Of a DNA stretch of 64,000 bases, positions 1-64,000 are shown piece by piece. This DNA comes from Pararhodobacter sp. SW119. Its GTDB lineage: Bacteria > Pseudomonadota > Alphaproteobacteria > Rhodobacterales > Rhodobacteraceae. Position 1 is the stretch's first letter, and each line of letters opens with the position of its first letter. A program made the position numbers and the translations under genes. The notes under the pieces are model-generated. The model saw nothing but the letters and a program-made list of their open reading frames with translations, was not told the origin of the DNA and searched no databases. The DNA lies in contig NZ_JADDJF010000011.1 in NCBI RefSeq assembly GCF_017811755.1, positions 1-64,000 on the forward strand, read 5' to 3'.

Positions 1-376
1 CTTGGCTCGCGGCGGTTTCTCTACATCTGGGCGGATGGCGTCTCCTTCAAGCCGCGAATGGCTGAGGAAAAGCAATGTGTTCTGGTGATCGTGGGCGCCG
101 ATGAATACGGCCGCAAGGAGCTTCTGGCGATGACCGACGGCTTGGAAACACATCCGGACGTCAAACCCGATCGAAAGCACCTTCGCGACACTCCGGCATC
201 GCACAAAACGCACCAACGGCTGCCTCAGCCGCAAGACCGGGTTGACCATGGCGTTCAAGCTGATGATGTCGGCGCAGAAGAAATGGCGCAAACTCGACGG
301 CCAAAACCGCCTGCCCGAGATCATCAAAGGGGGTGAGTTCCGCGACAGACTCCGCCAGCTGCAAACGGCCGCCTGA
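1..376 (+). pseudogene. IS256-family transposase remnant with internal deletion
   Basis: The first segment reads in frame 1 as RFLYIWADGVSFKPRM followed by VLVIVGADEYGRKELLAMTDG, the catalytic-core start of mutator-type (IS256) transposases. Near position 143 the reading jumps frame and continues as WKHIRTSNPIESTFATLRHR, then CLSRKTGLTMAFKLMMSAQK, ending in RLRQLQTAA and a stop at 374-376. Family members have roughly 100 more residues between these two blocks, so an internal deletion of about 0.3 kb plus a frameshift is inferred. The 5' part is outside the window. It cannot encode a working DDE enzyme. Confidence 0.75.
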
Positions 377-408
377 TCAAGCGTCACCAACTTCTGCGCA
401 TATCTCGA
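1..408 (+). mobile_element. IS256-family element remnant, 3' part
   Basis: This is the right-hand part of an IS256-type insertion sequence that enters from beyond the window edge. The transposase reading ends at 376. The following bases, up to about 408, contain an end-like sequence (GTCACCAACTTCTGCGCATA) after which host coding sequence resumes on the other strand. The transposase inside is internally deleted, so the copy is dead. The exact end is inferred from where MFS-like coding sequence restarts; no target duplication can be checked because the left end lies outside the window. Confidence 0.6.
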
Positions 409-512
409 CGGCAGCATCAGGTAGTGAAAGTGACTGATGAAATGCGCGACGCAGATCAGCGCCAGCGTGCGCGCGGGTGCGATGGGGCTGGCAGAGCCGG
501 CGCGGTAACCAT
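408..512 (-). pseudogene. MFS transporter, N-terminal fragment cut by an IS
   Basis: Read on the minus strand, this stretch gives ARTLALICVAHFISHFHYLM followed by LP, which resembles the first transmembrane segment of major facilitator transporters (typically AHFxSHFxxLxLPPLF). An ATG at 510-512 sits just after the stop of the tauE-like gene, preceded by a Shine-Dalgarno-like GAGGG. The ATG is one frame off the conserved reading, so a small frameshift is also present. The frame runs into the IS256-type remnant at about position 408, and the rest of the transporter must lie beyond the IS or be lost. It was probably the last gene of the operon that includes tauE. Identification rests on about 25 residues. 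Confidence 0.45.
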
Positions 513-519
513 GCCGCCC

Positions 520-1341
520 TCAGTTGAGGATGGCGACGATGAAGCGCAGGCTCACAACCGCAAGGAACAGGCCGAAGGCGATTTCGAGCGCGCGACGGGA
601 GAGCGCATGCGCAAGGCGCACGCCCAGCCCGGCGGTCAGCACCGTCGTCGGCACAAAAAGCGCGACACCGAGGAGCGAGACGAAACCCACGGCATCGGGC
701 GGCAGGTCGGTTCGCCCCCAGCCCGCGAAGACATAGCCCAGTGCACCGGGGATCGAGATCAGCACCCCGATTCCCGCCGAGGTCGCCACCGCCTGGTGGA
801 TAGAGCGCCCGTGCAGCGTCATCAGGATATTGGCGATCTGCCCGCCGCCGATGCCCATCAGCGAGGACAGAAGCCCGATGATCCAGCCGTAGACGCGCAG
901 CAGCCAGCCGCCCGGTAGCTCCGGCGACAGGTCCCAGCGCCTGGTGCCGCTGATCAGCTTGATGGCGTTGACCCCTGCCACCACCACGAAAACCAGCTGC
1001 ATGACGATGGGCGAGGCGTAGCGCGCGATCACCGCGCCGACGAGCACGCCGAGGATGATCGGCACTGCCCAGCGGCGCAGCAGATCGCTGTCGACCGCCC
1101 CGCGCGCGTGGTGCGCCCGCCACGACCTGAGCGAGGTGGGGATGATCACCGCCAGCGAGGTGCCGACCGCAAGCGGCATCCGGGCGGCGTCGTCCACGCC
1201 GATAAAGCCGAACGCCTCGAACAGCACCGGCACCATCAGTGCGCCCCCGCCCACGCCGAAAAGCCCCGCCAGCACCCCGGTCAGCGCCCCCGCCACCAGC
1301 AGCACCCCGGCCAGTACGATCAGTTCCGATGAGAATTCCAT
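520..1341 (-). CDS. TauE/SafE family sulfite/organosulfonate exporter-like permease
   Basis: An inner-membrane protein of 273 residues with about eight hydrophobic segments and the duplicated organisation of the TauE/SafE (DUF81) family. The glycine-rich signature appears twice: GLFGVGGGALMVP at residues 26-38 and LMGIGGGQI near residue 160. Members export sulfite, sulfoacetate or other small anions, and some have unrelated roles, so the substrate is open. It lies 60 bp downstream of the fumarylacetoacetate-hydrolase-type gene on the same strand and probably shares its transcript. The spacing from an AAGGT sequence to the ATG is long (about 12 nt). Confidence 0.85.
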   Translation of the reverse strand: MEFSSELIVLAGVLLVAGALTGVLAGLFGVGGGALMVPVLFEAFGFIGVDDAARMPLAVGTSLAVIIPTSLRSWRAHHARGAVDSDLLRRWAVPIILGVLVGAVIARYASPIVMQLVFVVVAGVNAIKLISGTRRWDLSPELPGGWLLRVYGWIIGLLSSLMGIGGGQIANILMTLHGRSIHQAVATSAGIGVLISIPGALGYVFAGWGRTDLPPDAVGFVSLLGVALFVPTTVLTAGLGVRLAHALSRRALEIAFGLFLAVVSLRFIVAILN

Positions 1342-1401
1342 GAGGTGAGCGCTACCTTGAGAAACGCGCGGACACCACCCGATTCGACGGTGCCCGCAGG
1401 G

Positions 1402-2109
1402 TCAGATCACGCGCGTCTTCAGGTCGCCGATCCCGGCGATATGACCGTGCAACTCATCGCCCCGATGAACCGCGGCGACGCCCGAAGGCGTTCCGGTCAT
1501 GATGAGGTCGCCGGGCGCGAGTTCGAAGAGGCGAGAGAGTTCTGCGATAACTTCGCCCACTTTCCAGATCAGCTGGGTCAGATCCCCCTCCTGACGCAAC
1601 TCGCCATTGACCTTGAGCCAGATCGCCCCTTCGACCGGGTGGCCGATCTCGGCGGCGGGGACAAGTTCGGAGCAAGGCGCGGAATTCTCGAACGCCTTCG
1701 CAGCCTCCCAGGGGCGCGATGCCTTCTTCAGCCCGGCCTGAATGTCGCGCCGGGTCATGTCGAGCCCGACGGCATAGCCGTAGACCAGATCCATCGCCTG
1801 CGCGATGGGCACGTCACGACCGCCGGCCGAAAGCGCGACGACGAGTTCAATCTCGTGGTGCACGTCCTCGGTCATCGGCGGATAGTGGAAATCCGCGCCG
1901 TCGGTGAGCAGATTGTCGGGGCTCTTCTGGAAGAAGAAGGGCGGCTCCTTGTCGGGGTCGTGGCCCATCTCGACCGCGTGCGCGGCGTAGTTGCGCCCGA
2001 CGCAATAGACGCGGCGGACCGGAAAGCGGGCATCGGTGCCGCGCACCGGCAGCGTGGTGAGGGACGGGGCCGGGATCACCAGCGGCGCGGGGGGTGATTG
2101 CAGGTTCAT
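1402..2109 (-). CDS. Fumarylacetoacetate hydrolase family protein (fumarylpyruvate hydrolase-like)
   Basis: A 235-residue single-domain FAH-fold enzyme. The N-terminal block VYCVGRNYAAHAVEMG, then PPFFFQKSPDNLL, resembles fumarylpyruvate hydrolases of the gentisate/maleylpyruvate route. HHEIELVVAL (an E-x-E metal pair) and GLDMTRRDIQ (Asp) supply the Mg/Mn ligands, and MTGTPSGV is the usual C-terminal signature. The likely reaction is hydrolysis of a C-C bond in a 3-acylpyruvate. AAGGAAG sits six bases before the ATG at 2109. An ATG at 2127 overlaps the upstream stop (ATGA) but has no good ribosome site. No gentisate dioxygenase or isomerase is nearby, so the substrate is uncertain. Confidence 0.8.
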   Translation of the reverse strand: MNLQSPPAPLVIPAPSLTTLPVRGTDARFPVRRVYCVGRNYAAHAVEMGHDPDKEPPFFFQKSPDNLLTDGADFHYPPMTEDVHHEIELVVALSAGGRDVPIAQAMDLVYGYAVGLDMTRRDIQAGLKKASRPWEAAKAFENSAPCSELVPAAEIGHPVEGAIWLKVNGELRQEGDLTQLIWKVGEVIAELSRLFELAPGDLIMTGTPSGVAAVHRGDELHGHIAGIGDLKTRVI

Positions 2110-2123
2110 TCGTGCTTCCTTCT

Positions 2124-2791
2124 TCATTTCTGGCGCGTTTGCAGGGCTTGATAGCCGTGAGGTTTCCGGGCCTCGTCCAGCGCGACGCCCTCTCGAACGG
2201 TCGCGAGGATCGCGTTCTCCGTCGTCTCGACCGCCTCGACTGTGCTCAGCACCTCCATCGCGCGCGGCAGCGGGACCACGACGACCCCGTTGCCATCGGC
2301 GCTGATCACATCGCTCGGTTTCAGCCGTACATGGCCCAGCGCGACCGGCACATTCGTCGGCTGCAGGACCACGCGGTCCTTGCCAGTGTGCATGTGGCCG
2401 CGCATCGACCAGATCGGGTAGTCGATCGCCGGACTTTCCTGCGGTTCGCGATTGACGCCATTGATCACCGTGCCCTCGATCCCGCGCGCCTTGGTGACCT
2501 CGGTCATGATGTTGCCCCAGACCGTGCGGTCGGTGCGCCCGCGGTAGTCGATAACGACGACATCGCCAGGTCCCAAGTCATCCAGGAACTCCCCGACGGT
2601 TTCGCCCGCGACCCCGGCGGGCAGGTGGGCGAAGGTGAAGGCCTGCCCAGCGATGTCGGCTTCGGGATCGATCGGCGAAAGTCCCTCGACCGCGCCGGCA
2701 ATCCCGAGACGTCCATCGCATCCGACAGGCCCGAGGTGGTGAGGGCGCGAAAGCGGGAGAGATCTTCGGAAGACAGGCGTTTGCCGGCCAT
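2124..2791 (-). pseudogene. RraA-like aldolase/decarboxylase gene with a frameshift
   Basis: The 5' part, beginning MAGKRLSSEDLSRF at 2791, reads to GLSDAMD. About position 2710 the reading must shift frame to continue as RLGIAGAVEGLSPIDPEA and the RraA-fold core VVVIDYRGRTDRTVWGNIMT. The junction looks like loss of one base between GAC and GTCTCG, because RraA-like proteins usually read SDAxDRLG there. Intact homologues are about 220 residues and act as 4-hydroxy-4-methyl-2-oxoglutarate aldolases, oxaloacetate decarboxylases or uncharacterised proteins. It overlaps the FAH-type gene by ATGA, so the two belonged to one operon. A sequencing error is the alternative explanation for the single-base change. 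Confidence 0.6.
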
Positions 2792-2794
2792 CGG

Positions 2795-2930
2795 TGGGGC
2801 GCAGTTCGCCACGCGTCGTGTCGATCATTTCGGCCAGTTCACGTTCCGCCGGCAAGCGGGTGTTCGGAGCAAACTCCCGCAGTGCCAGCATGGCGCGCAG
2901 CTGAACCAATGCAGAATGGTATGGTTCCAT
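2795..2930 (-). pseudogene. GntR-type regulator, N-terminal stub
   Basis: From the ATG at 2930 the minus strand reads LRAMLALREFAPNTRLPAER, then ELAEMIDTTRGELRP, the start of a GntR winged-helix DNA-binding domain (normally ...LPAERELAExxGVSRxTLRxAL). The similarity ends abruptly where the sequence becomes the upstream leader of the RraA-like gene, so about 200 residues are missing. It probably once regulated the RraA/FAH operon, and the deletion that removed its ligand domain left the reading frame fused out of frame to the next gene. Confidence 0.45.
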
Positions 2931-3039
2931 GGATCCGTCCGAGCCGCCCCTTCAATTCTGCGTACCTATTAAGCCGGTTAACGACTGGAGCAAGAATTGT
3001 CTTGATTAACTTTCATGATTCTTCGACCCAATCTCCTCG

Positions 3040-3596
3040 TTCGGTCGTGCCACCTGCGAAGAGACACTGCGATTCGAAGGCGTCTCGGGCCCGGCCGCGT
3101 CGACCGACTTTCAAGATGGCATCGCCGAGCGCATCCGCCCCGGCCAGCGGCGCGAACCGGTCATGGCCGCCTGGGGCTTCACCGCGACCGGCCAGCGCGT
3201 GCTGCTGCACCGGATGGCGGGATCGAAAGAGGGCGCCGAAACCGTCTCGGCCGTTCGCCGGGCTTACGCGGCCCCATTGGCCACGGTCCCGGCTCACTCC
3301 AGGACATGCGCGCCCGCGGGCTCGGTGATCCGCTCCTCGTGTTCTCCGACGGCGCCCCCGGCGTGATCAAGGCGATCGAGACCTGCTTTCCCCGCTCGAC
3401 CCGCCAGCGCGGGCTCGCGCATCGCATGCGCAACCTTGCCGCCAAGGTGGAGGACATCCTGCCCGAGGTGAAGGCCCGCATCCAGGCCGTCTACCAGGCC
3501 CCCAGCCGCGCCATCGCCCGCGACCTGGCCGAGGGCGCCGTCGCCGAGTACATTGGCTCCCAGCCTCCACTTGGATCATCCTACGCAAAGAAATGA
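3040..3596 (+). pseudogene. Second IS256-type (mutator) transposase remnant
   Basis: Two frames must be joined to read the protein. The first gives DGIAERIRPGQRREPVMAAW, then GFTATGQRVLLHRMAGSKEG. The second starts near 3300 and gives QDMRARGLGDPLLVFSDGAP, then GVIKAIETCFPRSTRQRGLA and HRMRNLAAKVEDILPEVKAR. This is the central catalytic part of a mutator/IS256 transposase of a different subgroup from the one at position 1. There is a frameshift near 3260-3300 and both termini are missing, so it is inactive. No terminal inverted repeats were recognised. Confidence 0.7.
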
Positions 3597-3880
3597 CCCA
3601 TGCTATGCTCAAACGGGATTCTAAACATGGGAAGTTCACAGCGACGTACCACCTGCGCAGCGGCGTCGTGAGAAATTCGACCGGCAGAAAAGGCACTGCC
3701 TTTGGTCCTCCGCTGCGCCTGCCACGAACGTCAGTTCCGGTCCGAAACTGTAGCTGGACATGCGGAGAAATTCATCTCTCTGCGCGGTGATTGATTGTGC
3801 AAGTGTCCGGTCAGTGGGCGTAGTGCGGCACGATGTGTAAGGCGTGCCAAAACCACCCCTTCCTGATTGCGCGCAGGTGA
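3597..3880. other. Intergenic stretch without recognisable content
   Basis: Between the dead transposase and the sulfoxide reductase gene no open frame resembles a protein family, and no tRNA, hairpin terminator or repeat shared with other parts of the window is visible. Its base composition is lower in GC than the neighbouring genes, which fits debris left by insertion-sequence decay. Confidence 0.4.
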
Positions 3881-6148
3881 TCAGTAGGACAATTGGCTTG
3901 ACCCCTCGAGTCGTGCCACCTCGACCAGGGCCGTGTGGGCGCTGCAGCCCTGGCCCAGGCGCGAGGTGCCGGCGTCTCGCGTCAGGACGTTCGGGTTGCC
4001 GTGCGGATCGATGTTGTCGCCCGGCTCACCGAACCAGGCGCCTGTCGGAAGGGCGACGACCCCGGGGCTATCTTTTGAGACCTGCGCCCGGGCGCGGCAG
4101 GCGCCACGCGCGTTGAAGACGCGCAGAAGATCGCCGCTGCGGATGTTGCGCGCCCGCGCGTCGTCGGGGTGGATCACCAGCGTCTCGGGGCGCGCGCCCT
4201 CGACATCGGCAAGCGCGCTTTCGAGCTGGCTGTGGAGCTTGTCGCCGGGCTGCGGTGAAACGAGATGCAGCGGCGCCGCCGACGTCGCGGTCCCGAGCCA
4301 TTCCGAGGGCGGCAGCCAGACCGGGTGGCCAGGGCAGTCGTCGTAGCCGAACCCGTCGATGGTCTCGGAGAAGATCTCGATCCGTCCCGAGGGCGTCCGG
4401 AGCGGTGCATGTTCCGGGTCGTCGCGGAACGGCGCGAGAAGGGTGCGGTTGGGACCCTCCGTCCGGATCGGCAGATGGACCCAGTTCTGAACCTTGAGCG
4501 TCTCGAGGTCGGGCACCTCGACCCCCTGCTCGGCGGCGAGGGCGCGATACTCGGCATAGAGCAGGGCGATCCAGTCGGAAGCGCTCCGCCCCTCGGTGAA
4601 GTCCTGCGCCACGCCGAGGCGTTCGGCCAGGTCCGCGAAGATCACGTAGTCGTCGCGCGCCTCGCCGACCGGCGGGATCAGTTGCGGCATGTGAAAGAGG
4701 TAGTCGTCGAGATTCGTCCGCCCGATATCTTCGCGCTCGTAGGGCGTGGTGGCCGGAAAGACGATGTCCGCGCGCTTCGCCGTCGCCGTCCACCAAGGCT
4801 CGTTCACGATGATCGTTTCCGGCCGCTGCCAGGCCTTGTGCAAGGCGTTGAGGTCCTGGTGGTGGTGGAACGGGTTGCCGCCGGCCCAGTAGATCAGGCG
4901 GATGTCCGGATAGGGCTCGCGCCGTCCGTTGAAGTCGTAGGGCTGACCGGGATGGCGCAGCATGTCGCCGATCCGCGCGACCGGGATCACCTTGCCCACC
5001 GGGTTCCGGCCTTGCGGGAAGGTCATGCCACGCAGGCCCACCAGCGACTTGCCGATCCCCCCGATGGCGCCATAGCCGTAGCCGACCCCGCCACCGGGCA
5101 GACCGATCTGCCCCAGCATCGCGGCGAGCACCGCCGACATCCAGTAGGGCTGCTCGCCATGCTCGGCCCGCTGCAGCGACCAGGCGACGGTGATCAGCGT
5201 GCGCGTCGCCGCCATCCGCCGGGCAAGGTTGCGGATCGTTTCGGAGTCGACGCCGCAGAGCGCGCCTGCCCATTCCGGCGATTTCGGCTGCCCGTCCACC
5301 TCGCCCATGAGATAGGGGCGGAAGCGGTCGAAGCCGGTAGTGCAGCGGGCCAGAAAATCTCGGTCGGCCAGTCCCTCGGACTCCAGCACATGGGCGAGCG
5401 CCAGCATCAGCGCCGTATCCGAGCCGGGCCGCAGCGGGATCCACTCGCACCCCTCGGGCGCGTCGGTCCGCTGCGGACCGATGTTGATGCAGCGCATGCC
5501 ACGCGCGGCGAAACGCGCGAACCAGCCGGCGGTCTCGTGCTCGGTGACGCCGCCCATGCTGACTTGAGAGTTCTTCGGGTTGACACCGCCGAACATGACG
5601 AGCGTTTCCGTGTGGTCGTGGATCGTCTGCCAGCCGTCCTGATGCTCGTAGAGAAACTTCAGGAAATCCTCGCCGAAGACATGCGGCATGATGGCCTGGG
5701 CGCAGCCCGTGGAATAACTGCCCACCGAGGCGACATACCCACCAATGCAGTTGAGGAAGCGATGAACCTGGCTCTGCGCGTGATGAAAGCGGCCCGCCGA
5801 GCCCCAGCCGTAGGAGCCGCCGAAGATCGCCTCGTTGCCATGGGTCTTGCGCACCCGGTCGATCTCGGCCGCCGCAATGTCCAGCGCCTCGTCCCAGGGC
5901 AGCTCGACGAAGTCCTCGTCGCCGCGACCCCCGCGCTCCCGCCGTTCGAGCCAGCCGCGGCGGATAGAGGGCCGCGCCACCCGGCTCCGGTGATGGACCG
6001 CGGCAGGCAGGATGTCGGGGATCGCCGAGGGATGCGGGTCTGCCGCGAACGGACGCGTTGCGACGATCCGATCGCCCGCGACATCGACCTCGAACGCGCC
6101 CCAGTGGCTCGACGTCACCCTTGTCTGCCTGTCCGGAGTGTCGGTCAT
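3881..6148 (-). CDS. Molybdopterin sulfoxide reductase, BisC/DorA/TorA family
   Basis: A 755-residue member of the DMSO reductase family carrying bis-MGD molybdenum. YSTG with Ser146 supplies the molybdenum ligand typical of DMSO, TMAO and biotin sulfoxide reductases. Tyr113-Gly-Trp115 matches the Tyr/Trp pair that marks DMSO-type enzymes; the Tyr is missing in TMAO reductases. There is no N-terminal Cys cluster and no twin-arginine signal, so it should be cytoplasmic and closest in role to biotin/methionine sulfoxide reductase. The start at 6148 follows AGGAGAGGGG; the frame extends 58 codons upstream, but that stretch is not protein-like. It lies next to a divergent LysR gene that may control it. 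The exact substrate is unknown. Confidence 0.85.
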   Translation of the reverse strand: MTDTPDRQTRVTSSHWGAFEVDVAGDRIVATRPFAADPHPSAIPDILPAAVHHRSRVARPSIRRGWLERRERGGRGDEDFVELPWDEALDIAAAEIDRVRKTHGNEAIFGGSYGWGSAGRFHHAQSQVHRFLNCIGGYVASVGSYSTGCAQAIMPHVFGEDFLKFLYEHQDGWQTIHDHTETLVMFGGVNPKNSQVSMGGVTEHETAGWFARFAARGMRCINIGPQRTDAPEGCEWIPLRPGSDTALMLALAHVLESEGLADRDFLARCTTGFDRFRPYLMGEVDGQPKSPEWAGALCGVDSETIRNLARRMAATRTLITVAWSLQRAEHGEQPYWMSAVLAAMLGQIGLPGGGVGYGYGAIGGIGKSLVGLRGMTFPQGRNPVGKVIPVARIGDMLRHPGQPYDFNGRREPYPDIRLIYWAGGNPFHHHQDLNALHKAWQRPETIIVNEPWWTATAKRADIVFPATTPYEREDIGRTNLDDYLFHMPQLIPPVGEARDDYVIFADLAERLGVAQDFTEGRSASDWIALLYAEYRALAAEQGVEVPDLETLKVQNWVHLPIRTEGPNRTLLAPFRDDPEHAPLRTPSGRIEIFSETIDGFGYDDCPGHPVWLPPSEWLGTATSAAPLHLVSPQPGDKLHSQLESALADVEGARPETLVIHPDDARARNIRSGDLLRVFNARGACRARAQVSKDSPGVVALPTGAWFGEPGDNIDPHGNPNVLTRDAGTSRLGQGCSAHTALVEVARLEGSSQLSY

Positions 6149-6281
6149 CAGATCCCCTCTCCTTGTCGCCGCGAACCTTCGTCCGAATCTAGCAAGAACC
6201 CACAGAGTCGGAAACGGCAACGTTGTCGGGTTTCGGGTTGAAACCGCCCCTCGCCTTGGTTCACCCGACAAAGCTGATACG

Positions 6282-6533
6282 TCACTCGGGAAGGCCGGCG
6301 GCGATCCGTTCCGCGCGGGCATGCAGCGCCCGCTGTGATCCCTGGCCTACCGCGCGGCCAGATCCATACTCACTGTGCTCGCGGTCGAAGCCAATGTCGT
6401 GGCGGATCCTGCTCTCGGGCATCCCGACGCCGGGTCGGGTGCCTCTTGGCTCCCGCGTGAGCAATGCGGAGAGCGCACGGAATAGTCGCGCAGCATAAGG
6501 AAGCTGGCGGTAAAGCGAAACGTCGATCGGCAT
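6282..6533 (-). CDS. Small basic protein, possibly DUF1127-like
   Basis: An 83-residue open frame whose ATG at 6533 has a very strong ribosome site (GGAGGAGAGG). The middle contains SRIRHDIGFDRE, reminiscent of the RDIGL motif of DUF1127 (YjiS-type) RNA-binding small proteins, but the arginine-rich lead-in is weaker than usual. It lies upstream of the sulfoxide reductase gene on the same strand with a 133-bp gap, and back to back with the LysR gene. I consider the gene plausible because of its ribosome site; the family assignment is weak. Confidence 0.4.
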   Translation of the reverse strand: MPIDVSLYRQLPYAARLFRALSALLTREPRGTRPGVGMPESRIRHDIGFDREHSEYGSGRAVGQGSQRALHARAERIAAGLPE

Positions 6534-6639
6534 CCTCTCCTCCGGTGCAGCTCCAATGTGCAGAGTTTGCCCGATCTCGCGGATCATGATAATATGACCC
6601 ATATGGTATTTATAATCCCGGAAAACGGGCTGATACAGG
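6534..6639. promoter_or_regulatory. Divergent promoter region between the small protein/sulfoxide reductase and lysR
   Basis: This 106-bp AT-richer spacer separates the LysR gene from the divergently read small gene. It contains a perfect dyad, ATATG-ACC-CATAT, at 6592-6604, with AT-rich flanks. LysR regulators usually bind such dyads between themselves and a divergent target, so this is the best candidate operator. Promoter boxes are not clear enough to assign. Confidence 0.45.
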
Positions 6640-7560
6640 ATGCGCGATCTGCAATCCATCACCACCTTCGCCGCCGTCGCCCGGGCCGGAAGCTTTGCCG
6701 AGGCGGCGCGCCGGCTGCGGATCTCCACCACCGCCGCAAGTCGCCACGTAGCCGATCTCGAGCAGGCGCTCGGTGTGCAATTGCTGCAGCGAACCACGCG
6801 CAGCGTCAGCTTGACCGAGGCGGGTGCCCGCTACCTTCCCCGGGCCGAGGCGATCCTCGGCGAACTGGACGCCCTGCATGCCGAGACCGCCGCCGCCGAC
6901 CAGACGCCCCGGGGCACGCTGCGCATCGCCGCGCCGCCCGGGATCGGGCATGACTGGATCGTGCCGCTGGTGACCGATTTCCTGGCCGACAACCCCGCGA
7001 TCAGTCTGGACCTCGACCTCAGCGAACGCCTGGTCGACCTTGTCGCCGAGGGCTACGACGCGGCGATCCGGTCCGGCGCCCTCGCCAGTTCCAGCCTGAT
7101 CGCGCACCGGATCATCGAAATCCGCTACCGGCTCTGCGCGAGCCCCGCCTATCTCGATCGCTGTGGGACACCCGAGACTCCGTCGCAACTGGTCGATCAC
7201 GCCTGCCTCTTCTGGTGCAGCAGTGGCGCCGGGCCGGTCGCCGAATGGACCTTCCTCCAAAGCGGCTCTTCAGAGACGGTTCCGGTCAACTGTCGGCTCC
7301 GCATTGGCAGCCTGCCAGCGCTGCGGCACGCCGCACTCCTCGGGCTTGGCCTCGCCATCCTGCCGGAGCGCGATGTCACAACCGACCTGGCGGAGGGGCG
7401 GCTCGTGCACGTCCTGCCCGACTGGGAGATTCCCCCCGAAAGCCTCAGCCTGGTGCGTCCCGCCGGTGCCTTCGAGCCCGCCAGGCTGCGGCTCTTCATC
7501 GACTTCATCACAGCGGCGCTGCGTCGAAGCGGATCACGATCGGTGCGCAACGATCCGTGA
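6640..7560 (+). CDS. LysR-family transcriptional regulator
   Basis: A 306-residue LTTR. The N-terminal helix-turn-helix (residues 3-60: FAAVARAGSFAEAARRL, then STTAASRHVADLEQALGVQL) is followed by a periplasmic-binding-protein-like effector domain from about residue 90. Its arrangement resembles the CrgA/AaeR-like branch. It is divergent from the small gene and the sulfoxide reductase, so it may activate them in response to a sulfoxide or redox cue; that is inference from gene order only. Confidence 0.9.
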   Translation: MRDLQSITTFAAVARAGSFAEAARRLRISTTAASRHVADLEQALGVQLLQRTTRSVSLTEAGARYLPRAEAILGELDALHAETAAADQTPRGTLRIAAPPGIGHDWIVPLVTDFLADNPAISLDLDLSERLVDLVAEGYDAAIRSGALASSSLIAHRIIEIRYRLCASPAYLDRCGTPETPSQLVDHACLFWCSSGAGPVAEWTFLQSGSSETVPVNCRLRIGSLPALRHAALLGLGLAILPERDVTTDLAEGRLVHVLPDWEIPPESLSLVRPAGAFEPARLRLFIDFITAALRRSGSRSVRNDP

Positions 7561-7657
7561 ATGCCCGACGCGGCTCTGCGCTAGCGCCTGTGCGCCTGGC
7601 GCTCTCGAACGGCTGGGTCGAAGTGGTGTCCCGGTCGGGATCAAGTTTGCTAACGCC

Positions 7658-8050
7658 TCACTCCTCATGGCGACCTGTATCGGTGCGGTTTCGCTCGTAT
7701 CGTCTGGCAAGCGGAAACGACGGCAACCAGGACTCGCGGCGGATGATCCAAAGCTCGTAGGTCGGCAGCAGTTGGTCCGGGGCATCCAGAGCGCCGAGGT
7801 TCACTTCGATCTCGTCATCGCTGCGACCGAAAACTGGCGACCCACAGCGGGGGCAGAAGAAGCGTCCGGCATAGCTGCTTGCTTCACCCTCGATCGTTAC
7901 CGCATCCTGCGGAAAGATGGCGGAGGCGTGAAACAGCGCGCCATGATGCTTGCGGCACTCGAGGCAGTGACAAAGGCCGACCCGATAGGGTCGTCCCGTC
8001 GCTAGGATACGTAGGTTGCCGCATAGGCAACCGCCCACGAACCGATCCAT
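7658..8050 (-). CDS. GFA/CENP-V domain protein
   Basis: A 130-residue zinc-binding protein of the GFA (glutathione-dependent formaldehyde-activating) fold. Visible zinc ligands are Cys8 and Cys10, the C-x-C-x-x-C cluster at Cys27, Cys29 and Cys32, and Cys66-x-x-Cys69. Most members of this family have no proven activity and the formaldehyde label comes from one founder, so no reaction is assigned. The ATG follows GGGAGAG. It stands alone between the LysR gene and the tRNA gene. The 97 bp between it and lysR hold nothing recognisable. Confidence 0.85.
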   Translation of the reverse strand: MDRFVGGCLCGNLRILATGRPYRVGLCHCLECRKHHGALFHASAIFPQDAVTIEGEASSYAGRFFCPRCGSPVFGRSDDEIEVNLGALDAPDQLLPTYELWIIRRESWLPSFPLARRYERNRTDTGRHEE

Positions 8051-8224
8051 GATGCTCTCCCGTCAAGAGAGATGGATGCTGTCAGTCATCCTGACCGAAC
8101 GAGCCTATGCGCTACGCGCGCGATCACCTGGTCGAAGCCGCTGCCGCGCTGGACTTCGGCGGGCCACGCCCGGTCGGTTGAACCGGCGCGCACTTCGCAA
8201 ATCTGGCCTAAATCTTCGAAAAAG

Positions 8225-8300
<76 letters not shown>

Positions 8301-8410
8301 GACGCACCGGCCATAGCCAAGGCTGCGGCGCGAAGCAAGTGCGCTCTGCGTGCGAGGGTATTTCACGCCGGGCGGTGGCGGGGCGCGCGCATTGGGAGCG
8401 GTTGCGGCAG

Positions 8411-8492
8411 GCGTCCAAGGTTGGACGCTCTCGCAACCAACCGATATAGAAGGATAAAATCGGAAAATTAACCGCAATGAAACTTTCGCCGA
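8411..8492 (-). repeat. Fixed-core/variable-palindrome element, copy A
   Basis: In minus orientation the core AAAGTTTCATTGCGGTTAA (8468-8486) is followed by a 39-nt AT-rich spacer and then by a palindrome with arms GCGTCCAA and TTGGACGC (8411-8428, two-base centre). The dyad axis is 48.5 bp from the end of the core, the same spacing as in copies B, C, D and E. The core lies 49 bp beyond the stop of the pseudo-subtilase gene. Copy B lies in inverted orientation at the other end of the same gene cluster. Confidence 0.8.
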
Positions 8493-8535
8493 AGGCGCGC
8501 GTCGGGGGCGGTTTCGGCCTGCCGCCGGTCCGCGA

Positions 8536-10065
8536 TCAGGCCGGCAGTTCGGCGCCGACCGTGGCCAGGGCGGCCGCGGCGCGATAGGCGGGCACGGGAC
8601 AGTCGTCGGGGCTGGCCGCGCGCAGCAGCGGGTCCCAGACCGGAAGCCCGGCGCCCGCCGTACCGGGCGGCAAGGCGCCTGCGTGGCAGCGCGCGGACAG
8701 CGCGGCCAGAAGTGCCGCGGCGCGCGCGGTGCTGCGCGGGCTGCCGGCAAGGTCGGGCTCGGTCTGCAGAAGCCGCGCCAGAAACCCGGTGACCAGCCCC
8801 GCGGCAAGCGCCGTGCCGTCCAGCGCGGCAATGCCCTCTGCCACGTCGAGGACGAGCCCCGCGCCCGGCGCGGCAAGGTCCACGCCCGGCCCGCGGGCGG
8901 TGAAGCCGGCCAGCGCCTCGGACCCCGGTGCGCCCCCCGAGCCGGCCAGGGCCGCCACGGACAGCACCGCGCGCCCGGCGGCGGGTTCCATCACCGCGCC
9001 GGCGCTGTCGCCCGCGGGCGCGATGGCGACGACCCCCGCGGCGCGCGCGCGCGCCAGCGCCGCCGCCAGCGCCTGGCAGGGGCGGTCGGCGGCAAAACCC
9101 AGGTCCAGCAGGTCGACGCCGGCGGCGATGCTCCAGTCGATCGCCGCGATCAGGTCCGAGGCGCGCGGCGCCTCCGGCAGGCGCAGAACCTCAAGAAAAA
9201 CACCCGGGGCGGCGGCGGCAATCAGCGCCGCCACCGGTGAGGGAGAGGCACCGGCCGGCAACCAGCCTTCGACCAGCGCGCCGCTTTCGACGCGGGACCG
9301 GACGAAGGGGGACGCCGCCGCCCCGGGGACAAGCACCGCGACGCGGACGGGCTGCGCGCCCGGAACCGTCAGAAGCGGTGCAAGATCAAGGCCCATCGCT
9401 TCGACCCCGTGATCGCGGGGCGCGCCAAGCGCGGAGTCGAGGGGCGAAAGGACCAGGGTGTTCAGCCGCACCGCCGCATCGGGTGCGGTCTGGCGCAGGA
9501 CCGGGCGCAACATCTCGCGCCCCCAGAACCCCACCGGCGGCACCAGGACAAGGCGCCGCACCGCCGCCGGGTTGTCGCTGCCGACCGGCAGGCGGGCCAA
9601 CCCCTCGGCATCGGTGATCGCCGGCGTGGGATCGTCGATGCCGGCACCTTCGGCCAGCAGGCGCACACCGGCGAGCGGCAACCCATCGGGATCGGTGACC
9701 CGGAAATGCAGCGCGCCGCGCGGCCGGGTATCGGCGCCGGACGCCGCGGGGCGGGGATGGCGCGTGCCCATCGGCCCGGCCTGGTAGGCATGGCTTACAT
9801 CCGCCTCGACGCAGAGTGCAGGACCGTAGCGCTGGCGCAGGACGTCCAGCGCGCCGGGATCGAGCACCGCGGCCAGCGTGTCGTGCCCCCGCGTGGCGGC
9901 GGCAAGGCGGCGCGGCGGCGGGGCGTCGGCGGGTTGCAGGGCGCGCAGGTCGGCCTCCAGCCCGTCGAGGTCGGGCAGCCAGCCCTGCCAGCAGGCAAGG
10001 CGCATCGCCCCCATCGTGTCCGGCGACAGCGAAAGCAGGAAGGCGTCGGTCTGCGGGGCGGGCAT
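8536..10065 (-). CDS. Catalytically dead subtilisin-like protein (pseudo-S8 peptidase)
   Basis: A 509-residue protein with an S8-peptidase scaffold but no catalytic residues. Fold markers remain: LIAAIDWSIAAGVDLLDLGF, GVVAIAPAGDS, FTARGPGVDLAAPG and DGTALAAGLVTGFLA. However, the usual DTG strand reads VRVAVLVPG, no HGT motif is present, the oxyanion Asn is Asp, and the Ser of GTS is Ala419. Before the S8 part there is a prodomain-like N terminus and a transthyretin/CarboxypepD-reg-like segment (LHFRVTDPDGLPLAGVRL). The ATG at 10065 follows GGAGGA. No signal peptide is visible. It is divergent from the SARP-like regulator and close to an intact subtilase (12970-14370), so a scaffold, inhibitor or sensor role is plausible. 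The function is unknown. Confidence 0.75.
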   Translation of the reverse strand: MPAPQTDAFLLSLSPDTMGAMRLACWQGWLPDLDGLEADLRALQPADAPPPRRLAAATRGHDTLAAVLDPGALDVLRQRYGPALCVEADVSHAYQAGPMGTRHPRPAASGADTRPRGALHFRVTDPDGLPLAGVRLLAEGAGIDDPTPAITDAEGLARLPVGSDNPAAVRRLVLVPPVGFWGREMLRPVLRQTAPDAAVRLNTLVLSPLDSALGAPRDHGVEAMGLDLAPLLTVPGAQPVRVAVLVPGAAASPFVRSRVESGALVEGWLPAGASPSPVAALIAAAAPGVFLEVLRLPEAPRASDLIAAIDWSIAAGVDLLDLGFAADRPCQALAAALARARAAGVVAIAPAGDSAGAVMEPAAGRAVLSVAALAGSGGAPGSEALAGFTARGPGVDLAAPGAGLVLDVAEGIAALDGTALAAGLVTGFLARLLQTEPDLAGSPRSTARAAALLAALSARCHAGALPPGTAGAGLPVWDPLLRAASPDDCPVPAYRAAAALATVGAELPA

Positions 10066-10239
10066 GGGGTTCCTCCACTGGCGGGGATGGCGGGCGATCC
10101 GGTGCCGCAGCCATAGCAACCGGGACGTTAGACCGGCGTTAGGGGGACCGCCGCCCGCGCCCGCCCACCGGCTAACGGCGCGCTAACACCGGCTGACAGA
10201 GGGTGATTTTGTGTTAGGCTGGCCAGACAGGAGACCCAC
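10066..10239. promoter_or_regulatory. Divergent promoter with 11-bp-phased GTTAG/GCTAAC repeats
   Basis: The 174-bp spacer between the pseudo-subtilase and the SARP-like gene holds repeated half-sites. GTTAG starts at 10127 and 10138 (period 11) and again at 10213. GCTAAC starts at 10171 and 10182 (period 11), with GCTGAC at 10192 (period 10). The two groups are inverted with respect to each other. Direct heptamers at 11-bp intervals are the known architecture of SARP-family operators, so these are probably binding sites for the adjacent regulator. Promoter boxes are not obvious. Confidence 0.6.
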
Positions 10240-12096
10240 ATGCCCGACCTCTACGGCGCGGGAGGCAGGTGGCGCCAGCAGGCGCGGCCGCGCCCCGTGA
10301 CCCGAGCGGAGGCCGGCGCCTTGCAGAACGGTGCGCGCGCGATGACCGCAGTCAGGGAACCCGAGGGCGAGCCGGTGCTGCGGCTGCACCTTCTGGGTGC
10401 GTTCTGCCTGCGCGACGGCCAGCACCGGACCATCGCCATCCGCACCCGCAAGGCGCAGGCGATGCTGGCGCTGCTGGCCCTGTCGCCGCGCGGCGCGCGC
10501 AGCCGGGTCTGGCTGCGCGACAAGCTGTGGAGCGGGTCGGACGAGAAACGCTCCTCCACCTGCCTGCGCCAGACACTGTTCGAGCTGCGCCGCGACCTGG
10601 GGCCGCTGGCCGACAGGGCGCTGCGCGTGTCGGTGCACGAGATCGCGCTGGATCTGCAGAAGGTCTGGATCGACCATCGCGCGGTCGCCGCCGACCCCGG
10701 CGCCTTTCACCGCTTCGGCCTCTGCGCCGAGACCGAGCTGCTGGAAGGCTTCGACATCGCCGACCCGGAGTTCGAGGACTGGCTGATGCTGGAACGCTCG
10801 GCCTGGGCCGACCGCGCCGAGGAACTGGCCGACGCCCCCGCCCCGCCGCTCGCCGCCGCGTCCGCGACGCCGGGCGACCGGTCCGCCGTCCTGGGCCACG
10901 ACGGCGCGGTCACGGCGATGCCGGCACCGGAACCCGCCGCCTCCATCGCGATCCTGCGCAGCGTCCTGCACGGCGGCGACGCGCTCTGCGTGCCGCTGGC
11001 CGACCGCGTGATGGAGGGCATCGCCACCGGCCTGTGCGAGTTGTCGCGGGTCGACGTGCTGGACCTGCGCGAACGCGCCACCGAGGTCGAAACGCTGGTG
11101 AAAAGCGCGCGCACGGAATTCTACTGCCGGCTGCGCCTGCTGCGCGTGGGCGAGAATGTCACGCTGACGCTGCTGGTGCACCGGGCCTCGCGCATGGCGC
11201 TGGAATGGAGCCAGTCGATCCAGTGCAGGATGGACGAACTGGTCGCCTATGACGGGGTGATGCTGCAGGGCTTCGTCGCCCAGTGCGTCGACCGGCTGGC
11301 GCAGACGCTGCTGCCGCAGGGCCGCGATGCCGAACCCGCGGGCAGCGCTCGGCGGTCGGGCTATGCCGCGCTCAACCTCATCTTCCGGCTGGACCCGAAC
11401 GCGCTGGAAAGCGCGCGCCGCCTCCTTCTGCCCGAGGACGACGCGCACGATCCGCTGCACGAGGCGTTGCGCGCCTATCTGGCGTCGTTCAGCGTCGGCG
11501 AGAATCTCGGCACCCTGACCGAATCCGACCGGGCCGAGATCTACCGGATGGGCACCGCGCGCCTGCGCGCCAGCCCGTTCAACAGCGTGGCGCTGGCCTG
11601 TTTCGGCCATGTGCTGGGCTATGTCTTTCAGGAACACGCCGCCGCCGGCGAGTTGCTGGAACGCGCCGTCCGGCTGAACCCGGCGCAGGCCTTCGCCTGG
11701 GACCATTACGCGCTGCACAAGCTCTATGCCGGGGATGCCCGCGCCGGGCGCGCGGCCGCCGAACGGGCGGTGGCGCTGGGGGCCTACAGCCCCATCGCCT
11801 ACAGCTACGAGACGACGCTGACCATGGCCGCGACCCTCGAGGGCGATTACGACCGCGCGCTGCAGGCCGGGCGGCGGGCGCTGCAGAAGCAGCCGAAGTT
11901 CAACGCCACAAAGCGCTACCTGATGATCGCGCATACCGCGCGCGGCGACCGGGCCGAGGCCGAGGCGCTGCGCGACGGGCTTCTGGACGCCGACCCCGAT
12001 ATCCGCCACCCCGATATCCGCGAGGCCCGCTTCGGCCGCGGGATCCTGCACGGCAACACGGCGCTGATGGCGCATCTCGACCGACTTTTCGACTGA
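10240..12096 (+). CDS. SARP-like winged-helix regulator with TolB-like and TPR regions
   Basis: A 618-residue cytoplasmic regulator. Residues of about 45-130 form an OmpR/SARP-type winged helix (LLGAFCLRDG, TRKAQAMLALLAL, LRQTLFELRRDLG). The middle (about 220-370) resembles the TolB-N/FlgO-like segment common in such proteins (IAILRSVL, CRLRLLRVGENVTLTLLVHR). The C-terminal third is helical repeat, TPR-like (ELLERAVRLNPAQAFAWDHY, then a second unit). The start at 10240 follows AGGAG with a seven-base gap; an ATG at 10342 is possible. It heads an apparent operon with the next two genes (10-bp gap, then overlap) and probably binds the phased repeats just upstream. The inducing signal is unknown. 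Confidence 0.8.
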   Translation: MPDLYGAGGRWRQQARPRPVTRAEAGALQNGARAMTAVREPEGEPVLRLHLLGAFCLRDGQHRTIAIRTRKAQAMLALLALSPRGARSRVWLRDKLWSGSDEKRSSTCLRQTLFELRRDLGPLADRALRVSVHEIALDLQKVWIDHRAVAADPGAFHRFGLCAETELLEGFDIADPEFEDWLMLERSAWADRAEELADAPAPPLAAASATPGDRSAVLGHDGAVTAMPAPEPAASIAILRSVLHGGDALCVPLADRVMEGIATGLCELSRVDVLDLRERATEVETLVKSARTEFYCRLRLLRVGENVTLTLLVHRASRMALEWSQSIQCRMDELVAYDGVMLQGFVAQCVDRLAQTLLPQGRDAEPAGSARRSGYAALNLIFRLDPNALESARRLLLPEDDAHDPLHEALRAYLASFSVGENLGTLTESDRAEIYRMGTARLRASPFNSVALACFGHVLGYVFQEHAAAGELLERAVRLNPAQAFAWDHYALHKLYAGDARAGRAAAERAVALGAYSPIAYSYETTLTMAATLEGDYDRALQAGRRALQKQPKFNATKRYLMIAHTARGDRAEAEALRDGLLDADPDIRHPDIREARFGRGILHGNTALMAHLDRLFD

Positions 12097-12106
12097 GGCA
12101 TTTCGA

Positions 12107-12970
12107 ATGAGCTTTCTGGACATCCTGAGCGAGGCGCGCTTCACCGTGACCGAGGTCGCGCTGCGCCTCGACGCGGTGCAGGCCGCGCTTGAACCGGCGA
12201 GCGGCGGCACCGGCAGCGCCGGCGGCGCCGCGCTCTTCGCGCTCAACCGCAATCGGAACCGCAACCGCAACCGCAACCGCAACCGCAATCGAAACCGGAA
12301 CCGCAACCGCAACGACAGCGCCGGGCCCGACCTGTCGATCCAGGAGCCGTGGAAGGAACGCGCCAGGCTGCACGAACTGGCCGCCAACTGGACCGACCTG
12401 CCGCTGGCCCCGCCCCCCGACCCGGACCAGCTGCGCCACGAGGCGCTGGAACTGCTGGAAAAGCAGCACCGCCTGCGCCAGCCCGAGGAAGCCCTGCGCC
12501 GCGAGGAGATCTTGACCGAGGCCGAACTGGAATTGTCGCGCTACCTGCGTCCCCTGGGGATCGAGACCACGGGCGGCTTCGAGGCGACCATCCACCTGAT
12601 GCTGGTCCTGATGGCCCTGACCGACGAGGTCGGGCTGCGCTACAAGGCGCGCTGGAACGTGCCCCGCCCCAACCAGGTGGAGCCGCGCCTGCGCCCCTTC
12701 ATCGCCCAGCCGGCGCATGCCAGCTACCCGTCGAACCACGCCTTCCAGTCCTTCGCGCTGGCCTTCGTCTTCTGCCGCCTCCTGCCCGAGCATCCGGCGT
12801 CCAGCGAGCTCTTCCGCTCGGCCCGCCGGATCGCCGAGAACCGCGAATGGGCCGGGCTGCATTACGCCGCCGACACGCAGGCGGGATACGAGCTGGCCCG
12901 GATGGTCACCCCGGTGCTGGAAGAGGTGCTGGAACCCCTGATGCTGGCCGCGCAACAGGAGTGGTTCTGA
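12107..12970 (+). CDS. PAP2/vanadium-haloperoxidase-fold protein with an Asn-Arg tract
   Basis: A 287-residue protein of the PAP2 superfamily. All three signature motifs are visible: Lys180...Arg187-Pro188 (KARWNVPRP), Ser206-Tyr-Pro-Ser-Asn-His211, and Arg246...His252...Asp256 (REWAGLHYAAD). His252 would form the phospho- or vanadate-enzyme. There are no strong membrane helices, so a soluble phosphatase or haloperoxidase-like enzyme is likely rather than a membrane lipid phosphatase. Residues 47-69 are an uninterrupted (Asn-Arg)11-Asn tract, a low-complexity insertion before the catalytic part. The stop overlaps the next ATG (TGATG), tying it to the subtilase. The substrate is unknown. Confidence 0.75.
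   Translation: MSFLDILSEARFTVTEVALRLDAVQAALEPASGGTGSAGGAALFALNRNRNRNRNRNRNRNRNRNRNRNDSAGPDLSIQEPWKERARLHELAANWTDLPLAPPPDPDQLRHEALELLEKQHRLRQPEEALRREEILTEAELELSRYLRPLGIETTGGFEATIHLMLVLMALTDEVGLRYKARWNVPRPNQVEPRLRPFIAQPAHASYPSNHAFQSFALAFVFCRLLPEHPASSELFRSARRIAENREWAGLHYAADTQAGYELARMVTPVLEEVLEPLMLAAQQEWF
12245..12313 (+). repeat. Coding hexanucleotide repeat (AACCGC)n, 11.5 units
   Basis: Sixty-nine bases of the PAP2-like gene consist of AACCGC units, a few with synonymous variants (AATCGG, AATCGA, AACCGG). They encode alternating Asn and Arg. Slippage would add or remove Asn-Arg pairs without shifting the frame. Confidence 0.9.
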
Positions 12971-14370
12971 TGCCCGATGCCGCAACGACCGTGATCCGCC
13001 CCCCCTATCCGGCGCATGACGCGCTGTGGCCGCTGGTGATGATGGGCGTGCTGACCGCCGACCACGCCCCCAACGGCTGGACCCTGCCCGCGCCCGCGCG
13101 GCGCACGCGGGTGGCGCTGATCGACACCTCGGTGGCGGACGGGCATCCGAACCTCGACCCCGCGCTGTCGCGCGATCTGGCCTTCGATCTCTTCTCGACG
13201 CGCCTCGGCGCCTTTCCCTGGCGCGCCAGCGACGCGCCCTTGGACAACCTGCAGCTGGGCGACAGCGCCGCGGCGGTGGCGGGCCTGCCGCATTGCACCG
13301 CGCTTCTGGTCGCGTTGAAGGCGCGGCTCAGACCCGGGCAGATGCCGCGCATCGGCGGGGTCCGTCCGGCGACGCGGGCGACCTTCTCGGCGCACGGGAC
13401 CGCCGCGGCCGGGCTGATCGCCGCCCGCCCGGCGCGCGCCCGCACGGAGGAGGCGCACCTGCCCGGCGACACGGATGGCGAGATCGCGCTGCCCTTCATG
13501 GGCGTCGATCCCAGCGCCGAACTGGTCCCGATCTCGACCAATTTCGACCCCGACCCCGAGGCGCTGATCCTCGCCTTCCTCTATGCCGACCTGATCGGCG
13601 CGGATGTCATCGTGCTGCCGCGCATCCTGCCCGACCCGCTGCGCACCGTGCCCGAAATGCCCGCGCACGACATCGACGGCACCGCATTCGCCGATGCCGC
13701 CGCACCCAGCCCGCTGGGCCAGAAACAATGGGAGATGTGGGACGAACTGGCGCAACTGATCGTCAATGTCTCGCTGCGCCGGCCGGTGGTCTGCGCGGCC
13801 GGAAACGCCAACGAGGAATTCGGCATCTACCCGGCCAATCTGGCGGCCGACGACAACGGCGTGATCGCCGTGGGCGCGGTCAATGCCCGCGGCTGGCCCT
13901 GCAGCTATTCGGCGGCATCGGGCCTGACGATCTGGGGGCCCAGCAGCGACGGCGAACGCTTCGACCGGGCCGAGGTGCGGCTGGACGTGCGCCGCCACGA
14001 CTACGACCCGGTGGGCGTGCCGGCCGACAACGCCAACCACCGCTTTTCGCCCTTCAGCCTGATCGCGACCGACGTGCCGGGGCGCGGCGGCTACGCGGCC
14101 AGCCCCTTTCCCGGCCCTGAACCCGACGGCGATCTGCGCGAATACGGCTCGTACTATTGCCGTTTCGGCGGCACCTCGGGCGCGGCGGCGCTGGTCGGCG
14201 GGTTCCTGTCGCTGGGCCGCAGCCTTGGCCACTGGGACCGCGACGACGGCGGCATCGCCGCGCGCGACTGGCTGCTGTCCCGGTCAAAACCGCTGGCCGC
14301 CGAACGCGGCGATGCGCGCATTCCGGTGCTGTCGGGTGAGCCGGTCTTTCCCGACGACTCCACCCCCTGA
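12970..14370 (+). CDS. Subtilase (S8 family serine peptidase) with intact triad
   Basis: A 466-residue S8 peptidase. Asp52 (VALIDTS), His142 (SAHGTAAAG), the oxyanion Asn279 (CAAGNANEE) and Ser403 (GGTSGAAALVGG) are all present. There is no signal peptide or long propeptide, so it is probably cytoplasmic or exported by an unrecognised route. Between His and Asn it has long insertions compared with minimal subtilisins. The ATG overlaps the stop of the PAP2-like gene. Together with the dead paralogue at 8536-10065 and the SARP-like regulator it forms a compact module; the intact and dead subtilases may interact. Repeat copy B follows 20 bp after the stop. Confidence 0.85.
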   Translation: MPDAATTVIRPPYPAHDALWPLVMMGVLTADHAPNGWTLPAPARRTRVALIDTSVADGHPNLDPALSRDLAFDLFSTRLGAFPWRASDAPLDNLQLGDSAAAVAGLPHCTALLVALKARLRPGQMPRIGGVRPATRATFSAHGTAAAGLIAARPARARTEEAHLPGDTDGEIALPFMGVDPSAELVPISTNFDPDPEALILAFLYADLIGADVIVLPRILPDPLRTVPEMPAHDIDGTAFADAAAPSPLGQKQWEMWDELAQLIVNVSLRRPVVCAAGNANEEFGIYPANLAADDNGVIAVGAVNARGWPCSYSAASGLTIWGPSSDGERFDRAEVRLDVRRHDYDPVGVPADNANHRFSPFSLIATDVPGRGGYAASPFPGPEPDGDLREYGSYYCRFGGTSGAAALVGGFLSLGRSLGHWDRDDGGIAARDWLLSRSKPLAAERGDARIPVLSGEPVFPDDSTP

Positions 14371-14390
14371 GCCCGTTTCGCCCCGCCGTG

Positions 14391-14469
14391 GCGAAAGTTT
14401 CATTGCGGTTAACGGCGGATTTTCATGAAACAATTTCAGTGCGTTGCGAAAGTGTGCACGCGTGCACAC
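14391..14469 (+). repeat. Fixed-core/variable-palindrome element, copy B
   Basis: Core AAAGTTTCATTGCGGTTAA at 14394-14412, AT-rich spacer, then the perfect 18-bp palindrome GTGTGCACGCGTGCACAC at 14452-14469. The dyad axis is 48.5 bp from the core end. It sits between the convergent 3' ends of the subtilase gene and fpr, with the palindrome two bases from the fpr stop codon, so it may end transcription from both sides. Confidence 0.85.
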
Positions 14470-14471
14470 CC

Positions 14472-15257
14472 CTAGCCGACAAAGGCTTTTTCGACCACGA
14501 AGTCGCCCGGTTGCGCGTTCGATCCTTCCTGCAGGCCCCAGTCCTTCAAGAGCGCCGACATGTCGCGGTTGAAGGCCAGCGACCCGCAGACCATGACCCG
14601 GTCGGTCTCGGCCGTCAGGGGGCCGGGCTGGCGCAGTTCGGCAAAGGCCCGGCCCGAGGCCAGCAGATCGGTGATCCGCCCCATCCGCGGCGACGTCTCG
14701 CGCGTCGTCGTCGGATGATAGTGCAGCCGGTCGCCGACCATCGCGCCGATCAGCGGGTCGGATTTCAGCGCGCAGATCACCTGCCGCCCGTAAGCCAGTT
14801 CCGCCGCCGTGCGGCAGGCATGCATGACCACCACCCGGCCGTAGCCCTCCCAGGTCTCGGGGTCGCGCAGCAGGCTGGCGAAGGGCGCGAAGCCGGTGCC
14901 GGTGGCCAGCATCCACAGCCGCCAGCCCGGGCGCAGCGCGTCATGGACCAGCGTGCCCACGGGCTTCGGGCGCAGGATGATCGGATCGCCCGGCCGGACG
15001 TGCTGCAGGCGCGAGGTCAGCGGCCCGTCCGGCACCTTGATCGAGTAGAATTCCAGCGTGTCGTCCCAGGCCGGCGAGGCGATGGAATAGGCGCGCAGCA
15101 GCGGCTTGCCCTCCGCGCCCGGCAGCCCGATCATCACGAACTCGCCCGAACGGAAGCGCAGGCTGCGCGGCCGCGTGACGCGGAAGGAAAACAGCTGGTC
15201 GGTCCAGTGCGTGACCTCGGTCACGGTCTGCAGATCGGTGCGCAGCGCCTGGTTCAT
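14472..15257 (-). CDS. fpr: Ferredoxin/flavodoxin-NADP reductase
   Basis: A 261-residue FAD enzyme that moves electrons between NADPH and ferredoxin or flavodoxin. The FAD site is RAYSIASP, the NADP site is MLATGTGFAPFASLLRD, and the C terminus ends FVVEKAFVG as in bacterial subclass-I FPRs. It is the last gene of the sulfate-assimilation operon; its ATG overlaps the DUF934 stop. The likely task is to feed electrons, through ferredoxin, to the siroheme sulfite reductase encoded upstream. GGGGGAGGG precedes the start. Confidence 0.92.
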   Translation of the reverse strand: MNQALRTDLQTVTEVTHWTDQLFSFRVTRPRSLRFRSGEFVMIGLPGAEGKPLLRAYSIASPAWDDTLEFYSIKVPDGPLTSRLQHVRPGDPIILRPKPVGTLVHDALRPGWRLWMLATGTGFAPFASLLRDPETWEGYGRVVVMHACRTAAELAYGRQVICALKSDPLIGAMVGDRLHYHPTTTRETSPRMGRITDLLASGRAFAELRQPGPLTAETDRVMVCGSLAFNRDMSALLKDWGLQEGSNAQPGDFVVEKAFVG

Positions 15258-15661
15258 GCCGCCCTCCCCCTCAACCTCGCGCGGTAGTCATGGGCGCGCC
15301 AGTTCGCGCGGGCCAGCCAGTCGGCCTCAGGCTGGCGCGCGGCCAGGCCGTCGTCGATCTCCACCTCGTCGAAACCCGCGCGCCGGGCCATTGCGTACTG
15401 GTCGGCGATCACATGGCCTTGCGCGCGCAGACGCCCGGCAAACCCCATCCGGCGCAGCGTGGCCGCCAGCGTGAAGCCGCGCCCGTCGCTGAAGGCCGCG
15501 AACGGGATGCGGATCGCGCCCAGCCGCGCCAGATGCGGGCGCAGCGCCTCGGCGTCGGCGTCGGCGGGCAGGTGCAGGCCGGCCGCGCCCTCGGGCGCCT
15601 CGGCCCAGCCGTGGGGCCAGTCGTCGACGGCAAAGCCTGCATCGGTCACGATCACGCTCAT
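15254..15661 (-). CDS. DUF934 domain protein of the cys operon
   Basis: A 135-residue protein of the DUF934 family, which is found almost only next to cysH and cysI in proteobacteria. Conserved pieces include RIPFAAFSDGRGFTLAATLR and GHVIADQYAMARRAGFDEVE. It overlaps both neighbours by four bases (ATGA), so translation is coupled. An accessory role in sulfite reduction is inferred from context; no catalytic residues are evident. Confidence 0.88.
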   Translation of the reverse strand: MSVIVTDAGFAVDDWPHGWAEAPEGAAGLHLPADADAEALRPHLARLGAIRIPFAAFSDGRGFTLAATLRRMGFAGRLRAQGHVIADQYAMARRAGFDEVEIDDGLAARQPEADWLARANWRAHDYRARLRGRAA

Positions 15662-16392
15662 GACGCCAGCCTCCGCGCGACCCGGCCGTTCACGACATGG
15701 ATGCCGCATTCGGTCTTGTCCTGCCCGCGCCAGCGCCCGGCGCGCGAGTCCTCGCCCGGGGCGGCGGGTCCGGTGCAGGGGGCGCAGCCGATGGACGGGT
15801 AGCCGCGCGCGACCAGCGGGTGCCGCGGCAGCGCGTGGCGGTCGATATAGCCCGCCAGTGCGCGCGCGTCCCAGCCGGCCAGCGGGTTCACCTTGATCCG
15901 GCCGCTCGCCGGGTCGCCCTCGAACAGGTCCAGATCGGCCCGCGCGCCGCCCTGGAAGCGCTTGCGCCCGGTGATCCAGCCGTCGAAGCCGGCCAGCGCG
16001 CGGTCCAGCGGGCGGGTCTTGCGCAGCGCGCAGCAGGCATCCGGCCGGCTGCGATGCAGCAGCGCGTCGGCATCCTCGGCAAAGAGGTCGCGCCGGTCGG
16101 GCTGGATGACGCGAATGTCGCGCAGCCCCAGCCGCGCCGCCAGATCGCGCTGATAGGCCAGCGTTTCGGGAAACAGCATCAGCGTGTCGATGAACAGGAT
16201 CGGCGTGGCCGGGTCGGCCTGCGCCACCATGTGCAGCAGCACCGCCGATTCCGCCCCAAAGCTGGATACCATCGCCACCGGCCCCAGTTCGCCCGACAGC
16301 GCATGGGCCAGCGCCGCCTCGGACGGGCGTCCGGCGAAGCGGGCGTTCAGAAGCGCCAGGTCGGTCCGGGCGGCAATCAGGTCACGCGGCAT
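15658..16392 (-). CDS. cysH: Adenylylsulfate (APS) reductase, assimilatory
   Basis: A 244-residue PAPS/APS reductase. The P-loop-like SSFGAESAVLLHM near residue 42 binds the nucleotide, and ECGIH near the C terminus holds the catalytic Cys. The Cys-Cys pair in DACCALRK and the C-x-x-C in IGCAPCTGP are the [4Fe-4S] ligands that mark the APS-using type, so PAPS should not be required. It converts APS to sulfite using thioredoxin. The start at 16392 lies inside the 3' end of cysI (11-bp overlap). Confidence 0.92.
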   Translation of the reverse strand: MPRDLIAARTDLALLNARFAGRPSEAALAHALSGELGPVAMVSSFGAESAVLLHMVAQADPATPILFIDTLMLFPETLAYQRDLAARLGLRDIRVIQPDRRDLFAEDADALLHRSRPDACCALRKTRPLDRALAGFDGWITGRKRFQGGARADLDLFEGDPASGRIKVNPLAGWDARALAGYIDRHALPRHPLVARGYPSIGCAPCTGPAAPGEDSRAGRWRGQDKTECGIHVVNGRVARRLAS

Positions 16393-18049
16393 CGGCCCTC
16401 TCCTTGTCATAGAGCGCGGCCTTGAACGGCACGGCGCCAAGGCGGCGATAGGCGGCCAGGAACGTCTCGGCGCGGCCCTTCCGCAGGGACAGATAGGCGC
16501 GCAGGATGCGCTCGATCGCCGGCACGATCTCGTCATAGGCAAAGCCCGGGCCGGTGCGTTCGCCCAGGGCCGCGTCCTCGGTCCCGTCGCCGCCCAGGGT
16601 GATCTGGTAGGTCTCCACCCCGGCACGATCCAGGCCGAGGATGCCGATATGCCCGACATGGTGATGCCCGCAGGCATTGATGCAGCCCGAGATCTTGATC
16701 TTCAGCGGCCCGATGTCGTGTTCCAGCTTCAACCGCTCGAAATGGACCGCGATGTCCTGCGCCACCGGGATCGACCGCGCGGTGGCCAGCGCGCAGTAAT
16801 CCATGCCCGGACAGGCGATGATGTCCGACACCAGCCCGACATTGGCCGTGGCCAGCCCGTAGCGGCGCAGCCTTGCGTGCAGCGCGGGCAGATCGGTGCG
16901 GGCGACATGCGGCAGGATCACGTTCTGCTCGTGGCTGATGCGGATCTCGCCATAGCCATGCGCCTCGGCGAGGTCCGCGATCACCTGCATCTGCTCGGAG
17001 GTCGCATCCCCCGGCGTGGCGCCATGCGCTTTCAGGCTGATGGTGACGATGGCGTGAGACGGGTCGCGGTGCGGGTGCAGGTTGGTATCGGCCCAGGCGC
17101 GGAAGACCGGATCGGCCTCGCGCGCGGCGTGGTAGGGCGCGGGGTCGGCGGCGCGCAGGACGGGCGGCGCGAACTGCGCGGCGATATGGTCGAACTGCGC
17201 CGCCGTCGCCGCCGCGTCGAATTCGGCCTGTGTCTGGACGAAACGCGCCTCGACCAGTTCGCGCACGCGGTCGATCCCGTTTTCGTGCACGGTTATCTTG
17301 ATGCGCGCCTTGTACTTGTTGTCGCGCCGTCCCAGCAGGTTGTAGGTGGCGACGATCGCTTCCAGATAGGGCAGCAACGCATCCGCCGGCAGGAACTCGC
17401 GGATCACCGGGCCCAGCATCGGGGTGCGCCCCAGCCCGCCGCCGACGATCACCTCGAACCCCGCTTCGTCGCCACGCCGGACCATCCTGAGCCCGATATC
17501 ATGCGCCCGCGTCACCGCCCGGTCGTGGGGCGAGCCGGTGACCGCAATCTTGAACTTGCGCGGCAGGAACTGGAATTCGGGGTGGTCGGTGGACCATTGC
17601 CGGATCAGTTCCGCCCAGGGGCGCGGATCGGCGATCTCGTCCGCCGCGGCGCCCGCAAAATGGTCGGCGGTGACGTTGCGGATGGTGTTGCCGCTGGTCT
17701 GGATCGCATGCAGCCCGACCTCGGCCAGGGCGTCCAGCATGTCGGGCACGTCGGTCAGTTGCGGCCAGTTGAACTGGATGTTCTGCCGCGTGGTGAAATG
17801 CCCGTAGCCCCGGTCCCAGCGCGCGCCGACCTCGGCCAGCTTGCGCATCTGACCGGGGTTCAGCGTGCCGTAGGGAATGGCCACGCGCAGCATGTAGGCG
17901 TGAAGCTGCAGGTAGAGGCCGTTCATCAGCCGCAGCGGGCGGAACTCCTCCTCGGTCAGGGCGCCCGACAGGCGGCGCTCCACCTGGGCGCGGAACTGGC
18001 GGTTGCGCTCGGCCAGGAAGTCGCGGTCGAAATCGTCATAGGCATACAT
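16382..18049 (-). CDS. cysI: Siroheme sulfite reductase (nitrite/sulfite reductase family)
   Basis: A 555-residue hemoprotein with the duplicated ferredoxin-like/siroheme organisation. Arginines in TTRQNIQFNWPQL and related strands bind the anion, and the [4Fe-4S]-siroheme ligands are in ACPGMDYCALA and SGCINACGHHHVG. It reduces sulfite to sulfide by six electrons, probably from ferredoxin through Fpr at the end of this operon. It could in principle act on nitrite, but the cysG and cysH neighbours argue for sulfite. It lies 15 bp downstream of the DUF2849 gene. Confidence 0.92.
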   Translation of the reverse strand: MYAYDDFDRDFLAERNRQFRAQVERRLSGALTEEEFRPLRLMNGLYLQLHAYMLRVAIPYGTLNPGQMRKLAEVGARWDRGYGHFTTRQNIQFNWPQLTDVPDMLDALAEVGLHAIQTSGNTIRNVTADHFAGAAADEIADPRPWAELIRQWSTDHPEFQFLPRKFKIAVTGSPHDRAVTRAHDIGLRMVRRGDEAGFEVIVGGGLGRTPMLGPVIREFLPADALLPYLEAIVATYNLLGRRDNKYKARIKITVHENGIDRVRELVEARFVQTQAEFDAAATAAQFDHIAAQFAPPVLRAADPAPYHAAREADPVFRAWADTNLHPHRDPSHAIVTISLKAHGATPGDATSEQMQVIADLAEAHGYGEIRISHEQNVILPHVARTDLPALHARLRRYGLATANVGLVSDIIACPGMDYCALATARSIPVAQDIAVHFERLKLEHDIGPLKIKISGCINACGHHHVGHIGILGLDRAGVETYQITLGGDGTEDAALGERTGPGFAYDEIVPAIERILRAYLSLRKGRAETFLAAYRRLGAVPFKAALYDKERADAA

Positions 18050-18064
18050 GGCACGGGTTCCGGT

Positions 18065-18355
18065 TCAGAAGGGGTGCGCGGCGCGCGCCGACGGCCCGGC
18101 GCGGCGGAAGGCTTCGCGGAAGTGGACGGGCTCGGGCCCTTGCGGCGTGGCGCGCATCGGGGCCAGGTAGCAGCCGACCACCAGATCGGTGCGGCGCGCG
18201 GCCTCGGCCAGTGCGGCTTCGGCCGCGGCCTTGTCGTCGAAGGTCCGTGCGCGCGACAGATCGCGGGTCCAGCTGCCGTCAGCGGCCAGCCAGACCACAT
18301 GCCCCTCGCGCAGAAGGTTGGCGGTGACCACCTGAACGTCGGAATCGCGGGGCAT
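18065..18355 (-). CDS. DUF2849 protein of the cys operon
   Basis: A 96-residue protein of the DUF2849 family, typically located between cysG and cysI in alphaproteobacteria. The readable core is HVVWLAADGSWTRDLSRA, then CYLAPM. No catalytic motif is visible. One base separates it from the cysG stop, so the two genes are co-translated. A role in sulfite reduction or siroheme delivery is inferred from its conserved place only. Confidence 0.88.
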   Translation of the reverse strand: MPRDSDVQVVTANLLREGHVVWLAADGSWTRDLSRARTFDDKAAAEAALAEAARRTDLVVGCYLAPMRATPQGPEPVHFREAFRRAGPSARAAHPF

Positions 18356-18356
18356 G

Positions 18357-19751
18357 TCAGGCCATCTCCTCGATCAGCGCGGGGCGGGCGACGGGGGCGC
18401 GGCGGGGGGCCAGGCCCATCAGCATCAGCACCGGACCCGTGGGCGCGGCCTGCGCCAGATCGGCGGGCAGGCGGTCCAGCCGGCTGGCCAGGATGCGCTG
18501 CGCGGGCAATGAGGCATTCTCGACCAGCGTCACCGGCGTGCCGGGATCGGCGCCATGCATCAGCATGCGCCCCTGCACGAAGCGCGCGGCGCGCTTGCCC
18601 ATGTAGATCGCGGCGACCGCGCCGGGACGGGCCAGCGCGCGCCAGTCCTGTTCGGCGTAGCCCTTCAGGTCGTGCGCCGTCATCAGCCGCAGGTCGGAAT
18701 TGCGCGCGCGCTGCGTCAGGCTGGCGCCGATGGCCGCCGCCGCGGCCGACGCCGCGGTGACACCGGGCGTGACCGCCCAGTCGATGCCGGCGCCGTCCAG
18801 TGCTGCGATCTCCTCGTCCAGCCGGCCGAAGATCGACGCGTCGCCGCCCTTCAGCCGCACGACATGCGCGCCCTGCCGGGCGTGGTCGATCATCAGCGCG
18901 TTGATGTCGGACTGCGCGGTCGAGGGGCCGAAGCCTTCCTTGCCGACGGCGACGAAGGTCGCCTCGCGCCGGGCGAGTTCCAGGATGGCGGGGGCGACCA
19001 GCCGGTCGTGGATCACCACGTCGGCGCGGTCCAGCAGGCGGCGCGCGCGCAGCGTCAGCAGGTCGGGGTCGCCTGGCCCCGCGCTTACCAGATCGACGCG
19101 GCCGGGGGTCGGCGCGGCGGCCAGATGCCGGGCCAGCAGCGCCGCCAGCGCCGCGTCCAGGCCGCCTTCGCCCTCGCGTTCCAAGACCAGGGGACCGGTG
19201 CGGAAGTGAAAATCGGTCCAGAAGTCGCGCCGCGCCCGGCCCGGCGGCAGCGCCTCGGCCGCGCCGCGAAATCCCCGTGCGGCCCCGGCCAGCGTGCCCA
19301 GATGCTGCGGCAGGCGTTCTTCCATTTCTGCCTTGATCGCGCGGGCCAGGACCGGGGCGGTGCCCTCGGTCCCGATGGCGACGGTGACGGGGTCGCGGTC
19401 GACCAGCGCCGGGGTGATGAAATCGCTCGCCTCCAGATCGTCGACGACATTCACCAGCACCCCGGCCGCGCGCGCCAGGGCGGCGGTTTCGGCGTCCGGC
19501 GCGGCGGCGCCGTGCGCGGCGTAGACCAGCGCGGCGCCGGGCAGATCGGCCGCGGTCAGGGGCCGGCGATGCAGGGCCACCCCCTGCGCTTCCGCCAGTT
19601 CGCGCAGTGCGGCTTCGGGTTCTGGCGCGTACAGCTCCAGCCGCGCGGTGGTCTTCAGCAGAAGCCGCAGCTTCGCCTCGGCCACCGCGCCGGTGCCGGC
19701 AATCAGGACCCGGCGGTCGGCGAGATCAAGGAAGATCGGAAAGTGGCGCAT
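18357..19751 (-). CDS. cysG: Siroheme synthase (multifunctional)
   Basis: A 464-residue fusion. The N-terminal half (residues 1-205) is precorrin-2 dehydrogenase/sirohydrochlorin ferrochelatase, with the NAD motif VLIAGTGAVAEAKLRLL. The C-terminal half is uroporphyrinogen-III C-methyltransferase, with the SAM-binding DLVSAGPGDPDLLTLRARR and VVRLKGGDASIFGR. It makes siroheme for the sulfite reductase in the same operon and is its first gene. The length is normal for CysG. Confidence 0.95.
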   Translation of the reverse strand: MRHFPIFLDLADRRVLIAGTGAVAEAKLRLLLKTTARLELYAPEPEAALRELAEAQGVALHRRPLTAADLPGAALVYAAHGAAAPDAETAALARAAGVLVNVVDDLEASDFITPALVDRDPVTVAIGTEGTAPVLARAIKAEMEERLPQHLGTLAGAARGFRGAAEALPPGRARRDFWTDFHFRTGPLVLEREGEGGLDAALAALLARHLAAAPTPGRVDLVSAGPGDPDLLTLRARRLLDRADVVIHDRLVAPAILELARREATFVAVGKEGFGPSTAQSDINALMIDHARQGAHVVRLKGGDASIFGRLDEEIAALDGAGIDWAVTPGVTAASAAAAAIGASLTQRARNSDLRLMTAHDLKGYAEQDWRALARPGAVAAIYMGKRAARFVQGRMLMHGADPGTPVTLVENASLPAQRILASRLDRLPADLAQAAPTGPVLMLMGLAPRRAPVARPALIEEMA

Positions 19752-20076
19752 GGTCGGACCTTCGGCAAAACGGCCCGACCAGAATGGAAAATTTTCCCGC
19801 TTTTCTCAAGTATTTGCCGCCTGAAAGGGAATTATTAGTGGCATAGACCCCAGAATCGGAAAATATTCTACTCTTCGCTGCCGGCCGCACCTCTTTCGTC
19901 CAGCGGGAACAGCCGGGGCGGAAAACCCTCCGCCGCCAGTGGTCGGCACGCGCGCGCTCGGGGATCGCTCTGGCGTCGCGCCCGGGGATCTTCCCCCGCT
20001 GGCGCGACCACGAATGCGTGCGGGGCGAGGGTGCCGATCCCCCGCCCTGCCGGTTCCTGCGCTTCGGCCCCGCCGC
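19752..20076 (-). promoter_or_regulatory. Leader and promoter region of the cys operon
   Basis: This 325-bp gap holds no convincing gene. The half next to cysG is AT-rich and has two related blocks: CAGAATGGAAAATTTTCC, whose GGAAAATTTTCC (19786-19797) is a perfect palindrome, and CAGAATCGGAAAATATTCT from 19851. Between them, read toward cysG, TTGAGA could be a -35 box. The paired motif is a candidate regulator site; which regulator is unknown, and no riboswitch fold was recognised. The other half is GC-rich and featureless. Confidence 0.4.
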
Positions 20077-21567
20077 TCAGACGTCGAACTTGACGCCCTG
20101 CGCCAGCGGCAGCGCATCCGAATAGTTCACGGTATTCGTCGCCCGCCGCATGTAGCCCTTCCACGCGTCCGAACCCGATTCGCGCCCGCCGCCGGTTTCC
20201 TTCTCGCCGCCGAAGGCGCCGCCGATCTCGGCGCCCGAGGGGCCGATGTTGACGTTGGTGATCCCGCAATCCGAATGCTGCAGGAAGGCCTCGGCCTCGC
20301 GCAGGTTCAGCGTGAAGATGCACGACGACAGCCCCTGCGGCACGGCATTGTGCAGGGCCAGCGCCTCGTCGAAATCGCTGTAGCGCATGACGTATAGGAT
20401 CGGCGCAAAGGTTTCCTCGCAGACCACGTCGGTCTGGCCCGGCATCTCGACCAGGGCGGGCGCGACATAGGCGCCGCCCAGGCCGGTTTCGGCGGGTGCG
20501 CCGCCATGGACCGTGCCGCCGTCGGCGCGGGCGCGTTCCAGCGCCGCCTGCATCCGGTCGCGCGCGCCTGCGTCGATCAGCGGGCCGACCAGCGTGCCCT
20601 TCTTGCGCGGATCGCCGATGGGCAGGCTCGCATAGGCTTTAGTCAGCCGGGCGACCAGGTCTTCGGCGATGCTTTCATGCACGATCAGCCGGCGCAGCGA
20701 GGTGCAGCGCTGCCCGGCGGTGCCGACCGCCGAAAACACGATCCCGCGCACCGCCATGTCCAGATCGGCCGAGGGCGCGACGATCATCGCGTTGTTGCCG
20801 CCCAGTTCCAGGATCGACCGGCCGAAGCGTTCCGCGACCTTCGGGCCGACGATCCGGCCCATGCGCGTCGATCCAGTGGCCGAGACGAGCGCGATGTCCG
20901 GCGCGGTGACCAGCGCCTCGCCGACTTCCGCCCCGCCGATGACCAGTTGCAGCAGCCCCTCGGGCGCGTCGTCGCCAAACCGCTTCAGCGCGCGTTCGGC
21001 GATCTTCATGCAGGTCATCGCGGTCAGCGGGCTCTTGTCCGACGGCTTCCAGATCACCGGGTTGCCGCAGACCAGCGCCAGCGCAGTGTTCCACGACCAG
21101 ACCGCGACCGGAAAGTTGAAAGCGGTGATGACGGCGCAGGGGCCCAGCGGATGCCAGGTCTCGCGCATCACGTGGCCGGGCCGTTCGCTGGCGATGGTCA
21201 GCCCGTAGAGCTGCCGTGACAGACCCACGGCGAAGTCGCAGATGTCGATCATCTCCTGCACTTCGCCCAAGCCTTCGGAGGTGATCTTGCCGGCCTCCAG
21301 CGTGACCACGGCGCCCAGTTCCGCCTTGGCCGCGCGCAACTCCTCACTCAGCAGGCGAACCAGTTCGCCGCGCCGCGGGGCGGGCACCTTGCGCCAGACC
21401 TCGAATGCCGCCTGCGCGCGCCGGCGCATCGCCGCGACCTCGTCCAGCGGGGTCTCCCGGACCTTCGCCACCTCGGCGCCATCGATCGGGGAATGGACGG
21501 CCAGCGTGCCGCCGCGGGTCATGTCGTCGGTCAGGCCCGCGGCCTTAAGCGTGTCTTCGTGCGTCAT
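20077..21567 (-). CDS. amaB: ALDH7-type aldehyde dehydrogenase (piperideine-6-carboxylate dehydrogenase-like)
   Basis: A 496-residue NAD-dependent aldehyde dehydrogenase. ELGGNNA, GTAGQRCTSLRR (catalytic Cys) and CEETFAPILYV are standard ALDH motifs. The C terminus EIGGAFGGEKETGGGRESGS, then DAWKGYMRR and LPLAQGVKFDV, is characteristic of ALDH7 (antiquitin/AmaB), which oxidises alpha-aminoadipic semialdehyde (delta-1-piperideine-6-carboxylate) in lysine breakdown. No lysine catabolic partner is adjacent, so the physiological substrate is inferred. AAGGAG lies about 11 bases before the chosen ATG; an ATG at 21651 is possible. Confidence 0.82.
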   Translation of the reverse strand: MTHEDTLKAAGLTDDMTRGGTLAVHSPIDGAEVAKVRETPLDEVAAMRRRAQAAFEVWRKVPAPRRGELVRLLSEELRAAKAELGAVVTLEAGKITSEGLGEVQEMIDICDFAVGLSRQLYGLTIASERPGHVMRETWHPLGPCAVITAFNFPVAVWSWNTALALVCGNPVIWKPSDKSPLTAMTCMKIAERALKRFGDDAPEGLLQLVIGGAEVGEALVTAPDIALVSATGSTRMGRIVGPKVAERFGRSILELGGNNAMIVAPSADLDMAVRGIVFSAVGTAGQRCTSLRRLIVHESIAEDLVARLTKAYASLPIGDPRKKGTLVGPLIDAGARDRMQAALERARADGGTVHGGAPAETGLGGAYVAPALVEMPGQTDVVCEETFAPILYVMRYSDFDEALALHNAVPQGLSSCIFTLNLREAEAFLQHSDCGITNVNIGPSGAEIGGAFGGEKETGGGRESGSDAWKGYMRRATNTVNYSDALPLAQGVKFDV

Positions 21568-21768
21568 CTCGGGTCGGTCTCCTTGGTTCCTGGTGCGGCC
21601 TTCCGGCGTTTCTGAAGGTCGGTTCGGGTTCGCATGCGCCTCCCATGCCACAGGATCGGCGCTTGCGCCACCGCCCCCGACGCCCAGGGATGCGATGACC
21701 AGAGGGCGGCGCGCCGCGCGCCCTGAGGGGCCTGGACCTGAAGATGCAGGAAGGTCTTGCCTGACCGC

Positions 21769-23532
21769 CTACTGCCCGCGCACCGCGCCTTCGCGCCGAA
21801 TATCCGCCGCGCTGATCAGCCGGTCTTCCGCGACGACGATGACATGCAGCCCGGAATTGAGATCGCGCAGCGACACCTCGTGCCCCATCGCCGCCAGCGC
21901 CTCGGCCAGTTCCGCCCCCTCGGCGGTATCCTCGATGATTGAGGGGCCGTTCAGCGTGACCATGTTCGGCCGGTCGATCGCCGCCTGCGGGTCCATCTGC
22001 CAGTCGAGGATGGCGATGATCGCCGCGGCGGTGTAGCCGATGATCGCCGCCCCCCCGGGCGAGCCGACCAGCACCGCCGGGCGGCCGTCGCGCAGCACCA
22101 CCGTCGGCGACATCGACGACCGCGGCCGCTTGCCGCCCTCGACCCGGTTGGCGATCGGCTGCCCGTCGGCCTCGGGGCGGAAGGAGAAGTCGGTCAACTC
22201 GTTGTTGAGCAGAAAGCCCCCGGTCATCACCCGCGATCCGAAACCCGACTCGATCGTCGTCGTCGCCGAAACCATGTCGCCGTAACGGTCCACGATCACG
22301 AAATGCGTCGTGCCCCTGCGCGGGCGTTCGCTGTCGGGCGCGCGCAGATGCGCGTCCTCCCAGGGCGGATCGCCGGCCTCGGCCTGACCCATCGAGGTCT
22401 CGGGGTCGATCAGCGCGGCGCGGTCGCGCAGGTAGTCGCGGTCCAGCAGCCCCTCCGGCATGGACACGAAATCGGCGTCGGCCATGTAGAGGGCGCGGTC
22501 GGCAAAGGCCAGCCGTCCCGCCTCCAGCAGCAGGTGCGCGGCCTCGGCGCCGGGGCCGATCTCGCGCAGGTCGAACCCCTCCAGCATGCCGAGGATCTGC
22601 CCCACGGTCAGCGCGCCGGAACTGGGCGGGCCCATGCCGCAGACCTCATGGGCGCGATATTCCACGCAGACCGGCGCGCGCTCGATCACCTCGTAACTGG
22701 CCAGATCCTCCAGCTCCAGGATGCCGGGATTGGTGTCGGTGCGCACGGCGGCAACGATATCGCGCGCGATCGCGCCCTCGTAGAACGGTGCCGCGCCCTG
22801 ATCGGCGTAAAGCCGCAGGGTGCGCGCCAGGTCCGGGTTGCGCAGCAGCGTGCCCTCGGCCAGCGGCGCGCCCTCCGCGTCAAAGAAATAGTCGCGCGTG
22901 GCGTCGAATGTATCCAGGCCGCGTTCCTGCGCGTCGGCGATGGCGCCGGCCAGCCGGGGGCTGACCTCGAACCCCTCCTCGGCCTGCGCGATGGCCGGGT
23001 CGATCAGGTCGGCCCAGGGCAGCCGGCCGTGGCGGGCATGAAGCACCTCCAGCAGCTTCGGCGTCCCCGGCACGCCGACCGAGCGCCCCCCGACGACCGC
23101 ATCCCAGAAGGAAAGCGGCTCTCCCTCGGCATCCAGCCAGTAGCCTTCATCCGCCGCGGCGGGCGCGCGTTCGCGCGCATCGAACGTGGTCAGGCTTTCC
23201 GTCGCGGCGTTCCAGTAAAGCAGGAATCCACCCCCGCCCAGGCCCGAGCTTTGCGGCTCCACCAGCGTCAGCATCGCCTGCACCGCGACCGCGGCATCGG
23301 CGGCCGACCCGCCGCGCGCCAGGATGTCATGCCCGACCTCGACCGCCAGCGGATGCGCCGCGGCGACCATGAACTCGCGCGCCTCGACCGACTCGCGCGC
23401 GGCAAGCGCCTGCGTGGCCTCGGGTAGCGCCTGTTCCAGCGTTGCGGCGGTCTGCCCCAGTACCGGGCCGCTGGCGGCGGCGACGGCTGCGGCGGTGAAA
23501 AGTGCGGATCGGACCAGACGGCGCATGCGCAT
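21769..23532 (-). CDS. ggt: Gamma-glutamyltransferase (periplasmic)
   Basis: A 587-residue N-terminal nucleophile hydrolase. The first 27 residues form a Sec signal peptide ending in VLGQ. The precursor should self-cleave before Thr408 in RGTTHFVIVD to give large and small subunits; SGFGSRVMTGGFLLNNELTD follows as in other GGTs. It transfers or hydrolyses gamma-glutamyl groups, for example of glutathione, in the periplasm. It lies about 200 bp upstream of amaB on the same strand and is divergent from the small protein gene at 23695. The 117 bp after amaB's longest frame hold an inverted GC-rich repeat but no T-run. Confidence 0.92.
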   Translation of the reverse strand: MRMRRLVRSALFTAAAVAAASGPVLGQTAATLEQALPEATQALAARESVEAREFMVAAAHPLAVEVGHDILARGGSAADAAVAVQAMLTLVEPQSSGLGGGGFLLYWNAATESLTTFDARERAPAAADEGYWLDAEGEPLSFWDAVVGGRSVGVPGTPKLLEVLHARHGRLPWADLIDPAIAQAEEGFEVSPRLAGAIADAQERGLDTFDATRDYFFDAEGAPLAEGTLLRNPDLARTLRLYADQGAAPFYEGAIARDIVAAVRTDTNPGILELEDLASYEVIERAPVCVEYRAHEVCGMGPPSSGALTVGQILGMLEGFDLREIGPGAEAAHLLLEAGRLAFADRALYMADADFVSMPEGLLDRDYLRDRAALIDPETSMGQAEAGDPPWEDAHLRAPDSERPRRGTTHFVIVDRYGDMVSATTTIESGFGSRVMTGGFLLNNELTDFSFRPEADGQPIANRVEGGKRPRSSMSPTVVLRDGRPAVLVGSPGGAAIIGYTAAAIIAILDWQMDPQAAIDRPNMVTLNGPSIIEDTAEGAELAEALAAMGHEVSLRDLNSGLHVIVVAEDRLISAADIRREGAVRGQ

Positions 23533-23694
23533 CCCCCGTTGCGTGTGTGCAGTCTAGGGATTTTCACCTTGCGAGCCGCTCTGCGTCAACCCTGCGTTTA
23601 CCAAGCTTTCTAAAAGGTTGAAAAGTGCACGAAGTGTTAACGACGATTTGCGAAAGTGGCGGGCAGCCATTCAATCGAAAGGTCTGGTGCTGCC

Positions 23695-24102
23695 ATGACC
23701 CCCACCCTGCCACCGATCGTGCCGCAACCGGCAACGCCGCAGTCCCGCGATACCGCGGGCGCGCTGGGGATGGACACGCAGCGAAAGATCCGCGCCGCGC
23801 GCGAGGCTGAAACCGCGCGGGCGCTGCGTCCGGTCGACCCCGCCCTGACCGCCGCCGATGTGCGCCTGACCACGCGGCGCGATCAACCCGTCGGACCGCC
23901 GCCGGCCTTCACGATCAACGTGCTGCAACACCTGCGCGAAGCCGCGATGGCCCCGCCCGAGGTGCACCCCGACCCCGAGGATCTGGACACGATGTCGGCG
24001 CGCGAGACGGAGTCGCCCGCCCCCGCCGATGACCCCTCGCCCTACGCCCGATCCGGCGCCGCCCGGCCCACGACCGAACATCAGGTCGATATCAAACTCT
24101 GA
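23695..24102 (+). CDS. Hypothetical protein, proline-rich ends
   Basis: A 135-residue protein that I do not recognise. It starts MTPTLPPIVPQPATPQ, has a basic helical middle (TQRKIRAAREAETARALRP), then INVLQHLREAAM and an acidic, proline-rich tail. There is no signal peptide or membrane segment. A start at 23656 would add 13 residues; no strong ribosome site decides between them. It is divergent from ggt, with an AT-rich 160-bp spacer between the two. Codon use matches its neighbours, so it is probably real. Confidence 0.6.
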   Translation: MTPTLPPIVPQPATPQSRDTAGALGMDTQRKIRAAREAETARALRPVDPALTAADVRLTTRRDQPVGPPPAFTINVLQHLREAAMAPPEVHPDPEDLDTMSARETESPAPADDPSPYARSGAARPTTEHQVDIKL

Positions 24103-24252
24103 CAAAACCCGCCGACCGCGTGAAACCCCGGCCTGTACGCCCGGAAGGCGCTTGCGCCTCGGGCTTCCGGCACGCCGGGAAAGAACCGGCAAGCCACGCG
24201 ATGCCACGCGATGCCACGCGCGCAGCGGCCAGATGGCCCGGCGCCCGCCTTG

Positions 24253-24331
24253 CCAAAAGTTTCATTGCGGTTAACGCCGGCGGAATACCGCTTTAAATCA
24301 AGGTCTTGGCGGAGTGCTCAAATTTGAGCAC
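24253..24331 (+). repeat. Fixed-core/variable-palindrome element, copy C
   Basis: Core AAAGTTTCATTGCGGTTAA at 24256-24274, AT-rich spacer, then the perfect 18-bp palindrome GTGCTCAAATTTGAGCAC at 24314-24331. The axis lies 48.5 bp from the core end. It is placed between the convergent 3' ends of the hypothetical gene and preA, with the palindrome 18 bp from the preA stop. The 150 bp before the core contain a short tandem GCGATGCCAC duplication and nothing else recognised. Confidence 0.85.
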
Positions 24332-24349
24332 CCCGTTCGGCACCGTCGC

Positions 24350-25651
24350 CTACTCGGCCGCTTTTGCCATCGGGTTGTTGGGATGCGTCGTCCAGTTGGC
24401 ATACTCGCGCACCTCCTCGCCGGTGCGCGGGTCGACCGCGCCCTTCGGCAGTGTCTCCATCGTGATGCAGTCCTCCACCGGGCAGACATTGACGCAGAGG
24501 TTGCAGGCCACGCATTCGGCGTCGATCACCTCGAACACGCGGCCGGGTTTCATGGCGATCGCCTGGTGGCTGGTATCCTCGCAGGCCGCGAAGCACCGCC
24601 CGCACTGGATGCAGAGGTCCTGGTCGATCCGCGCCTTGGTGACGTAGTTCAGGTTCAGGTACTGCCAGTCGGTCACGTTCGGCACCGCCCGTCCCACCAA
24701 CTCGTCGACCGAGGTAAAGCCCTTCTGATCCATGTAGAGCGACAGCCCCGCGGTCAGTTCCTTTATGATCCCGAAGCCGTAGGTCATCGCCGCCGTGCAG
24801 ACCTGCACGGTCCCCGCCCCCAGCGCCATGAACTCGGCCGCGTCGCGCCAGGTCGTCGCCCCGCCGATGCCGCTGATCGGCAGACCCGCCGTTTCGGGGT
24901 TGCGCGCGATTTCGGCAACCATGTTCAGCGCGATGGGTTTCACCGCCGGGCCGCAGTAGCCGCCATGCGCGCCCTTGCCGTCGATCATCGGCTCGGGGCT
25001 GAACGTGTCCAGGTTGACCGAGGTGATCGAGTTGATCGTGTTGATCAGGCTCACCGCATCCGCCCCGCCCCGCTTCGCCGCCTCCGCGGGCTTGCGGATA
25101 TCGGTGACGTTCGGCGTCAGCTTCACGATGCAGGGCATGCGCGAATGCTGCTTCACCCAGCGCGTGACCATCTCGATGTATTCCGGCACCTGCCCCACGG
25201 CCGATCCCATGCCGCGTTCGCTCATCCCGTGCGGGCAGCCGAAGTTCAGCTCCACCCCGTCGACCTCGGTCTCTTCCACGGCCTTCAGGATCGACTTCCA
25301 CGACTCCTCGTCGCAGGGCACCATCAGGCTGACGACCATCGCGCGGTCCGGCCAGTCGCGCTTGACGCGCTTGATCTCCTGCAGGTTCACCTGCAGCGGC
25401 CGGTCGGTGATCAGCTCGATGTTGTTGAGCCCCAGCAACCGCCGGTCGGCGCCCCAGATCGCGCCGTAGCGCGGGCCGTTGACGTTGACCACCGGCGGCC
25501 CCTCGGCCCCCAGCGTCTTCCACACCACCCCGCCCCAGCCCGCCTTGAAGGCGCGCACGACATTGTATTCCTTGTCGGTCGGCGGCGCGCTGGCCAGCCA
25601 GTAGGGGTTCGGGGACTTGATGCCGATGAAGTTCGTGCTCAGGTCTGCCAT
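24350..25651 (-). CDS. preA: NAD-dependent dihydropyrimidine dehydrogenase, PreA subunit
   Basis: A 433-residue subunit with an FMN-binding TIM barrel (residues 1 to about 310; GVELNFGCPHGMSERGMGS, IVKLTPNVTDI) and two C-terminal ferredoxin-type clusters (CIQCGRCFAAC and CVACNLCVNVCPVEDC). With PreT it reduces uracil and thymine to the dihydro forms, the first step of reductive pyrimidine degradation. It lies 12 bp after preT. GGAGGGCG precedes the ATG. It is of normal length for PreA. Confidence 0.95.
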   Translation of the reverse strand: MADLSTNFIGIKSPNPYWLASAPPTDKEYNVVRAFKAGWGGVVWKTLGAEGPPVVNVNGPRYGAIWGADRRLLGLNNIELITDRPLQVNLQEIKRVKRDWPDRAMVVSLMVPCDEESWKSILKAVEETEVDGVELNFGCPHGMSERGMGSAVGQVPEYIEMVTRWVKQHSRMPCIVKLTPNVTDIRKPAEAAKRGGADAVSLINTINSITSVNLDTFSPEPMIDGKGAHGGYCGPAVKPIALNMVAEIARNPETAGLPISGIGGATTWRDAAEFMALGAGTVQVCTAAMTYGFGIIKELTAGLSLYMDQKGFTSVDELVGRAVPNVTDWQYLNLNYVTKARIDQDLCIQCGRCFAACEDTSHQAIAMKPGRVFEVIDAECVACNLCVNVCPVEDCITMETLPKGAVDPRTGEEVREYANWTTHPNNPMAKAAE

Positions 25652-25663
25652 CTTGCGCCCTCC

Positions 25664-26995
25664 TCAGGCCGTCAGGCTTGCGTGAATGTCCTCGGCCGCG
25701 TCGCGCCCCTGCGCGACCGCGACCACGGTCAGATCCTCGCCCACCGCGCAGTCGCCGCCGGCCCAGACGCCCGGGATCGCGGTCCGGCCGATGACATCGG
25801 TGGCGATCTTGCCGCGCGCGGCCTCCAGGCCATCGGGCAGGCCGTCCAGCGTCTGGCCGATGGCCTTGAAGACCTGGTCGGCCTTCAGGCGGAAGGTTTC
25901 GCCGGTCGGCTCCAGCCCGGTCTCACCCTGGCGGGTATAGGCAAACTCGATCTCGCGCACCGCGCCGTTGCCGTGGATCGCCACGGGCATGGCATGGGTG
26001 ACGATCTTCACGCCCGCCGTCGCGGCATGATCCAGTTCATGATCCGACGCCGCCATCGCTTCGCGCCCCCGGCGGTAGACCATGGTGACGTGCTCGGCGC
26101 CCAGCAGCTTCGACTGCACGGCGGCGTCGACCGCGGTCATGCCGCCGCCGATCACCACGACGTGCCGGCCGATGGGCAGCGCCGCCAGATCCTCGGCCTG
26201 GCGCAACTCGGCGATGAACTCGACCGCCGGGCGCACGCCGGCCTTTTCCTCGCCGGGCGCGGACAACGCGTTGACACCGCCCAGCCCGATCCCCAGGAAC
26301 ACCGCGTCGAAGTCGCCGCGCAACCTCTCCAGCGTGATCTCGCGGCCCAGTGAAAGGCCGGTCTGCAGCGTGATCCCGCCGATGCGCATCAGCCAGTCGA
26401 CCTCGGCCTGGGCGATGCCGTTCGCGGCCTTGTAGGCGGCGATCCCGTATTCGTTGAGGCCCCCGGGCTTTTCGCGCGCCTCGAAGATCACGACGTCATG
26501 GCCCTTCATCGCCAAGCGATGCGCGCAGGCCAGGCCCGCGGGCCCGGCGCCGACGACGGCAATGCGCTTGCCCGTCGGTTCGGCGCGCGCATAGGGATGC
26601 GCGTTGCCCGCCATCAGCGTGTCGGTGGCGTAACGCTGCAGGCGTCCGATCTCGACCGGCTGGCCCTCGGCGATCTCGCGCACGCAGGCGCCTTCGCACA
26701 GGTTCTCGGTCGGGCAGACGCGGGCGCACATGCCGCCCAGGATGTTCTGATCGAAGATGGTCTTCGCCGCCGCCTCGGGCTGGCCGGCCTGAATCTGCCG
26801 GATGAACAGCGGGATGTCGATCGCCGTCGGGCAGGCGGTGATGCAGGGCGCGTCGTAGCAGAAATAGCAGCGGTCGGCGGCAACGCGCGCCTCGTGATCA
26901 TCGAAACAGGGATAGAAATCGTCGAAGTTCTCGGCCAGCGTGGCGCGATCCAGCCGGCCGGATCGGATGCCGTCCGTCTGCGGGGTAATGGTCAC
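25664..26995 (-). CDS. preT: NAD-dependent dihydropyrimidine dehydrogenase, PreT subunit
   Basis: A 443-residue flavoprotein subunit of the GltD type. The N terminus has the two Cys clusters CYFCYDAPCITACP and CARVCPTENLCEGAC for [4Fe-4S]. It then has an FAD site (VVGAGPAGLACAHRLAMKG) and an NAD site (VVIGGGMTAVDAAVQSK). It passes electrons from NADH to PreA. The start is a GTG at 26995, chosen because GGAGGT lies five bases upstream; no ATG in frame has such a site. The preceding gene on this strand is the nucleoside hydrolase, in keeping with a pyrimidine-salvage and breakdown theme. Confidence 0.92.
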   Translation of the reverse strand: MTITPQTDGIRSGRLDRATLAENFDDFYPCFDDHEARVAADRCYFCYDAPCITACPTAIDIPLFIRQIQAGQPEAAAKTIFDQNILGGMCARVCPTENLCEGACVREIAEGQPVEIGRLQRYATDTLMAGNAHPYARAEPTGKRIAVVGAGPAGLACAHRLAMKGHDVVIFEAREKPGGLNEYGIAAYKAANGIAQAEVDWLMRIGGITLQTGLSLGREITLERLRGDFDAVFLGIGLGGVNALSAPGEEKAGVRPAVEFIAELRQAEDLAALPIGRHVVVIGGGMTAVDAAVQSKLLGAEHVTMVYRRGREAMAASDHELDHAATAGVKIVTHAMPVAIHGNGAVREIEFAYTRQGETGLEPTGETFRLKADQVFKAIGQTLDGLPDGLEAARGKIATDVIGRTAIPGVWAGGDCAVGEDLTVVAVAQGRDAAEDIHASLTA

Positions 26996-27142
26996 GGGGC
27001 TACCTCCGGGATATCGGGTTGCTGCGTTGCCGTCGCCGCATGCTGCCACATCATGAAATTTTATCAACAGGTAAAAAATGGCCCGCGCCGGATTGTTCCC
27101 CGTCGCGCGCCAACCGCCCGGAAAAGCGGCGCGGCGCAGACC

Positions 27143-28078
27143 TCAGAGGCGCGCAAGCCGTTCCGTCAGCAGCGCGAAAAAGCCGTCGGCGTCGATCTCG
27201 CGCAGGAAGGTTGCGTTGGGCGCGCGGTCGGTCACCCGCCAGTAATCGACGACGGTCATGCCCAGCGTCAGGCGGCCTTCGGTCTCGATCTCGACATTGA
27301 CCTCGCGGCCGTTGAACAGGTCGGGGTTCAGAAGCCAGGCGATCGTGCAGGGGTCGTGCAGCGGCGCGCCTTCGGTTCCGTACTTGTCCTTGTCGAACCG
27401 CTCGAAGAAATCGGTCCAGCCGGCCACCGCCGGGCCGACGCGGCCGGGCAGGACGCGAAACGCCTCGACCCGCGGGCGCGTGGTCAGCGCCTGGTGCGTG
27501 ACGTCCAGCGGAATCATCGTGATCGGCACGCCCGCGGCGAAGACGATCGCCGCGGCTTCGGGGTCGACAAAAATGTTGAACTCGGCCGCGGGGGTGATGT
27601 TGCCGACCTCGAAATACGCCCCGCCCATGAGGACGATCCGCTCGATCCGCGGCACGATGTCGGGCGCGCGGGCCATCGCGGTCGCGATGTTCGTCAGCGG
27701 CCCGATGGGAACAAGCGTGACGCTGCCCACCGGTTCGCGCCGCAACGTCTCGATCAGGAAATCGACGGCGTGCGTCGTCTGCAGCGGCATCGCGGGATCG
27801 GGCAGGTCGATCCCGTCGAGGCCGGTCTTGCCGTGGACATGTTCCGCCGTGACCAGTTGGCGCTTCATCGGACGGTCGCAGCCGGCAAAGACCTTCACCT
27901 CGGGCCGCTCGGCCAGTTCGCAGACGATCCGGGCATTGCGCGAGGTCAGGGGCAGCGGCACGTTCCCCGCAACGCAGGTGATGCCCAGCAGGTCCAGCTC
28001 CGGGCTGGCCAGCGCCAGCAGGATCGCGACGGCGTCGTCCTGACCGGGGTCGGTGTCGATGATGATCTTGCGCGCCAT
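27143..28078 (-). CDS. Inosine-uridine preferring nucleoside hydrolase family protein
   Basis: A 311-residue nucleoside N-ribohydrolase. The calcium/ribose site IIIDTDPGQDDAVAILLAL is at residues 5-23, and further family motifs are HGKTGLDG, LVPIGPLTNIA, GGAYFEVGNITPAAEFNI and PLHDPCTIAWLL. It splits ribonucleosides into base and ribose. The absence of a decisive specificity motif leaves open uridine/cytidine (RihA/B-like) versus purine preference, but preT and preA downstream suggest pyrimidines. GGAGG is five bases before the ATG. The 147 bp between it and preT hold no clear signal. Confidence 0.9.
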   Translation of the reverse strand: MARKIIIDTDPGQDDAVAILLALASPELDLLGITCVAGNVPLPLTSRNARIVCELAERPEVKVFAGCDRPMKRQLVTAEHVHGKTGLDGIDLPDPAMPLQTTHAVDFLIETLRREPVGSVTLVPIGPLTNIATAMARAPDIVPRIERIVLMGGAYFEVGNITPAAEFNIFVDPEAAAIVFAAGVPITMIPLDVTHQALTTRPRVEAFRVLPGRVGPAVAGWTDFFERFDKDKYGTEGAPLHDPCTIAWLLNPDLFNGREVNVEIETEGRLTLGMTVVDYWRVTDRAPNATFLREIDADGFFALLTERLARL

Positions 28079-28228
28079 TCGGCCTCCATTCTCAGGCTGC
28101 CGTACCTAGCGTTTGCCTCTGGCTTGTCGAGGGGCCGGGCTGGCCAATCCGCCGCACCGGGCTAATTCAAGGGTTGTCGCGCATCTGACGTTGCGGCAGG
28201 GAAGATCGGGAACAGGACGAGCCGTGCG

Positions 28229-28756
28229 ATGGAAGGATCTTTTCAGCCGATGGTCGATGGCGACAGCTTCATCCCCGGCCCCGGGACCGAACGGCACTAC
28301 CGCGCCGTGCTGGGGCTGTTCGCCACCGGCGTGACCGTGGTCACGACGGTCGGCGCCAAGGGCCCGGTCGGCATCACCGCCAACAGCTTCGCGTCGCTCT
28401 CGCTCGACCCGCCGCTGGTTCTCTGGGCGCCGGCGCGCGCCTCGCGCCGGTTTGCGGCCTTTGCCTCGGCCACGCATTACGCGATCCATGTGCTGGGCGC
28501 CGAGCAGTTCGCGCTTGGCCGCCATTTCGCGCGCGACGGGCTCGATTTCGATCTTCCCGGGGTCGAGCGTGGCGCCGAGGGCGTGCCGCTGCTGACCGAT
28601 TGCCTGGCGCGCTTCGAATGCCGCCGCCGCGCCGTGCATGACGGGGGCGACCATGTCATCGTCGTGGGCGAGGTGCTGCGCGCAGCATCGCGCGAGGGCG
28701 CGCCGTTGATCTTCAGCGCCGGGCACTACGGAAGCTTCGCCACGACAAAGGACTGA
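28229..28756 (+). CDS. Flavin reductase family protein
   Basis: A 175-residue split-barrel FMN protein (flavin reductase-like domain). LFATGVTVVTT, GITANSFASLSLDPPLVLW and FSAGHYGSF are the typical flavin- and NAD(P)H-site segments. Such proteins supply reduced FMN/FAD to two-component monooxygenases, but no oxygenase component is adjacent, so the partner is unknown. AGGACGAG precedes the ATG. It is divergent from the nucleoside hydrolase and followed 110 bp later by the DUF3775 gene. Confidence 0.9.
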   Translation: MEGSFQPMVDGDSFIPGPGTERHYRAVLGLFATGVTVVTTVGAKGPVGITANSFASLSLDPPLVLWAPARASRRFAAFASATHYAIHVLGAEQFALGRHFARDGLDFDLPGVERGAEGVPLLTDCLARFECRRRAVHDGGDHVIVVGEVLRAASREGAPLIFSAGHYGSFATTKD

Positions 28757-28866
28757 CCCGCGCCGCCATCCCCCGGGTACGCTTTCGCGCGCGCGCGTCA
28801 GCCACGCATGGTTTCTCTTGCACCGGCGCGCGGTTGCGGCGACACTCCCTGCGAAGGGAGGTTGCG

Positions 28867-29190
28867 ATGTCGCCCGAAATCAGCACCAAGAAGGTGGTCC
28901 ACATCATCTTTCAGGCGCGCCAAGCGCGCCGCGCGAGCGAGTTGCGCGCCTTCATCGACTCGCTCAACGCCGACGAGCAGGCGCATCTGACCGCGATTGC
29001 CTGGATCGGCCGCGGCGCCTTCGAACCCGAGGATTTCGACGAGGCCGTCGCCACCGCCTATGCCGAGGCGACGACGCCGACCGCGGACTACCTGCAGGGC
29101 ATGCCGCATCTGGCCGAGAACCTCGAAGCCGGGCTCGAGGCGCTGGGGATCGACGTCACCGATGCCGAGGAAGACTTCTTCGAACGCTGA
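28867..29190 (+). CDS. DUF3775 domain protein
   Basis: A 107-residue acidic protein resembling DUF3775. It reads VVHIIFQARQARRASELRAF, then IDSLNADEQAHLTAIAWIGR and TADYLQGMPHLAENLEAGLE. The function is unknown across the family. The start at 28867 follows GGAGG by five bases; an ATG eleven codons upstream has no ribosome site. There is no signal peptide. It stands in tandem with the flavin reductase gene, probably with its own promoter. Confidence 0.75.
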   Translation: MSPEISTKKVVHIIFQARQARRASELRAFIDSLNADEQAHLTAIAWIGRGAFEPEDFDEAVATAYAEATTPTADYLQGMPHLAENLEAGLEALGIDVTDAEEDFFER

Positions 29191-29266
29191 GCGCCCCCCG
29201 ACTGCGGACGCGCCGACGCATCGATTCCTGTCCCCGGAGGTGTGATCCGACGACGAAATCGGCGGC

Positions 29267-29344
29267 GGTCCACGCGTGGACCAAGAACCAACTCCATGAC
29301 ATCATTCGATAAGCCAAAAAATCTTAACCGGATTTCAAGCATTG
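29267..29344 (-). repeat. Fixed-core/variable-palindrome element, degenerate copy G
   Basis: In minus orientation a weak core ending in CCGGTTAA (at 29324) is followed by an AT-rich spacer and by the perfect 16-bp palindrome GGTCCACGCGTGGACC at 29267-29282, preceded by TTGG. The axis is 49.5 bp from the core end, as in copy F. It lies about 77 bp after the DUF3775 stop and faces copy D core to core, so the 29191-29540 gap holds two elements. The first half of the core no longer matches, so membership rests on GGTTAA, spacing and palindrome. Confidence 0.5.
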
Positions 29345-29426
29345 CGACGGGGCGTGATGTTCCCGCCACCGTCCGGCAAGGCACATCCTTCGCGATCGCC
29401 CGGATCGGCTTCTTCGATCCCCGTTG

Positions 29427-29505
29427 CCAAAAGTTTCATTGCGGTTAATCGCCCAGATATTTCTAACCATATCAATGTCTTGTCGAAGCGTTCAAATTTG
29501 CACGC
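29427..29505 (+). repeat. Fixed-core/variable-palindrome element, copy D
   Basis: Core AAAGTTTCATTGCGGTTAA at 29430-29448, AT-rich spacer, then the palindrome GCGTTCAAATTTGCACGC at 29488-29505, with one mismatched pair (T29492/C29501). The axis is 48.5 bp from the core end. It lies 35 bp from the stop of the tyrosine phosphatase gene, between convergent transcription units. Confidence 0.8.
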
Positions 29506-29540
29506 CCCTGCCACCGATGGCCTGCTCCGGGGCCACGCCT

Positions 29541-30323
29541 TCAGCCGACGGGGCGCGGGGTCCGCAGCGCGCCGCGCAGCCGGTCGCGTAGGGCCGACCG
29601 GTCGCCGGCGGGCACGCCGATATGCGTCAGATACCCCGAAACCGAGCCGTAGCGCATCTCGATATGACCAAGCGCCGCCTGCATCGTCTCTGCCGGTGCG
29701 GCCAGAAGGCGCGCGTGCCGGTCCGGGTCCTCGCCGCGCGCGCGGGTATGCTCCAGCATCTCGGCGACCAACTGGCCGATCAGCGAGCCGGTCAGCGCGT
29801 AATCCTCGACGATATCCTCGGGCGCGACCTCGGCCAGGCCCAGCAGCAGCGCCGCGACCAGGCCGGTCCGGTCCTTGCCCACCGTGCAATGGAACATCAC
29901 CGCGCCTTCGGGCACGCCGGCGATGGTGATCAGGATCTCGCGCAGGGCCTCGTGCCGGTCATCGACGGCGATGCGGTAGAAATCCAGCAGCGGGTCGCCG
30001 CCGACGATGTCGATCTCGGCCAGTTTCAACGGCGCCAGTTCCTCGAACACCGGCTGGTGGACATAGGTGACGCCGGGCCGGTTGGCGAAGGGATTGGGCA
30101 TCGCCGCGCATTCCTCGGCGGTGCGCAGGTCCAGCACCGTGCCCAGCCCTTCGGCTTCCAGCCGCGTCACCCCGTCCGCCGTCAGCCGGTGCGGGCTGTC
30201 GGCGCGCAGGAACCGCCGCCACGGGGTCAGTTCCCCCCCGCGCGTGCGGTAGCCGCCCAGATCACGCAGGTTGTGGATCCCCTCCACCGCAAGGCGGCGC
30301 ATGTCGCGCGGCGCGTGGTTCAT
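29541..30323 (-). CDS. Tyrosine/serine protein phosphatase (IphP-like)
   Basis: A 260-residue phosphatase. The catalytic loop FHCTVGKDRTG places the nucleophile at Cys146. NLRDLGGYRT near residue 18 and LDLRTAEE near residue 65 are typical of the Tyr_phosphatase_3 (IphP) family. It would hydrolyse phosphotyrosine, phosphoserine or phosphoinositides in the cytoplasm. GGAGG precedes the ATG by seven bases, and the start overlaps the stop of the metallophosphoesterase gene (30320), so the two are co-translated and belong to the end of the ABC-importer ATPase run. Confidence 0.88.
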   Translation of the reverse strand: MNHAPRDMRRLAVEGIHNLRDLGGYRTRGGELTPWRRFLRADSPHRLTADGVTRLEAEGLGTVLDLRTAEECAAMPNPFANRPGVTYVHQPVFEELAPLKLAEIDIVGGDPLLDFYRIAVDDRHEALREILITIAGVPEGAVMFHCTVGKDRTGLVAALLLGLAEVAPEDIVEDYALTGSLIGQLVAEMLEHTRARGEDPDRHARLLAAPAETMQAALGHIEMRYGSVSGYLTHIGVPAGDRSALRDRLRGALRTPRPVG

Positions 30324-31102
30324 CTGCTTGCCTCCAATCGCGCAATATCTATCAGACCGATCTGCCGGCCTTCGGGATGAAGGGGCACATAGGTCGCGGC
30401 CAGCCCATCGCCAGACCAGCTGCACAGGTTGAACCCCGCCCCTTCCAGGATGCGCAGCCCGGTCGGGTGCAGCGGGTCGATGGTCGAATGCAGCCCCGTC
30501 GATACCACGAGCGGCGCGCCTTGCCATATCACAATGCGATTCATGTGGACATGGCCTGCCAGCAGCCCGGCGATCCGGTGCCCCGCCAGCACCCGCCCCA
30601 GCGCACTGGTCGAGGCCGCGTCGAGCGTCGACCAGGGCAGCGCGCCCGGGTCCAGGCGCGGCGGGTGATGCAGCACGATCAGCTTGGCCATGCCGGGGTG
30701 GCGCTCAAGTTCGCCGCGCAGCCAGTCCAGCTGCGCGGCGTCCAACTCGCCATGGACGCGCGCCGGCACCGAGGTATCGAGCGTGACCAGATGCAGATCG
30801 CCCGCCACCGTGGCGTGGCAGTAGGCGCCGTCGCCGCGGCCGAAGACGGCGTGAAAGCCGCGGCGGCTGTCGTGGTTTCCCAGCGCCAGATGCACCGGCA
30901 CCGGAAACTCGGCGAGCATCTGTTGCAGCAGTTCGTAGCTTTCGACATCGCCGCGGTCGGTCAGATCGCCGCTGAGAATGGCGAAGGCCGGCGGCACCGG
31001 CAGCCGGTCGACCGAGGCGGCGATGCGCGCCATCAGGGCCGCCTTCTGCGGCGCATTCACCGGCGACAGGTGCAGATCGCTGAGATGCAGGAATCGCGTC
31101 AT
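30320..31102 (-). CDS. Metallophosphoesterase, cyclic-nucleotide/glycerophosphodiesterase type
   Basis: A 260-residue calcineurin-like phosphoesterase. Metal ligands are in HLSDLHLSP (D-x-H), ILSGDLTDRG (GD), ALGNHDSRRG (GNHD), VLHHPP and LLAGHVHMN (GHxH). The set and order match class III enzymes such as CpdA and GpdQ, which hydrolyse phosphodiesters including cyclic AMP or glycerophosphodiesters. It overlaps both neighbours by four bases (ATGA). In an importer operon, a glycerophosphodiester or other organophosphate substrate is an attractive guess but is not shown. Confidence 0.85.
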   Translation of the reverse strand: MTRFLHLSDLHLSPVNAPQKAALMARIAASVDRLPVPPAFAILSGDLTDRGDVESYELLQQMLAEFPVPVHLALGNHDSRRGFHAVFGRGDGAYCHATVAGDLHLVTLDTSVPARVHGELDAAQLDWLRGELERHPGMAKLIVLHHPPRLDPGALPWSTLDAASTSALGRVLAGHRIAGLLAGHVHMNRIVIWQGAPLVVSTGLHSTIDPLHPTGLRILEGAGFNLCSWSGDGLAATYVPLHPEGRQIGLIDIARLEASR

Positions 31103-31878
31103 GGCATCAGGCCCCCCGCGGCCAGAAGGGATTTCGTGTAGTCGTCGCGCGGCGCGGCGATCAGCCCGGCGGTCGCACCGGCCTCGACCGGGCGGCCGGC
31201 GCGCATCACCAGCACATGATCGGCCAGGCACGCCACAACCGGCAGGTCGTGGCTGATGAAGACCATGGCCAGGCCCAACTCCTCCTGCAGGTCCATCAGC
31301 AGGTTCAGGATCTGCGCCTGCACCGACACGTCGAGGGCCGAGACCGCCTCGTCCGCGACCAGTAGCGCCGGGCGGGTGACGATGGCCCGCGCGATGGCGA
31401 TGCGCTGGCGCTGCCCGCCCGAGAATTCATGCGGGTATTTCCTGCCGTCTTCGGCGCGCAGGCCGACCTGATCCAGCGCCTCGTCCACGCGCCGCCCGAC
31501 CTGATCCGCGCCGGTGGCGCGCAGGGGCTCGGCAATGGACCACGCCACTGTCCGGCGCGGATCGAGCGAGCCCCAGGGGTCCTGGAACACCATCTGGAAG
31601 CTTCGGCGCAGAAGGCGCAGCTCGCCCGCCGGCAGGGTATGCAGGGTCCTGCCGTCGAAGCGGACCTCGCCTTCGTCGGGAGCCTCGAACGCCATGATCA
31701 TGCGCGCGAGCGTGGACTTGCCCGACCCCGATTCACCCACGATCCCCAGCGTGCGGCCCCGTTCCAGCGTGAAGGACACCCGGTCGACGGCGGTCAGCAC
31801 CGGACCGGAACGCAGCAGCGACCGGCGCGGCAGGCTGTAGCGTCGGCTGACCGCGCGCACGTCCAGGATCGCGCTCAT
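31099..31878 (-). CDS. ABC importer ATPase (OppF/DppF-like)
   Basis: A 259-residue ATP-binding protein. Walker A GESGSGKST, signature FSGGQRQRIAIARAI, Walker B ALLVADEAVSAL and the switch His in VFISHDLPVV are all present. The C-terminal oligopeptide-type extension with its Cys cluster is short or missing. It is the second of two ATPases in a peptide/nickel-type importer; start and stop overlap the adjacent genes by four bases, so the whole group from 36142 to 29541 is probably one transcript. Confidence 0.92.
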   Translation of the reverse strand: MSAILDVRAVSRRYSLPRRSLLRSGPVLTAVDRVSFTLERGRTLGIVGESGSGKSTLARMIMAFEAPDEGEVRFDGRTLHTLPAGELRLLRRSFQMVFQDPWGSLDPRRTVAWSIAEPLRATGADQVGRRVDEALDQVGLRAEDGRKYPHEFSGGQRQRIAIARAIVTRPALLVADEAVSALDVSVQAQILNLLMDLQEELGLAMVFISHDLPVVACLADHVLVMRAGRPVEAGATAGLIAAPRDDYTKSLLAAGGLMP

Positions 31879-32849
31879 GTCCCCGCCCCCAGCAGGTGGC
31901 AGGCGGCGAACCGGCCGTCGGGCAGCCGGTACGGCTCGGGCCGAACTGCGGCGCAGTGCGACAGTTCGACCGCGCAGCGGCCAGCGAAGCGGCAGCCGGC
32001 GGGCAGCAGCGACAGCGGCGGGACGGAGCCGGGGATCGTCGGCAGGCGCTTGCGCCGGCCATCGGCATCGCGGCCCGGGGTCTGGCCGCCGATGCCGGGG
32101 CGCGCGCCCAGAAGGCCGCGCGTGTAGGGGTGGCGGGGCGCGGCCAGGACCGCGGGGGTCGGGCCGCCCTCGACGATCTCGCCGCCGTACATCACCGCGA
32201 TCCGTTCGGTCGCGCGGGCCACGGCGGCCAGGTCGTGGCTGATGAAGACCAGCGCCATGCGCCGCTTGTCGGCCAGCCGCACCAAGAGTTCGATAATGCG
32301 CAGCGCGACATGCGCGTCCAGCGCCGTCGTCGGCTCGTCCGCGATCAGCAGCGCCGGGTCGCAGGTCAGCGACAGCGCGATCAGCACCCGCTGCCGCTGC
32401 CCGCCCGAGATCTCGTGCGGGTACTGGCGCAGGCGGGCTTCGGGGTCGGGGATGCCGACCTCGTCGAACAGCTCCAGCGTGCGGGCGCGGGCGGCGGACC
32501 GGCCGAGGCCCTGATGCACCAGTAGGGGCTCCATCACCGTCTCGCCCAGCCGTTGCAGCGGGTTCAGCGCCGCCATCGGCTCCTGGAAGATCATCGCCAC
32601 CTTGCGCGCGCGCGCCCGGCGCCAGACACGCTCGGGCGCGCCGGACATGGCGGTGCCGTCCAGCACGATCTCGCCCGCGATGCGCGCCGCGTCGGGCACC
32701 ATGCCCATCATCGCCAGCCCCAGCATCGACTTGCCCGAGCCCGACTCGCCCACGATGCCCAGCCGCTCGCCCCGCGCGACGGACAGGGTCACGTCGCGCA
32801 GCGCCCGCGCGCCGTCGAACCCGACCGAGACATCGGAAAGCGCGATCAT
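31875..32849 (-). CDS. ABC importer ATPase (OppD/DppD-like)
   Basis: A 324-residue ATPase. It has Walker A GESGSGKSM, signature ISGGQRQRVLIALSL, Walker B ALLIADEPTTAL and switch His in FISHDLAAV. The C terminus carries the oligo_HPY region with three Cys residues (CRFAGRCAVELSHCAAV) that commonly binds an iron-sulfur cluster in DppD-like subunits. It pairs with the ATPase at 31099 to power the peptide-type importer. Four-base overlaps join it to both neighbours. Confidence 0.92.
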   Translation of the reverse strand: MIALSDVSVGFDGARALRDVTLSVARGERLGIVGESGSGKSMLGLAMMGMVPDAARIAGEIVLDGTAMSGAPERVWRRARARKVAMIFQEPMAALNPLQRLGETVMEPLLVHQGLGRSAARARTLELFDEVGIPDPEARLRQYPHEISGGQRQRVLIALSLTCDPALLIADEPTTALDAHVALRIIELLVRLADKRRMALVFISHDLAAVARATERIAVMYGGEIVEGGPTPAVLAAPRHPYTRGLLGARPGIGGQTPGRDADGRRKRLPTIPGSVPPLSLLPAGCRFAGRCAVELSHCAAVRPEPYRLPDGRFAACHLLGAGT

Positions 32850-33673
32850 GCCTGCCGGCTCCGCGTCAGGCGGGGATCGGTGAGGTCGCGCAGCGCATCG
32901 CCCAGCAGCGAGAAGCCCAGCACCGCCGCCATGATGCACAGCCCCGGATAGATCGCCAGTTGCGGCGCCATGAACATCAGCGTCTGCGCCTCGGACAGCA
33001 TCCGCCCCCAGGAAGGCGAGGGCGGCTGCGCGCCGAGGCCGAGGTACGACAGCGCCGCTTCGGCGAGGATGGCGATGGCGAATTCGATGGTCGCCTGCAC
33101 GATCACAGGCGCGGCGACATTGGGCAGGATATGGTCGCGCGAGATGGCGAACCGCCCCTGCCCGGCGGCGCGCGCGGCGGCGACGTAGTCGCGCGTCCAG
33201 ATGACGTTCGCGGCGCCGCGCGTGACGCGCGCAAACACGGGTATGTTGATGAAGGCGATCGCCAGCACCGCCACCCAAAGCGACGGGCCGAAGACCGCCG
33301 AGAGCATGATCGCGAACAGAAGTGCCGGAAAGGCGAAGCCGATGTCAGCCACGCGCATGATCAGATCCTCGAACCAGCCGCCCAGGGCCGAGGCCAGCAG
33401 TCCCAGCGCCACACCAATGGACCCGCCCATCAGCACGGCGATCAGCGCCACCGTCATCGAATTGCGCGCCGCCACCATCAGTTGCGAGACGATGTCGCGG
33501 CCCAACTGGTCGGTGCCCAGCCAGTGAACATCCGACGGCGCGCCGAAACGCTCGCGGATGTTCATCAGCGCGTGGTCGTGCGGCGTCCAGATCAGCGACA
33601 GACCTGCGACACCTACGACCAGGGCCACCAGAATCGCGCCCAGGATCAGGTTCGGCGTCAGATGCCGGTTCAT
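32846..33673 (-). CDS. ABC importer permease (DppC-like)
   Basis: A 275-residue inner-membrane permease with about six helices. The N-terminal helix is followed by FGAPSDVHWLGTDQLGRDIV, the DppC hallmark. The EAA loop reads YVAAARAAGQGRFAISRDHI, then LPN. It forms the translocation pore with the DppB-like protein. It overlaps the neighbouring genes by four bases on both sides. Confidence 0.92.
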   Translation of the reverse strand: MNRHLTPNLILGAILVALVVGVAGLSLIWTPHDHALMNIRERFGAPSDVHWLGTDQLGRDIVSQLMVAARNSMTVALIAVLMGGSIGVALGLLASALGGWFEDLIMRVADIGFAFPALLFAIMLSAVFGPSLWVAVLAIAFINIPVFARVTRGAANVIWTRDYVAAARAAGQGRFAISRDHILPNVAAPVIVQATIEFAIAILAEAALSYLGLGAQPPSPSWGRMLSEAQTLMFMAPQLAIYPGLCIMAAVLGFSLLGDALRDLTDPRLTRSRQA

Positions 33674-34614
33674 GCGCGGGCCTTCAGCCGCGGGTCGATC
33701 ATGACGTAGATCACATCCACCAGAAAGTTCACCGTCACCACGATTACCGCAAACAGCGTCACCAGCGCCTGCACCAGCGGCAGGTCGCGGTTGGCGATGG
33801 CCTGAAAGACCAGCCGCCCCAGGCCGGGCAGGTAGAAGACATTCTCGATCACGATGGTGCCGGTGATCAGCGAGGCGAATTGCAGCCCGACGATGGTGAC
33901 GATCGGCACCAGCGCATTCGGCAGGACATGACGCCAGAGGATGCGCTGGCGCGGGTAGCCCATCGCGCGCGCGGTGCGCACGTAGTCAAGTCGCATCACC
34001 TCCAGCGCCGAGGATCGCGTGACGCGCGCCAGCACCGCCGCTTGCACGATGGTTAGTGCAGCGACGGGCAGGATCAGCGCGCGCACCGCCGCGACCGGAT
34101 CGGACCAGCCGGGAAAGCCCCCCGGCGGCAGCCACTGCAGATGCACGGCAAACAGCAGGACCAGCAGCATCGCCGCCCAGAAGGACGGCACCGCGATCCC
34201 GATCTGGCTGAGGAACATCACCCCCCAATCACCCGATTTGCGATGGTTCGCGGCCGCGCCGATGCCCAGGACCAGCGCCAGCAGAACGGTGGCGACCATG
34301 CCGCCGATGGCCAGCGACAGGGTCAAGGGCATGCGTTCCAGCACCAGCTCGCTGACCGGCACGCGGTAGGAATGGCTGGTCCCGAAATCACCGGTCAGCG
34401 CGTCGCCGATCCAGGCGGCGTAGCGCACCAGCACCGGATCGTTCAGGCCCAGTTGCGCGCGCAGCGCGGCCAGCGCCTGTTCGGAGGCGTCGATCCCCAG
34501 GATGGTCAGGGCAGGGTCGCCGGGCAGGATGTTCATCACCGCGAATACGACCATGGTGATGGTCAGGACGGTGGCCAGAAAGCCCACTGTCCGGCGCAGA
34601 AGGAAATAACCCAT
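33670..34614 (-). CDS. ABC importer permease (DppB-like)
   Basis: A 314-residue permease. It starts MGYFLLRRTVGFLATVL, includes FGTSHSYRVPVSELVLER and the EAA loop DYVRTARAMGYPRQRILWRH, then VLPN, and ends YVMIDPRLKARA, all typical of DppB/GsiC. It lies 49 bp after the binding-protein gene, with a strong hairpin in the gap. A frame extends upstream of 34614, but it overlaps the hairpin and is not protein-like. Confidence 0.92.
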   Translation of the reverse strand: MGYFLLRRTVGFLATVLTITMVVFAVMNILPGDPALTILGIDASEQALAALRAQLGLNDPVLVRYAAWIGDALTGDFGTSHSYRVPVSELVLERMPLTLSLAIGGMVATVLLALVLGIGAAANHRKSGDWGVMFLSQIGIAVPSFWAAMLLVLLFAVHLQWLPPGGFPGWSDPVAAVRALILPVAALTIVQAAVLARVTRSSALEVMRLDYVRTARAMGYPRQRILWRHVLPNALVPIVTIVGLQFASLITGTIVIENVFYLPGLGRLVFQAIANRDLPLVQALVTLFAVIVVTVNFLVDVIYVMIDPRLKARA

Positions 34615-34627
34615 ACGACCCTCCGGT

Positions 34628-34658
34628 CGTGCGGGGCGGTTCCGGCCCGCCCCGCACG
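34628..34658 (-). promoter_or_regulatory. Hairpin between binding protein and permease genes
   Basis: Arms CGTGCGGGGCGG and CCGCCCCGCACG pair perfectly over 12 bp around a 7-base loop, with no T-run on either side. Hairpins at this place in importer operons commonly protect or partly terminate the mRNA so that the binding protein is made in excess; that role is inferred. Confidence 0.7.
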
Positions 34659-34663
34659 GTCGT

Positions 34664-36142
34664 TCAACGCACGGTGACCTCGGACAGCGGCGTGTAGAGG
34701 ATCGGCTGCGATTCCCAGAACCCCTCGACCCCTTCGCGGAAGACACCCAGCGCGGGCAGCTGGAAAAGGAAGCCGTGCACCGCGGCGTCGGCCAGGTATT
34801 CCTGCGCCTCGCGGATCAGTGCGAAGCGGGCCTCGTCGTCGACTTCGGTGCGGATCGAGGCCCAGAGGTCGTTGAACGCGGCATCGTCATAGCCGTAGAA
34901 GTAGTCCGGCCCGCGCGCGAAGTTCGACAGATCGTTGGGGCTGGTATGCGCGATGATCGTCATGTCGAAGTTCTTGTTCGTATAGACTTCCTCCAGCCAG
35001 AAGCCCCATTCGACATTCTCGACCCGCACGTCCATGCCGGCGGCGCCCAGTTGCGCCTGCACGATCTCGGCCGACCGCGTCGCATAGGGGAAGGGCGGCA
35101 CCCGCAGCAGCAGCGTGTCGCCCAGAACGCCGGCCTCCTCGAACATCTGGCGGGCCATGTCGGGATCGTGCGGATACATGCCGGTCAGGTCCACATAGGC
35201 CGGGCCGTGCGGCGGGTAGAAGCTGCCGATCGGCGTCGCCAGCCCGTACATCGCGCCCTCGATGATCTCCTCGCGGTCGATGGCGTGACTCAGCGCGCGC
35301 CGGGCTTCCAGCGTGTCAAAGGGGGCGCGGGCGTTGTTCAAGGCCAGGATCACCTCGCCCTCGGTCGAGGCGTTGATCACGGTGAAGCGCGGATCGGCCT
35401 CGAACTGTGCGATCAGTTCCGGCGCCGGAAAGCCGGGGAAGGCGTCCAACTCGCCGGCCATGAGCGCAGCACTCGCCGCCGCCGGGTCCGAGATGAAGCG
35501 GTATTCCACGATCTCCAGCGCGACGTTCTCGGCGTTGCGGTGGTCGGGGTTCTTGACCAGGCGCAGCCGGTCGCCGCGGGTCCAGGCGTCGAACATGAAC
35601 GGCCCGGTGCCCACGGGACGCGAGGCGTTCGACTCGACCGTATCGGGGTGCAGGATGGACGCCGGACCCTGCGCGATGTCGAACAGGAAGAAGGCATCGG
35701 GGTTGCCCAGCGTCAATTCGACCGTGTGCTCGTCGACCTTGCTGATCTCCTCGATGGCCTGAAAGGTCGCCTTGCGGGGGTTGGTGCTGTCCTCGCCGCG
35801 CGCGCGCTCGAAGGAAAAGACCACGGCATCGGCGGTGAACGGGCTGCCGTCGTGGAAGGTCGCGCCCTGGACCAGGTTGAAGGTGTAGGTCCGCCCGTCG
35901 TCCGAGATTTCCCAGCTTTCGGCCAGTTGCGGCTGCACCGCGCCCGAGGAATCGACGGTGGTCAGCGATTCGTAGACGTTCTGCGCCAGCATGACGTTGA
36001 TCGCGGCGGTGGCGTCGCTGGTCGGGTCAAGCGATGTCGGCTCCTGCTGGAGGCCGAGCGAAATGCGCATCTGCGCCGCGGCCGGCGCGGCGAAGGCCAG
36101 TGCCAGCGCGGCAAGCAGGGCTGGGGCAGCTGTCGTTCTCAT
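34664..36142 (-). CDS. ABC importer substrate-binding protein (SBP_bac_5)
   Basis: A 492-residue periplasmic binding protein of the oligopeptide/nickel family 5. The first 23 residues are a Sec signal peptide ending APAAAQ. Family pieces are ISLGLQQEPTSLDPTSDATA, LAESWEISDDGRTYTFNLVQ and FHDGSPFTADAVVFSFERA. The ligand may be a peptide, glutathione or an opine-like compound; the sequence does not settle it. The start at 36142 follows AAAGGA; an ATG seven codons upstream is less likely. It is the first gene of the importer operon. Confidence 0.92.
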   Translation of the reverse strand: MRTTAAPALLAALALAFAAPAAAQMRISLGLQQEPTSLDPTSDATAAINVMLAQNVYESLTTVDSSGAVQPQLAESWEISDDGRTYTFNLVQGATFHDGSPFTADAVVFSFERARGEDSTNPRKATFQAIEEISKVDEHTVELTLGNPDAFFLFDIAQGPASILHPDTVESNASRPVGTGPFMFDAWTRGDRLRLVKNPDHRNAENVALEIVEYRFISDPAAASAALMAGELDAFPGFPAPELIAQFEADPRFTVINASTEGEVILALNNARAPFDTLEARRALSHAIDREEIIEGAMYGLATPIGSFYPPHGPAYVDLTGMYPHDPDMARQMFEEAGVLGDTLLLRVPPFPYATRSAEIVQAQLGAAGMDVRVENVEWGFWLEEVYTNKNFDMTIIAHTSPNDLSNFARGPDYFYGYDDAAFNDLWASIRTEVDDEARFALIREAQEYLADAAVHGFLFQLPALGVFREGVEGFWESQPILYTPLSEVTVR

Positions 36143-36338
36143 CGGTGGGGTCCTTTCTGGCAACCGGGTCGATGGCGGCGCCGATCATGGCGCAGGAATC
36201 CGCGTTTGCGAACCCCCTGCGCGCCGTGCGGTCGGCCACGTGCGCGCAGATTGGCACCATCGCCGCCGGGGTCAACCGCAAACGCCCTGTCGTTGCAAAG
36301 GTTTCACATTGCCCCCTGCCGGCGGGGCCGCGCGACGC

Positions 36339-36761
36339 TCAGGCGAAGCCTTCCTGCACCGTCTGCCCGTCGCGGGTGACGTAGTGCCAGCCGGTGACGA
36401 CGAGCATCCGTTTCATGAAGGATTCCTCGATCCGCTCGCGGCTCATCCAGAACCCTTCGAACTCGATCTCCATCGCGGCTTCGGCGGCGTCGCCCTCGGG
36501 CGTGCCGTGCAGCGCGGCCAGCGCGGCCATCACCTTGCCCAGACCGGCGCGAAAGGCGTCGGACAGCGGTTCGTTGAACTCGACGAAGAAATCCGGGGTC
36601 TCCTGCGGGTCCTCGTAGACATGCAGCTGCACCCGCTCGCCATGGTCCCAGACCGGATGCGGGAAGACATGCACGCGGTGACGCTCGATCTTGGCGGACT
36701 GGAGCGCGGCCTGATAGGCGGCTTCGACCTCGGCTTCGGCAAATCGCTGGGCGGTAAGCAT
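36339..36761 (-). CDS. Conserved hypothetical protein
   Basis: A 140-residue soluble protein I do not recognise. It has a helical N terminus (RFAEAEVEAAYQAALQSAK), a middle with VHVFPHPVWDHGERVQLHVY, an acidic helical part (EGDAAEAAMEIEFEGFWMSR) and the end HYVTRDGQTVQEGFA. There is no signal peptide, membrane segment or catalytic motif. GAGAGA precedes the ATG at 36761; an ATG ten codons upstream is an alternative. It lies alone between the importer operon and the flagellar terminator, and the 196 bp before the binding-protein start hold nothing recognised. Confidence 0.65.
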   Translation of the reverse strand: MLTAQRFAEAEVEAAYQAALQSAKIERHRVHVFPHPVWDHGERVQLHVYEDPQETPDFFVEFNEPLSDAFRAGLGKVMAALAALHGTPEGDAAEAAMEIEFEGFWMSRERIEESFMKRMLVVTGWHYVTRDGQTVQEGFA

Positions 36762-36824
36762 GGGCAGATCTCTCGGTTTGGCGCCCGCCATTATGGCAAG
36801 AGCCGCGCCGGATGTCTGCCCCGC

Positions 36825-36852
36825 AAAAAGGCCCGACGGACAGGACCGGGCC
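36825..36852 (-). terminator. Rho-independent terminator after flgI
   Basis: Read on the minus strand, GGCCCG and CGGGCC form a six-base stem around an 11-base loop, followed directly by TTTTT. It lies 24 bp after the flgI stop, so it ends the flgE-flgK-flgL-flgI transcript. Confidence 0.75.
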
Positions 36853-36875
36853 GGCTGTTGCCGCCGCGCCGCCGC

Positions 36876-37973
36876 TCAGCGCACGACGAGGTCGGCGTGA
36901 AGCGCGCCGGCGGCGCTGATCGTGTTGAGGATGTCGATCATGTCCCGCGGGCCCACCCCCAGGGCGTTGAGCCCCGCCACCACCTCGGCGAGCGAGGTGG
37001 CGCCGGGTAACTCGGCCAGTCCGGTGCCGCGATTCTCCTCGATCTCGGCCTGGGTGCGCGGGACGACGACCGTCTCGCCCTCGGCGAAGGGGTTGGGCTG
37101 GGCGACCAGCGGGCGTTCCTCGACCCTCAGCGTCAGCCCCCCCTGGGCGACGGCGACGCGGCTGATGCGCACATCCTCGCCCATCACGATGGTGCCGGAC
37201 CGCTGGTCGACCACCACGCGGGCGCGCGCGCCCGGGCTGATCGGCAGGTTCTCGATCTGGCTCAGCGCGTGGGCGGCACTGGGCTGGCGGGTGGACGCGA
37301 TATCGAGGATCACGGTCCCGGCGTCCTGCATGACGGCGACGGCGCGGCCGAAATAGGTGTTGATCGCCTGCTCGATCCGCACCGCGCTGGTGAAGTCGGC
37401 CTCGCGCAGGGCAAGGCGCACGCGGTTGAGCGAGGCGAGCTGGAACTCGACCTCGCGCTCGACCCTTGCGCCGCCGGGGATCGTCCCGCTGGTCGGCACG
37501 CCCTGGACGACCTGCGCCGCCTGACCGCGGGCGGCGACGCCGCCGGCGATCACCGCGCCCTGGGCGACCGCGTAGATCTGCCCGTCGGCGCCGTTCAGCG
37601 GCGTCATCACCAGCGTGCCGCCGAACAGGCTGGAGGCGTCGCCGATCGCCGAGACCGTGATATCGACGCGCGATCCGGTCCGCGCGAAGGGCGGCAGCGT
37701 GGCGGTGACCAGCACCGCGGCCACGTTGCGCGGCCGCGACTGCTCGCCGGCGATGTTCACGCCCAGCCGTTCCAGGATATTGGCCATGATGTCTTCGGTG
37801 AAGGGCGCGTTGCGGATGCCGTCGCCGGTGCCGTCCAGGCCGACCACCAGGCCGTAGCCGATCAGGTCGTTGCCGCGCACGCCGTCGAATTCCACGAGGT
37901 CCTTCAGCCGTATCTGCGCCGCCGCGGGCAGCGCCATCGCCAGGACGACCAGCGCCGCCAGCAGGCGGATCAT
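36876..37973 (-). CDS. flgI: Flagellar P-ring protein FlgI
   Basis: A 365-residue periplasmic protein that forms the P ring around the flagellar rod. A signal peptide (residues 1-19, ending ALPAAAQ) precedes RLKDLVEFDGVRGNDLIGYG, the FlgI hallmark. The C terminus, ALGVGPRDMIDILNTISAAG followed by ALHADLVVR, is also typical. The start overlaps the flgL stop (ATGA). It is of normal length. Confidence 0.96.
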   Translation of the reverse strand: MIRLLAALVVLAMALPAAAQIRLKDLVEFDGVRGNDLIGYGLVVGLDGTGDGIRNAPFTEDIMANILERLGVNIAGEQSRPRNVAAVLVTATLPPFARTGSRVDITVSAIGDASSLFGGTLVMTPLNGADGQIYAVAQGAVIAGGVAARGQAAQVVQGVPTSGTIPGGARVEREVEFQLASLNRVRLALREADFTSAVRIEQAINTYFGRAVAVMQDAGTVILDIASTRQPSAAHALSQIENLPISPGARARVVVDQRSGTIVMGEDVRISRVAVAQGGLTLRVEERPLVAQPNPFAEGETVVVPRTQAEIEENRGTGLAELPGATSLAEVVAGLNALGVGPRDMIDILNTISAAGALHADLVVR

Positions 37974-38980
37974 CGCAGATACTCCGTCAGCGAAAGCCGC
38001 GTCAGCCGCGCGGTCACCGCATAGATCGATTCAAGCTGGACGCGGCTCTGTTCAAGCTGCGTCGCCGCCTTGTAGGGATCGACGCCGATCTTGTCGCTGC
38101 GCAACAACTCCAACCGGTCGCTTTCAAGCGACAGGCGCAGTTGCTGGCGCTCCAGCACCTCCTGGGCGATGCCGACGCGCGACTGCAGACCCGCCATGCG
38201 CTCGGCATTCTCCATCAGCCCGGTCATCGCCCGCTGCAGGACCGCGCGTTCCTGATCCGGGGCGAGGGTGATCGCGCCGTCGTCGAGCAGGACGACCATC
38301 GCCGCGTACATCAGCTGCCGGCGGATCGCGGGATCTTCCGCGGTGGGCAGTTCCGGCACCGCCGTGCCGTCATCCATGACGCCGCCCGCGACCGGCGCGC
38401 CGCCGCGATAGGCGGTCGTGGCGAAATCGGTGCCGGGCGACATGAACCAGGCGTCGAGCGCGGCGAAGACATCCGCGGCAGCGGTCATGCCCGCGACCTC
38501 GGCGCCCAGCGCGCCCAGCAGGACGTCCGGCTTGACCAGCGGCGCGCGATCCGATTGCACCCCCGAGAAGATCGAGCGCCCGGCCACACTCACCGCCATC
38601 GCCGCGATGGTTTCGCCGAGCGTGCTGCGCGCCGCCTGCACCGCCACCCCGCGCGCCGCCGGCCCGGCCGAGGCTTCGGCGGTCAGCACCAGCTTCACCG
38701 CCAGATCCTGCCCGGTCCGCGCCACCTTGTCGAGCGCGGCCTGCGCGGTGTCGAAGCTGGTGACCGCCTGTTTCAGCGTGTTGTCGTATTGCCCGATGCG
38801 CATCAGCCGGTTCTCGATCGCCTGCAGCGCGCCGATATCGCCGCGCAGGTGCCGCGTCACCGACTGGACCTGTCCGGTCGTCATCTCGTGACTGTGCCGC
38901 GCCAGATCGGTTCGCGCCTGCACGCCGGTTCGTTGCAGGTGAAACGGCAGTGCCATCGTGCCCAGCGTTGCCCAGGTCAT
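37970..38980 (-). CDS. flgL: Flagellar hook-associated protein FlgL (HAP3)
   Basis: A 336-residue flagellin-like junction protein between hook and filament. Helical N- and C-terminal regions flank a variable middle, as in flagellins: N-terminal RTDLARHSHEMTTGQVQSVT, and C-terminal DKIGVDPYKAATQLEQSRVQ then LESIYAVTARLTRLSLTEYL. Homology is diffuse, as usual for alphaproteobacterial FlgL, so position between flgK and flgI supports the call. Two bases separate it from flgK. Confidence 0.88.
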   Translation of the reverse strand: MTWATLGTMALPFHLQRTGVQARTDLARHSHEMTTGQVQSVTRHLRGDIGALQAIENRLMRIGQYDNTLKQAVTSFDTAQAALDKVARTGQDLAVKLVLTAEASAGPAARGVAVQAARSTLGETIAAMAVSVAGRSIFSGVQSDRAPLVKPDVLLGALGAEVAGMTAAADVFAALDAWFMSPGTDFATTAYRGGAPVAGGVMDDGTAVPELPTAEDPAIRRQLMYAAMVVLLDDGAITLAPDQERAVLQRAMTGLMENAERMAGLQSRVGIAQEVLERQQLRLSLESDRLELLRSDKIGVDPYKAATQLEQSRVQLESIYAVTARLTRLSLTEYLR

Positions 38981-38982
38981 GT

Positions 38983-40437
38983 TCAGATCTCCATCAGGCG
39001 GCGCAGCATCTGGTCGGCGACCTGGATGACGCGCGCATTGGCCGCATAGGCCTGTTCGATCAGCACGAGGCGCTGCATCTCGGCATCGGTGTCGACGCCG
39101 CGCGACAGCACGCGTTCGTGCAGGTCGGCGGCGCGGGTGGCGGTCTGGATCTGGCGGTCCTCGAACCCCTGCCGGGTCTGGCTGAGGAACGCGATCTCGC
39201 GCGCGACGCCGTTGCCGAAGCTGACCGCGCTGGCGCCGGGTGCGGGCGCATCGCCCCGCTGCAGGGCTTCGATCCAGCGCTGGATCTGGGCCGCGTCGCC
39301 CACCGGCGCGCGCGGTCCGGCGGGATCGGCGCCCAGCCCTTCGCGCAGATGCCAGAGGTGGCCGCCGCTATCGGGCTGCACCAGCGGGCTGAGCGTCAGC
39401 CGCCCGGCCAGCCCCGCCGCCGGCAGCGCGGCCAGCGGATCGCCCGCGTCGGAAAAGAGCGCCGGTCCCCCCGGCGCCGACGGGTCGATATCGGGGGCTT
39501 CGAACCGGGCGATCAGATCCGCCGCCATCGTATCCAGCGCCGCCTGCGCGGCGACACCGTGGGTGTCACGCACCTCGAACAGCGCGGCGATCCGGCCGCC
39601 GCCGAACGCCCCACCCTCGCCGGGGTTGGCGATCGGCCGGCCGTTCAGCGTCAGCGTCGACAGCGCGCCGCCCGCACGCGTCATGCCCGGTTCCATCGCG
39701 TTGACCGGCGTGAACTCGATCCGCGACGGGGTCACGTCCAGCAGAAGCTGCCCGCCCTCGGTATAAAGGATGCTGCGGCCTTCGGGCGATTGATACTCGC
39801 GCAGCGGCACAATCTCGGACAGGCGGGTGATCAGGGTCTGCCGCTCGTCCATCAGGGCCAGCGGCGGCTCGCCAGAGCTGCGCAGCCCGACGATGTCGGC
39901 GTTGAGCCGCGCCAGCCGCGCCAGCCCGTTGTTCAGCTCGGTCACCTCGCGCGCGATCGCCCGGTCGGCATCCAGCCGGGCGTCCTGCACATGGCGCTGC
40001 AGCCCGTGGAATTCCTGCAGCATCGCGCCCGCGGTGGCGGTCACGGCGGCAAGGCGCTGGTCCATGTCCGGCCGGTTGGCCGCCGAAACCAGCGCCGATT
40101 CAAACGCCGCGACCCGACCGGCAAGGGCGAAGGCATCGCCCGGATCACCGATCGCGCCCTCCAGATCCGCCCAGAAGCGCGCGCCGGCCTCGGCCCCGGC
40201 CCGGTCGGCGCCGGCCTGCCGCACCAGCCCGGTCAGCACCGGATCGACCTGACGCTCCACGCCCAGGACGCGGACACCGACCCCCTGCCCGCCGACGACC
40301 GCGGTGCCCAGTTGCAGCTTGCGCGGCGCGTAGCCGTCGGTCATCGCGTTCGCGACGTTGGTCGAGGCGACCTGAACGCCGCGTGCCGCCGCCGTCAGGC
40401 CCGAGACCGCCGCGTTCATCGCCGTGTTGATGCTCAT
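38983..40437 (-). CDS. flgK: Flagellar hook-associated protein FlgK (HAP1)
   Basis: A 484-residue hook-filament junction protein. The N terminus MSINTAMNAAVSGLTAAARG, then VQVASTNVANAMTDGYAPRK, is the flagellar rod/hook motif, and the C terminus ends LVLIEQAYAANARVIQVADQ, then MLRRLMEI. Both helical ends form the coiled-coil core. It lies 34 bp after flgE. Confidence 0.95.
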   Translation of the reverse strand: MSINTAMNAAVSGLTAAARGVQVASTNVANAMTDGYAPRKLQLGTAVVGGQGVGVRVLGVERQVDPVLTGLVRQAGADRAGAEAGARFWADLEGAIGDPGDAFALAGRVAAFESALVSAANRPDMDQRLAAVTATAGAMLQEFHGLQRHVQDARLDADRAIAREVTELNNGLARLARLNADIVGLRSSGEPPLALMDERQTLITRLSEIVPLREYQSPEGRSILYTEGGQLLLDVTPSRIEFTPVNAMEPGMTRAGGALSTLTLNGRPIANPGEGGAFGGGRIAALFEVRDTHGVAAQAALDTMAADLIARFEAPDIDPSAPGGPALFSDAGDPLAALPAAGLAGRLTLSPLVQPDSGGHLWHLREGLGADPAGPRAPVGDAAQIQRWIEALQRGDAPAPGASAVSFGNGVAREIAFLSQTRQGFEDRQIQTATRAADLHERVLSRGVDTDAEMQRLVLIEQAYAANARVIQVADQMLRRLMEI

Positions 40438-40471
40438 GCTCTAGCTCCGCGCGTGGCGGCGACGGGAGGCG

Positions 40472-41806
40472 TCACCGCTTGATGTTGGTGGTTTCCTGCA
40501 GCATCTCGTCGACGGTCTGGATCACCTTGGCGTTCGACGAATAGGCCCGCTGCGTCTGGATCATCTGGGTGAGTTCGTGGGCGACATCCGTCGTCGACTC
40601 CTCGCGCGCGAAACCCTCGATCGTGCCCACCGGGCCGTCGCCGGCGTTCCACAGGAAGAAGGCGCCGCTTTCCTGCGTCGCGCTGTAGACCTGCCCCGCC
40701 ATCGCCGACAGCCCGTTGGGGTTGGGCACGTCGACGACCGGGATCATCGCCAGCTTGCGGATGACGCCGGTGCTGTAGACCGCGTTGAGGATACCCTGCG
40801 AATCGATCTCGATCCCCGCCAGCGATCCGACGGGTGCGCCGTCCTTGCTGATCTCGACGGGGCGGAAGCGGTCGCCCAGCTGGGTCGTGCCGCCCGGCTC
40901 GCCCGGCATGCCGATCTGGATCGACATCGCCTGCGCATCGGCGCCGCGCATCACGTTCACGCCGATAGCGCCGGTTGCCGGGTCGTAGGCCGCGGGCGCG
41001 GTGTCGAAGGGCGGGGTCGAGGTGACGCTCAGGATCCGCCCGCCATCGGCCGAGGCGCCGCTGAAGACGATCCGGTGCGCGCCGACCACCACGTCGCCGG
41101 CGCCGGGATCGCGGATCTCGATGTCCCAGGTGTTGGTCGCGGGATCGCCCGCGGCGGGCACGACCGGGGTGAAGCGCACGCTCAGCCGCTCGGACGAACC
41201 GAGGTTGGTGTAGTATTCCACCGACATGTCCTGCTCATCGCCCGAGGCGCCGGCGACGGTGCCGGTCGACGGCAGGTTCACCGTCAGCGAAATGCGCGAG
41301 GTGGGCTCGTGGTCGGACTGGGTGGTCAGCACCTGGATCGGCCGCAGCCCGCCGGAAGTGTCGCGCGGAAAGGTCGGGATCGACCCGTCCGAGCCCAGCG
41401 GCACGCCCATCAGCACCATGCCCATCTCGTTGCGCAGGATGCCGGTGGTATCGGGCCGGAACGAGCCGGTGGTCATCATGTACATCGGCAGCGGGCCGCC
41501 GTTGGCCACCGCCGCCTCGGTCGTCACCGGCAGGAAGCCGCGGCCCTTGATCGCCAGATCCGTCGGATTGTTCGACGAAATCAGCGTGCCGCCCTCGTCG
41601 ATCAGCCGCATCGTGCTGGCGCGCACGCCCCCCGCCGCATACCTGCCCGCGCCGGTGTCGCCCAGGACCATCGAATGGAACGAGGTCTGAACCCGCTTGT
41701 AGCCGGCGGTGGCCGAGTTGGAGATGTTGTCGGATATCGCCGCCAGCCGCGTGGCGTTGGCATTCAACCCGGTCACTCCGGCGTTGAGCGAGGACGAAAT
41801 GGTCAT
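40472..41806 (-). CDS. flgE: Flagellar hook protein FlgE
   Basis: A 444-residue hook subunit. The N terminus SSLNAGVTGLNANATRLAAI, then SDNISNSATAGYKRVQTSF, carries the rod/hook motif. The middle is the FlgE beta domain, and the end ELTQMIQTQRAYSSNAKVIQ, then TVDEMLQETTNIKR, is the shared C-terminal helix. The ATG at 41806 follows AAAGGTG by six bases; an upstream ATG at 41857 has no such site. It is the first gene of the flagellar run and has a CtrA-like box 58 bp upstream. Confidence 0.95.
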   Translation of the reverse strand: MTISSSLNAGVTGLNANATRLAAISDNISNSATAGYKRVQTSFHSMVLGDTGAGRYAAGGVRASTMRLIDEGGTLISSNNPTDLAIKGRGFLPVTTEAAVANGGPLPMYMMTTGSFRPDTTGILRNEMGMVLMGVPLGSDGSIPTFPRDTSGGLRPIQVLTTQSDHEPTSRISLTVNLPSTGTVAGASGDEQDMSVEYYTNLGSSERLSVRFTPVVPAAGDPATNTWDIEIRDPGAGDVVVGAHRIVFSGASADGGRILSVTSTPPFDTAPAAYDPATGAIGVNVMRGADAQAMSIQIGMPGEPGGTTQLGDRFRPVEISKDGAPVGSLAGIEIDSQGILNAVYSTGVIRKLAMIPVVDVPNPNGLSAMAGQVYSATQESGAFFLWNAGDGPVGTIEGFAREESTTDVAHELTQMIQTQRAYSSNAKVIQTVDEMLQETTNIKR

Positions 41807-41863
41807 ACTTGCACCTTTCTGAAGCAATCGGACGAGCCGGCGCGAAAGATGCAGCATGCAGTG

Positions 41864-41878
41864 TTAAGGCCGACCTAA
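41864..41878 (-). promoter_or_regulatory. CtrA-like box upstream of flgE
   Basis: On the minus strand TTAG-N7-TTAA (plus strand TTAA-N7-CTAA) lies 58 bp before the flgE start. CtrA binds TTAA-N7-TTAA and is known to control flagellar genes in Rhodobacterales. One of eight defined bases differs. No other full site was seen near these genes. Confidence 0.5.
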
Positions 41879-41894
41879 CGGCGGCGGGGCGATA

Positions 41895-42332
41895 TCATCC
41901 CGCCAGATGCGCGCCCAAGGCCTCGATCGCCAGCGCATAGCTGCGCGGCCCGAAACCGCAGATCATGCCCAGCGCGACCGGCGCGATATGGGAATGGTGG
42001 CGGAACGGCTCGCGCGCGTGGATGTTCGACAAATGCACCTCGACCACCGGCAGGCCGATTGCCGTGATCGCATCGCGCAGCGCGACCGAGGTGTGCGTGT
42101 AGGCGCCCGCGTTCAGCACCACGCCGGCATGACGCTCGCGCGCCTCGTGCAGGGCGTCGACCAGCGCGCCTTCGTGGTTCGACTGGCGAAAATCAATGGA
42201 CAGGCCCAGCCGCGCGCCGGTTTCCTCGCACAGGGTGCGCACATCCGCCAGCGTCGCGGCGCCGTAGACCGCCGGCTCGCGGGTGCCCAGAAGGTTCAGG
42301 TTCGGGCCGTTCAGCACCAGGATCGAGGTCAT
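41895..42332 (-). CDS. aroQ: 3-dehydroquinate dehydratase, type II
   Basis: A 145-residue enzyme of the shikimate pathway that removes water from 3-dehydroquinate. The signatures are [20 protein letters not shown] with catalytic Tyr23, [35 protein letters not shown] and [20 protein letters not shown] lies six bases before the ATG at 42332. It precedes flgE on the same strand but the CtrA-like box between them suggests separate control. The 107 bp before the TRAP genes hold nothing recognised. Confidence 0.96.
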
Positions 42333-42439
42333 GCCGTGCTCCATCGCGGGGGTCCGACATCGCGGTCCGGGCAGGTCTTGTCAAGCACCGCTTGCCGGCC
42401 TTGCCAGCGCGCGCCACAACCGCGCCGGACCCGCCACCC

Positions 42440-43828
42440 TCAGAACAGGACCGACGGCAGCCAGGTCACCAGCGCGGGGAACATGAACAGCAGCGCCATC
42501 GCCACGATCTGCAACGCCACGTAGGGCACGGCCCCGCGATAGATCATCATCGTCGAGACCGAGTTCGGCGCCACCCCGCGCAGATAGAAGAGCGAGAACC
42601 CGAAGGGCGGTGTCAGGAACGAGGTCTGCAGGTTCACCCCGATCATCACCCCCATCCAGACCGGATCGACACCCAGCAGCAGCAGCGTCGGCGCGGTGAT
42701 CGGCAGGACGATGAAGATGATCTCGAACGTGTCGAGGATGAAGCCGAGGATGAACATGATGAACATCACGGTGATCATCGCGCCCATCGCGCCGCCGGGC
42801 ATGGCGGTCAGGAATTCGCGCACCAGGTTGTCGCCGCCCATCTGCCGGAAGACGATGGCAAAGACCGAGGCGCCGAAGAGGATGATGAAGACCATCGAGG
42901 TGATGACCGCGGTGCGCCGGGCCACCTCGACCACGACGCCAAGGCTGAGCCGCCAGCGCGCCGCGGCCAGGATCGTCGCCCCCACCGCGCCGACCGAGGC
43001 GGCCTCGGTCGGGGTAGCGAAGCCGCCCAGGATCGAGCCCAGCACCGCGAAGATCAGCAGAAGCGGCGGGAAGAACGCGACCAGCACCTCTTTCCAGAGG
43101 CCCCGCTTCTCGTCCGCCGGGACGGGCGTGGCGGGGCAGCTTTCGGGATCGAGGATCGCCTTGCCGATGATGTAGAGCAGATAGAGGCCGACCAGCAGGA
43201 AGCCGGGGATCAGCGCCCCGGCGAACAGGTCGCCCACCGACACGGTCTGCGGCGCGAAGTTGCCAAGCGACATCTGCACCTGGCTGTGCATGCCTGAGAT
43301 CATGTCGCCCATGAAGATCAGCACCGTCGACGGAGGGATGATCTGCCCCAGCGTGCCGGACGCACAGATCGTGCCGCAGGCCAGTTTCGGATCGTACCCC
43401 GCCCGCAACATCGCCGGCAGCGAGATCAGCCCCATCGTCACCACCGTCGCCCCGACCACCCCGGTCGAGGCCGCCAGCAGCGCGCCCACCAGGATGACCG
43501 AGATCCCCAGCCCCCCGCGCAGGTTGCCGAAAAGCTTGCCCATCGTCGACAGCAACTGCTCGGCGATCTTCGAGCGTTCCAGCATCACGCCCATGAAGAT
43601 GAACAGCGGCACCGCGACCAGCACCTCGTTGATCATGTAGCCGGTGTAGCGGCCCGCCAGCGCCCGCAGGTTCGACATGTCGAAGACGCCGAACTGCAGC
43701 CCGAGGAGGGCGAAGAGGATCGAGGTGCCTGCCAGCGTGAAGGCCACCGGGAAGCCCAGCATCAGAAAGCCGATCACGCCGAAGAACATCAGCGCGGCGA
43801 GGATCTCGCCTAGAAGAACGGGGTCCAT
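42440..43828 (-). CDS. TRAP transporter large permease (DctM-like)
   Basis: A 462-residue inner-membrane protein with about 12 hydrophobic segments. Typical pieces are FGVIGFLMLGFPVAFTLAGT, VPLFIFMGVMLERS, GTLGQIIPPSTVLIFMGDM and FGFSLFYLRGVAP. It is the ion-coupled transport subunit and works with the DctQ-like and DctP-like proteins encoded next to it. Six bases separate it from the DctQ-like gene. Confidence 0.93.
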   Translation of the reverse strand: MDPVLLGEILAALMFFGVIGFLMLGFPVAFTLAGTSILFALLGLQFGVFDMSNLRALAGRYTGYMINEVLVAVPLFIFMGVMLERSKIAEQLLSTMGKLFGNLRGGLGISVILVGALLAASTGVVGATVVTMGLISLPAMLRAGYDPKLACGTICASGTLGQIIPPSTVLIFMGDMISGMHSQVQMSLGNFAPQTVSVGDLFAGALIPGFLLVGLYLLYIIGKAILDPESCPATPVPADEKRGLWKEVLVAFFPPLLLIFAVLGSILGGFATPTEAASVGAVGATILAAARWRLSLGVVVEVARRTAVITSMVFIILFGASVFAIVFRQMGGDNLVREFLTAMPGGAMGAMITVMFIMFILGFILDTFEIIFIVLPITAPTLLLLGVDPVWMGVMIGVNLQTSFLTPPFGFSLFYLRGVAPNSVSTMMIYRGAVPYVALQIVAMALLFMFPALVTWLPSVLF

Positions 43829-43834
43829 GCCGTG

Positions 43835-44386
43835 CTACTCCAGATCGTACTTGTATCGGTAATCGTCGGGCACCAGGTCCTCGCGGTCGGCGATCAGCAG
43901 GATCGACCGGATCGCCATCGCCACGCCCTGCAGGCCGATGACCGCCGCCAGGACCAGGATGAAGGTCTTCAGCACGAACAGCCCCGACGCACCGCCCGGG
44001 TTGGCCGACGCTTCGAAGAGGCTCCAGGACCGATGGACAAAGGTGAAGCTGTAGCTCCACACCACCCAGGCGAAGGGCAGCAGGAACACCAGCACCCCGA
44101 TCAGGTCCAGCCAGGCCTTGGTGCGGGTGCTGGCCGGGCGGTAGAAGATGTCCACGCGCACGTGATCGTTGCGATAAAGCGCGTAGCCCGCCACGGCGGT
44201 GAACATCGCGCCGTTCATCCAGGGGTAAAGGTCCTGCATCCACAGGCGTGTGGTGCCCGCGACGTAGCGCTCGACCACCACCCAGAAACACGTCAGGACG
44301 ATACCCACCGCCAGCCACATGAAGATGTTGCCGATCAGCCGATTGATCAGATTGATCAACTGCATCAGGTAGGACAGCAGGATCAC
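43835..44386 (-). CDS. TRAP transporter small permease (DctQ-like)
   Basis: A 183-residue protein with four hydrophobic segments. NRLIGNIFMWLAVGIVLTCF starts the first pair, and the DctQ hallmark Arg-Val-Asp is in RNDHVRVDIFYRP. It joins DctM in the membrane complex. A 144-bp gap with a hairpin separates it from the binding-protein gene. Confidence 0.9.
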   Translation of the reverse strand: MILLSYLMQLINLINRLIGNIFMWLAVGIVLTCFWVVVERYVAGTTRLWMQDLYPWMNGAMFTAVAGYALYRNDHVRVDIFYRPASTRTKAWLDLIGVLVFLLPFAWVVWSYSFTFVHRSWSLFEASANPGGASGLFVLKTFILVLAAVIGLQGVAMAIRSILLIADREDLVPDDYRYKYDLE

Positions 44387-44488
44387 GTTCTTTCCCCAAC
44401 CCTTCGGTCACGCCGCCGGTCCGTCCCGGCGATCGGCCCGCGGACACGCCGTCCCGCGCGCGTCGCCGCGGCGGGCCGTCTCAAGGCG

Positions 44489-44517
44489 CCTCGCCCCCGG
44501 TCGGACCGGGGACGAGG
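44489..44517 (-). promoter_or_regulatory. Hairpin between TRAP binding protein and DctQ genes
   Basis: CCTCG-C-CCCCGGT and ACCGGGG-A-CGAGG form a 13-base stem with one internal mismatch in the dctP-dctQ gap; there is no T-run. As in the peptide importer, it may stabilise the upstream mRNA or reduce read-through so that the binding protein is more abundant. Confidence 0.65.
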
Positions 44518-44530
44518 CAGGTTGCCGAAA

Positions 44531-45640
44531 TCAGCCAAGATCGTCGAGGTCGAAGAACCGTTCGCGCGCATCGAGGAAGGTCTTGTCGGTCCCCTCGGTC
44601 CGGGCGCGCAGGATGTTCAGCGACTCCACGAAGCTTTCCGCGGTGCGCTTGGTCAGCGGGTCGTTGCTGTCCAGGATCTCGGTCAGCAGTTCCTTCGCCG
44701 CATCGGCCCCGGCTTCCAGGATGCTGTCGGGGAAGGCCGAGTGCGCGGTCACGCCATGCTCGTTGACCAGCGTCGCCAGGGCGCGCGGGTCGTTGGCGTA
44801 GAAGTCCGACGCGACCTGGTCGTATTCGGCCTGGCAGACATCCTCGATGATGCGCTGCAGGTTCGACGGCAGCGCCTCGAACTTGGCCTTGTCGACGACC
44901 AGTTCGGTCGCCAGTCCCGGCTCGATGAAGGACGAGGTGTAGTAGTGCTTGCGCACCTGGTGGAAGCCCAGCGCCAGGTCGTTGTAGGGCCCGACGAACT
45001 CGGCCGCGTCCAGCGTGCCGGTCTGCAGCGCGGCAAAGATCTCGCCCGCCGCGAGGTTGGTCACCGACGCCCCCATCTTCTGCCAGACCTGGCCGCCCAG
45101 GCCCGGCGTGCGGAAGCGCATGCCCTGCACGTCGTCGATGCCGGTCAGTTCGTTCGAGAACCAGCCGCCGGCCTGCGTGCCGGTATCGCCGGACAGGAAG
45201 CCCTTGACCCCGAACTGGTCGTAGATCTCGTCCCAGATTTCCTGGCCGCCCATGTAGCGCACCCAGGCCGCCAGCTCGCGCGAGGTCATGCCGTAGGGCA
45301 CCCCGGTGAAGAACGACAGGCCGACCGACTTGTTCTGCCAGTAATAGGCCGCGCCGTGGCTCATCTCGGCCGAGCCGTCGATGACCGCGTCAAGCGATTG
45401 CAGCGCCGGCACCATCTCGCCGGCGGTGAAGACCTGGATGGTCAGCTGCCCGTCGGTCGCGGCGGTGATCCGCTCCGCAAGCCGCTGGGCACCCACGCCC
45501 AGACCGGGAAAGTTGCGTGGCCAGGTGGTGACCATGCGCCAGGTCGTGTTGCCCTGCGCGATGGCCGGTGCGGCCAGGGTGCCGGTCGCTGCCGCAGCGG
45601 TCCCGACAGCCGAAGTCCGAAGAAAAGAGCGGCGATCCAT
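44531..45640 (-). CDS. TRAP substrate-binding protein, TakP-like
   Basis: A 369-residue periplasmic protein with a twin-arginine-type leader (RRSFLR at residues 4-9, cleavage near APAIAQ). WRMVTTWPRNFPGLGVGAQR, FTAGEMVPALQSLDAV and SGDTGTQAGGWFSNE place it in the TakP-like branch, whose members bind alpha-keto acids or related monocarboxylates. RFRTPGLGGQVWQ and DAAEFVGPYNDLALGF include the usual carboxylate-binding Arg and Asn/Asp. It is the first gene of the TRAP operon; upstream, minus-strand TTATAA could be a -10 box, and TGCCCCGCGGGGCA at 45672-45685 is a perfect dyad. Confidence 0.9.
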   Translation of the reverse strand: MDRRSFLRTSAVGTAAAATGTLAAPAIAQGNTTWRMVTTWPRNFPGLGVGAQRLAERITAATDGQLTIQVFTAGEMVPALQSLDAVIDGSAEMSHGAAYYWQNKSVGLSFFTGVPYGMTSRELAAWVRYMGGQEIWDEIYDQFGVKGFLSGDTGTQAGGWFSNELTGIDDVQGMRFRTPGLGGQVWQKMGASVTNLAAGEIFAALQTGTLDAAEFVGPYNDLALGFHQVRKHYYTSSFIEPGLATELVVDKAKFEALPSNLQRIIEDVCQAEYDQVASDFYANDPRALATLVNEHGVTAHSAFPDSILEAGADAAKELLTEILDSNDPLTKRTAESFVESLNILRARTEGTDKTFLDARERFFDLDDLG

Positions 45641-45788
45641 GTATTCCCTCCCAAGAAACTTTTTTCCACAGTGCCCCGCGGGGCAGTGCGCGTGACCTTA
45701 TAACCGCAGTTCTGCCGCTCTGAAAACGCTTTTCTGCCGGAAAGGTAAGTGCGGAAGATGACTTTCGCGCCAGCGTCGGACCCAATGT

Positions 45789-46703
45789 TCACCGGGGGTT
45801 GCGCAGGTTCAGCCAGTTCGCTCCGAAGATGATCGCGGCGCCGAGGAAGACCCAGGGGTCCAGCGCCTCGGCGTAAAGCCAGACGCCGACCAGCGCGATG
45901 ATCGGCAGTCGCGCAAACTCCATCGGCGCCACGATCGAGGCCGGCGCCAGCCCCAGCGCCGAGGTCAGCGCGTAATGCGCGCTGAGCCCGGTCAGCCCGA
46001 CGACGAAGAGCCACGGCACCAGCGCCGCCGAGGGCCAGGTGAAGCCGCCCAGGAACGACAGCGCCAGCCCGAAGAAGGTCTGCAGCAGCGTCATCCAGAA
46101 CAGCACGCAGAGCACGTTGTCATGGCGCATCAGCATCTTGGTCAGCATCAGGTTCATGCCGAAGCCCAGCGCCGCCAGAAGCCCGGCCAGATGCCCCGCG
46201 CCGACCGGCTGCACCCCCGGCTGCGCCACCACCAGCACGCCGATGAACCCCACGCCCGCCAGTCCCGCCTTGCGCCAGGTCAGCCGCTCGCCCAGCACCA
46301 GCGGCGCCAGCAGCACCACCCACAGCGGCATGGTGAATTCCAGCGCCACTAGCTGCGACAGCGGGATCGCCATGATCCCGTAGAACCACAGGTTCTGCCC
46401 GGCGAAGTGAAAGACGTTGCGCGCCAGATGCAGCCCCGGCTGCGCGGTGCGCACCTGCGCCAGGCCCGGCCGGCTGAGCGTGACCAGCGTGGCGATGACC
46501 GCAAACCCGATCATGGACCGCCAGAACATCAGCTGGAACGAGGTCAGTTCCGCCTGCACCGCCCGTCCGCCGACCGCCATCAGCGTGAAGGACGCGATCG
46601 CGCCCAGCATCCACACCGCCGCCTTGACCGGCTGCGCCGGCGCCTCGGCCCGTTCGACCGCCGCCGCCGCCCCGCGCCCCATCCCCGGTGTGATCCGTGC
46701 CAT
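45789..46703 (-). CDS. DMT-superfamily transporter (EamA domains)
   Basis: A 304-residue inner-membrane protein with ten predicted helices in two EamA repeats. Readable pieces are LTSFQLMFWRSMIGFAVIAT, LGERLTWRKAGLAGVGFIGV and APMEFARLPIIALVGVWLYA. Members export metabolites such as amino acids or S-adenosylmethionine; the substrate is not predictable. It is divergent from the aminotransferase gene across a 595-bp region holding repeat H. Confidence 0.9.
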   Translation of the reverse strand: MARITPGMGRGAAAAVERAEAPAQPVKAAVWMLGAIASFTLMAVGGRAVQAELTSFQLMFWRSMIGFAVIATLVTLSRPGLAQVRTAQPGLHLARNVFHFAGQNLWFYGIMAIPLSQLVALEFTMPLWVVLLAPLVLGERLTWRKAGLAGVGFIGVLVVAQPGVQPVGAGHLAGLLAALGFGMNLMLTKMLMRHDNVLCVLFWMTLLQTFFGLALSFLGGFTWPSAALVPWLFVVGLTGLSAHYALTSALGLAPASIVAPMEFARLPIIALVGVWLYAEALDPWVFLGAAIIFGANWLNLRNPR

Positions 46704-46876
46704 CCGCCGCCCCCTTGCGCGCGGTCATCACCCAATTCGGGGCCGGGGGCAATGGCGGCCCCTCGGCCTCGCGGGCGTCCTTTCCGACGTCGGGTCTGCC
46801 AGACGCCTCGGCGGCGACGACCTACCCGCGTGGCAGCCCCGGGGCGAAAAGCGACGCCCGCCCGGCCGTGCGACCT

Positions 46877-47065
46877 ACCAGATGCGGTATGCGCCGGCAC
46901 GCCAAACACAAAACGCCCCGAAAATCGCGCGAAAGTCCGCGCCGCGAAAACGTCGATTCTTTTCATTATCGGGCGAAAAACGTTTCTTACTCTCGAAATA
47001 TCGCCGAATTTCGGAAACGAGCGACAGTTTTTCCGGCCGAGGACGCTGTTGCTCACGCGTGAGCA
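46877..47065 (+). repeat. 189-bp intergenic repeat, copy H, ending in a palindrome
   Basis: It starts ACCAGATGCGGTATGCGC and contains CACAAAACGCCCCGAAAA, both shared with copy I at 54557 at the same offsets, and ends GTTG directly against the perfect palindrome TGCTCACGCGTGAGCA (47050-47065). The total length equals copy I. On the minus strand both copies can be read as similar peptides (FGAFCVW and FGAFCGW), but no start or ribosome site supports a gene. The rest of the 46704-47298 gap shows nothing else recognisable; it is divergent, so promoters for both neighbours must lie here. Confidence 0.7.
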
Positions 47066-47298
47066 TCTTCCCGCCCCATGGCGGCGCGGCCGCGGCGCGC
47101 TCAGATCGTCGACGACGTCCCCGGGGCGCACGAAGACCCACTCCCCCGAAACCGCCATTGCACCCCCTCCGCAAAGCACGGTATCAGGGAAGGGCGGTAT
47201 CGACAGCGGCTTTCCGGTATCGCTCTCGCCCCGCGGGGTCCATCCTGCGGGCCTTGGATTCACCGCGCCGACAGGCTGCGACGACGGGGGGCTTTCCC

Positions 47299-48684
47299 AT
47301 GGATGACGCCATCAACCGCAACGACCTGAGCCACGTGATCGCGGCCGACCGCGCCCATGTCTGGCATCAGTTGAGCCAGCACAAGCAGTACGAGAAGATC
47401 GACCCCCGCGTCATCGTCGAGGGCAAGGGCCTGCGTGTCTGGGACGCCACGGGGCGCGAGACGCTGGATGCCGTCTCGGGCGGGGTCTGGACGGTCAACG
47501 TCGGCTACGGGCGCGAATCGATCGCCAATGCGGTGCGCGACCAGCTTCTGAAGATCAACTTCTTCGCCGCCGCCGCCGGATCGGTGCCCGGCGCGCTCTT
47601 TGCCGAGGCGCTGATCGAGAAGATGCCGGGGATGAGCCGCGTCTACTATTCCAACTCGGGATCGGAGGCGAACGAGAAGGCCTACAAGATGGTCCGCCAG
47701 ATCGCCCACCGCCGCCACGGCGGCAAGAAGTGGAAGATCCTCTACCGCGACCGCGACTACCACGGCACCACCATCGCCGCGCTCGCCTCCGGCGGGCAGG
47801 AGGAACGCAAGGCGCAGTACGGCCCCTTCCCGCCGGGCTTCGTCGAGGTGCCGCATTGCCTCGAATACCGCAGCCAGTGGGGCGCGGTGTCGGACTACGG
47901 CCTGCGCGCGGCGAACGCCATCGAGGAGGTGATCGAACGCGAGGGCCCCGACACGGTCGGCGCTATCATCCTGGAGCCGATCACCGCCGGCGGCGGCGTC
48001 ATCATCCCGCCCGAGGGCTACTGGCCCCGCGTGCAGGAGATCTGCCGCAAGCACGACATCCTGCTGATCATCGACGAGGTGGTCTGCGGACTGGGCCGCA
48101 CCGGCACCTGGTTCGGCTACCAGAACTACGACATCAAGCCCGACATCGTGACCATGGCCAAGGGCGTCGCCTCGGGCTACGCGGCGATTTCCTGCACGGT
48201 CACGACCGAGCGCGTTTTTGAGATGTTCAAGGACGACGCCGAGGACCCCATGAGCTACTTCCGCGACATCTCGACCTTCGGCGGCTGCACCGCCGGCCCG
48301 GCCGCGGCGCTGGAGAACATGCGCATCATCGAGGCGGAGGGGCTGCTGGAGAACACGCTCACGATGGGTGCGCGGCTGATGGACAACCTGCGCGCGCTGA
48401 TGGAAAAGCACGAGGTCATCGGCGACGTCCGTGGCATGGGGCTTTTCTGCGGCGCCGAACTGGTCGCGGACCGGGCGACGAAGGAACCGCTGCCCGAAAA
48501 GCAGGTCGCCGCCGTCGTCGCCGCGACCATGGCCCGCGGCGTGCAGATCGGCATGACCAACCGCTCGGTGCCGGGGCTGAACAACACGCTGACCCTCAGC
48601 CCCGCGCTGATCGTCACCGCGGCCGAGATCGACCGCATCACCGACGCCATCGACGGCGCGCTGAGCGACGTGATCGGCGCCTGA
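47299..48684 (+). CDS. tpa: Taurine:pyruvate aminotransferase-like class III aminotransferase
   Basis: A 461-residue PLP enzyme of the class III (omega) aminotransferases. LDAVSGGVWTVNVGYGRESI, YSNSGSEANEKAYKMVRQIA, GGKKWKILYRDRDYHGTTIA and TWFGYQNYDIKPD, with the PLP Lys in TMAKGVASGYAAIS, resemble what I recall of taurine-pyruvate aminotransferases, which turn taurine into sulfoacetaldehyde. The xsc, pta and tauABC genes expected beside a taurine pathway are absent, so other omega-amino acids are possible. No other nearby gene is clearly linked. Confidence 0.75.
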   Translation: MDDAINRNDLSHVIAADRAHVWHQLSQHKQYEKIDPRVIVEGKGLRVWDATGRETLDAVSGGVWTVNVGYGRESIANAVRDQLLKINFFAAAAGSVPGALFAEALIEKMPGMSRVYYSNSGSEANEKAYKMVRQIAHRRHGGKKWKILYRDRDYHGTTIAALASGGQEERKAQYGPFPPGFVEVPHCLEYRSQWGAVSDYGLRAANAIEEVIEREGPDTVGAIILEPITAGGGVIIPPEGYWPRVQEICRKHDILLIIDEVVCGLGRTGTWFGYQNYDIKPDIVTMAKGVASGYAAISCTVTTERVFEMFKDDAEDPMSYFRDISTFGGCTAGPAAALENMRIIEAEGLLENTLTMGARLMDNLRALMEKHEVIGDVRGMGLFCGAELVADRATKEPLPEKQVAAVVAATMARGVQIGMTNRSVPGLNNTLTLSPALIVTAAEIDRITDAIDGALSDVIGA

Positions 48685-48740
48685 CCCGCACACCGCACGC
48701 CCGCGCATCCCCCGGCAGTGACCGGGGGTGACCGGCCAAC

Positions 48741-48828
48741 GGAAGTTCTCCCGCCCCTCGTCAAGCTGCACGCTACGCGTGCAACCTTCCTCGCGTTGGG
48801 CCGGGCGCCGCACGCTTCGCGCGCGGCG
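48741..48828 (+). repeat. Hairpin-bearing intergenic repeat R2, copy 1
   Basis: Shared text with copy 2 (54340) includes GGAAGTTCTCCCGCCCCTCG and ACCTTCCTCGCGTTGGGCC. Between and after these blocks lie two hairpins whose arms differ from copy 2 but stay complementary: GCACGC-TAC-GCGTGC, and CGCCGCACGC-TTC-GCGCGCGGCG (one mismatch). It begins 57 bp after the aminotransferase stop and could act in mRNA 3' end formation. Confidence 0.75.
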
Positions 48829-48880
48829 AAAAGAGGCCCCGCCGCCTGGGGCGTGCACCCCCCAACGCCCCATACCTTTC

Positions 48881-48938
48881 CTGTCCGAAAGTATCCCGGG
48901 GGGTGAATTGGCGCAGCCAAGAGGGGGGCAGCGCGACC
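48881..48938 (+). repeat. TATCCCGGGGG intergenic repeat R3, copy 1
   Basis: CTGTCCGAAAGTATCCCGGG, then a run of G and an AGGGGGGCAGCGC tail, matches the copy at 53397. Repeats of this kind, in which GC-rich arms follow a TATCCCGGGG box, are to my knowledge common between genes in Rhodobacteraceae. The function is unknown. Confidence 0.65.
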
Positions 48939-49010
48939 CTTCACCGCCCCGGTCACAGCCCGGAATCCGCGGACTCAGGCGTTACCAGATCCCTGCCCCA
49001 CCGTTCGGAA

Positions 49011-49069
49011 CTGCCATACGCTTGCCATACGCTTGCCAGCCCCTTGCCATACACCCGCCAGCACCTTGC
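49011..49069. repeat. Imperfect 11-bp tandem repeat (TGCCATACGCT)
   Basis: About five units related to TGCCATACGCT follow one another at about 11-bp intervals (for example TGCCATACGCTTGCCATACG, then TTGCCAGCCCC and TTGCCATACACC). One helical turn per unit would place protein contacts on one face. It lies 80 bp from the 3' end of the sugar transferase gene, an unusual place for an operator. The remainder of the 48685-49148 gap consists of R2, R3 and unremarkable GC-rich DNA. Confidence 0.55.
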
Positions 49070-49148
49070 TTGCGGGCCGAAATCGCCCCTCCGCCGGTCT
49101 GGAAAACCCCGCGACAGGTGGTCGTCCGCGCGCCCCTTTCGCGCGGCC

Positions 49149-49754
49149 TCACCGGATCGCGCGCCGCGCCGTCCGCGCGATCAGCAGCAGATCGAGGCAG
49201 AGGTTCCGCCGCCGCTGGTAGATCAGGTCCAGCCGCGCCTTGCGGGGAATACAGGCCCGGCAATAGATCGCGTCGGTCTCCTGCCGCGTCCGCGCGCGCG
49301 CCAGCAGGCGCTCCTCGTGGCGGTGAAACTGCAGCGTCGCCAGCCCGCTGATCCCGGGGCGCGAGCGCAGGACACGGGCGTAAAGCTGCGGGAATCGCTC
49401 GACATATTCCCGCAGGGGCGGGCGCGGGCCGATGAAGCTCATGTCGCCCGCCAGCACGTTCCAGAGCTGCGGCAACTCGTCCAGGCGCATCCGCCGCAGC
49501 ACCCGCCCCGTCCGCGTGATCCGCCCCGCCTTGTCACCGCCCGAGACCCCCGAGTCGCCGGAATCGGGGCGCATGGTGCGGAACTTCCACAGCGTGAACG
49601 GCCGACCCGGCGCGCGCATCCGCTCGGACGCATAGAAAACCGGCCGCCCATCCAGACAAAGCACCAGAAGCGCGATCACCGCCATGACCGGCACCGCCGG
49701 CACCAGCAGCACCAGCGCCAGCAAAAGGTCGAGCGCCCGCTTGCCGAACGTCAT
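49149..49754 (-). CDS. Sugar transferase for polysaccharide assembly (PglC/WcaJ-like)
   Basis: A 201-residue monotopic enzyme with a single N-terminal hydrophobic segment (LLLALVLLVPAVPVMAVIAL). PFTLWKFRTM, RLDELPQLWNVLAGDMSFIG and PRPPL are the conserved phosphoglycosyl-transferase motifs. It transfers a sugar phosphate to the lipid carrier undecaprenyl phosphate, the first step of exopolysaccharide or O-antigen repeat synthesis. The C-terminal part is short and basic. A GTG at 49766 is an alternative start. It follows the epimerase gene by 43 bp. Confidence 0.88.
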   Translation of the reverse strand: MTFGKRALDLLLALVLLVPAVPVMAVIALLVLCLDGRPVFYASERMRAPGRPFTLWKFRTMRPDSGDSGVSGGDKAGRITRTGRVLRRMRLDELPQLWNVLAGDMSFIGPRPPLREYVERFPQLYARVLRSRPGISGLATLQFHRHEERLLARARTRQETDAIYCRACIPRKARLDLIYQRRRNLCLDLLLIARTARRAIR

Positions 49755-49797
49755 GCCACCGCCCACCGGCCGCGATGCACCCCGCGCGCAAGCCGCC

Positions 49798-50682
49798 TCA
49801 TCCCGCCTCCGTGCAGGCCCGCCACTGCGCCACCATCTCGGCCGCGGTGCTTTCCCGGGGCGCGAAATGCACCACGCGGCACAGCGCCCGGCAGTCGAGC
49901 GTCAGGCGCTCCACCGCATCCGGCGGCGCCTTCTGCCAGTGCCAGGCAAAGCCCGTCGCGCGGGCCAGTTCGACCATCGCCATCGGTGCCGGCGCCGCGA
50001 CATTCAGCACCGGGGGCAGGTCGGGCAACTCCGCCAATGTCTCGATCACCCGCGTCAACGACATCGGCCCGATATAGGACCGCACCGGCCCGCCGCCGTT
50101 GGGAAAGCGGTCGATCGCCAGCGGTCCCGGCGCGTTCAGCAACAGCGCGTCCGCGCCGGCGACATTGCCGATGCGCATGCAGCAGACCGAAAGCCCGCGT
50201 TGCCGCCATTCGCTCGCCGCCGCCTCCATCGCCCGTTTCGCCGCGCCGTAGGCCGAGGGCGCAACCGCCGGCGCCTCGTCCTCGCGCCAGGGCGCGGCGC
50301 GACCCAGGCCATAAACAGCGGCCGAGGAGGCCAGCAGGACCCTCCCGATCCCGGCTTCGTCCGCAGCCTGCAGGCAGGCCGCCGCCAGCCGCCCGTTGAG
50401 CGTCATCGACGCGTCGTCTCCGGAGGAGGGTGTGACCCCGGCAAACATCACCATGGCGCGGGGCGTCCCGGCGGAACGGACATAGGCGCGCAGGGCCGCC
50501 GCGCCCTCGTCCAGCGGTGACCAGCGCATGAAGGGCAGTGCCGCGCGCAACCGCGCAGCGCGGGTCTGCAGGCAGACCGGTGCGCCGGCCGCCGCCCAGT
50601 GCGACGACAGAAGTCGCCCGACCCGTCCGCTCGCCCCGATGACAAGCAACTCGGGTGTGGTTGCGGAATCACTCCTCGGCAT
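49798..50682 (-). CDS. NAD-dependent epimerase/dehydratase (extended SDR)
   Basis: A protein of 294 residues from the chosen ATG (305 from an alternative at 50715). ELLVIGASGRVGRLLSSHWA is the Rossmann GxxGxxG motif, and YGAAKRAME the catalytic Tyr-x-x-x-Lys, with SSAAVYG before it. A sugar-nucleotide substrate is likely because a sugar transferase gene follows. AAGG lies about 11 bases before 50682, and no site is seen for 50715. It is divergent from paaG. Confidence 0.82.
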   Translation of the reverse strand: MPRSDSATTPELLVIGASGRVGRLLSSHWAAAGAPVCLQTRAARLRAALPFMRWSPLDEGAAALRAYVRSAGTPRAMVMFAGVTPSSGDDASMTLNGRLAAACLQAADEAGIGRVLLASSAAVYGLGRAAPWREDEAPAVAPSAYGAAKRAMEAAASEWRQRGLSVCCMRIGNVAGADALLLNAPGPLAIDRFPNGGGPVRSYIGPMSLTRVIETLAELPDLPPVLNVAAPAPMAMVELARATGFAWHWQKAPPDAVERLTLDCRALCRVVHFAPRESTAAEMVAQWRACTEAG

Positions 50683-50756
50683 TGCGCGGCAAACCTTTTC
50701 CCCCAACCCATTCATGCCACAACCGAGGGTGGTCGGCCAGCATTCAGATTATCGTT

Positions 50757-50768
50757 GACCGATCGGTC
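50757..50768. promoter_or_regulatory. Palindromic operator at the paaG promoter
   Basis: GACCGATCGGTC is a perfect 12-bp dyad that overlaps a -35-like TTGACC (50755-50760), 59 bp before the paaG start. TetR-type phenylacetate repressors are reported to bind ACCGAnCGGT-like dyads, and a TetR gene ends this cluster, so it is the likely site. It also lies upstream of the divergent epimerase gene. Confidence 0.65.
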
Positions 50769-50826
50769 GGCCTATGTAACCTTGCCGCGATCGCAAGGGT
50801 GGGCAGGCTCGGCAACTGGGGTGGAC

Positions 50827-51615
50827 ATGGCGCAAACCGGAACGATCCTGACCGCGCTTTCGGATGGCGTCTGGAAGCTCACGCTCAACCGGCCCGACCG
50901 GATGAACGCCTTCGTCGCGGACATGCATCTGGAATTGCGCGCCGCACTGGATCGGGCGCGGACCGACGACGCGGTGCGCGCGGTCCTGATCACCGGCGCC
51001 GGCAGGGGCTTCTGCGCCGGGCAGGATCTGGGCGAACGCGACCCGCACAAGGGGCGGGCTGACCTGGGCCAGACCATCGGGCAGTTCTACAACCCGCTGA
51101 TCCGCCAGATCCGCGCGCTCGACAAACCCGTCGTCTGCGCCGTCAACGGTGTCGCCGCCGGCGCCGGCGCCAGCATCGCGCTGGCCTGCGACATCGTGCT
51201 CGCCGCCGAATCGGCCCGCTTCATTCAGGCTTTCTCGAAGCTCGGCCTTGTGCCCGATGCCGGCGGCAGCTGGTCGCTTGCCCGACTGCTCGGCGAGGCG
51301 CGCGCCAAGGCGCTGGCGCTGACCGCCGAGCCGGTCTCGGCCACGCAGGCCGCCGACTGGGGCCTGATCTGGAAAGCGCTGCCCGATGCGCAACTGATGC
51401 CCGAGGCCGAGGCGCTGGCCGCGCGCCTCGCCGCCGGTCCGACCCTGGGGCTGGGCCTGACCAAGCGCGCGATCCAGGCGGCCAGCATCAACCCGCTCGA
51501 CACCCAGCTCGAGCTTGAGCTGGAGTTCCAGCGCCGCGCCGGCCAGTCGGACGACTACGCCGAGGGCGTCGCGGCCTTCCTCGACAAGCGCGCGCCGCAG
51601 TTCAAGGGACGCTGA
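50827..51615 (+). CDS. paaG: Phenylacetate pathway enoyl-CoA isomerase
   Basis: A 262-residue crotonase-fold protein. LTLNRPDRMNAF opens the domain, ITGAGRGFCAGQDLGERDPH forms the oxyanion hole with the GQDL typical of PaaG, and VNGVAAGAGASIALACDIVL and FSKLGLVPDAGGSW follow. It isomerises ring-1,2-epoxyphenylacetyl-CoA to the oxepin. It is first in the run paaG-paaI-paaK-TetR. The ring-epoxidase genes paaABCDE and paaZ are not in the window. Confidence 0.88.
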   Translation: MAQTGTILTALSDGVWKLTLNRPDRMNAFVADMHLELRAALDRARTDDAVRAVLITGAGRGFCAGQDLGERDPHKGRADLGQTIGQFYNPLIRQIRALDKPVVCAVNGVAAGAGASIALACDIVLAAESARFIQAFSKLGLVPDAGGSWSLARLLGEARAKALALTAEPVSATQAADWGLIWKALPDAQLMPEAEALAARLAAGPTLGLGLTKRAIQAASINPLDTQLELELEFQRRAGQSDDYAEGVAAFLDKRAPQFKGR

Positions 51616-51617
51616 GC

Positions 51618-52067
51618 ATGACGCCCGAGGGTCTCGCCCGCGCCAGTGCCGACGCGATGTGGCAGGGCGATCTGGCCTCGCAATCTCTGGGCATGGCGAT
51701 CGATGACATCGGACCGGGTCGCGCCACGCTGTCGATGACCGTGCGCGACGAGATGACCAATGGCCACAAGACCTGCCACGGCGGCTTCATCTTCACGCTG
51801 GCCGACAGCGCCTTCGCCTTCGCCTGCAACAGCTACAACCAGCGCACGGTGGCGCAGATGGCGGCGATCACCTTCCTCGCCCCCGCCTTCGCCGGCGACC
51901 GGCTGACCGCCACCGCGCACGAGGTCGCCCGCGCGGGCCGCAGCGGCATCTACGACATCCGCGTCACCAACCAGGACGGCCAGCAGATCGCCGAGTTCCG
52001 CGGCCATTCGCGCACGGTGAAGGGCACGCATCTGCCCGTCGATCCCGGTAACACCCCATCCGAGTGA
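51618..52067 (+). CDS. paaI: Phenylacetate pathway thioesterase PaaI
   Basis: A 149-residue hotdog-fold acyl-CoA thioesterase. GHKTCHGGFIFTLADSAFAF holds the catalytic Asp region, and TFLAPAFAGDRLTA and YDIRVTNQDGQQIAEFRG are typical. It releases CoA from dead-end hydroxyphenylacetyl-CoA intermediates. The ATG lies two bases after the paaG stop; AAGGGA near the paaG end serves as ribosome site. Confidence 0.9.
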   Translation: MTPEGLARASADAMWQGDLASQSLGMAIDDIGPGRATLSMTVRDEMTNGHKTCHGGFIFTLADSAFAFACNSYNQRTVAQMAAITFLAPAFAGDRLTATAHEVARAGRSGIYDIRVTNQDGQQIAEFRGHSRTVKGTHLPVDPGNTPSE

Positions 52068-52075
52068 GGAGACAT

Positions 52076-53389
52076 ATGGAAGACCTCGCCCCCCGCCCCG
52101 GCGACCTTGAGCCGATCGAGACCGCCTCGCGCGACGAGATCGCGGCGCTTCAGCTTGAGCGCCTGCAATGGTCGCTGCGCCATGCCTACGAGAACTCGCC
52201 CTTCTACCGCCGGCGCTTTGACGATCAGGGCGTGCACCCCGACGACCTGACAAACCTCGCCGACCTTGCGAAGTTTCCCTTCACGCAGAAGACCGACCTG
52301 CGCGACACCTATCCCTTCGGCATGTTCGCCGTCCCGCGCGAGAAGATCGCGCGCATCCACGCATCCTCGGGCACCACCGGCAAGCCCACGGTCGTCGGCT
52401 ATACCGCCAGGGATATCGATACCTGGGCCAGCCTGGTCGCGCGGTCGATCCGCGCCAGCGGCGGGCGGGCCGGCGACATCATCCATGTCGCTTACGGCTA
52501 CGGGCTTTTCACCGGGGGCCTCGGCGCACATTACGGGGCCGAGAAGCTGGGCTGCACGGTCATCCCCATCTCGGGCGGGATGACGGAACGGCAGGTCACG
52601 CTGATCACCGATTTCAGGCCGCGGATCATCATGGTGACGCCGTCGTACATGCTGTCGATCCTCGACGAGTTTCATCGTCAGGGGATCGACCCGCGCGAAA
52701 GCTCGCTCGCCGTCGGGATCTTCGGGGCCGAACCCTGGACCAACGCCATGCGCGCCGAGATCGAGGAGGCCTTCGACATGCACGCGGTCGACATCTACGG
52801 CCTTTCCGAGGTGATGGGCCCCGGCGTCGCCAACGAATGCGTCGAGACCAAGGACGGGCTGCACATCTGGGAGGATCACTTCTACCCCGAGGTCATCGAC
52901 CCAGAGACCGGCGCGCCGGTCGCCGACGGGCAGATGGGCGAGCTGGTCTTCACCACGCTCACCAAGGAAGGGCTGCCGATCATCCGCTACCGCACCCGCG
53001 ACCTGACGCGCCTGTTGCCCGGTACGGCGCGATCGATGCGGCGCATGGAAAAGATCACCGGGCGGTCGGACGACATGATCATCCTGCGCGGCGTCAACGT
53101 CTTTCCCACGCAGATCGAGGAGCAGATCCTGAAATGCGCGGGCCTCGCCCCGCATTTCCAGATCGAACTGACGCGCGAGGGGCGGATGGACGCGATGTGC
53201 GTGCATACCGAGGCGACCGCCGCCGCCGCCTCGGACGACGCGCGCAAGGCCTCGGCGAAGGAACTCGCCCACCACATCAAGAGCGTGATAGGCATCTCGG
53301 CCCGGGTCAACGTCCACGAACCCGGCGGCGCGCCGCGTTCCGAAGGCAAGGCGCGGCGCGTCGTCGACACCCGCCCGAAGGCAGAGTGA
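52076..53389 (+). CDS. paaK: Phenylacetate-CoA ligase
   Basis: A 437-residue adenylate-forming enzyme. HASSGTTGKPTVVGYT is the P-loop, YGLSEVMGPGVANEC and ELVFTTLTKEGLPIIRYRTR follow, and GRSDDMIILRGVNVFPTQIE carries the C-terminal Asp/Arg/Gly motif. It activates phenylacetate to phenylacetyl-CoA, the pathway entry step. GAGGAG lies five bases before the ATG, eight bases after the paaI stop. Confidence 0.95.
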   Translation: MEDLAPRPGDLEPIETASRDEIAALQLERLQWSLRHAYENSPFYRRRFDDQGVHPDDLTNLADLAKFPFTQKTDLRDTYPFGMFAVPREKIARIHASSGTTGKPTVVGYTARDIDTWASLVARSIRASGGRAGDIIHVAYGYGLFTGGLGAHYGAEKLGCTVIPISGGMTERQVTLITDFRPRIIMVTPSYMLSILDEFHRQGIDPRESSLAVGIFGAEPWTNAMRAEIEEAFDMHAVDIYGLSEVMGPGVANECVETKDGLHIWEDHFYPEVIDPETGAPVADGQMGELVFTTLTKEGLPIIRYRTRDLTRLLPGTARSMRRMEKITGRSDDMIILRGVNVFPTQIEEQILKCAGLAPHFQIELTREGRMDAMCVHTEATAAAASDDARKASAKELAHHIKSVIGISARVNVHEPGGAPRSEGKARRVVDTRPKAE

Positions 53390-53396
53390 CCTTCAT

Positions 53397-53452
53397 CTGT
53401 CCGCAAATATCCCGGGGGTGAGCCCGCAGGGCGAGGGGGCAGCGCCCCCTTC
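53397..53452 (+). repeat. TATCCCGGGGG intergenic repeat R3, copy 2
   Basis: CTGTCCGCAAATATCCCGGG followed by GGGTGAGCCCGCAGGGCGAG and GGGGCAGCGCCCCCTT matches copy 1 at 48881. The tail forms a hairpin (GGGGGC with GCCCCC). It fills the gap between paaK and the TetR gene and may separate the two transcripts. Confidence 0.7.
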
Positions 53453-53473
53453 CCGCCGAAGGAGGCGACCGCC

Positions 53474-54097
53474 ATGGCCCGCACCCGCGCCGCCGATTTC
53501 GAGGAGAAGCAACGCGCCATCCTCGGCAGCGCCGCTCAGGTGCTGGCCGAGCAGGGCATGGACAAGGCCTCGATGGCGCAGATCGCGGCGCGGGCGCAGG
53601 TCTCTAAAGCGCTGCTCTACCACTACTACCCGGGCAAGGCTGCGCTGATCTTCGACATCATCCGCTCGCATCTGGAAGAGCTGGAAGACGCCGTCGCCCG
53701 CGCCGACCGGTGCGACCTGCCGCCGCGCGACCGACTGCGGCTTCTGGTCCGCGCAACTCTCGCCGCCTACCGGGACGCCGACGACAAGCACAAGGTCCAG
53801 TTGAACGGCACGCCCACCCTGCCCGAGGCCGCGCGCGCCGAGATCCACGCGATCGAGCGCCGCATCGTGCGTCGCTTCGCCGAGGTTCTGCGCGCCGTGC
53901 GCCCCGACCTGGCCGGCGGGACGCCGCTGCTGCTGCCGGTGACGATGTCGCTCTTCGGCATGATGAACTGGGTCTACATGTGGTTCCGCGAGGGCGGGCC
54001 GATCACCCGCGCCGGATACGCCGATCTTGCGACCGACCTGATCCTGTCGGGCATCGACGGGTTGGAAAGCGGGTCGGACTACGGAGACTCATCTTGA
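53474..54097 (+). CDS. paaR: TetR-family regulator, probable phenylacetate repressor
   Basis: A 207-residue TetR protein. The N-terminal helix-turn-helix reads AILGSAAQVLAEQGMDKASM, then AQIAARAQVSKALLYHYYPG (residues 15-54). The rest is the ligand-binding helical domain. It lies in the paa cluster on the same strand, so it probably senses phenylacetyl-CoA and represses paaG-paaI-paaK through the dyad at 50757. AAGGAGG precedes the ATG. Confidence 0.82.
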   Translation: MARTRAADFEEKQRAILGSAAQVLAEQGMDKASMAQIAARAQVSKALLYHYYPGKAALIFDIIRSHLEELEDAVARADRCDLPPRDRLRLLVRATLAAYRDADDKHKVQLNGTPTLPEAARAEIHAIERRIVRRFAEVLRAVRPDLAGGTPLLLPVTMSLFGMMNWVYMWFREGGPITRAGYADLATDLILSGIDGLESGSDYGDSS

Positions 54098-54141
54098 CCG
54101 GACGATTGCCAGCCTGCCCCCGTGGCCCTCAACCGGCCGCG

Positions 54142-54218
54142 CGTCCAAATTTGGACGTTTTTCCAACATCTTGATATGTAATCGGAAAAGCACCCCCGTT
54201 AACCACAACGAAAGCTTT
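54142..54218 (-). repeat. Fixed-core/variable-palindrome element, copy F
   Basis: In minus orientation the diverged core AAAGCTTTCGTTGTGGTTAA (54199-54218) precedes an AT-rich spacer and the perfect 16-bp palindrome CGTCCAAATTTGGACG (54142-54157). The axis is 49.5 bp from the core end. On the plus strand the palindrome is followed by TTTTT, so it could end the TetR transcript. It is one of three repeats in the 54098-54854 gap. Confidence 0.7.
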
Positions 54219-54339
54219 GGCCCAAGCCCCGCCAGAGGCCAATATGAAGCCCGCGTCGGCAGCACAGGAACGCTGAAAACCGGCAACACGGTGTCCCGCC
54301 GCAGCCGTAACGCGCCGGGCCGAAAGGTCGAGCGGTTGC

Positions 54340-54428
54340 CGGAAGTTCTCCCGCCCCTCGTCAGGCTGTGCCTGCGGCACAACCTTCCTCGCGTTGGGCC
54401 AGGCGCCGCGCGCTATGCGCGCGGCGCG
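54340..54428 (+). repeat. Hairpin-bearing intergenic repeat R2, copy 2
   Basis: GGAAGTTCTCCCGCCCCTCG and ACCTTCCTCGCGTTGGGCC are shared with copy 1 (48741). The two hairpins here are TGTGCC-TGC-GGCACA and CGCCGCGCGC-TAT-GCGCGCGGCG, both perfect but with arm sequences different from copy 1. Compensatory changes of this kind indicate selection on pairing, or a mechanism that regenerates it. Confidence 0.75.
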
Positions 54429-54556
54429 GGGCCTTGCCGCATCGGTCGGCGCAGCATCCATGCGCCCAGAAGCGCGCAAGCAGTTGGGATCGGACAGCAG
54501 TGCGGCCGTCCCGGCGGTTCGGAGGGAAAAAAGACGCCGCATCAGACGAACCGCAC

Positions 54557-54745
54557 ACCAGATATGGTATGCGCTATCTCCCCAGCCACAAAACGCCCCG
54601 AAAAGCGTGCAAAAGTCGAAAGTGCGAAATCGTCGTTCGATTCCGCTTTTGGGGAATTTTCCGTTTGAATTTTTCACCGAACGGACATTTGGTGCAATTA
54701 GCGAACGATTTTCAGGCGCGAGGGGCGCGTTGTGCGCGCGCGCAC
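54557..54745 (+). repeat. 189-bp intergenic repeat, copy I, ending in a palindrome
   Basis: It starts ACCAGATATGGTATGCGC, contains CACAAAACGCCCCGAAAA at the same offset as copy H, and ends GTTGT before the perfect palindrome GTGCGCGCGCGCAC (54732-54745). Its middle is much richer in A and T than neighbouring genes. It lies about 110 bp from the stop of the TPP-enzyme gene, between convergent transcription units. Together with copies F and R2-2 it accounts for about half of the 757-bp gap; no gene is seen in the rest. Confidence 0.7.
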
Positions 54746-54854
54746 GCCCCGGGCCCGGCGCGCGCCGGGTCGGACTGATCCTTTCGGACGCGTCGGCGGC
54801 GGCGCCGGGCCCCCTTCCAGCGGAACGATCAGGCGAAGGGGGCGGGACCCCGCC

Positions 54855-56516
54855 TCAGCCCGGCGACCGTTCGCCCTCGGCGCGGGCATCGGAAAGCTCC
54901 TGCCCCGGCGCCAGGACCTCGGGGTCGAGGCGCAGCTCAATCAACGCCGGCAGCCCGGAGGCCAGCGCCCTCTCGAAGGCGGCGGGAAAATCCTCGGTCC
55001 GCGCGACGCATTCGCCGTGCCCGCCATAGGCCCGGACGAGGGCGGCGAAGTCGGGATTGAACAGGTCGGTCCCGCTGACCCGGCCGGGATAGGTGCGCTC
55101 CTGATGCATGCGGATCGTCCCGTAGCGGCCGTTGTTGCAGACCAGCGTGACGAAGGCCGCGCCGTATTGCCGGGCAGTCGACAGCTCGTTCATCGTCATC
55201 TGGAAATCGCCGTCCCCGGCAAGGCAGACGACCGGGCGGTCGGGATGCTCGAGCTTGGCCGACACCGCCGCCGGAACACCGTAGCCCATCGAACCGGAGG
55301 TCGGCGCCAGATGCCCGGGAAAGGCCCGCGCGCGGAAGTAGCGGTGCAGCCAGGCGGCGAAGTTTCCCGCGCCATTGGTGACGATCGCGTTGTCGGGCAG
55401 GCAGTCGGACAGATAGGCGATCACCTGCTCCAGCTTCAGCGCGCCGGGGGTTTCGCGCGGCTTGATCCAGTCGCAATAGTCGGCGCGCGCGGCCTTCGTC
55501 CAGTCCGCCCAGTCCGGATGCGCCGGGGCCTCGCGCCGCGCCAGCCGGGCGATCACATTCCCCGCCGGCGCCACCAGCGCCAGATCCGGGCGAAAGACAG
55601 TGCCGGGCTCGTCGGGGTCCGGGTGGACATGGAGGAGCGTCTTGCCCGGCGCCGCCGGATCAACGCGCGCGTAATGGCCCGAGGCGATGTCGCCGAAGCG
55701 TGATCCCAGGATCAGCAGGCAGTCGGCGTCGCGCATCCGCTGCGCCAGCGCCGGGTTCGGGCTGGCGCCCAGATCACCCGCGTAATGCAGGTGGCGGTTG
55801 TCCATCCGGTCCTGCCGGCGGAAGGTCGCGGTGACCGGCAGATCGAAATTCTCGGCAAAGCGCGCAAGGTCCTGCGCCGTCCGCGTCGACCAGACCGATC
55901 CGCCGGCCACGACAAGCGGGCGTTCCGCCCGGCACAGCATCTCGACCAGCGCGTCGATCTGCGCGCCGCAGACCGAGGGCGGGGTGGGCGCGACCGGGGG
56001 CAGGTCGGGCACGTCGACCCGCGCCTCGAGCATGTTCTCGGGCAATGCCAGCACGACGGGGCCGGGGCGGCCGGAAAGCGCCAGATGAAAGGCGCGGCTG
56101 ACATATTCGGGGATGCGGTCGGTCTGGTCGATCTCGCCGGCCCATTTGGCGATCGGCGTGAAGAACGCGCGGTAGTCGACTTCCTGGAACGCCTCGCGGT
56201 CGCGGTGGCGGTTGTCGATCTGCCCAACGAACATGATCAGCGGCGTCGAGTCCTGCTTGGCGATATGGATCCCCGCCGAGCCATTGGTCGCCCCGGGCCC
56301 GCGCGTGACGAAAACCACGCCGGGCCGGCCGGTCAGCTTGGCATGCGCCTCGGCCATCATCGTGGCACCGCCCTCGTGCCGGCAGACGATGTTCTCGATG
56401 CCGCTGTCGTGCAGCCCGTCGAGGGCGGCGAGAAAGCTTTCGCCGGGCACCGAGAAGACGCGGCGCACCCCCTGTGCCTTCAGCTGATCGACAAGTATCT
56501 GCCCGCCGTGACGCAT
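54855..56516 (-). CDS. Thiamine-diphosphate enzyme, acetolactate synthase-like
   Basis: A 553-residue TPP enzyme with the three-domain fold. The catalytic Glu is in VCRHEGGATMMAEAHA, FVTRGPGATNGSAGIH and EVDYRAFFTPIAKWAGEI are typical of the PYR domain, and CLAGDGDFQMTMNELSTA is the GDG-x-N cofactor site. The family includes acetolactate synthases, sulfoacetaldehyde acetyltransferase and benzoylformate decarboxylase; the sequence does not single one out. No ilvN-type small subunit follows, so it is not clearly IlvB. GGAGGA precedes the ATG at 56516. Confidence 0.8.
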   Translation of the reverse strand: MRHGGQILVDQLKAQGVRRVFSVPGESFLAALDGLHDSGIENIVCRHEGGATMMAEAHAKLTGRPGVVFVTRGPGATNGSAGIHIAKQDSTPLIMFVGQIDNRHRDREAFQEVDYRAFFTPIAKWAGEIDQTDRIPEYVSRAFHLALSGRPGPVVLALPENMLEARVDVPDLPPVAPTPPSVCGAQIDALVEMLCRAERPLVVAGGSVWSTRTAQDLARFAENFDLPVTATFRRQDRMDNRHLHYAGDLGASPNPALAQRMRDADCLLILGSRFGDIASGHYARVDPAAPGKTLLHVHPDPDEPGTVFRPDLALVAPAGNVIARLARREAPAHPDWADWTKAARADYCDWIKPRETPGALKLEQVIAYLSDCLPDNAIVTNGAGNFAAWLHRYFRARAFPGHLAPTSGSMGYGVPAAVSAKLEHPDRPVVCLAGDGDFQMTMNELSTARQYGAAFVTLVCNNGRYGTIRMHQERTYPGRVSGTDLFNPDFAALVRAYGGHGECVARTEDFPAAFERALASGLPALIELRLDPEVLAPGQELSDARAEGERSPG

Positions 56517-56623
56517 GTTCTTCCTCCACTTTCTGTCGGGCGGACGCTGGCCCATCCTGTGCGCGGATGCAAACTTGCCCCCGCCGTCCTTCGGTTTAGC
56601 TAGCCGTCGAGAAGGAGAATGCG

Positions 56624-57178
56624 ATGCCTCAAGCAACACTCGTCGGACTCTGCGGCTCGCTCCGCGCCGATAGCTTCAACCGCAAGCTGATGCAGGACGC
56701 CGCGCGCCGCTTCGAGGCCGCGCACGGGGGCCGTTTCGTCGAGGGCGATCTGCGCCTGCCGCTGTTCGACGCGGATCTGGAAGCGCAGGGCATGCCCGAA
56801 GCGGTCACCGAACTGGCCGACAGGGTGCGCAGTGCCGACGCGGTGCTGATCGCCTGCCCGGAATACAACAAGGCGCCGCCGGGCGTCATGAAAAACGCGC
56901 TCGACTGGTTGAGCCGGGGCAAGGGCTGGCCGATGGAGGGCAAGCCCGTGGCGCTGGTGTCGGCCACCGCCGGGCGCGCCGGGGGCGAGCGGACGCAGTA
57001 CATCCTGCGGCTGATGCTGGTGCCGCACCGGGCGCAGGTGCTGACCCATCCCGAGGTTCTGGTCGGGCAGGCCAAGGAGCATTTCGACGCCGAGGGCCGG
57101 CTGGCCACCGAAAGCTACGCCCAACGCCTCGACGAGCTGCTGGCGCGCCTGCACGACGCCGTGTCAGCCGCCGCGTAG
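56624..57178 (+). CDS. NADPH-dependent FMN reductase
   Basis: A 184-residue flavodoxin-fold protein. GLCGSLRADSFNRKLMQDA is the FMN phosphate loop, and CPEYNKAPPGVMKNALDWLS binds the isoalloxazine, as in ArsH/SsuE/chromate reductase relatives. It may reduce quinones or supply reduced FMN. AAGGAG precedes the ATG. It is divergent from the TPP-enzyme gene, and its 3' end overlaps the convergent slt gene by 15 bp. Confidence 0.9.
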   Translation: MPQATLVGLCGSLRADSFNRKLMQDAARRFEAAHGGRFVEGDLRLPLFDADLEAQGMPEAVTELADRVRSADAVLIACPEYNKAPPGVMKNALDWLSRGKGWPMEGKPVALVSATAGRAGGERTQYILRLMLVPHRAQVLTHPEVLVGQAKEHFDAEGRLATESYAQRLDELLARLHDAVSAAA

Positions 57179-59122
57179 CAGTTCGGTCAGCCGGATCCGC
57201 CGGTCGCCGCTAAGGACCGCGCGATAGATCACCAGCGATTCCATCACCCGCATGACGTAGTTGCGCGTCTCGGCAAACGGGATCGCCTCGACCCAGTCGA
57301 CGGGGTCGACGGCAGGGTCGCGCGGATCGCCCAGTTCCTGAATCCAGCGGCGGGGCCGGCCCGGCCCGGCATTGTAGCCCGCCGCAACCAGCGTCAGCGC
57401 GCCGAATTCCTCGATCAACCCGTCCAGATAGGCGGCCCCGAGAAGCGCGTTGAACGCCGGGTCCGTGGTCAGCCGCGCCGGGTCGAAGTCGATCCCAAGC
57501 CGCCGCGCGACCAGCTCGCCCGTGCCCGGCAAAACCTGCAGCAGCCCGCGCGCATCGGCATGGCTGACCACGCGCGCATCGAATTCGGATTCGCGGCGCG
57601 CGATCGCCAGGACCAGTTCGGCCGGGGCCGGCAGATCGGCGCGTTCCAGCCCGGTCAGCGGAAAGTTCGCGCGCGCCAGGACGACGCCCGACTGCACCGC
57701 GATCTTGGCGACGTTGACCGCGAAATTCGGCTCGCCGCGCGCCAGCCACAGATCGGCCAGCGCGCCCAGTTCCTCCTCGCGCGACAGCCCCTCGGCCAGG
57801 TGCATGACGAAGCGGCGCGCCTCGTGCCACTGGCCGGCGCGGTGCAGAAGGATCGCGGCGGTCAGCAGGTCCGATCCGGCCAGCGCGGTCTGCCGCCAGG
57901 GCGGATAGGCGGGCGGGTCGACCAGCGCGGGCTCCAGCGGCAGGCCCAGCCGCTCGGCGGCCAGCTGGCCGTAATAGGCGGTCTGATGCTCGGCGGCGAA
58001 GGCCAGCGCGGCGCGCGCGGCCTCATCGTTGCCCTGGGCTTCCTGCGCCAGCCCCTCCCAGTAGCCGGCGCGCGACAGGCTGATCGGGCTGCCGACGCGG
58101 CCGCGTAGCGTGGCGAAATGGCGCGTGGCGCCGGCCGGGTCGTCCAGATGGCGCAGCGCGATGAACCCGGCCAGCCATTCCAGGTCCGCCGCGCGCGCGC
58201 CATCCTCCAGGCGGTGATGGGCGGCCAGGTCGTAGGCGCGCTGGTGCTGTCCCTCGGCCAGCGCCTCGCGCACAAGGCGCTGCCGCCCCGCCGCCCACAA
58301 CTCGGGCCGGCCCAGCCCCTCGGCACTGCGCGAGCGTTCCAGCATCAGGTCGCCGGCCGTGTCGAAGATTCGATGATGCATCCGCCAGGCGAAGCGGTCG
58401 TGGGCCAGACCCGCATCATCGGCAAGCGACGCGGGCACGGCGGCGATCAGCGCGTTCACCCCCTGGGCGCGCGCCTGCAGCGCCAGCCGCGCGCGGGCCA
58501 GCGCCGCGTGGTCGCGCGGCACGCGGTCCAGCATCCGCTCGGCCGCGGCGCGCGCGCCCGACCAGAGCAGATTGTGCAGCCGCGTGACGTGCAGATCCCC
58601 CAGCGCCGCCGCATGCCGCGCCAGAAGAGCCGTCTCCTCGGTCGCGCCCAGCACATCGTCGCGCCAGATTGCCCGCGCCAGGTCGCGCGCGGCATCGCTC
58701 TCGCCCGTCGCCTCCAGCGCGCGCAGCTGCGCCAGCCGCCCCTCGGCGGTCAGCGGCGCGCGACCGTCGAACCAGCCCAGCACCACCTGGGGGGAGGCGT
58801 TGCGCAGCCGCTGTTCGCCCTGCCGCTGGACCACCGCCATCGCCGGCCAGTGCGGAAGCGCGCGCAGCAGCGCGTCATAAGCCGCCGGGTCGTCGCTGCC
58901 CCCCGCGCGCAGCATCTGCCAGAGCGCGATCTGCGTGCCGACCGGCCCGGCCAGGGGTTGAAGGCGGTTGACCGCGGCGCCGTCACCCTGCGCCAGGGCG
59001 GTGCTCAGCGTGCCCATCGCGCCGGCGGCACGCGGCAGCGGCGGCGCTTCGCGGGCGGTCAGCGTCGCGGGTCCGGTGGCCGCAAGCGCGGCAATGATGA
59101 CAAGGGATCGGATGGGCTGCAT
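57164..59122 (-). CDS. Soluble lytic murein transglycosylase (Slt-like)
   Basis: A 652-residue periplasmic protein. A signal peptide (MQPIRSLVIIAALAATG) is followed by a long helical superhelix domain (about residues 40-440) and a C-terminal lytic domain with catalytic Glu in LAIARRESEFDARVVSHADA, then GLLQVLPGTG, and VAAGYNAGPGRPRRWIQELG. It cleaves peptidoglycan between MurNAc and GlcNAc. The frame continues upstream of 59122 but loses protein character. The stop overlaps the FMN reductase gene. Confidence 0.9.
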   Translation of the reverse strand: MQPIRSLVIIAALAATGPATLTAREAPPLPRAAGAMGTLSTALAQGDGAAVNRLQPLAGPVGTQIALWQMLRAGGSDDPAAYDALLRALPHWPAMAVVQRQGEQRLRNASPQVVLGWFDGRAPLTAEGRLAQLRALEATGESDAARDLARAIWRDDVLGATEETALLARHAAALGDLHVTRLHNLLWSGARAAAERMLDRVPRDHAALARARLALQARAQGVNALIAAVPASLADDAGLAHDRFAWRMHHRIFDTAGDLMLERSRSAEGLGRPELWAAGRQRLVREALAEGQHQRAYDLAAHHRLEDGARAADLEWLAGFIALRHLDDPAGATRHFATLRGRVGSPISLSRAGYWEGLAQEAQGNDEAARAALAFAAEHQTAYYGQLAAERLGLPLEPALVDPPAYPPWRQTALAGSDLLTAAILLHRAGQWHEARRFVMHLAEGLSREEELGALADLWLARGEPNFAVNVAKIAVQSGVVLARANFPLTGLERADLPAPAELVLAIARRESEFDARVVSHADARGLLQVLPGTGELVARRLGIDFDPARLTTDPAFNALLGAAYLDGLIEEFGALTLVAAGYNAGPGRPRRWIQELGDPRDPAVDPVDWVEAIPFAETRNYVMRVMESLVIYRAVLSGDRRIRLTELLRGG

Positions 59123-59294
59123 GGTTCCGTCTTGAAAACCGTTTCGGAAGAGTCTAACGGCCAGTGTCCCGCGCACAATGCCGTCCCGGTTCACGGCTGC
59201 GCGACGGACAGGCCCCCGACGCCGCCCTCCTGCCACGCGGCGCGCGCCTGCACAACAGCCCCCGCGCCGGAACGGCGCCGAAGGAGAGTTCAAG

Positions 59295-60170
59295 ATGTTC
59301 CGCGGTTCGATGCCTGCCCTGGTGACGCCCTTCAGGGACGGTGCGGTCGATTTCAAGGCGCTCGACGCGCTTGTCGAATGGCACGTCGCCGAAGGCAGCC
59401 ACGGGCTGGTACCGGTCGGCACCACCGGCGAAAGCCCGACGCTGAGCCACGAGGAACACGAACAGGTGATCGAGGCCGTGGTCAAGGCCGCCGCCGGGCG
59501 CTTCCCTGTGATCGCCGGCGCCGGGTCGAACAGCACGGCCGAGGCGATCCGATTCGTCCGCCACGCAGAGGAGGTCGGCGCCGATGCCGCGCTGGTCGTC
59601 ACCCCCTATTACAACAAGCCCACCCAGGCCGGGCTGATCGCGCATTTCCACGCGCTGCACGAAGCCTCGGGCATCCCGATCATCATCTACAACATTCCCG
59701 GCCGCTCGGTCGTGGACATGTCGCCCGAAACCATGGGCGAGCTGGCGCGCCTGCCGCGGATCATCGGCGTGAAGGATGCGACCGGCCGGCTGGAACGCGT
59801 GTCGATGCAGCGCGAAAGCTGCGGCAAGGACTTCATCCAGATTTCGGGCGAGGATGCGACCGCGCTGGGGTTCAACGCCCATGGCGGCATCGGCTGCATC
59901 TCGGTCACGGCGAACGTCGCGCCGCGGCTCTGCGCCGAGTTCCAGGAAACGACGCTGGCCGGCGACTACGCGAAGGCCCTGGAATATCAGGATCTTCTGA
60001 TGCCCCTGCACTCCGCGATCTTCATCGAACCGGGCCTGGCGGGCGCGAAATACGCGCTGTCGCGGCTGGGCCGCTGTTCCGAGGAGGTGCGCCTGCCGCT
60101 GCTGCCGATCACCGAAAGCACGCGCCGCGCGATCGACGAGGCGATGAATTTCGCCGGCCTCAGGCCCTGA
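59295..60170 (+). CDS. dapA: 4-hydroxy-tetrahydrodipicolinate synthase
   Basis: A 291-residue TIM-barrel enzyme. [51 protein letters not shown] (Tyr) and [15 protein letters not shown] (Schiff-base Lys) are all present. It condenses pyruvate and aspartate semialdehyde in lysine and diaminopimelate synthesis. AAGGAGAG precedes the ATG at 59295. It is divergent from slt and convergent with pncA, 33 bp apart. Confidence 0.96.
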
Positions 60171-60203
60171 CACCCGCGGCGCGCGGAAACCGCGACCGCA
60201 AGA

Positions 60204-60818
60204 TCACCCCGATCCGACGAGGGTGACCCCGGCGGCGCGCATCTGCTCCAGCGACCCGGCAAGCGACCCGTCGAGGTCGATCGCCCGGCAGGCGGTCAGC
60301 TCGACGGTGACGACGAAGCCCAGCCGCGCCGCATCCAGCGCCGACCAGGCGACGCAGAAATCCGTGGCCAGCCCGACCAGCGTCAGCGAGGCGACGCCGC
60401 GGCTGCGCAGATAGCCCTGCAGGCCGGTCGGCGTGGACTGGTCGTTCTCGAAGAACGCCGAATAGCTGTCGATGCCGGGCCGGAAACCCTTGCGCAGGAT
60501 CAGGTCGGCCGGATCGGTGCGCAGATCGGGATGAAACGCGGCACCGGCGCTGCCCTGCACGCAATGCGCCGGCCACAACACCTGCGGGCCATAGGGCATG
60601 CGGGTCAGCGAAAAGGGCTCGCCGCCCACGTGGCTGGTCGCAAAGGACGTGTGATCGGCCGGGTGCCAGTCCTGGGTGAGCACCCGCACCGGGTAATCGT
60701 CGATCATCGCGTTGATCGGGGCGACCACCTGATCGCCCTTCTCGACCGCCAATGCCCCGCCCGGACAGAAATCGTTCTGGACATCGATGACGATCAGGGC
60801 GTCGCTCGCCGGGCGCAT
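60204..60818 (-). CDS. pncA: Nicotinamidase
   Basis: A 204-residue isochorismatase-fold hydrolase. The catalytic Asp is in LIVIDVQNDFCPGGALAVE, metal-binding Asp/His in TQDWHPADHTSFATSH, and the nucleophilic Cys in GLATDFCVAWSALDA. It converts nicotinamide to nicotinate for NAD salvage. AAGGAG lies six bases before the ATG. It is divergent from the LysR gene at 60937. Confidence 0.94.
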   Translation of the reverse strand: MRPASDALIVIDVQNDFCPGGALAVEKGDQVVAPINAMIDDYPVRVLTQDWHPADHTSFATSHVGGEPFSLTRMPYGPQVLWPAHCVQGSAGAAFHPDLRTDPADLILRKGFRPGIDSYSAFFENDQSTPTGLQGYLRSRGVASLTLVGLATDFCVAWSALDAARLGFVVTVELTACRAIDLDGSLAGSLEQMRAAGVTLVGSG

Positions 60819-60936
60819 GGCATCTCCTTGGCTTTCGAACAGGGGTAGAAGCCCCCGGCAGACACGTCAACCCGCCGGCACCTTGCGCGCCCGCGCCCCT
60901 TCGGCCTAACTGGGCCCAACGCGAAGAGAGGCGCAA

Positions 60937-61800
60937 ATGGCCGTTGATACCTGGGACGAGATCCGCACCGCCTGGCACGTCGCGCGCGCCGGCACCGTCA
61001 GTGGCGCGGCCGAGGCGCTGGGGGTGCATCATGCCACCGTCATCCGCCATGTCGACGCGCTGGAGGCGCGGCTGGGCGTAAAACTGTTCCAGCGACACGC
61101 CCGCGGCTACACCCCGACCGAGGCCGGCGAGGCCCTGGCCCAGGTCGGCCGCGCCACCGACGAGCAGTTCACCCAGCTTGCCGCCCGGCTCAAGGGGCTC
61201 AGCGGCGGGATCGAGGGCGATCTCATCGTCACCACCGTGCCCGAACTCTGCGGCGTACTGGTCGAGGCGCTGACACCGCTCTTGCGCGAACACCAGGCCC
61301 TGAACCTGCGCATCCGCACCGACCGGCGCGTGCTGCGTCTGGAATACGGCGAGGCGCATGTCGCGCTGCGCGCCGGCAAGCAACCGGTCGAGCCGGACAA
61401 TGTCGTACAGCTTCTGGCCCAGCGGTCCGTCGCGCTTTATGCCGCGCCGGCCTACCTGGCCGAAATGGGCCGGCCGGAAACCGATGCCGACCTCGCCGGC
61501 CATCGCTTCGTCGGCGATGACCTCGACGATTCCCGCGCCCCCTATTTCCGCTGGCTGGCCGAACTGGGCGCCCGGCAAATCGCGCGCTGCAACGACACCG
61601 CGGGCCGGCTGACGGCGATGCGCGCGGGGCTGGGCCTCGGGTTTCTGACCGAGGGCAACGACGCCGCCGGGTTGGAGATGGTCCTGCCCTCGCGCCCCGA
61701 ATGGGAGGTGCCGCTGTGGCTGGTCACTCATGTCGATCTGCACCGCACGGCCAAGGTCCAGGCCGCCGTGTCGGCGCTGAAGCGCGGCCTTGGCGGGTGA
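60937..61800 (+). CDS. LysR-family transcriptional regulator
   Basis: A 287-residue LTTR. The DNA-binding part reads WDEIRTAWHVARAGTVSGAA, then EALGVHHATVIRHVDALEAR. The effector domain follows from about residue 90. GAGAGG precedes the ATG. Its last bases overlap the GTG start of the DMT transporter gene (GTGA), so it probably controls that transporter within one transcript, or pncA across the divergent gap. Confidence 0.9.
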   Translation: MAVDTWDEIRTAWHVARAGTVSGAAEALGVHHATVIRHVDALEARLGVKLFQRHARGYTPTEAGEALAQVGRATDEQFTQLAARLKGLSGGIEGDLIVTTVPELCGVLVEALTPLLREHQALNLRIRTDRRVLRLEYGEAHVALRAGKQPVEPDNVVQLLAQRSVALYAAPAYLAEMGRPETDADLAGHRFVGDDLDDSRAPYFRWLAELGARQIARCNDTAGRLTAMRAGLGLGFLTEGNDAAGLEMVLPSRPEWEVPLWLVTHVDLHRTAKVQAAVSALKRGLGG

Positions 61801-62741
61801 GCCTTTCGGCGGCCCACGACCCCGACCGCCGCGCGGCGCTGCAGGGCCATGCGGCGATGCTGGCCTTCTCGGCGCTGGTCGCCGGATCGTTCAGCCTGGG
61901 CGCGCTCGTCGCGAACGAGGTCGACCCGGCGGCGCTGACCGCCATCCGCTTCCTGCTGGCCGCGGCCGTCCTCGGCGCGCTGGCGGTCGTGCTGTCGCGC
62001 CACGGCGGCTTTCGCCCGGCGCATTTTCGCGCGCCCTGGCGCTACCTGCTCCTCGCCGCGCTCTTCGCCGGCTACTTCGTGCTGATGTTCGAGGGGCTGA
62101 AGACCGCGCATCCGGTTTCGGCCGGGGCGGTCTTCACGCTGACGCCCCTGATCACCGCCGCCTGCGCCTGGCCGCTCCTGGGCCAGCGGCCGGACCGGCG
62201 CATCCTGCTGGCGCTGGCCATCGGCGCGGCCGGCGCGCTCTGGGTCATCTTCCGCGCCGATCTGCGCGCGCTGCTCGCCTTCCAGATCGGCCGGGGCGAG
62301 GCGATCTATTTCATCGGGGTGATCTGCCACGCGGTCTTCACGCCGATGCTGAAGAAGCTGAACCGCGGCGAGCCGGCGCTGGTCACCACGACAATGGTCA
62401 TGGCGGCGGGTTTCGGGCTGCTTCTGGCCTGGGCCTGGCGCGAGATCGCGGCGATCGGCTGGCTGTCGCTGGCGCCCTGGATCTGGGCGGTGATCCTGTA
62501 TCTGGTGCTGGCGACGACGGCGCTGACCGTGGTCCTGCTGAACTTTGCCGCGCAACGCCTGCCGTCGTCCAAGGTGATGGCCTACACCTACCTGACGCCC
62601 GCCTGGATCATCCTGTGGGAACTGGCGCTGGGGCACGGCGCGCCCGGCGCGCTGATCCTGCCCGGCGTTGCGCTGATCGTCATCGCGCTGTTGCTGCTCC
62701 TGCGCGAGGACCGGCCGGCGCCGCCGCAACCGCCCGGCTGA
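61797..62741 (+). CDS. DMT-superfamily transporter (EamA domains)
   Basis: A 314-residue inner-membrane protein with about ten helices in two EamA halves: VNEVDPAALTAIRFLLAAA-like in the first (the sequence reads ANEVDPAALTAIRFLLAAAV) and RLPSSKVMAYTYLTPAWIIL in the second. The start is taken as the GTG at 61797, which overlaps the LysR stop by four bases; no in-frame ATG lies upstream with coding character. Substrates of this family vary widely. Repeat E follows about 50 bp after the stop. Confidence 0.85.
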   Translation: MSLSAAHDPDRRAALQGHAAMLAFSALVAGSFSLGALVANEVDPAALTAIRFLLAAAVLGALAVVLSRHGGFRPAHFRAPWRYLLLAALFAGYFVLMFEGLKTAHPVSAGAVFTLTPLITAACAWPLLGQRPDRRILLALAIGAAGALWVIFRADLRALLAFQIGRGEAIYFIGVICHAVFTPMLKKLNRGEPALVTTTMVMAAGFGLLLAWAWREIAAIGWLSLAPWIWAVILYLVLATTALTVVLLNFAAQRLPSSKVMAYTYLTPAWIILWELALGHGAPGALILPGVALIVIALLLLLREDRPAPPQPPG

Positions 62742-62791
62742 GGCCCGCGGGTCGGTTCGCGCCGCTCTCCCGCCCCGAAGGAGCCAGGCCC

Positions 62792-62874
62792 AGAAGTTTC
62801 ATTGCGGTTAACGCCGGAATTTTCTGATTTTATATCAGGCGCTTGCCCGGATGCGCACGCGTGCGCATCCGGGC
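62792..62874 (+). repeat. Fixed-core/variable-palindrome element, copy E
   Basis: Core AAGTTTCATTGCGGTTAA at 62794-62811, AT-rich spacer, then a perfect 30-bp palindrome at 62845-62874 centred on ACGCGT, the longest of the family. The axis is 48.5 bp from the core end. It sits between the convergent DMT transporter and DUF4139 genes. Confidence 0.88.
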
Positions 62875-62925
62875 CGCTGTCGTCGCTTCACCCGTCCGGG
62901 CGGCACCCGAGCGCGGCCGCGCGCT

Positions 62926-64000
62926 TCATTCCGATAGACGCTCCGCGATCTCGGCGCGAAGGGCCTCGATCCGGTCCGCCAAGGCTCGGCGCGCTTCCTC
63001 GGCGGCGGCGATCTCGCCGTCCAGCGCGTCGACGCGGGCGCGGCGGCTGCGCGTCGCCTCGCTCTCGTCGTCCAGCCGCACGATCAGGTCGACCAGCCGC
63101 GCCTGTTCGCGCGCCAGCGCCTGCGCCTCGGCCTCGGCCTTGTCCATGCCCTGCCGCGCCTCGACCAGCGCGCGGTTCAGCCGCGCGATCTCTTCCAGCC
63201 GGTCGCGCAGCTCCGGGTCCGGGGTGCGCGCCTGCCAGTCGGTCAACGTGACAAGGTCCATGTCGGCGATCGCGAACCGGCGCAGTTGCGGCTGGCGTTC
63301 ACGCACCGCATGCACGACCTCGGCGCCCGCCGGCAGGTCGATCCGCCACCGCCAGGCATCGGCGCGCGCCTCGACCCCGTCGGGATTGTCCAGCGCCCAG
63401 TCGTCGCGGCGCGGATGCTCCAACGTCAGCGTGCGGTCAGACCCCGGCGCACCGCTGATCCGGTAGCGGGTCTCGCGCACCAGATCCTCGGCCACTTCCA
63501 GCACGCCGCGCACCAGACGCATCTCGCGCACCACCTCGTCGCGCGCCGCGGTCTCGCGGATCTCGATGGCGGTGTCGCGGGCGAAATCCACCACCGCGCT
63601 GGCACCGGGCGCCAGTTCGGGGATCAGTGCATCGCCGGCGTGTCCGATTCCGTCCTCGTAAAGGGTCAGGACGCCGGCGGGCAGGCGCAGCGGCAACGGG
63701 TTCTCGATCTCCAGCGCGATCTGCGGATGCACCGCGCCGGACCCGCCCCGGTAAAGCCGCAACCGCGCGTCGGGCAGCGATTGCGACAGGAACGGCAGGC
63801 TCAGCATCTGCCCGGCGGCCAGAGTCACCGGCGCCTCCAGCGTGAAGCGCGTGACGCTGTCGCTGTCGGCACCCTCGACCGGCGCGGCGGCGGTATCCGC
63901 AGCCATCGCCTCAGGCACGGCGAAGCTGCGCGCCATGGCAGGGGAAGGCGCCGGCTCGCGCCAGCCGTCCTGCCGGTGATAGAGGTCGGGCGCGATCGCC
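62926..64000 (-). CDS. DUF4139-type protein, C-terminal part
   Basis: The frame is open to the window edge, so only the last 350 or so residues are seen. The first part is beta-rich (LRLYRGGSGAVHPQIALEIE, LYEDGIGHAGDALIPELAPG), matching the C-terminal domain of DUF4139 proteins. The last 100 residues are a charged coiled coil (ELRDRLEEIARLNRALVEAR and following). Many DUF4139 proteins carry their coiled coil near the N terminus, so a C-terminal one is slightly unusual. The function is unknown. An internal ATG at 63936 is probably not the start because the upstream reading (IAPDLYHRQDGWREP) is protein-like. Confidence 0.7.
   Translation of the reverse strand, partial: AIAPDLYHRQDGWREPAPSPAMARSFAVPEAMAADTAAAPVEGADSDSVTRFTLEAPVTLAAGQMLSLPFLSQSLPDARLRLYRGGSGAVHPQIALEIENPLPLRLPAGVLTLYEDGIGHAGDALIPELAPGASAVVDFARDTAIEIRETAARDEVVREMRLVRGVLEVAEDLVRETRYRISGAPGSDRTLTLEHPRRDDWALDNPDGVEARADAWRWRIDLPAGAEVVHAVRERQPQLRRFAIADMDLVTLTDWQARTPDPELRDRLEEIARLNRALVEARQGMDKAEAEAQALAREQARLVDLIVRLDDESEATRSRRARVDALDGEIAAAEEARRALADRIEALRAEIAERLSE

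Follow-up and report, generated by a model that had tools for sequence, protein, structure and literature searches.

A repeated intergenic module of core, IHF-consensus site and palindrome behind genes of Pararhodobacter sp. SW119

The 64,000-nucleotide stretch of Pararhodobacter sp. SW119 DNA analysed here (the window) carries seven copies of a DNA module of about 85 bp, and about 150 copies of this module stand directly behind genes of the same genome (G000). Three modules are kept at fixed distances from one another: a core ending in GGTTAA, an AT-rich stretch with an IHF-consensus site, and a palindrome. Re-reading of the sequence showed the seven originally predicted sites to be correctly placed, their palindromes to be self-complementary (8 or 9 of 9 pairs each) and the distance from the last base of GGTTAA to the dyad axis to be 48.5 bp in five sites and 49.5 bp in two (29267 and 54142). 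The copies and their parts are the following.

62793 to 62811, plus strand: core of the focus copy, GAAGTTTCATTGCGGTTAA (window reading and logo of 98 copies)
62833 to 62845, plus strand: IHF-consensus site of the focus copy, TATCAGGCGCTTG (0 mismatches to WATCARNNNNTTR), AT-rich side toward the core
62851 to 62868, plus strand: 18-bp palindrome of the focus copy, ATGCGCACG/CGTGCGCAT, axis 48.5 bp from GGTTAA
62845 to 62874, plus strand: full pairing of the focus copy palindrome, which extends to 30 bp
8411 to 8486, minus strand: copy with core 8468-8486, IHF-type site 8434-8446 (TATCGGTTGGTTG) and palindrome 8411-8428, centre CC
14394 to 14469, plus strand: copy with core 14394-14412, IHF-type site 14434-14446 and palindrome 14452-14469
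24256 to 24331, plus strand: copy with core 24256-24274, IHF-type site 24296-24308 and palindrome 24314-24331
29266 to 29342, minus strand: second-subtype copy (TTGAAATCCGGTTAAG) with core 29324-29342, IHF-type site 29289-29301 and palindrome 29266-29283, axis at 49.5 bp
29430 to 29505, plus strand: copy with core 29430-29448, IHF-type site 29470-29482 and palindrome 29488-29505, one T/C mismatch
54141 to 54217, minus strand: copy with diverged core 54199-54217, IHF-type site 54164-54176, palindrome 54141-54158, axis at 49.5 bp

The ORF caller places all seven copies between convergent protein genes, and the original count of six is fair, because a minus-strand tRNA (8228-8300) stands between the left gene and the 8411 element. 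The gene of a FAD/NAD oxidoreductase (14472-15257, minus strand) ends two bases from the copy at 14394-14469, while the copies at 29266 and 29430 are head-to-head partners separated by 222 bp axis to axis. In a congener, G014, the ortholog of the 54141 copy (L067/L092) has a 48.5-bp distance and a different palindrome centre. Two genes with a subtilase (Peptidase_S8) match, at 8536-10119 (minus strand) and 12349-14370 (plus strand), adjoin the first two element copies.

A logo of the 98 copies with 48.5-bp spacing shows conservation between positions of about -6 and +74 relative to the first base of the core and contains, in this order, C(A/G)AAAGTTTCATTGCGGTTAACG, the AT-rich stretch, W-A-T-C-A-R-N4-T-T-R, six variable bases, the palindrome and then C-rich sequence. 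A second core subtype, TTGAAATCCGGTTAAG/C-AAAA, mostly has the 49.5-bp spacing and has GGTTAA in common with the first; this spacing is not confined to it, being found also in the first-subtype copy at 54142. The AT-rich spacer, described at first as little conserved, does have drifting letters, but it is not featureless, since the IHF-consensus site lies in it at one exact place. A promoter reading of TTGCGG or TTGATA was rejected on inspection of the logo, the spacings being unusable.

The 16-bp core GTTTCATTGCGGTTAA occurs exactly 52 times in the 4.51-Mb genome and 144 times with up to 3 mismatches, against 4 for the pattern read backwards. A covariance model built from 29 copies (R1) gave 141 matches in this genome at E<=0.01 and at least 150 at E<=10, so counted as a lower bound. 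When copies were picked by the core alone and the axis was sought 20 to 100 bp away, the best palindrome axis fell at 47-50 bp in all 50 analysable exact cores of the 52 (47 at 48.5 bp, 3 at 49.5 bp), and mismatched cores of the same genome had it at the expected distance in 36/36 (one mismatch), 17/19 (two) and 13/18 (three) cases. This genome-wide search for cores without palindromes does not refute the fixed spacing. Further comparisons used 158 copies, 119 of SW119 and 39 of G014 and a third genome, G008, retained from 163 core matches where at least 6 of 9 pairs formed. Six contig ends of the SW119 assembly lie inside an element match (C2 start, C10 end, both ends of C24, C122 start and C164 end), where the fraction of the genome taken up by elements would predict about one, and contig C170 starts near another.

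At one palindrome-anchored place, 149 of the 158 copies match WATCARNNNNTTR, which we take to be the IHF consensus, with at most two mismatches (42 with none, 65 with one, 42 with two). Shuffled spacers would give about 1.3 such matches, and the complementary strand gave none at all. The AT-rich side presumably sits where an IHF site would have it. Members of the host's bacterial family are known to encode IHF, and from the consensus match we infer that IHF would bind here.

At stem pairs -2 to -7 of the 158 copies, 932 of 948 cells are Watson-Crick (0 G-T, 6 A-C and 10 other), even though between two and four alleles occur at four of the six positions. Poor pairing excluded none of the 77 exact-core copies, and in these the same pairs are Watson-Crick in 452 of 462 cells. 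The innermost pair is looser (126/158), and pairs -8 and -9 fade (129 and 99 of 158). Arm letters are not freely combined, GCCC arms occurring once and GTAC arms not at all. In a post hoc test of 91 perfect 16-bp palindromes with 25 distinct arms, RNA hairpin energy had a standard deviation of 0.96 kcal/mol against 1.60 in column shuffles, of which 0/300 were as low, and the 25 distinct arms alone gave the same ratio. Only 1.5% of 200 random stacking tables reached the Turner stem value. DNA hairpin parameters agree (0.81 vs 1.02, 0/300), and plain DNA stacking sums showed no constraint over the stem (39/300) or the duplex (44/300).

Orthologous elements allow the changes themselves to be counted. 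Fourteen pairs from 10 regions, with aligned sequence of 79-87% identity to either side and taken only where at least 5/6 inner pairs form, have 14 two-sided against 4 one-sided stem changes in 98 pairs; allowing one-sided flank support (21 ortholog pairs) gives 27 against 4. Strongly broken palindromes are therefore absent from these pairing counts, as detection demanded at least 5/6 or at least 6/9 pairs. Left out were L082/L114 and L102/L123, which are not the same place by coordinates, and same-place pairs of opposite orientation (L093/L186, L103/L159); looser sets, since replaced, had given 13 vs 4 (8 pairs) and 15 vs 4 (element similarity alone counted). In the 11 pairs of equal spacing, 159 of 176 core positions are identical and 150 of 276 spacer positions, which together with the two-sided changes means that the core and the self-complementarity are held in place while the spacer letters drift. 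The near-complete Watson-Crick stems and the mostly two-sided ortholog changes bear out the original claim that pairing or dyad symmetry itself is maintained.

Both neighbouring genes could be called, with an ORF caller trained on the window, for 113 of the 119 own copies, the other 6 lying at edges. Convergent genes surround 75 of the 113, in line with the predicted preference; 25 copies are tandem with the palindrome first, 12 tandem with the core first and 1 divergent. For comparison, window gaps of at least 80 bp comprise 8 convergent, 10 divergent and 11 tandem ones. No own copy lies inside a gene, and 112/113 stand behind at least one. In 24 of the 25 tandem palindrome-first copies the palindrome lies 7-72 nt past the stop codon. 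Since palindrome-first tandem copies are the commoner and lie near stops, one usually passes from the gene through the palindrome and the IHF-type site to the core.

Neighbouring elements 40-400 bp apart in the DNA examined of the three carriers form 23 head-to-head pairs (19 orthologous groups) and 2 other arrangements. The cores are inside in head-to-head pairs, and each convergent gene therefore meets the palindrome first. The axis-to-axis spacings are 143, 153, 164 (five times), 174, 175, 188, 197, 199, 207, 219, 221, 222, 232 and 233 bp. In a test likewise post hoc, with one spacing above 120 bp for each of 18 orthologous groups (164 for L078/L376, 175 for L171/L361), these follow a period of 11.30 bp with R 0.85, R at 10.5 bp being only 0.39; the uniform and the jitter null, each scanned over periods of 9-13 bp, gave 0/10,000 (p<1e-4). 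The L136 pair (83 bp, where two whole elements cannot fit) and two non-head-to-head neighbours in L119 were left out, and an earlier set of 20, which still included the 83-bp pair, had a period of 11.40 and R 0.83. The 13 pairs of SW119 alone give p values of 0.0002 and 0.0005. The period and phase of this genome were then applied to a small set of five independent pairs from other species, none with an orthologous head-to-head pair in SW119 (164, 164, 164, 197 and 233 bp, three thus sharing one spacing); their mean cosine is 0.92 (p=0.0003). Two orthologous pairs differ in spacing by 11 bp (L078 164, L376 175) and 34 bp (L171 175, L361 141), and two others differ by 1 and 0 bp.

The period exceeds 10.5 bp and is somewhat longer than the 10.9-11.0 bp repeat with which lac loops oscillate in vivo, according to the part of PMC1831498 available to us. 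An RNA-level function hardly accounts for phasing at about 11.3 bp, which suggests instead that the complexes lie on the same face of the DNA. As most copies are single, pairing is not required. By eye, L101 has a decayed head-to-head partner (about 2360-2490) beside an intact copy, and the orthologous SW119 copy, L177, is also partly decayed.

Fixed modules and spacing by helical turns suggest that gene ends carry a DNA-protein structure and not a plain terminator. Judging from sequence, we give a probability of about one half to the module being a repeated nucleoprotein element specific to this lineage, folded by IHF and with its anchor behind stop codons. In this mechanism IHF would fold the DNA back, so that a putative core-binding factor could meet a factor or structure at the palindrome, and the two complexes of a head-to-head pair would lie on one helix face and interact. 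The complex may mark or close transcription units at their 3' ends, chiefly where genes converge, acting as a topological boundary and/or helping to end or stabilise transcripts; the palindrome could in addition give, in either direction, an RNA hairpin whose strength is nearly constant. Points against this reading are the period longer than 10.5 bp, the plain DNA stacking sums that show no constraint, a symmetry reaching pair -2, further than an RNA hairpin would require, the many single copies and the 13 of 18 genomes of the genus with no element detected.

We read the element as a possible functional analogue of RIB/BIME-1 of E. coli, to which it is unrelated in sequence. RIB/RIP (BIME-1), like the element with its IHF-type site, consists of extragenic repeats that are palindromic, contain an IHF site and lie where transcription units have their 3' ends (Boccard & Prentki 1993; PMC2817692, as far as its available part goes), which supports the predicted resemblance to a REP/BIME-type nucleoid site. 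The results speak neither for nor against the gyrase binding that was also proposed. BIME-1 has two inverted REPs around an IHF-binding stretch, whereas the element here combines a single palindrome with an IHF-type site and a fixed core, and its palindromes, unlike those of E. coli BIME-1, vary copy by copy. The E. coli REP head motif, scored in what we take to be its sequence, occurs inside 0/158 elements. Because flanking E. coli REPs are absent and the palindromes are without a REP tag, the element is not a member of RIB/BIME-1. Stretches of 280 bp taken around the elements contained the motif in 19 of 158 cases, against 6 for the reversed control and a mean of 6.35 after shuffling.

A bidirectional intrinsic terminator or RNA 3'-end stabiliser, in which the palindrome would work as an RNA hairpin in both directions and the rest would be accessory, is in our estimation unlikely. 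It would account for the place at 3' ends, for the short distance from stop codon to palindrome and for the constant hairpin energy, and it agrees with the excess of wobble-type over reverse-type cells on the palindrome-first strand (inner stem 6 vs 0, pair -8 20 vs 8, pair -9 16 vs 8) as well as with the one terminator-like scan match, 14376-14396, which ends at the core of the 14394 copy. However, at least 5 T in the 8 nt after the palindrome were found in only 2/119 copies on either strand, and the terminator scan showed no excess in two of the window's 20-kb pieces (8 vs 9.2 and 8 vs 10.4 in shuffles). Pair -2, which would lie in the loop, is complementary in 155/158 copies. Moreover, the IHF-type site is left unexplained and the phasing of pairs is not predicted, so that the simple bidirectional terminator among the original proposals is disfavoured. 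Folding upstream of the core is no stronger than in the control (mean z -0.35 vs -0.13).

Within the genus, R1 finds the element in 3 of 18 genomes, G000, G014 and G008. R2, a model of the IHF-type site and palindrome without the core that was limited to the 150 best matches per genome, gave at E<=0.05, among the matches listed, 149 in G000, 140 in G014, 74 in G008, 3 in G003 and 1 in G017, and none in 13 of the 18. Two of the three matches in G003 (L341, L342) are both without the GGTTAA core. Such patchiness (3/18 genomes of the genus, about 9/393 genera), together with high copy number, nearly exclusive head-to-head order and the decayed partner seen by eye, would fit the termini of a miniature transposon of DDE type that bears an IHF site, if it were Correia-like, served by an unknown transposase and partly domesticated, with head-to-head pairs as complete copies. 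We hold this to be improbable, as the copies have no common spacer sequence beyond the motifs, and outside positions of about -6 and +74 the logo shows neither a conserved end nor a target duplication. Orthologous sites also keep their elements, at 90% identity in the core and 54% in the spacer, and orthologous spacings differ by whole turns. No clean empty site was found at the two loci compared.

Among known repeats, the Correia/NEMIS elements of Neisseria are short, with a longer form whose IHF site is bound in vitro, and the CIR repeats of Caulobacter are alphaproteobacterial intergenic repeats of ~110 bp (both from the available part of PMC2229807). In contrast to the former, the spacer is here unrelated between copies, head-to-head pairs are phased, and no terminal inverted repeat or target duplication was detected; the latter carry conserved GANTC sites, none of which is conserved in the element logo on inspection.

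The invariance of G at -7 and C at -4 (158/158 left arms each) would suit an operator of a dimeric DNA-binding protein, with symmetry arising from half-site preference or from template-switch correction of quasi-palindromes. The missing wobble intermediates fit a symmetrising mutation, and stems look fixed in other genera, though there the search pattern fixed the centre. Position -5, however, has four alleles that are mirrored in 153/158 copies, unexpected from independent half-site readout, and the arm letters combine to constant hairpin energy; the operator has in our view only a slim chance of being right.

GTAG- and CGTC-tagged REPs also occur as head-to-head dimers and in convergent and downstream locations, and CGTC-type REPs are common in alphaproteobacteria and have no dedicated transposase, as stated in the part of PMC3733652 available to us. 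The element differs from them by its IHF-type site, its core, its fixed core-to-axis distance and its outer two stem pairs, both A-T in only 10/143 elements. An unpaired GTAG or CGTC/TGTC/CCTC tag beside the stem was found in 0/143 on one strand and in 1/143 and 1/143 on the other. A REP/REPIN spread by a REP-associated tyrosine transposase, as originally suggested, would share the palindromic, extragenic and dimeric character and the convergent regions (PMC3733652, same part), yet is disfavoured and highly improbable, since Y1_Tnp matches are partial in G000, at two places only (C35:63425-63682 and C143:10-93) with no element copy among the matches listed within ~1.5 kb of them, and absent from the carriers G014 (92% complete) and G008 (82%). 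An Rfam search of the window returned one tRNA only and no match for the element, a plasmid search returned nothing for it, and no description of it was found in the open-licence literature searched.

The preferred reading, an IHF-folded nucleoprotein element, can be taken further. Tentatively, and with odds below even, these elements may constitute a new chromosomal boundary system in which IHF folds each element so that a core protein specific to the lineage touches a palindrome that is extruded or paired. If so, paired elements would interact across whole helical turns and their complexes would close the 3' ends of convergent genes, palindromes would be selected for pairing energy and not for letters, and spacing would evolve in helical quanta. 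To our knowledge, the role of IHF-binding palindromic repeats behind bacterial genes has been open since RIB/BIME were described. Some hundreds of natural variants in three related species offer a geometry read out by evolution, and the constant pairing energy, the fixed 48.5-bp arm and the 11- and 34-bp shifts between orthologous spacings make DNA-level versus RNA-level function directly testable, loop or stacking on the one side and hairpin on the other being separable with this family. Presence only in carrier species is a handle for finding the putative core-binding factor.

Beyond the genus, a search of 394 genomes, nearly one per genus, with R1 found G000 and one copy in G073. This g1-type copy (L213, G073:C61:1814-1901) lies in a 3-kb region 84% identical to L044 and has its core changed at 4/16 positions. 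R2 with stricter filters over 385 alphaproteobacterial genomes added only two weak single matches. All 25 stretches found by a scan for core plus TTG belong to two MAGs of Rhodobacteraceae, CSSed165cm_500 and CSSed165cm_288, whose prefix presumably denotes soda-lake sediment.

The pattern of an IHF-type site and a CACGCGTG centre, with up to two mismatches, was matched in 81 of the 394 genomes, mostly once. It clustered, with controls of 0 or 1, in G000 (33), G370 (20), G124 (19), G418 (15), G151 (15), G073 (12), G315 (11), G098 (10) and G045 (8). Loci were read in G370, G124, G418, G073, G315, G098 and G410 (3 matches), and the same plan, with different cores and stems, is seen in about eight further genera. 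The core differs from that of SW119, and the outer stems are genus-specific (TTTCACG/CGTGAAA in four genera, GTCCACG/CGTGGAC and GTCCCACG/CGTGGGAC), around a centre fixed by the search pattern. Of 53 such loci 52 could be classed, as 30 convergent, 10 and 9 tandem, 3 divergent and 0 in genes, with 1 at an edge, using the window-trained codon table, which is less apt for the 60% GC genomes G315 and G410. Sparsely trained codon tables made 12/53 divergent and were judged unreliable because they called antisense frames in GC-rich DNA.

By eye, the loci of G124, G418 and G315 (L285-L304) have an upstream core of AACCCTTGCCAAAAGGTTAAC type, often an inverted repeat with copy-specific arms. Finally, in element-free congeners (L197, L199, L200, L202 and L203), other short palindromes of GTAGGGTG type, such as GTAGGATGGGCAATATTGCCCATCCTAC, stand directly behind the homologue of gene 14472-15257.
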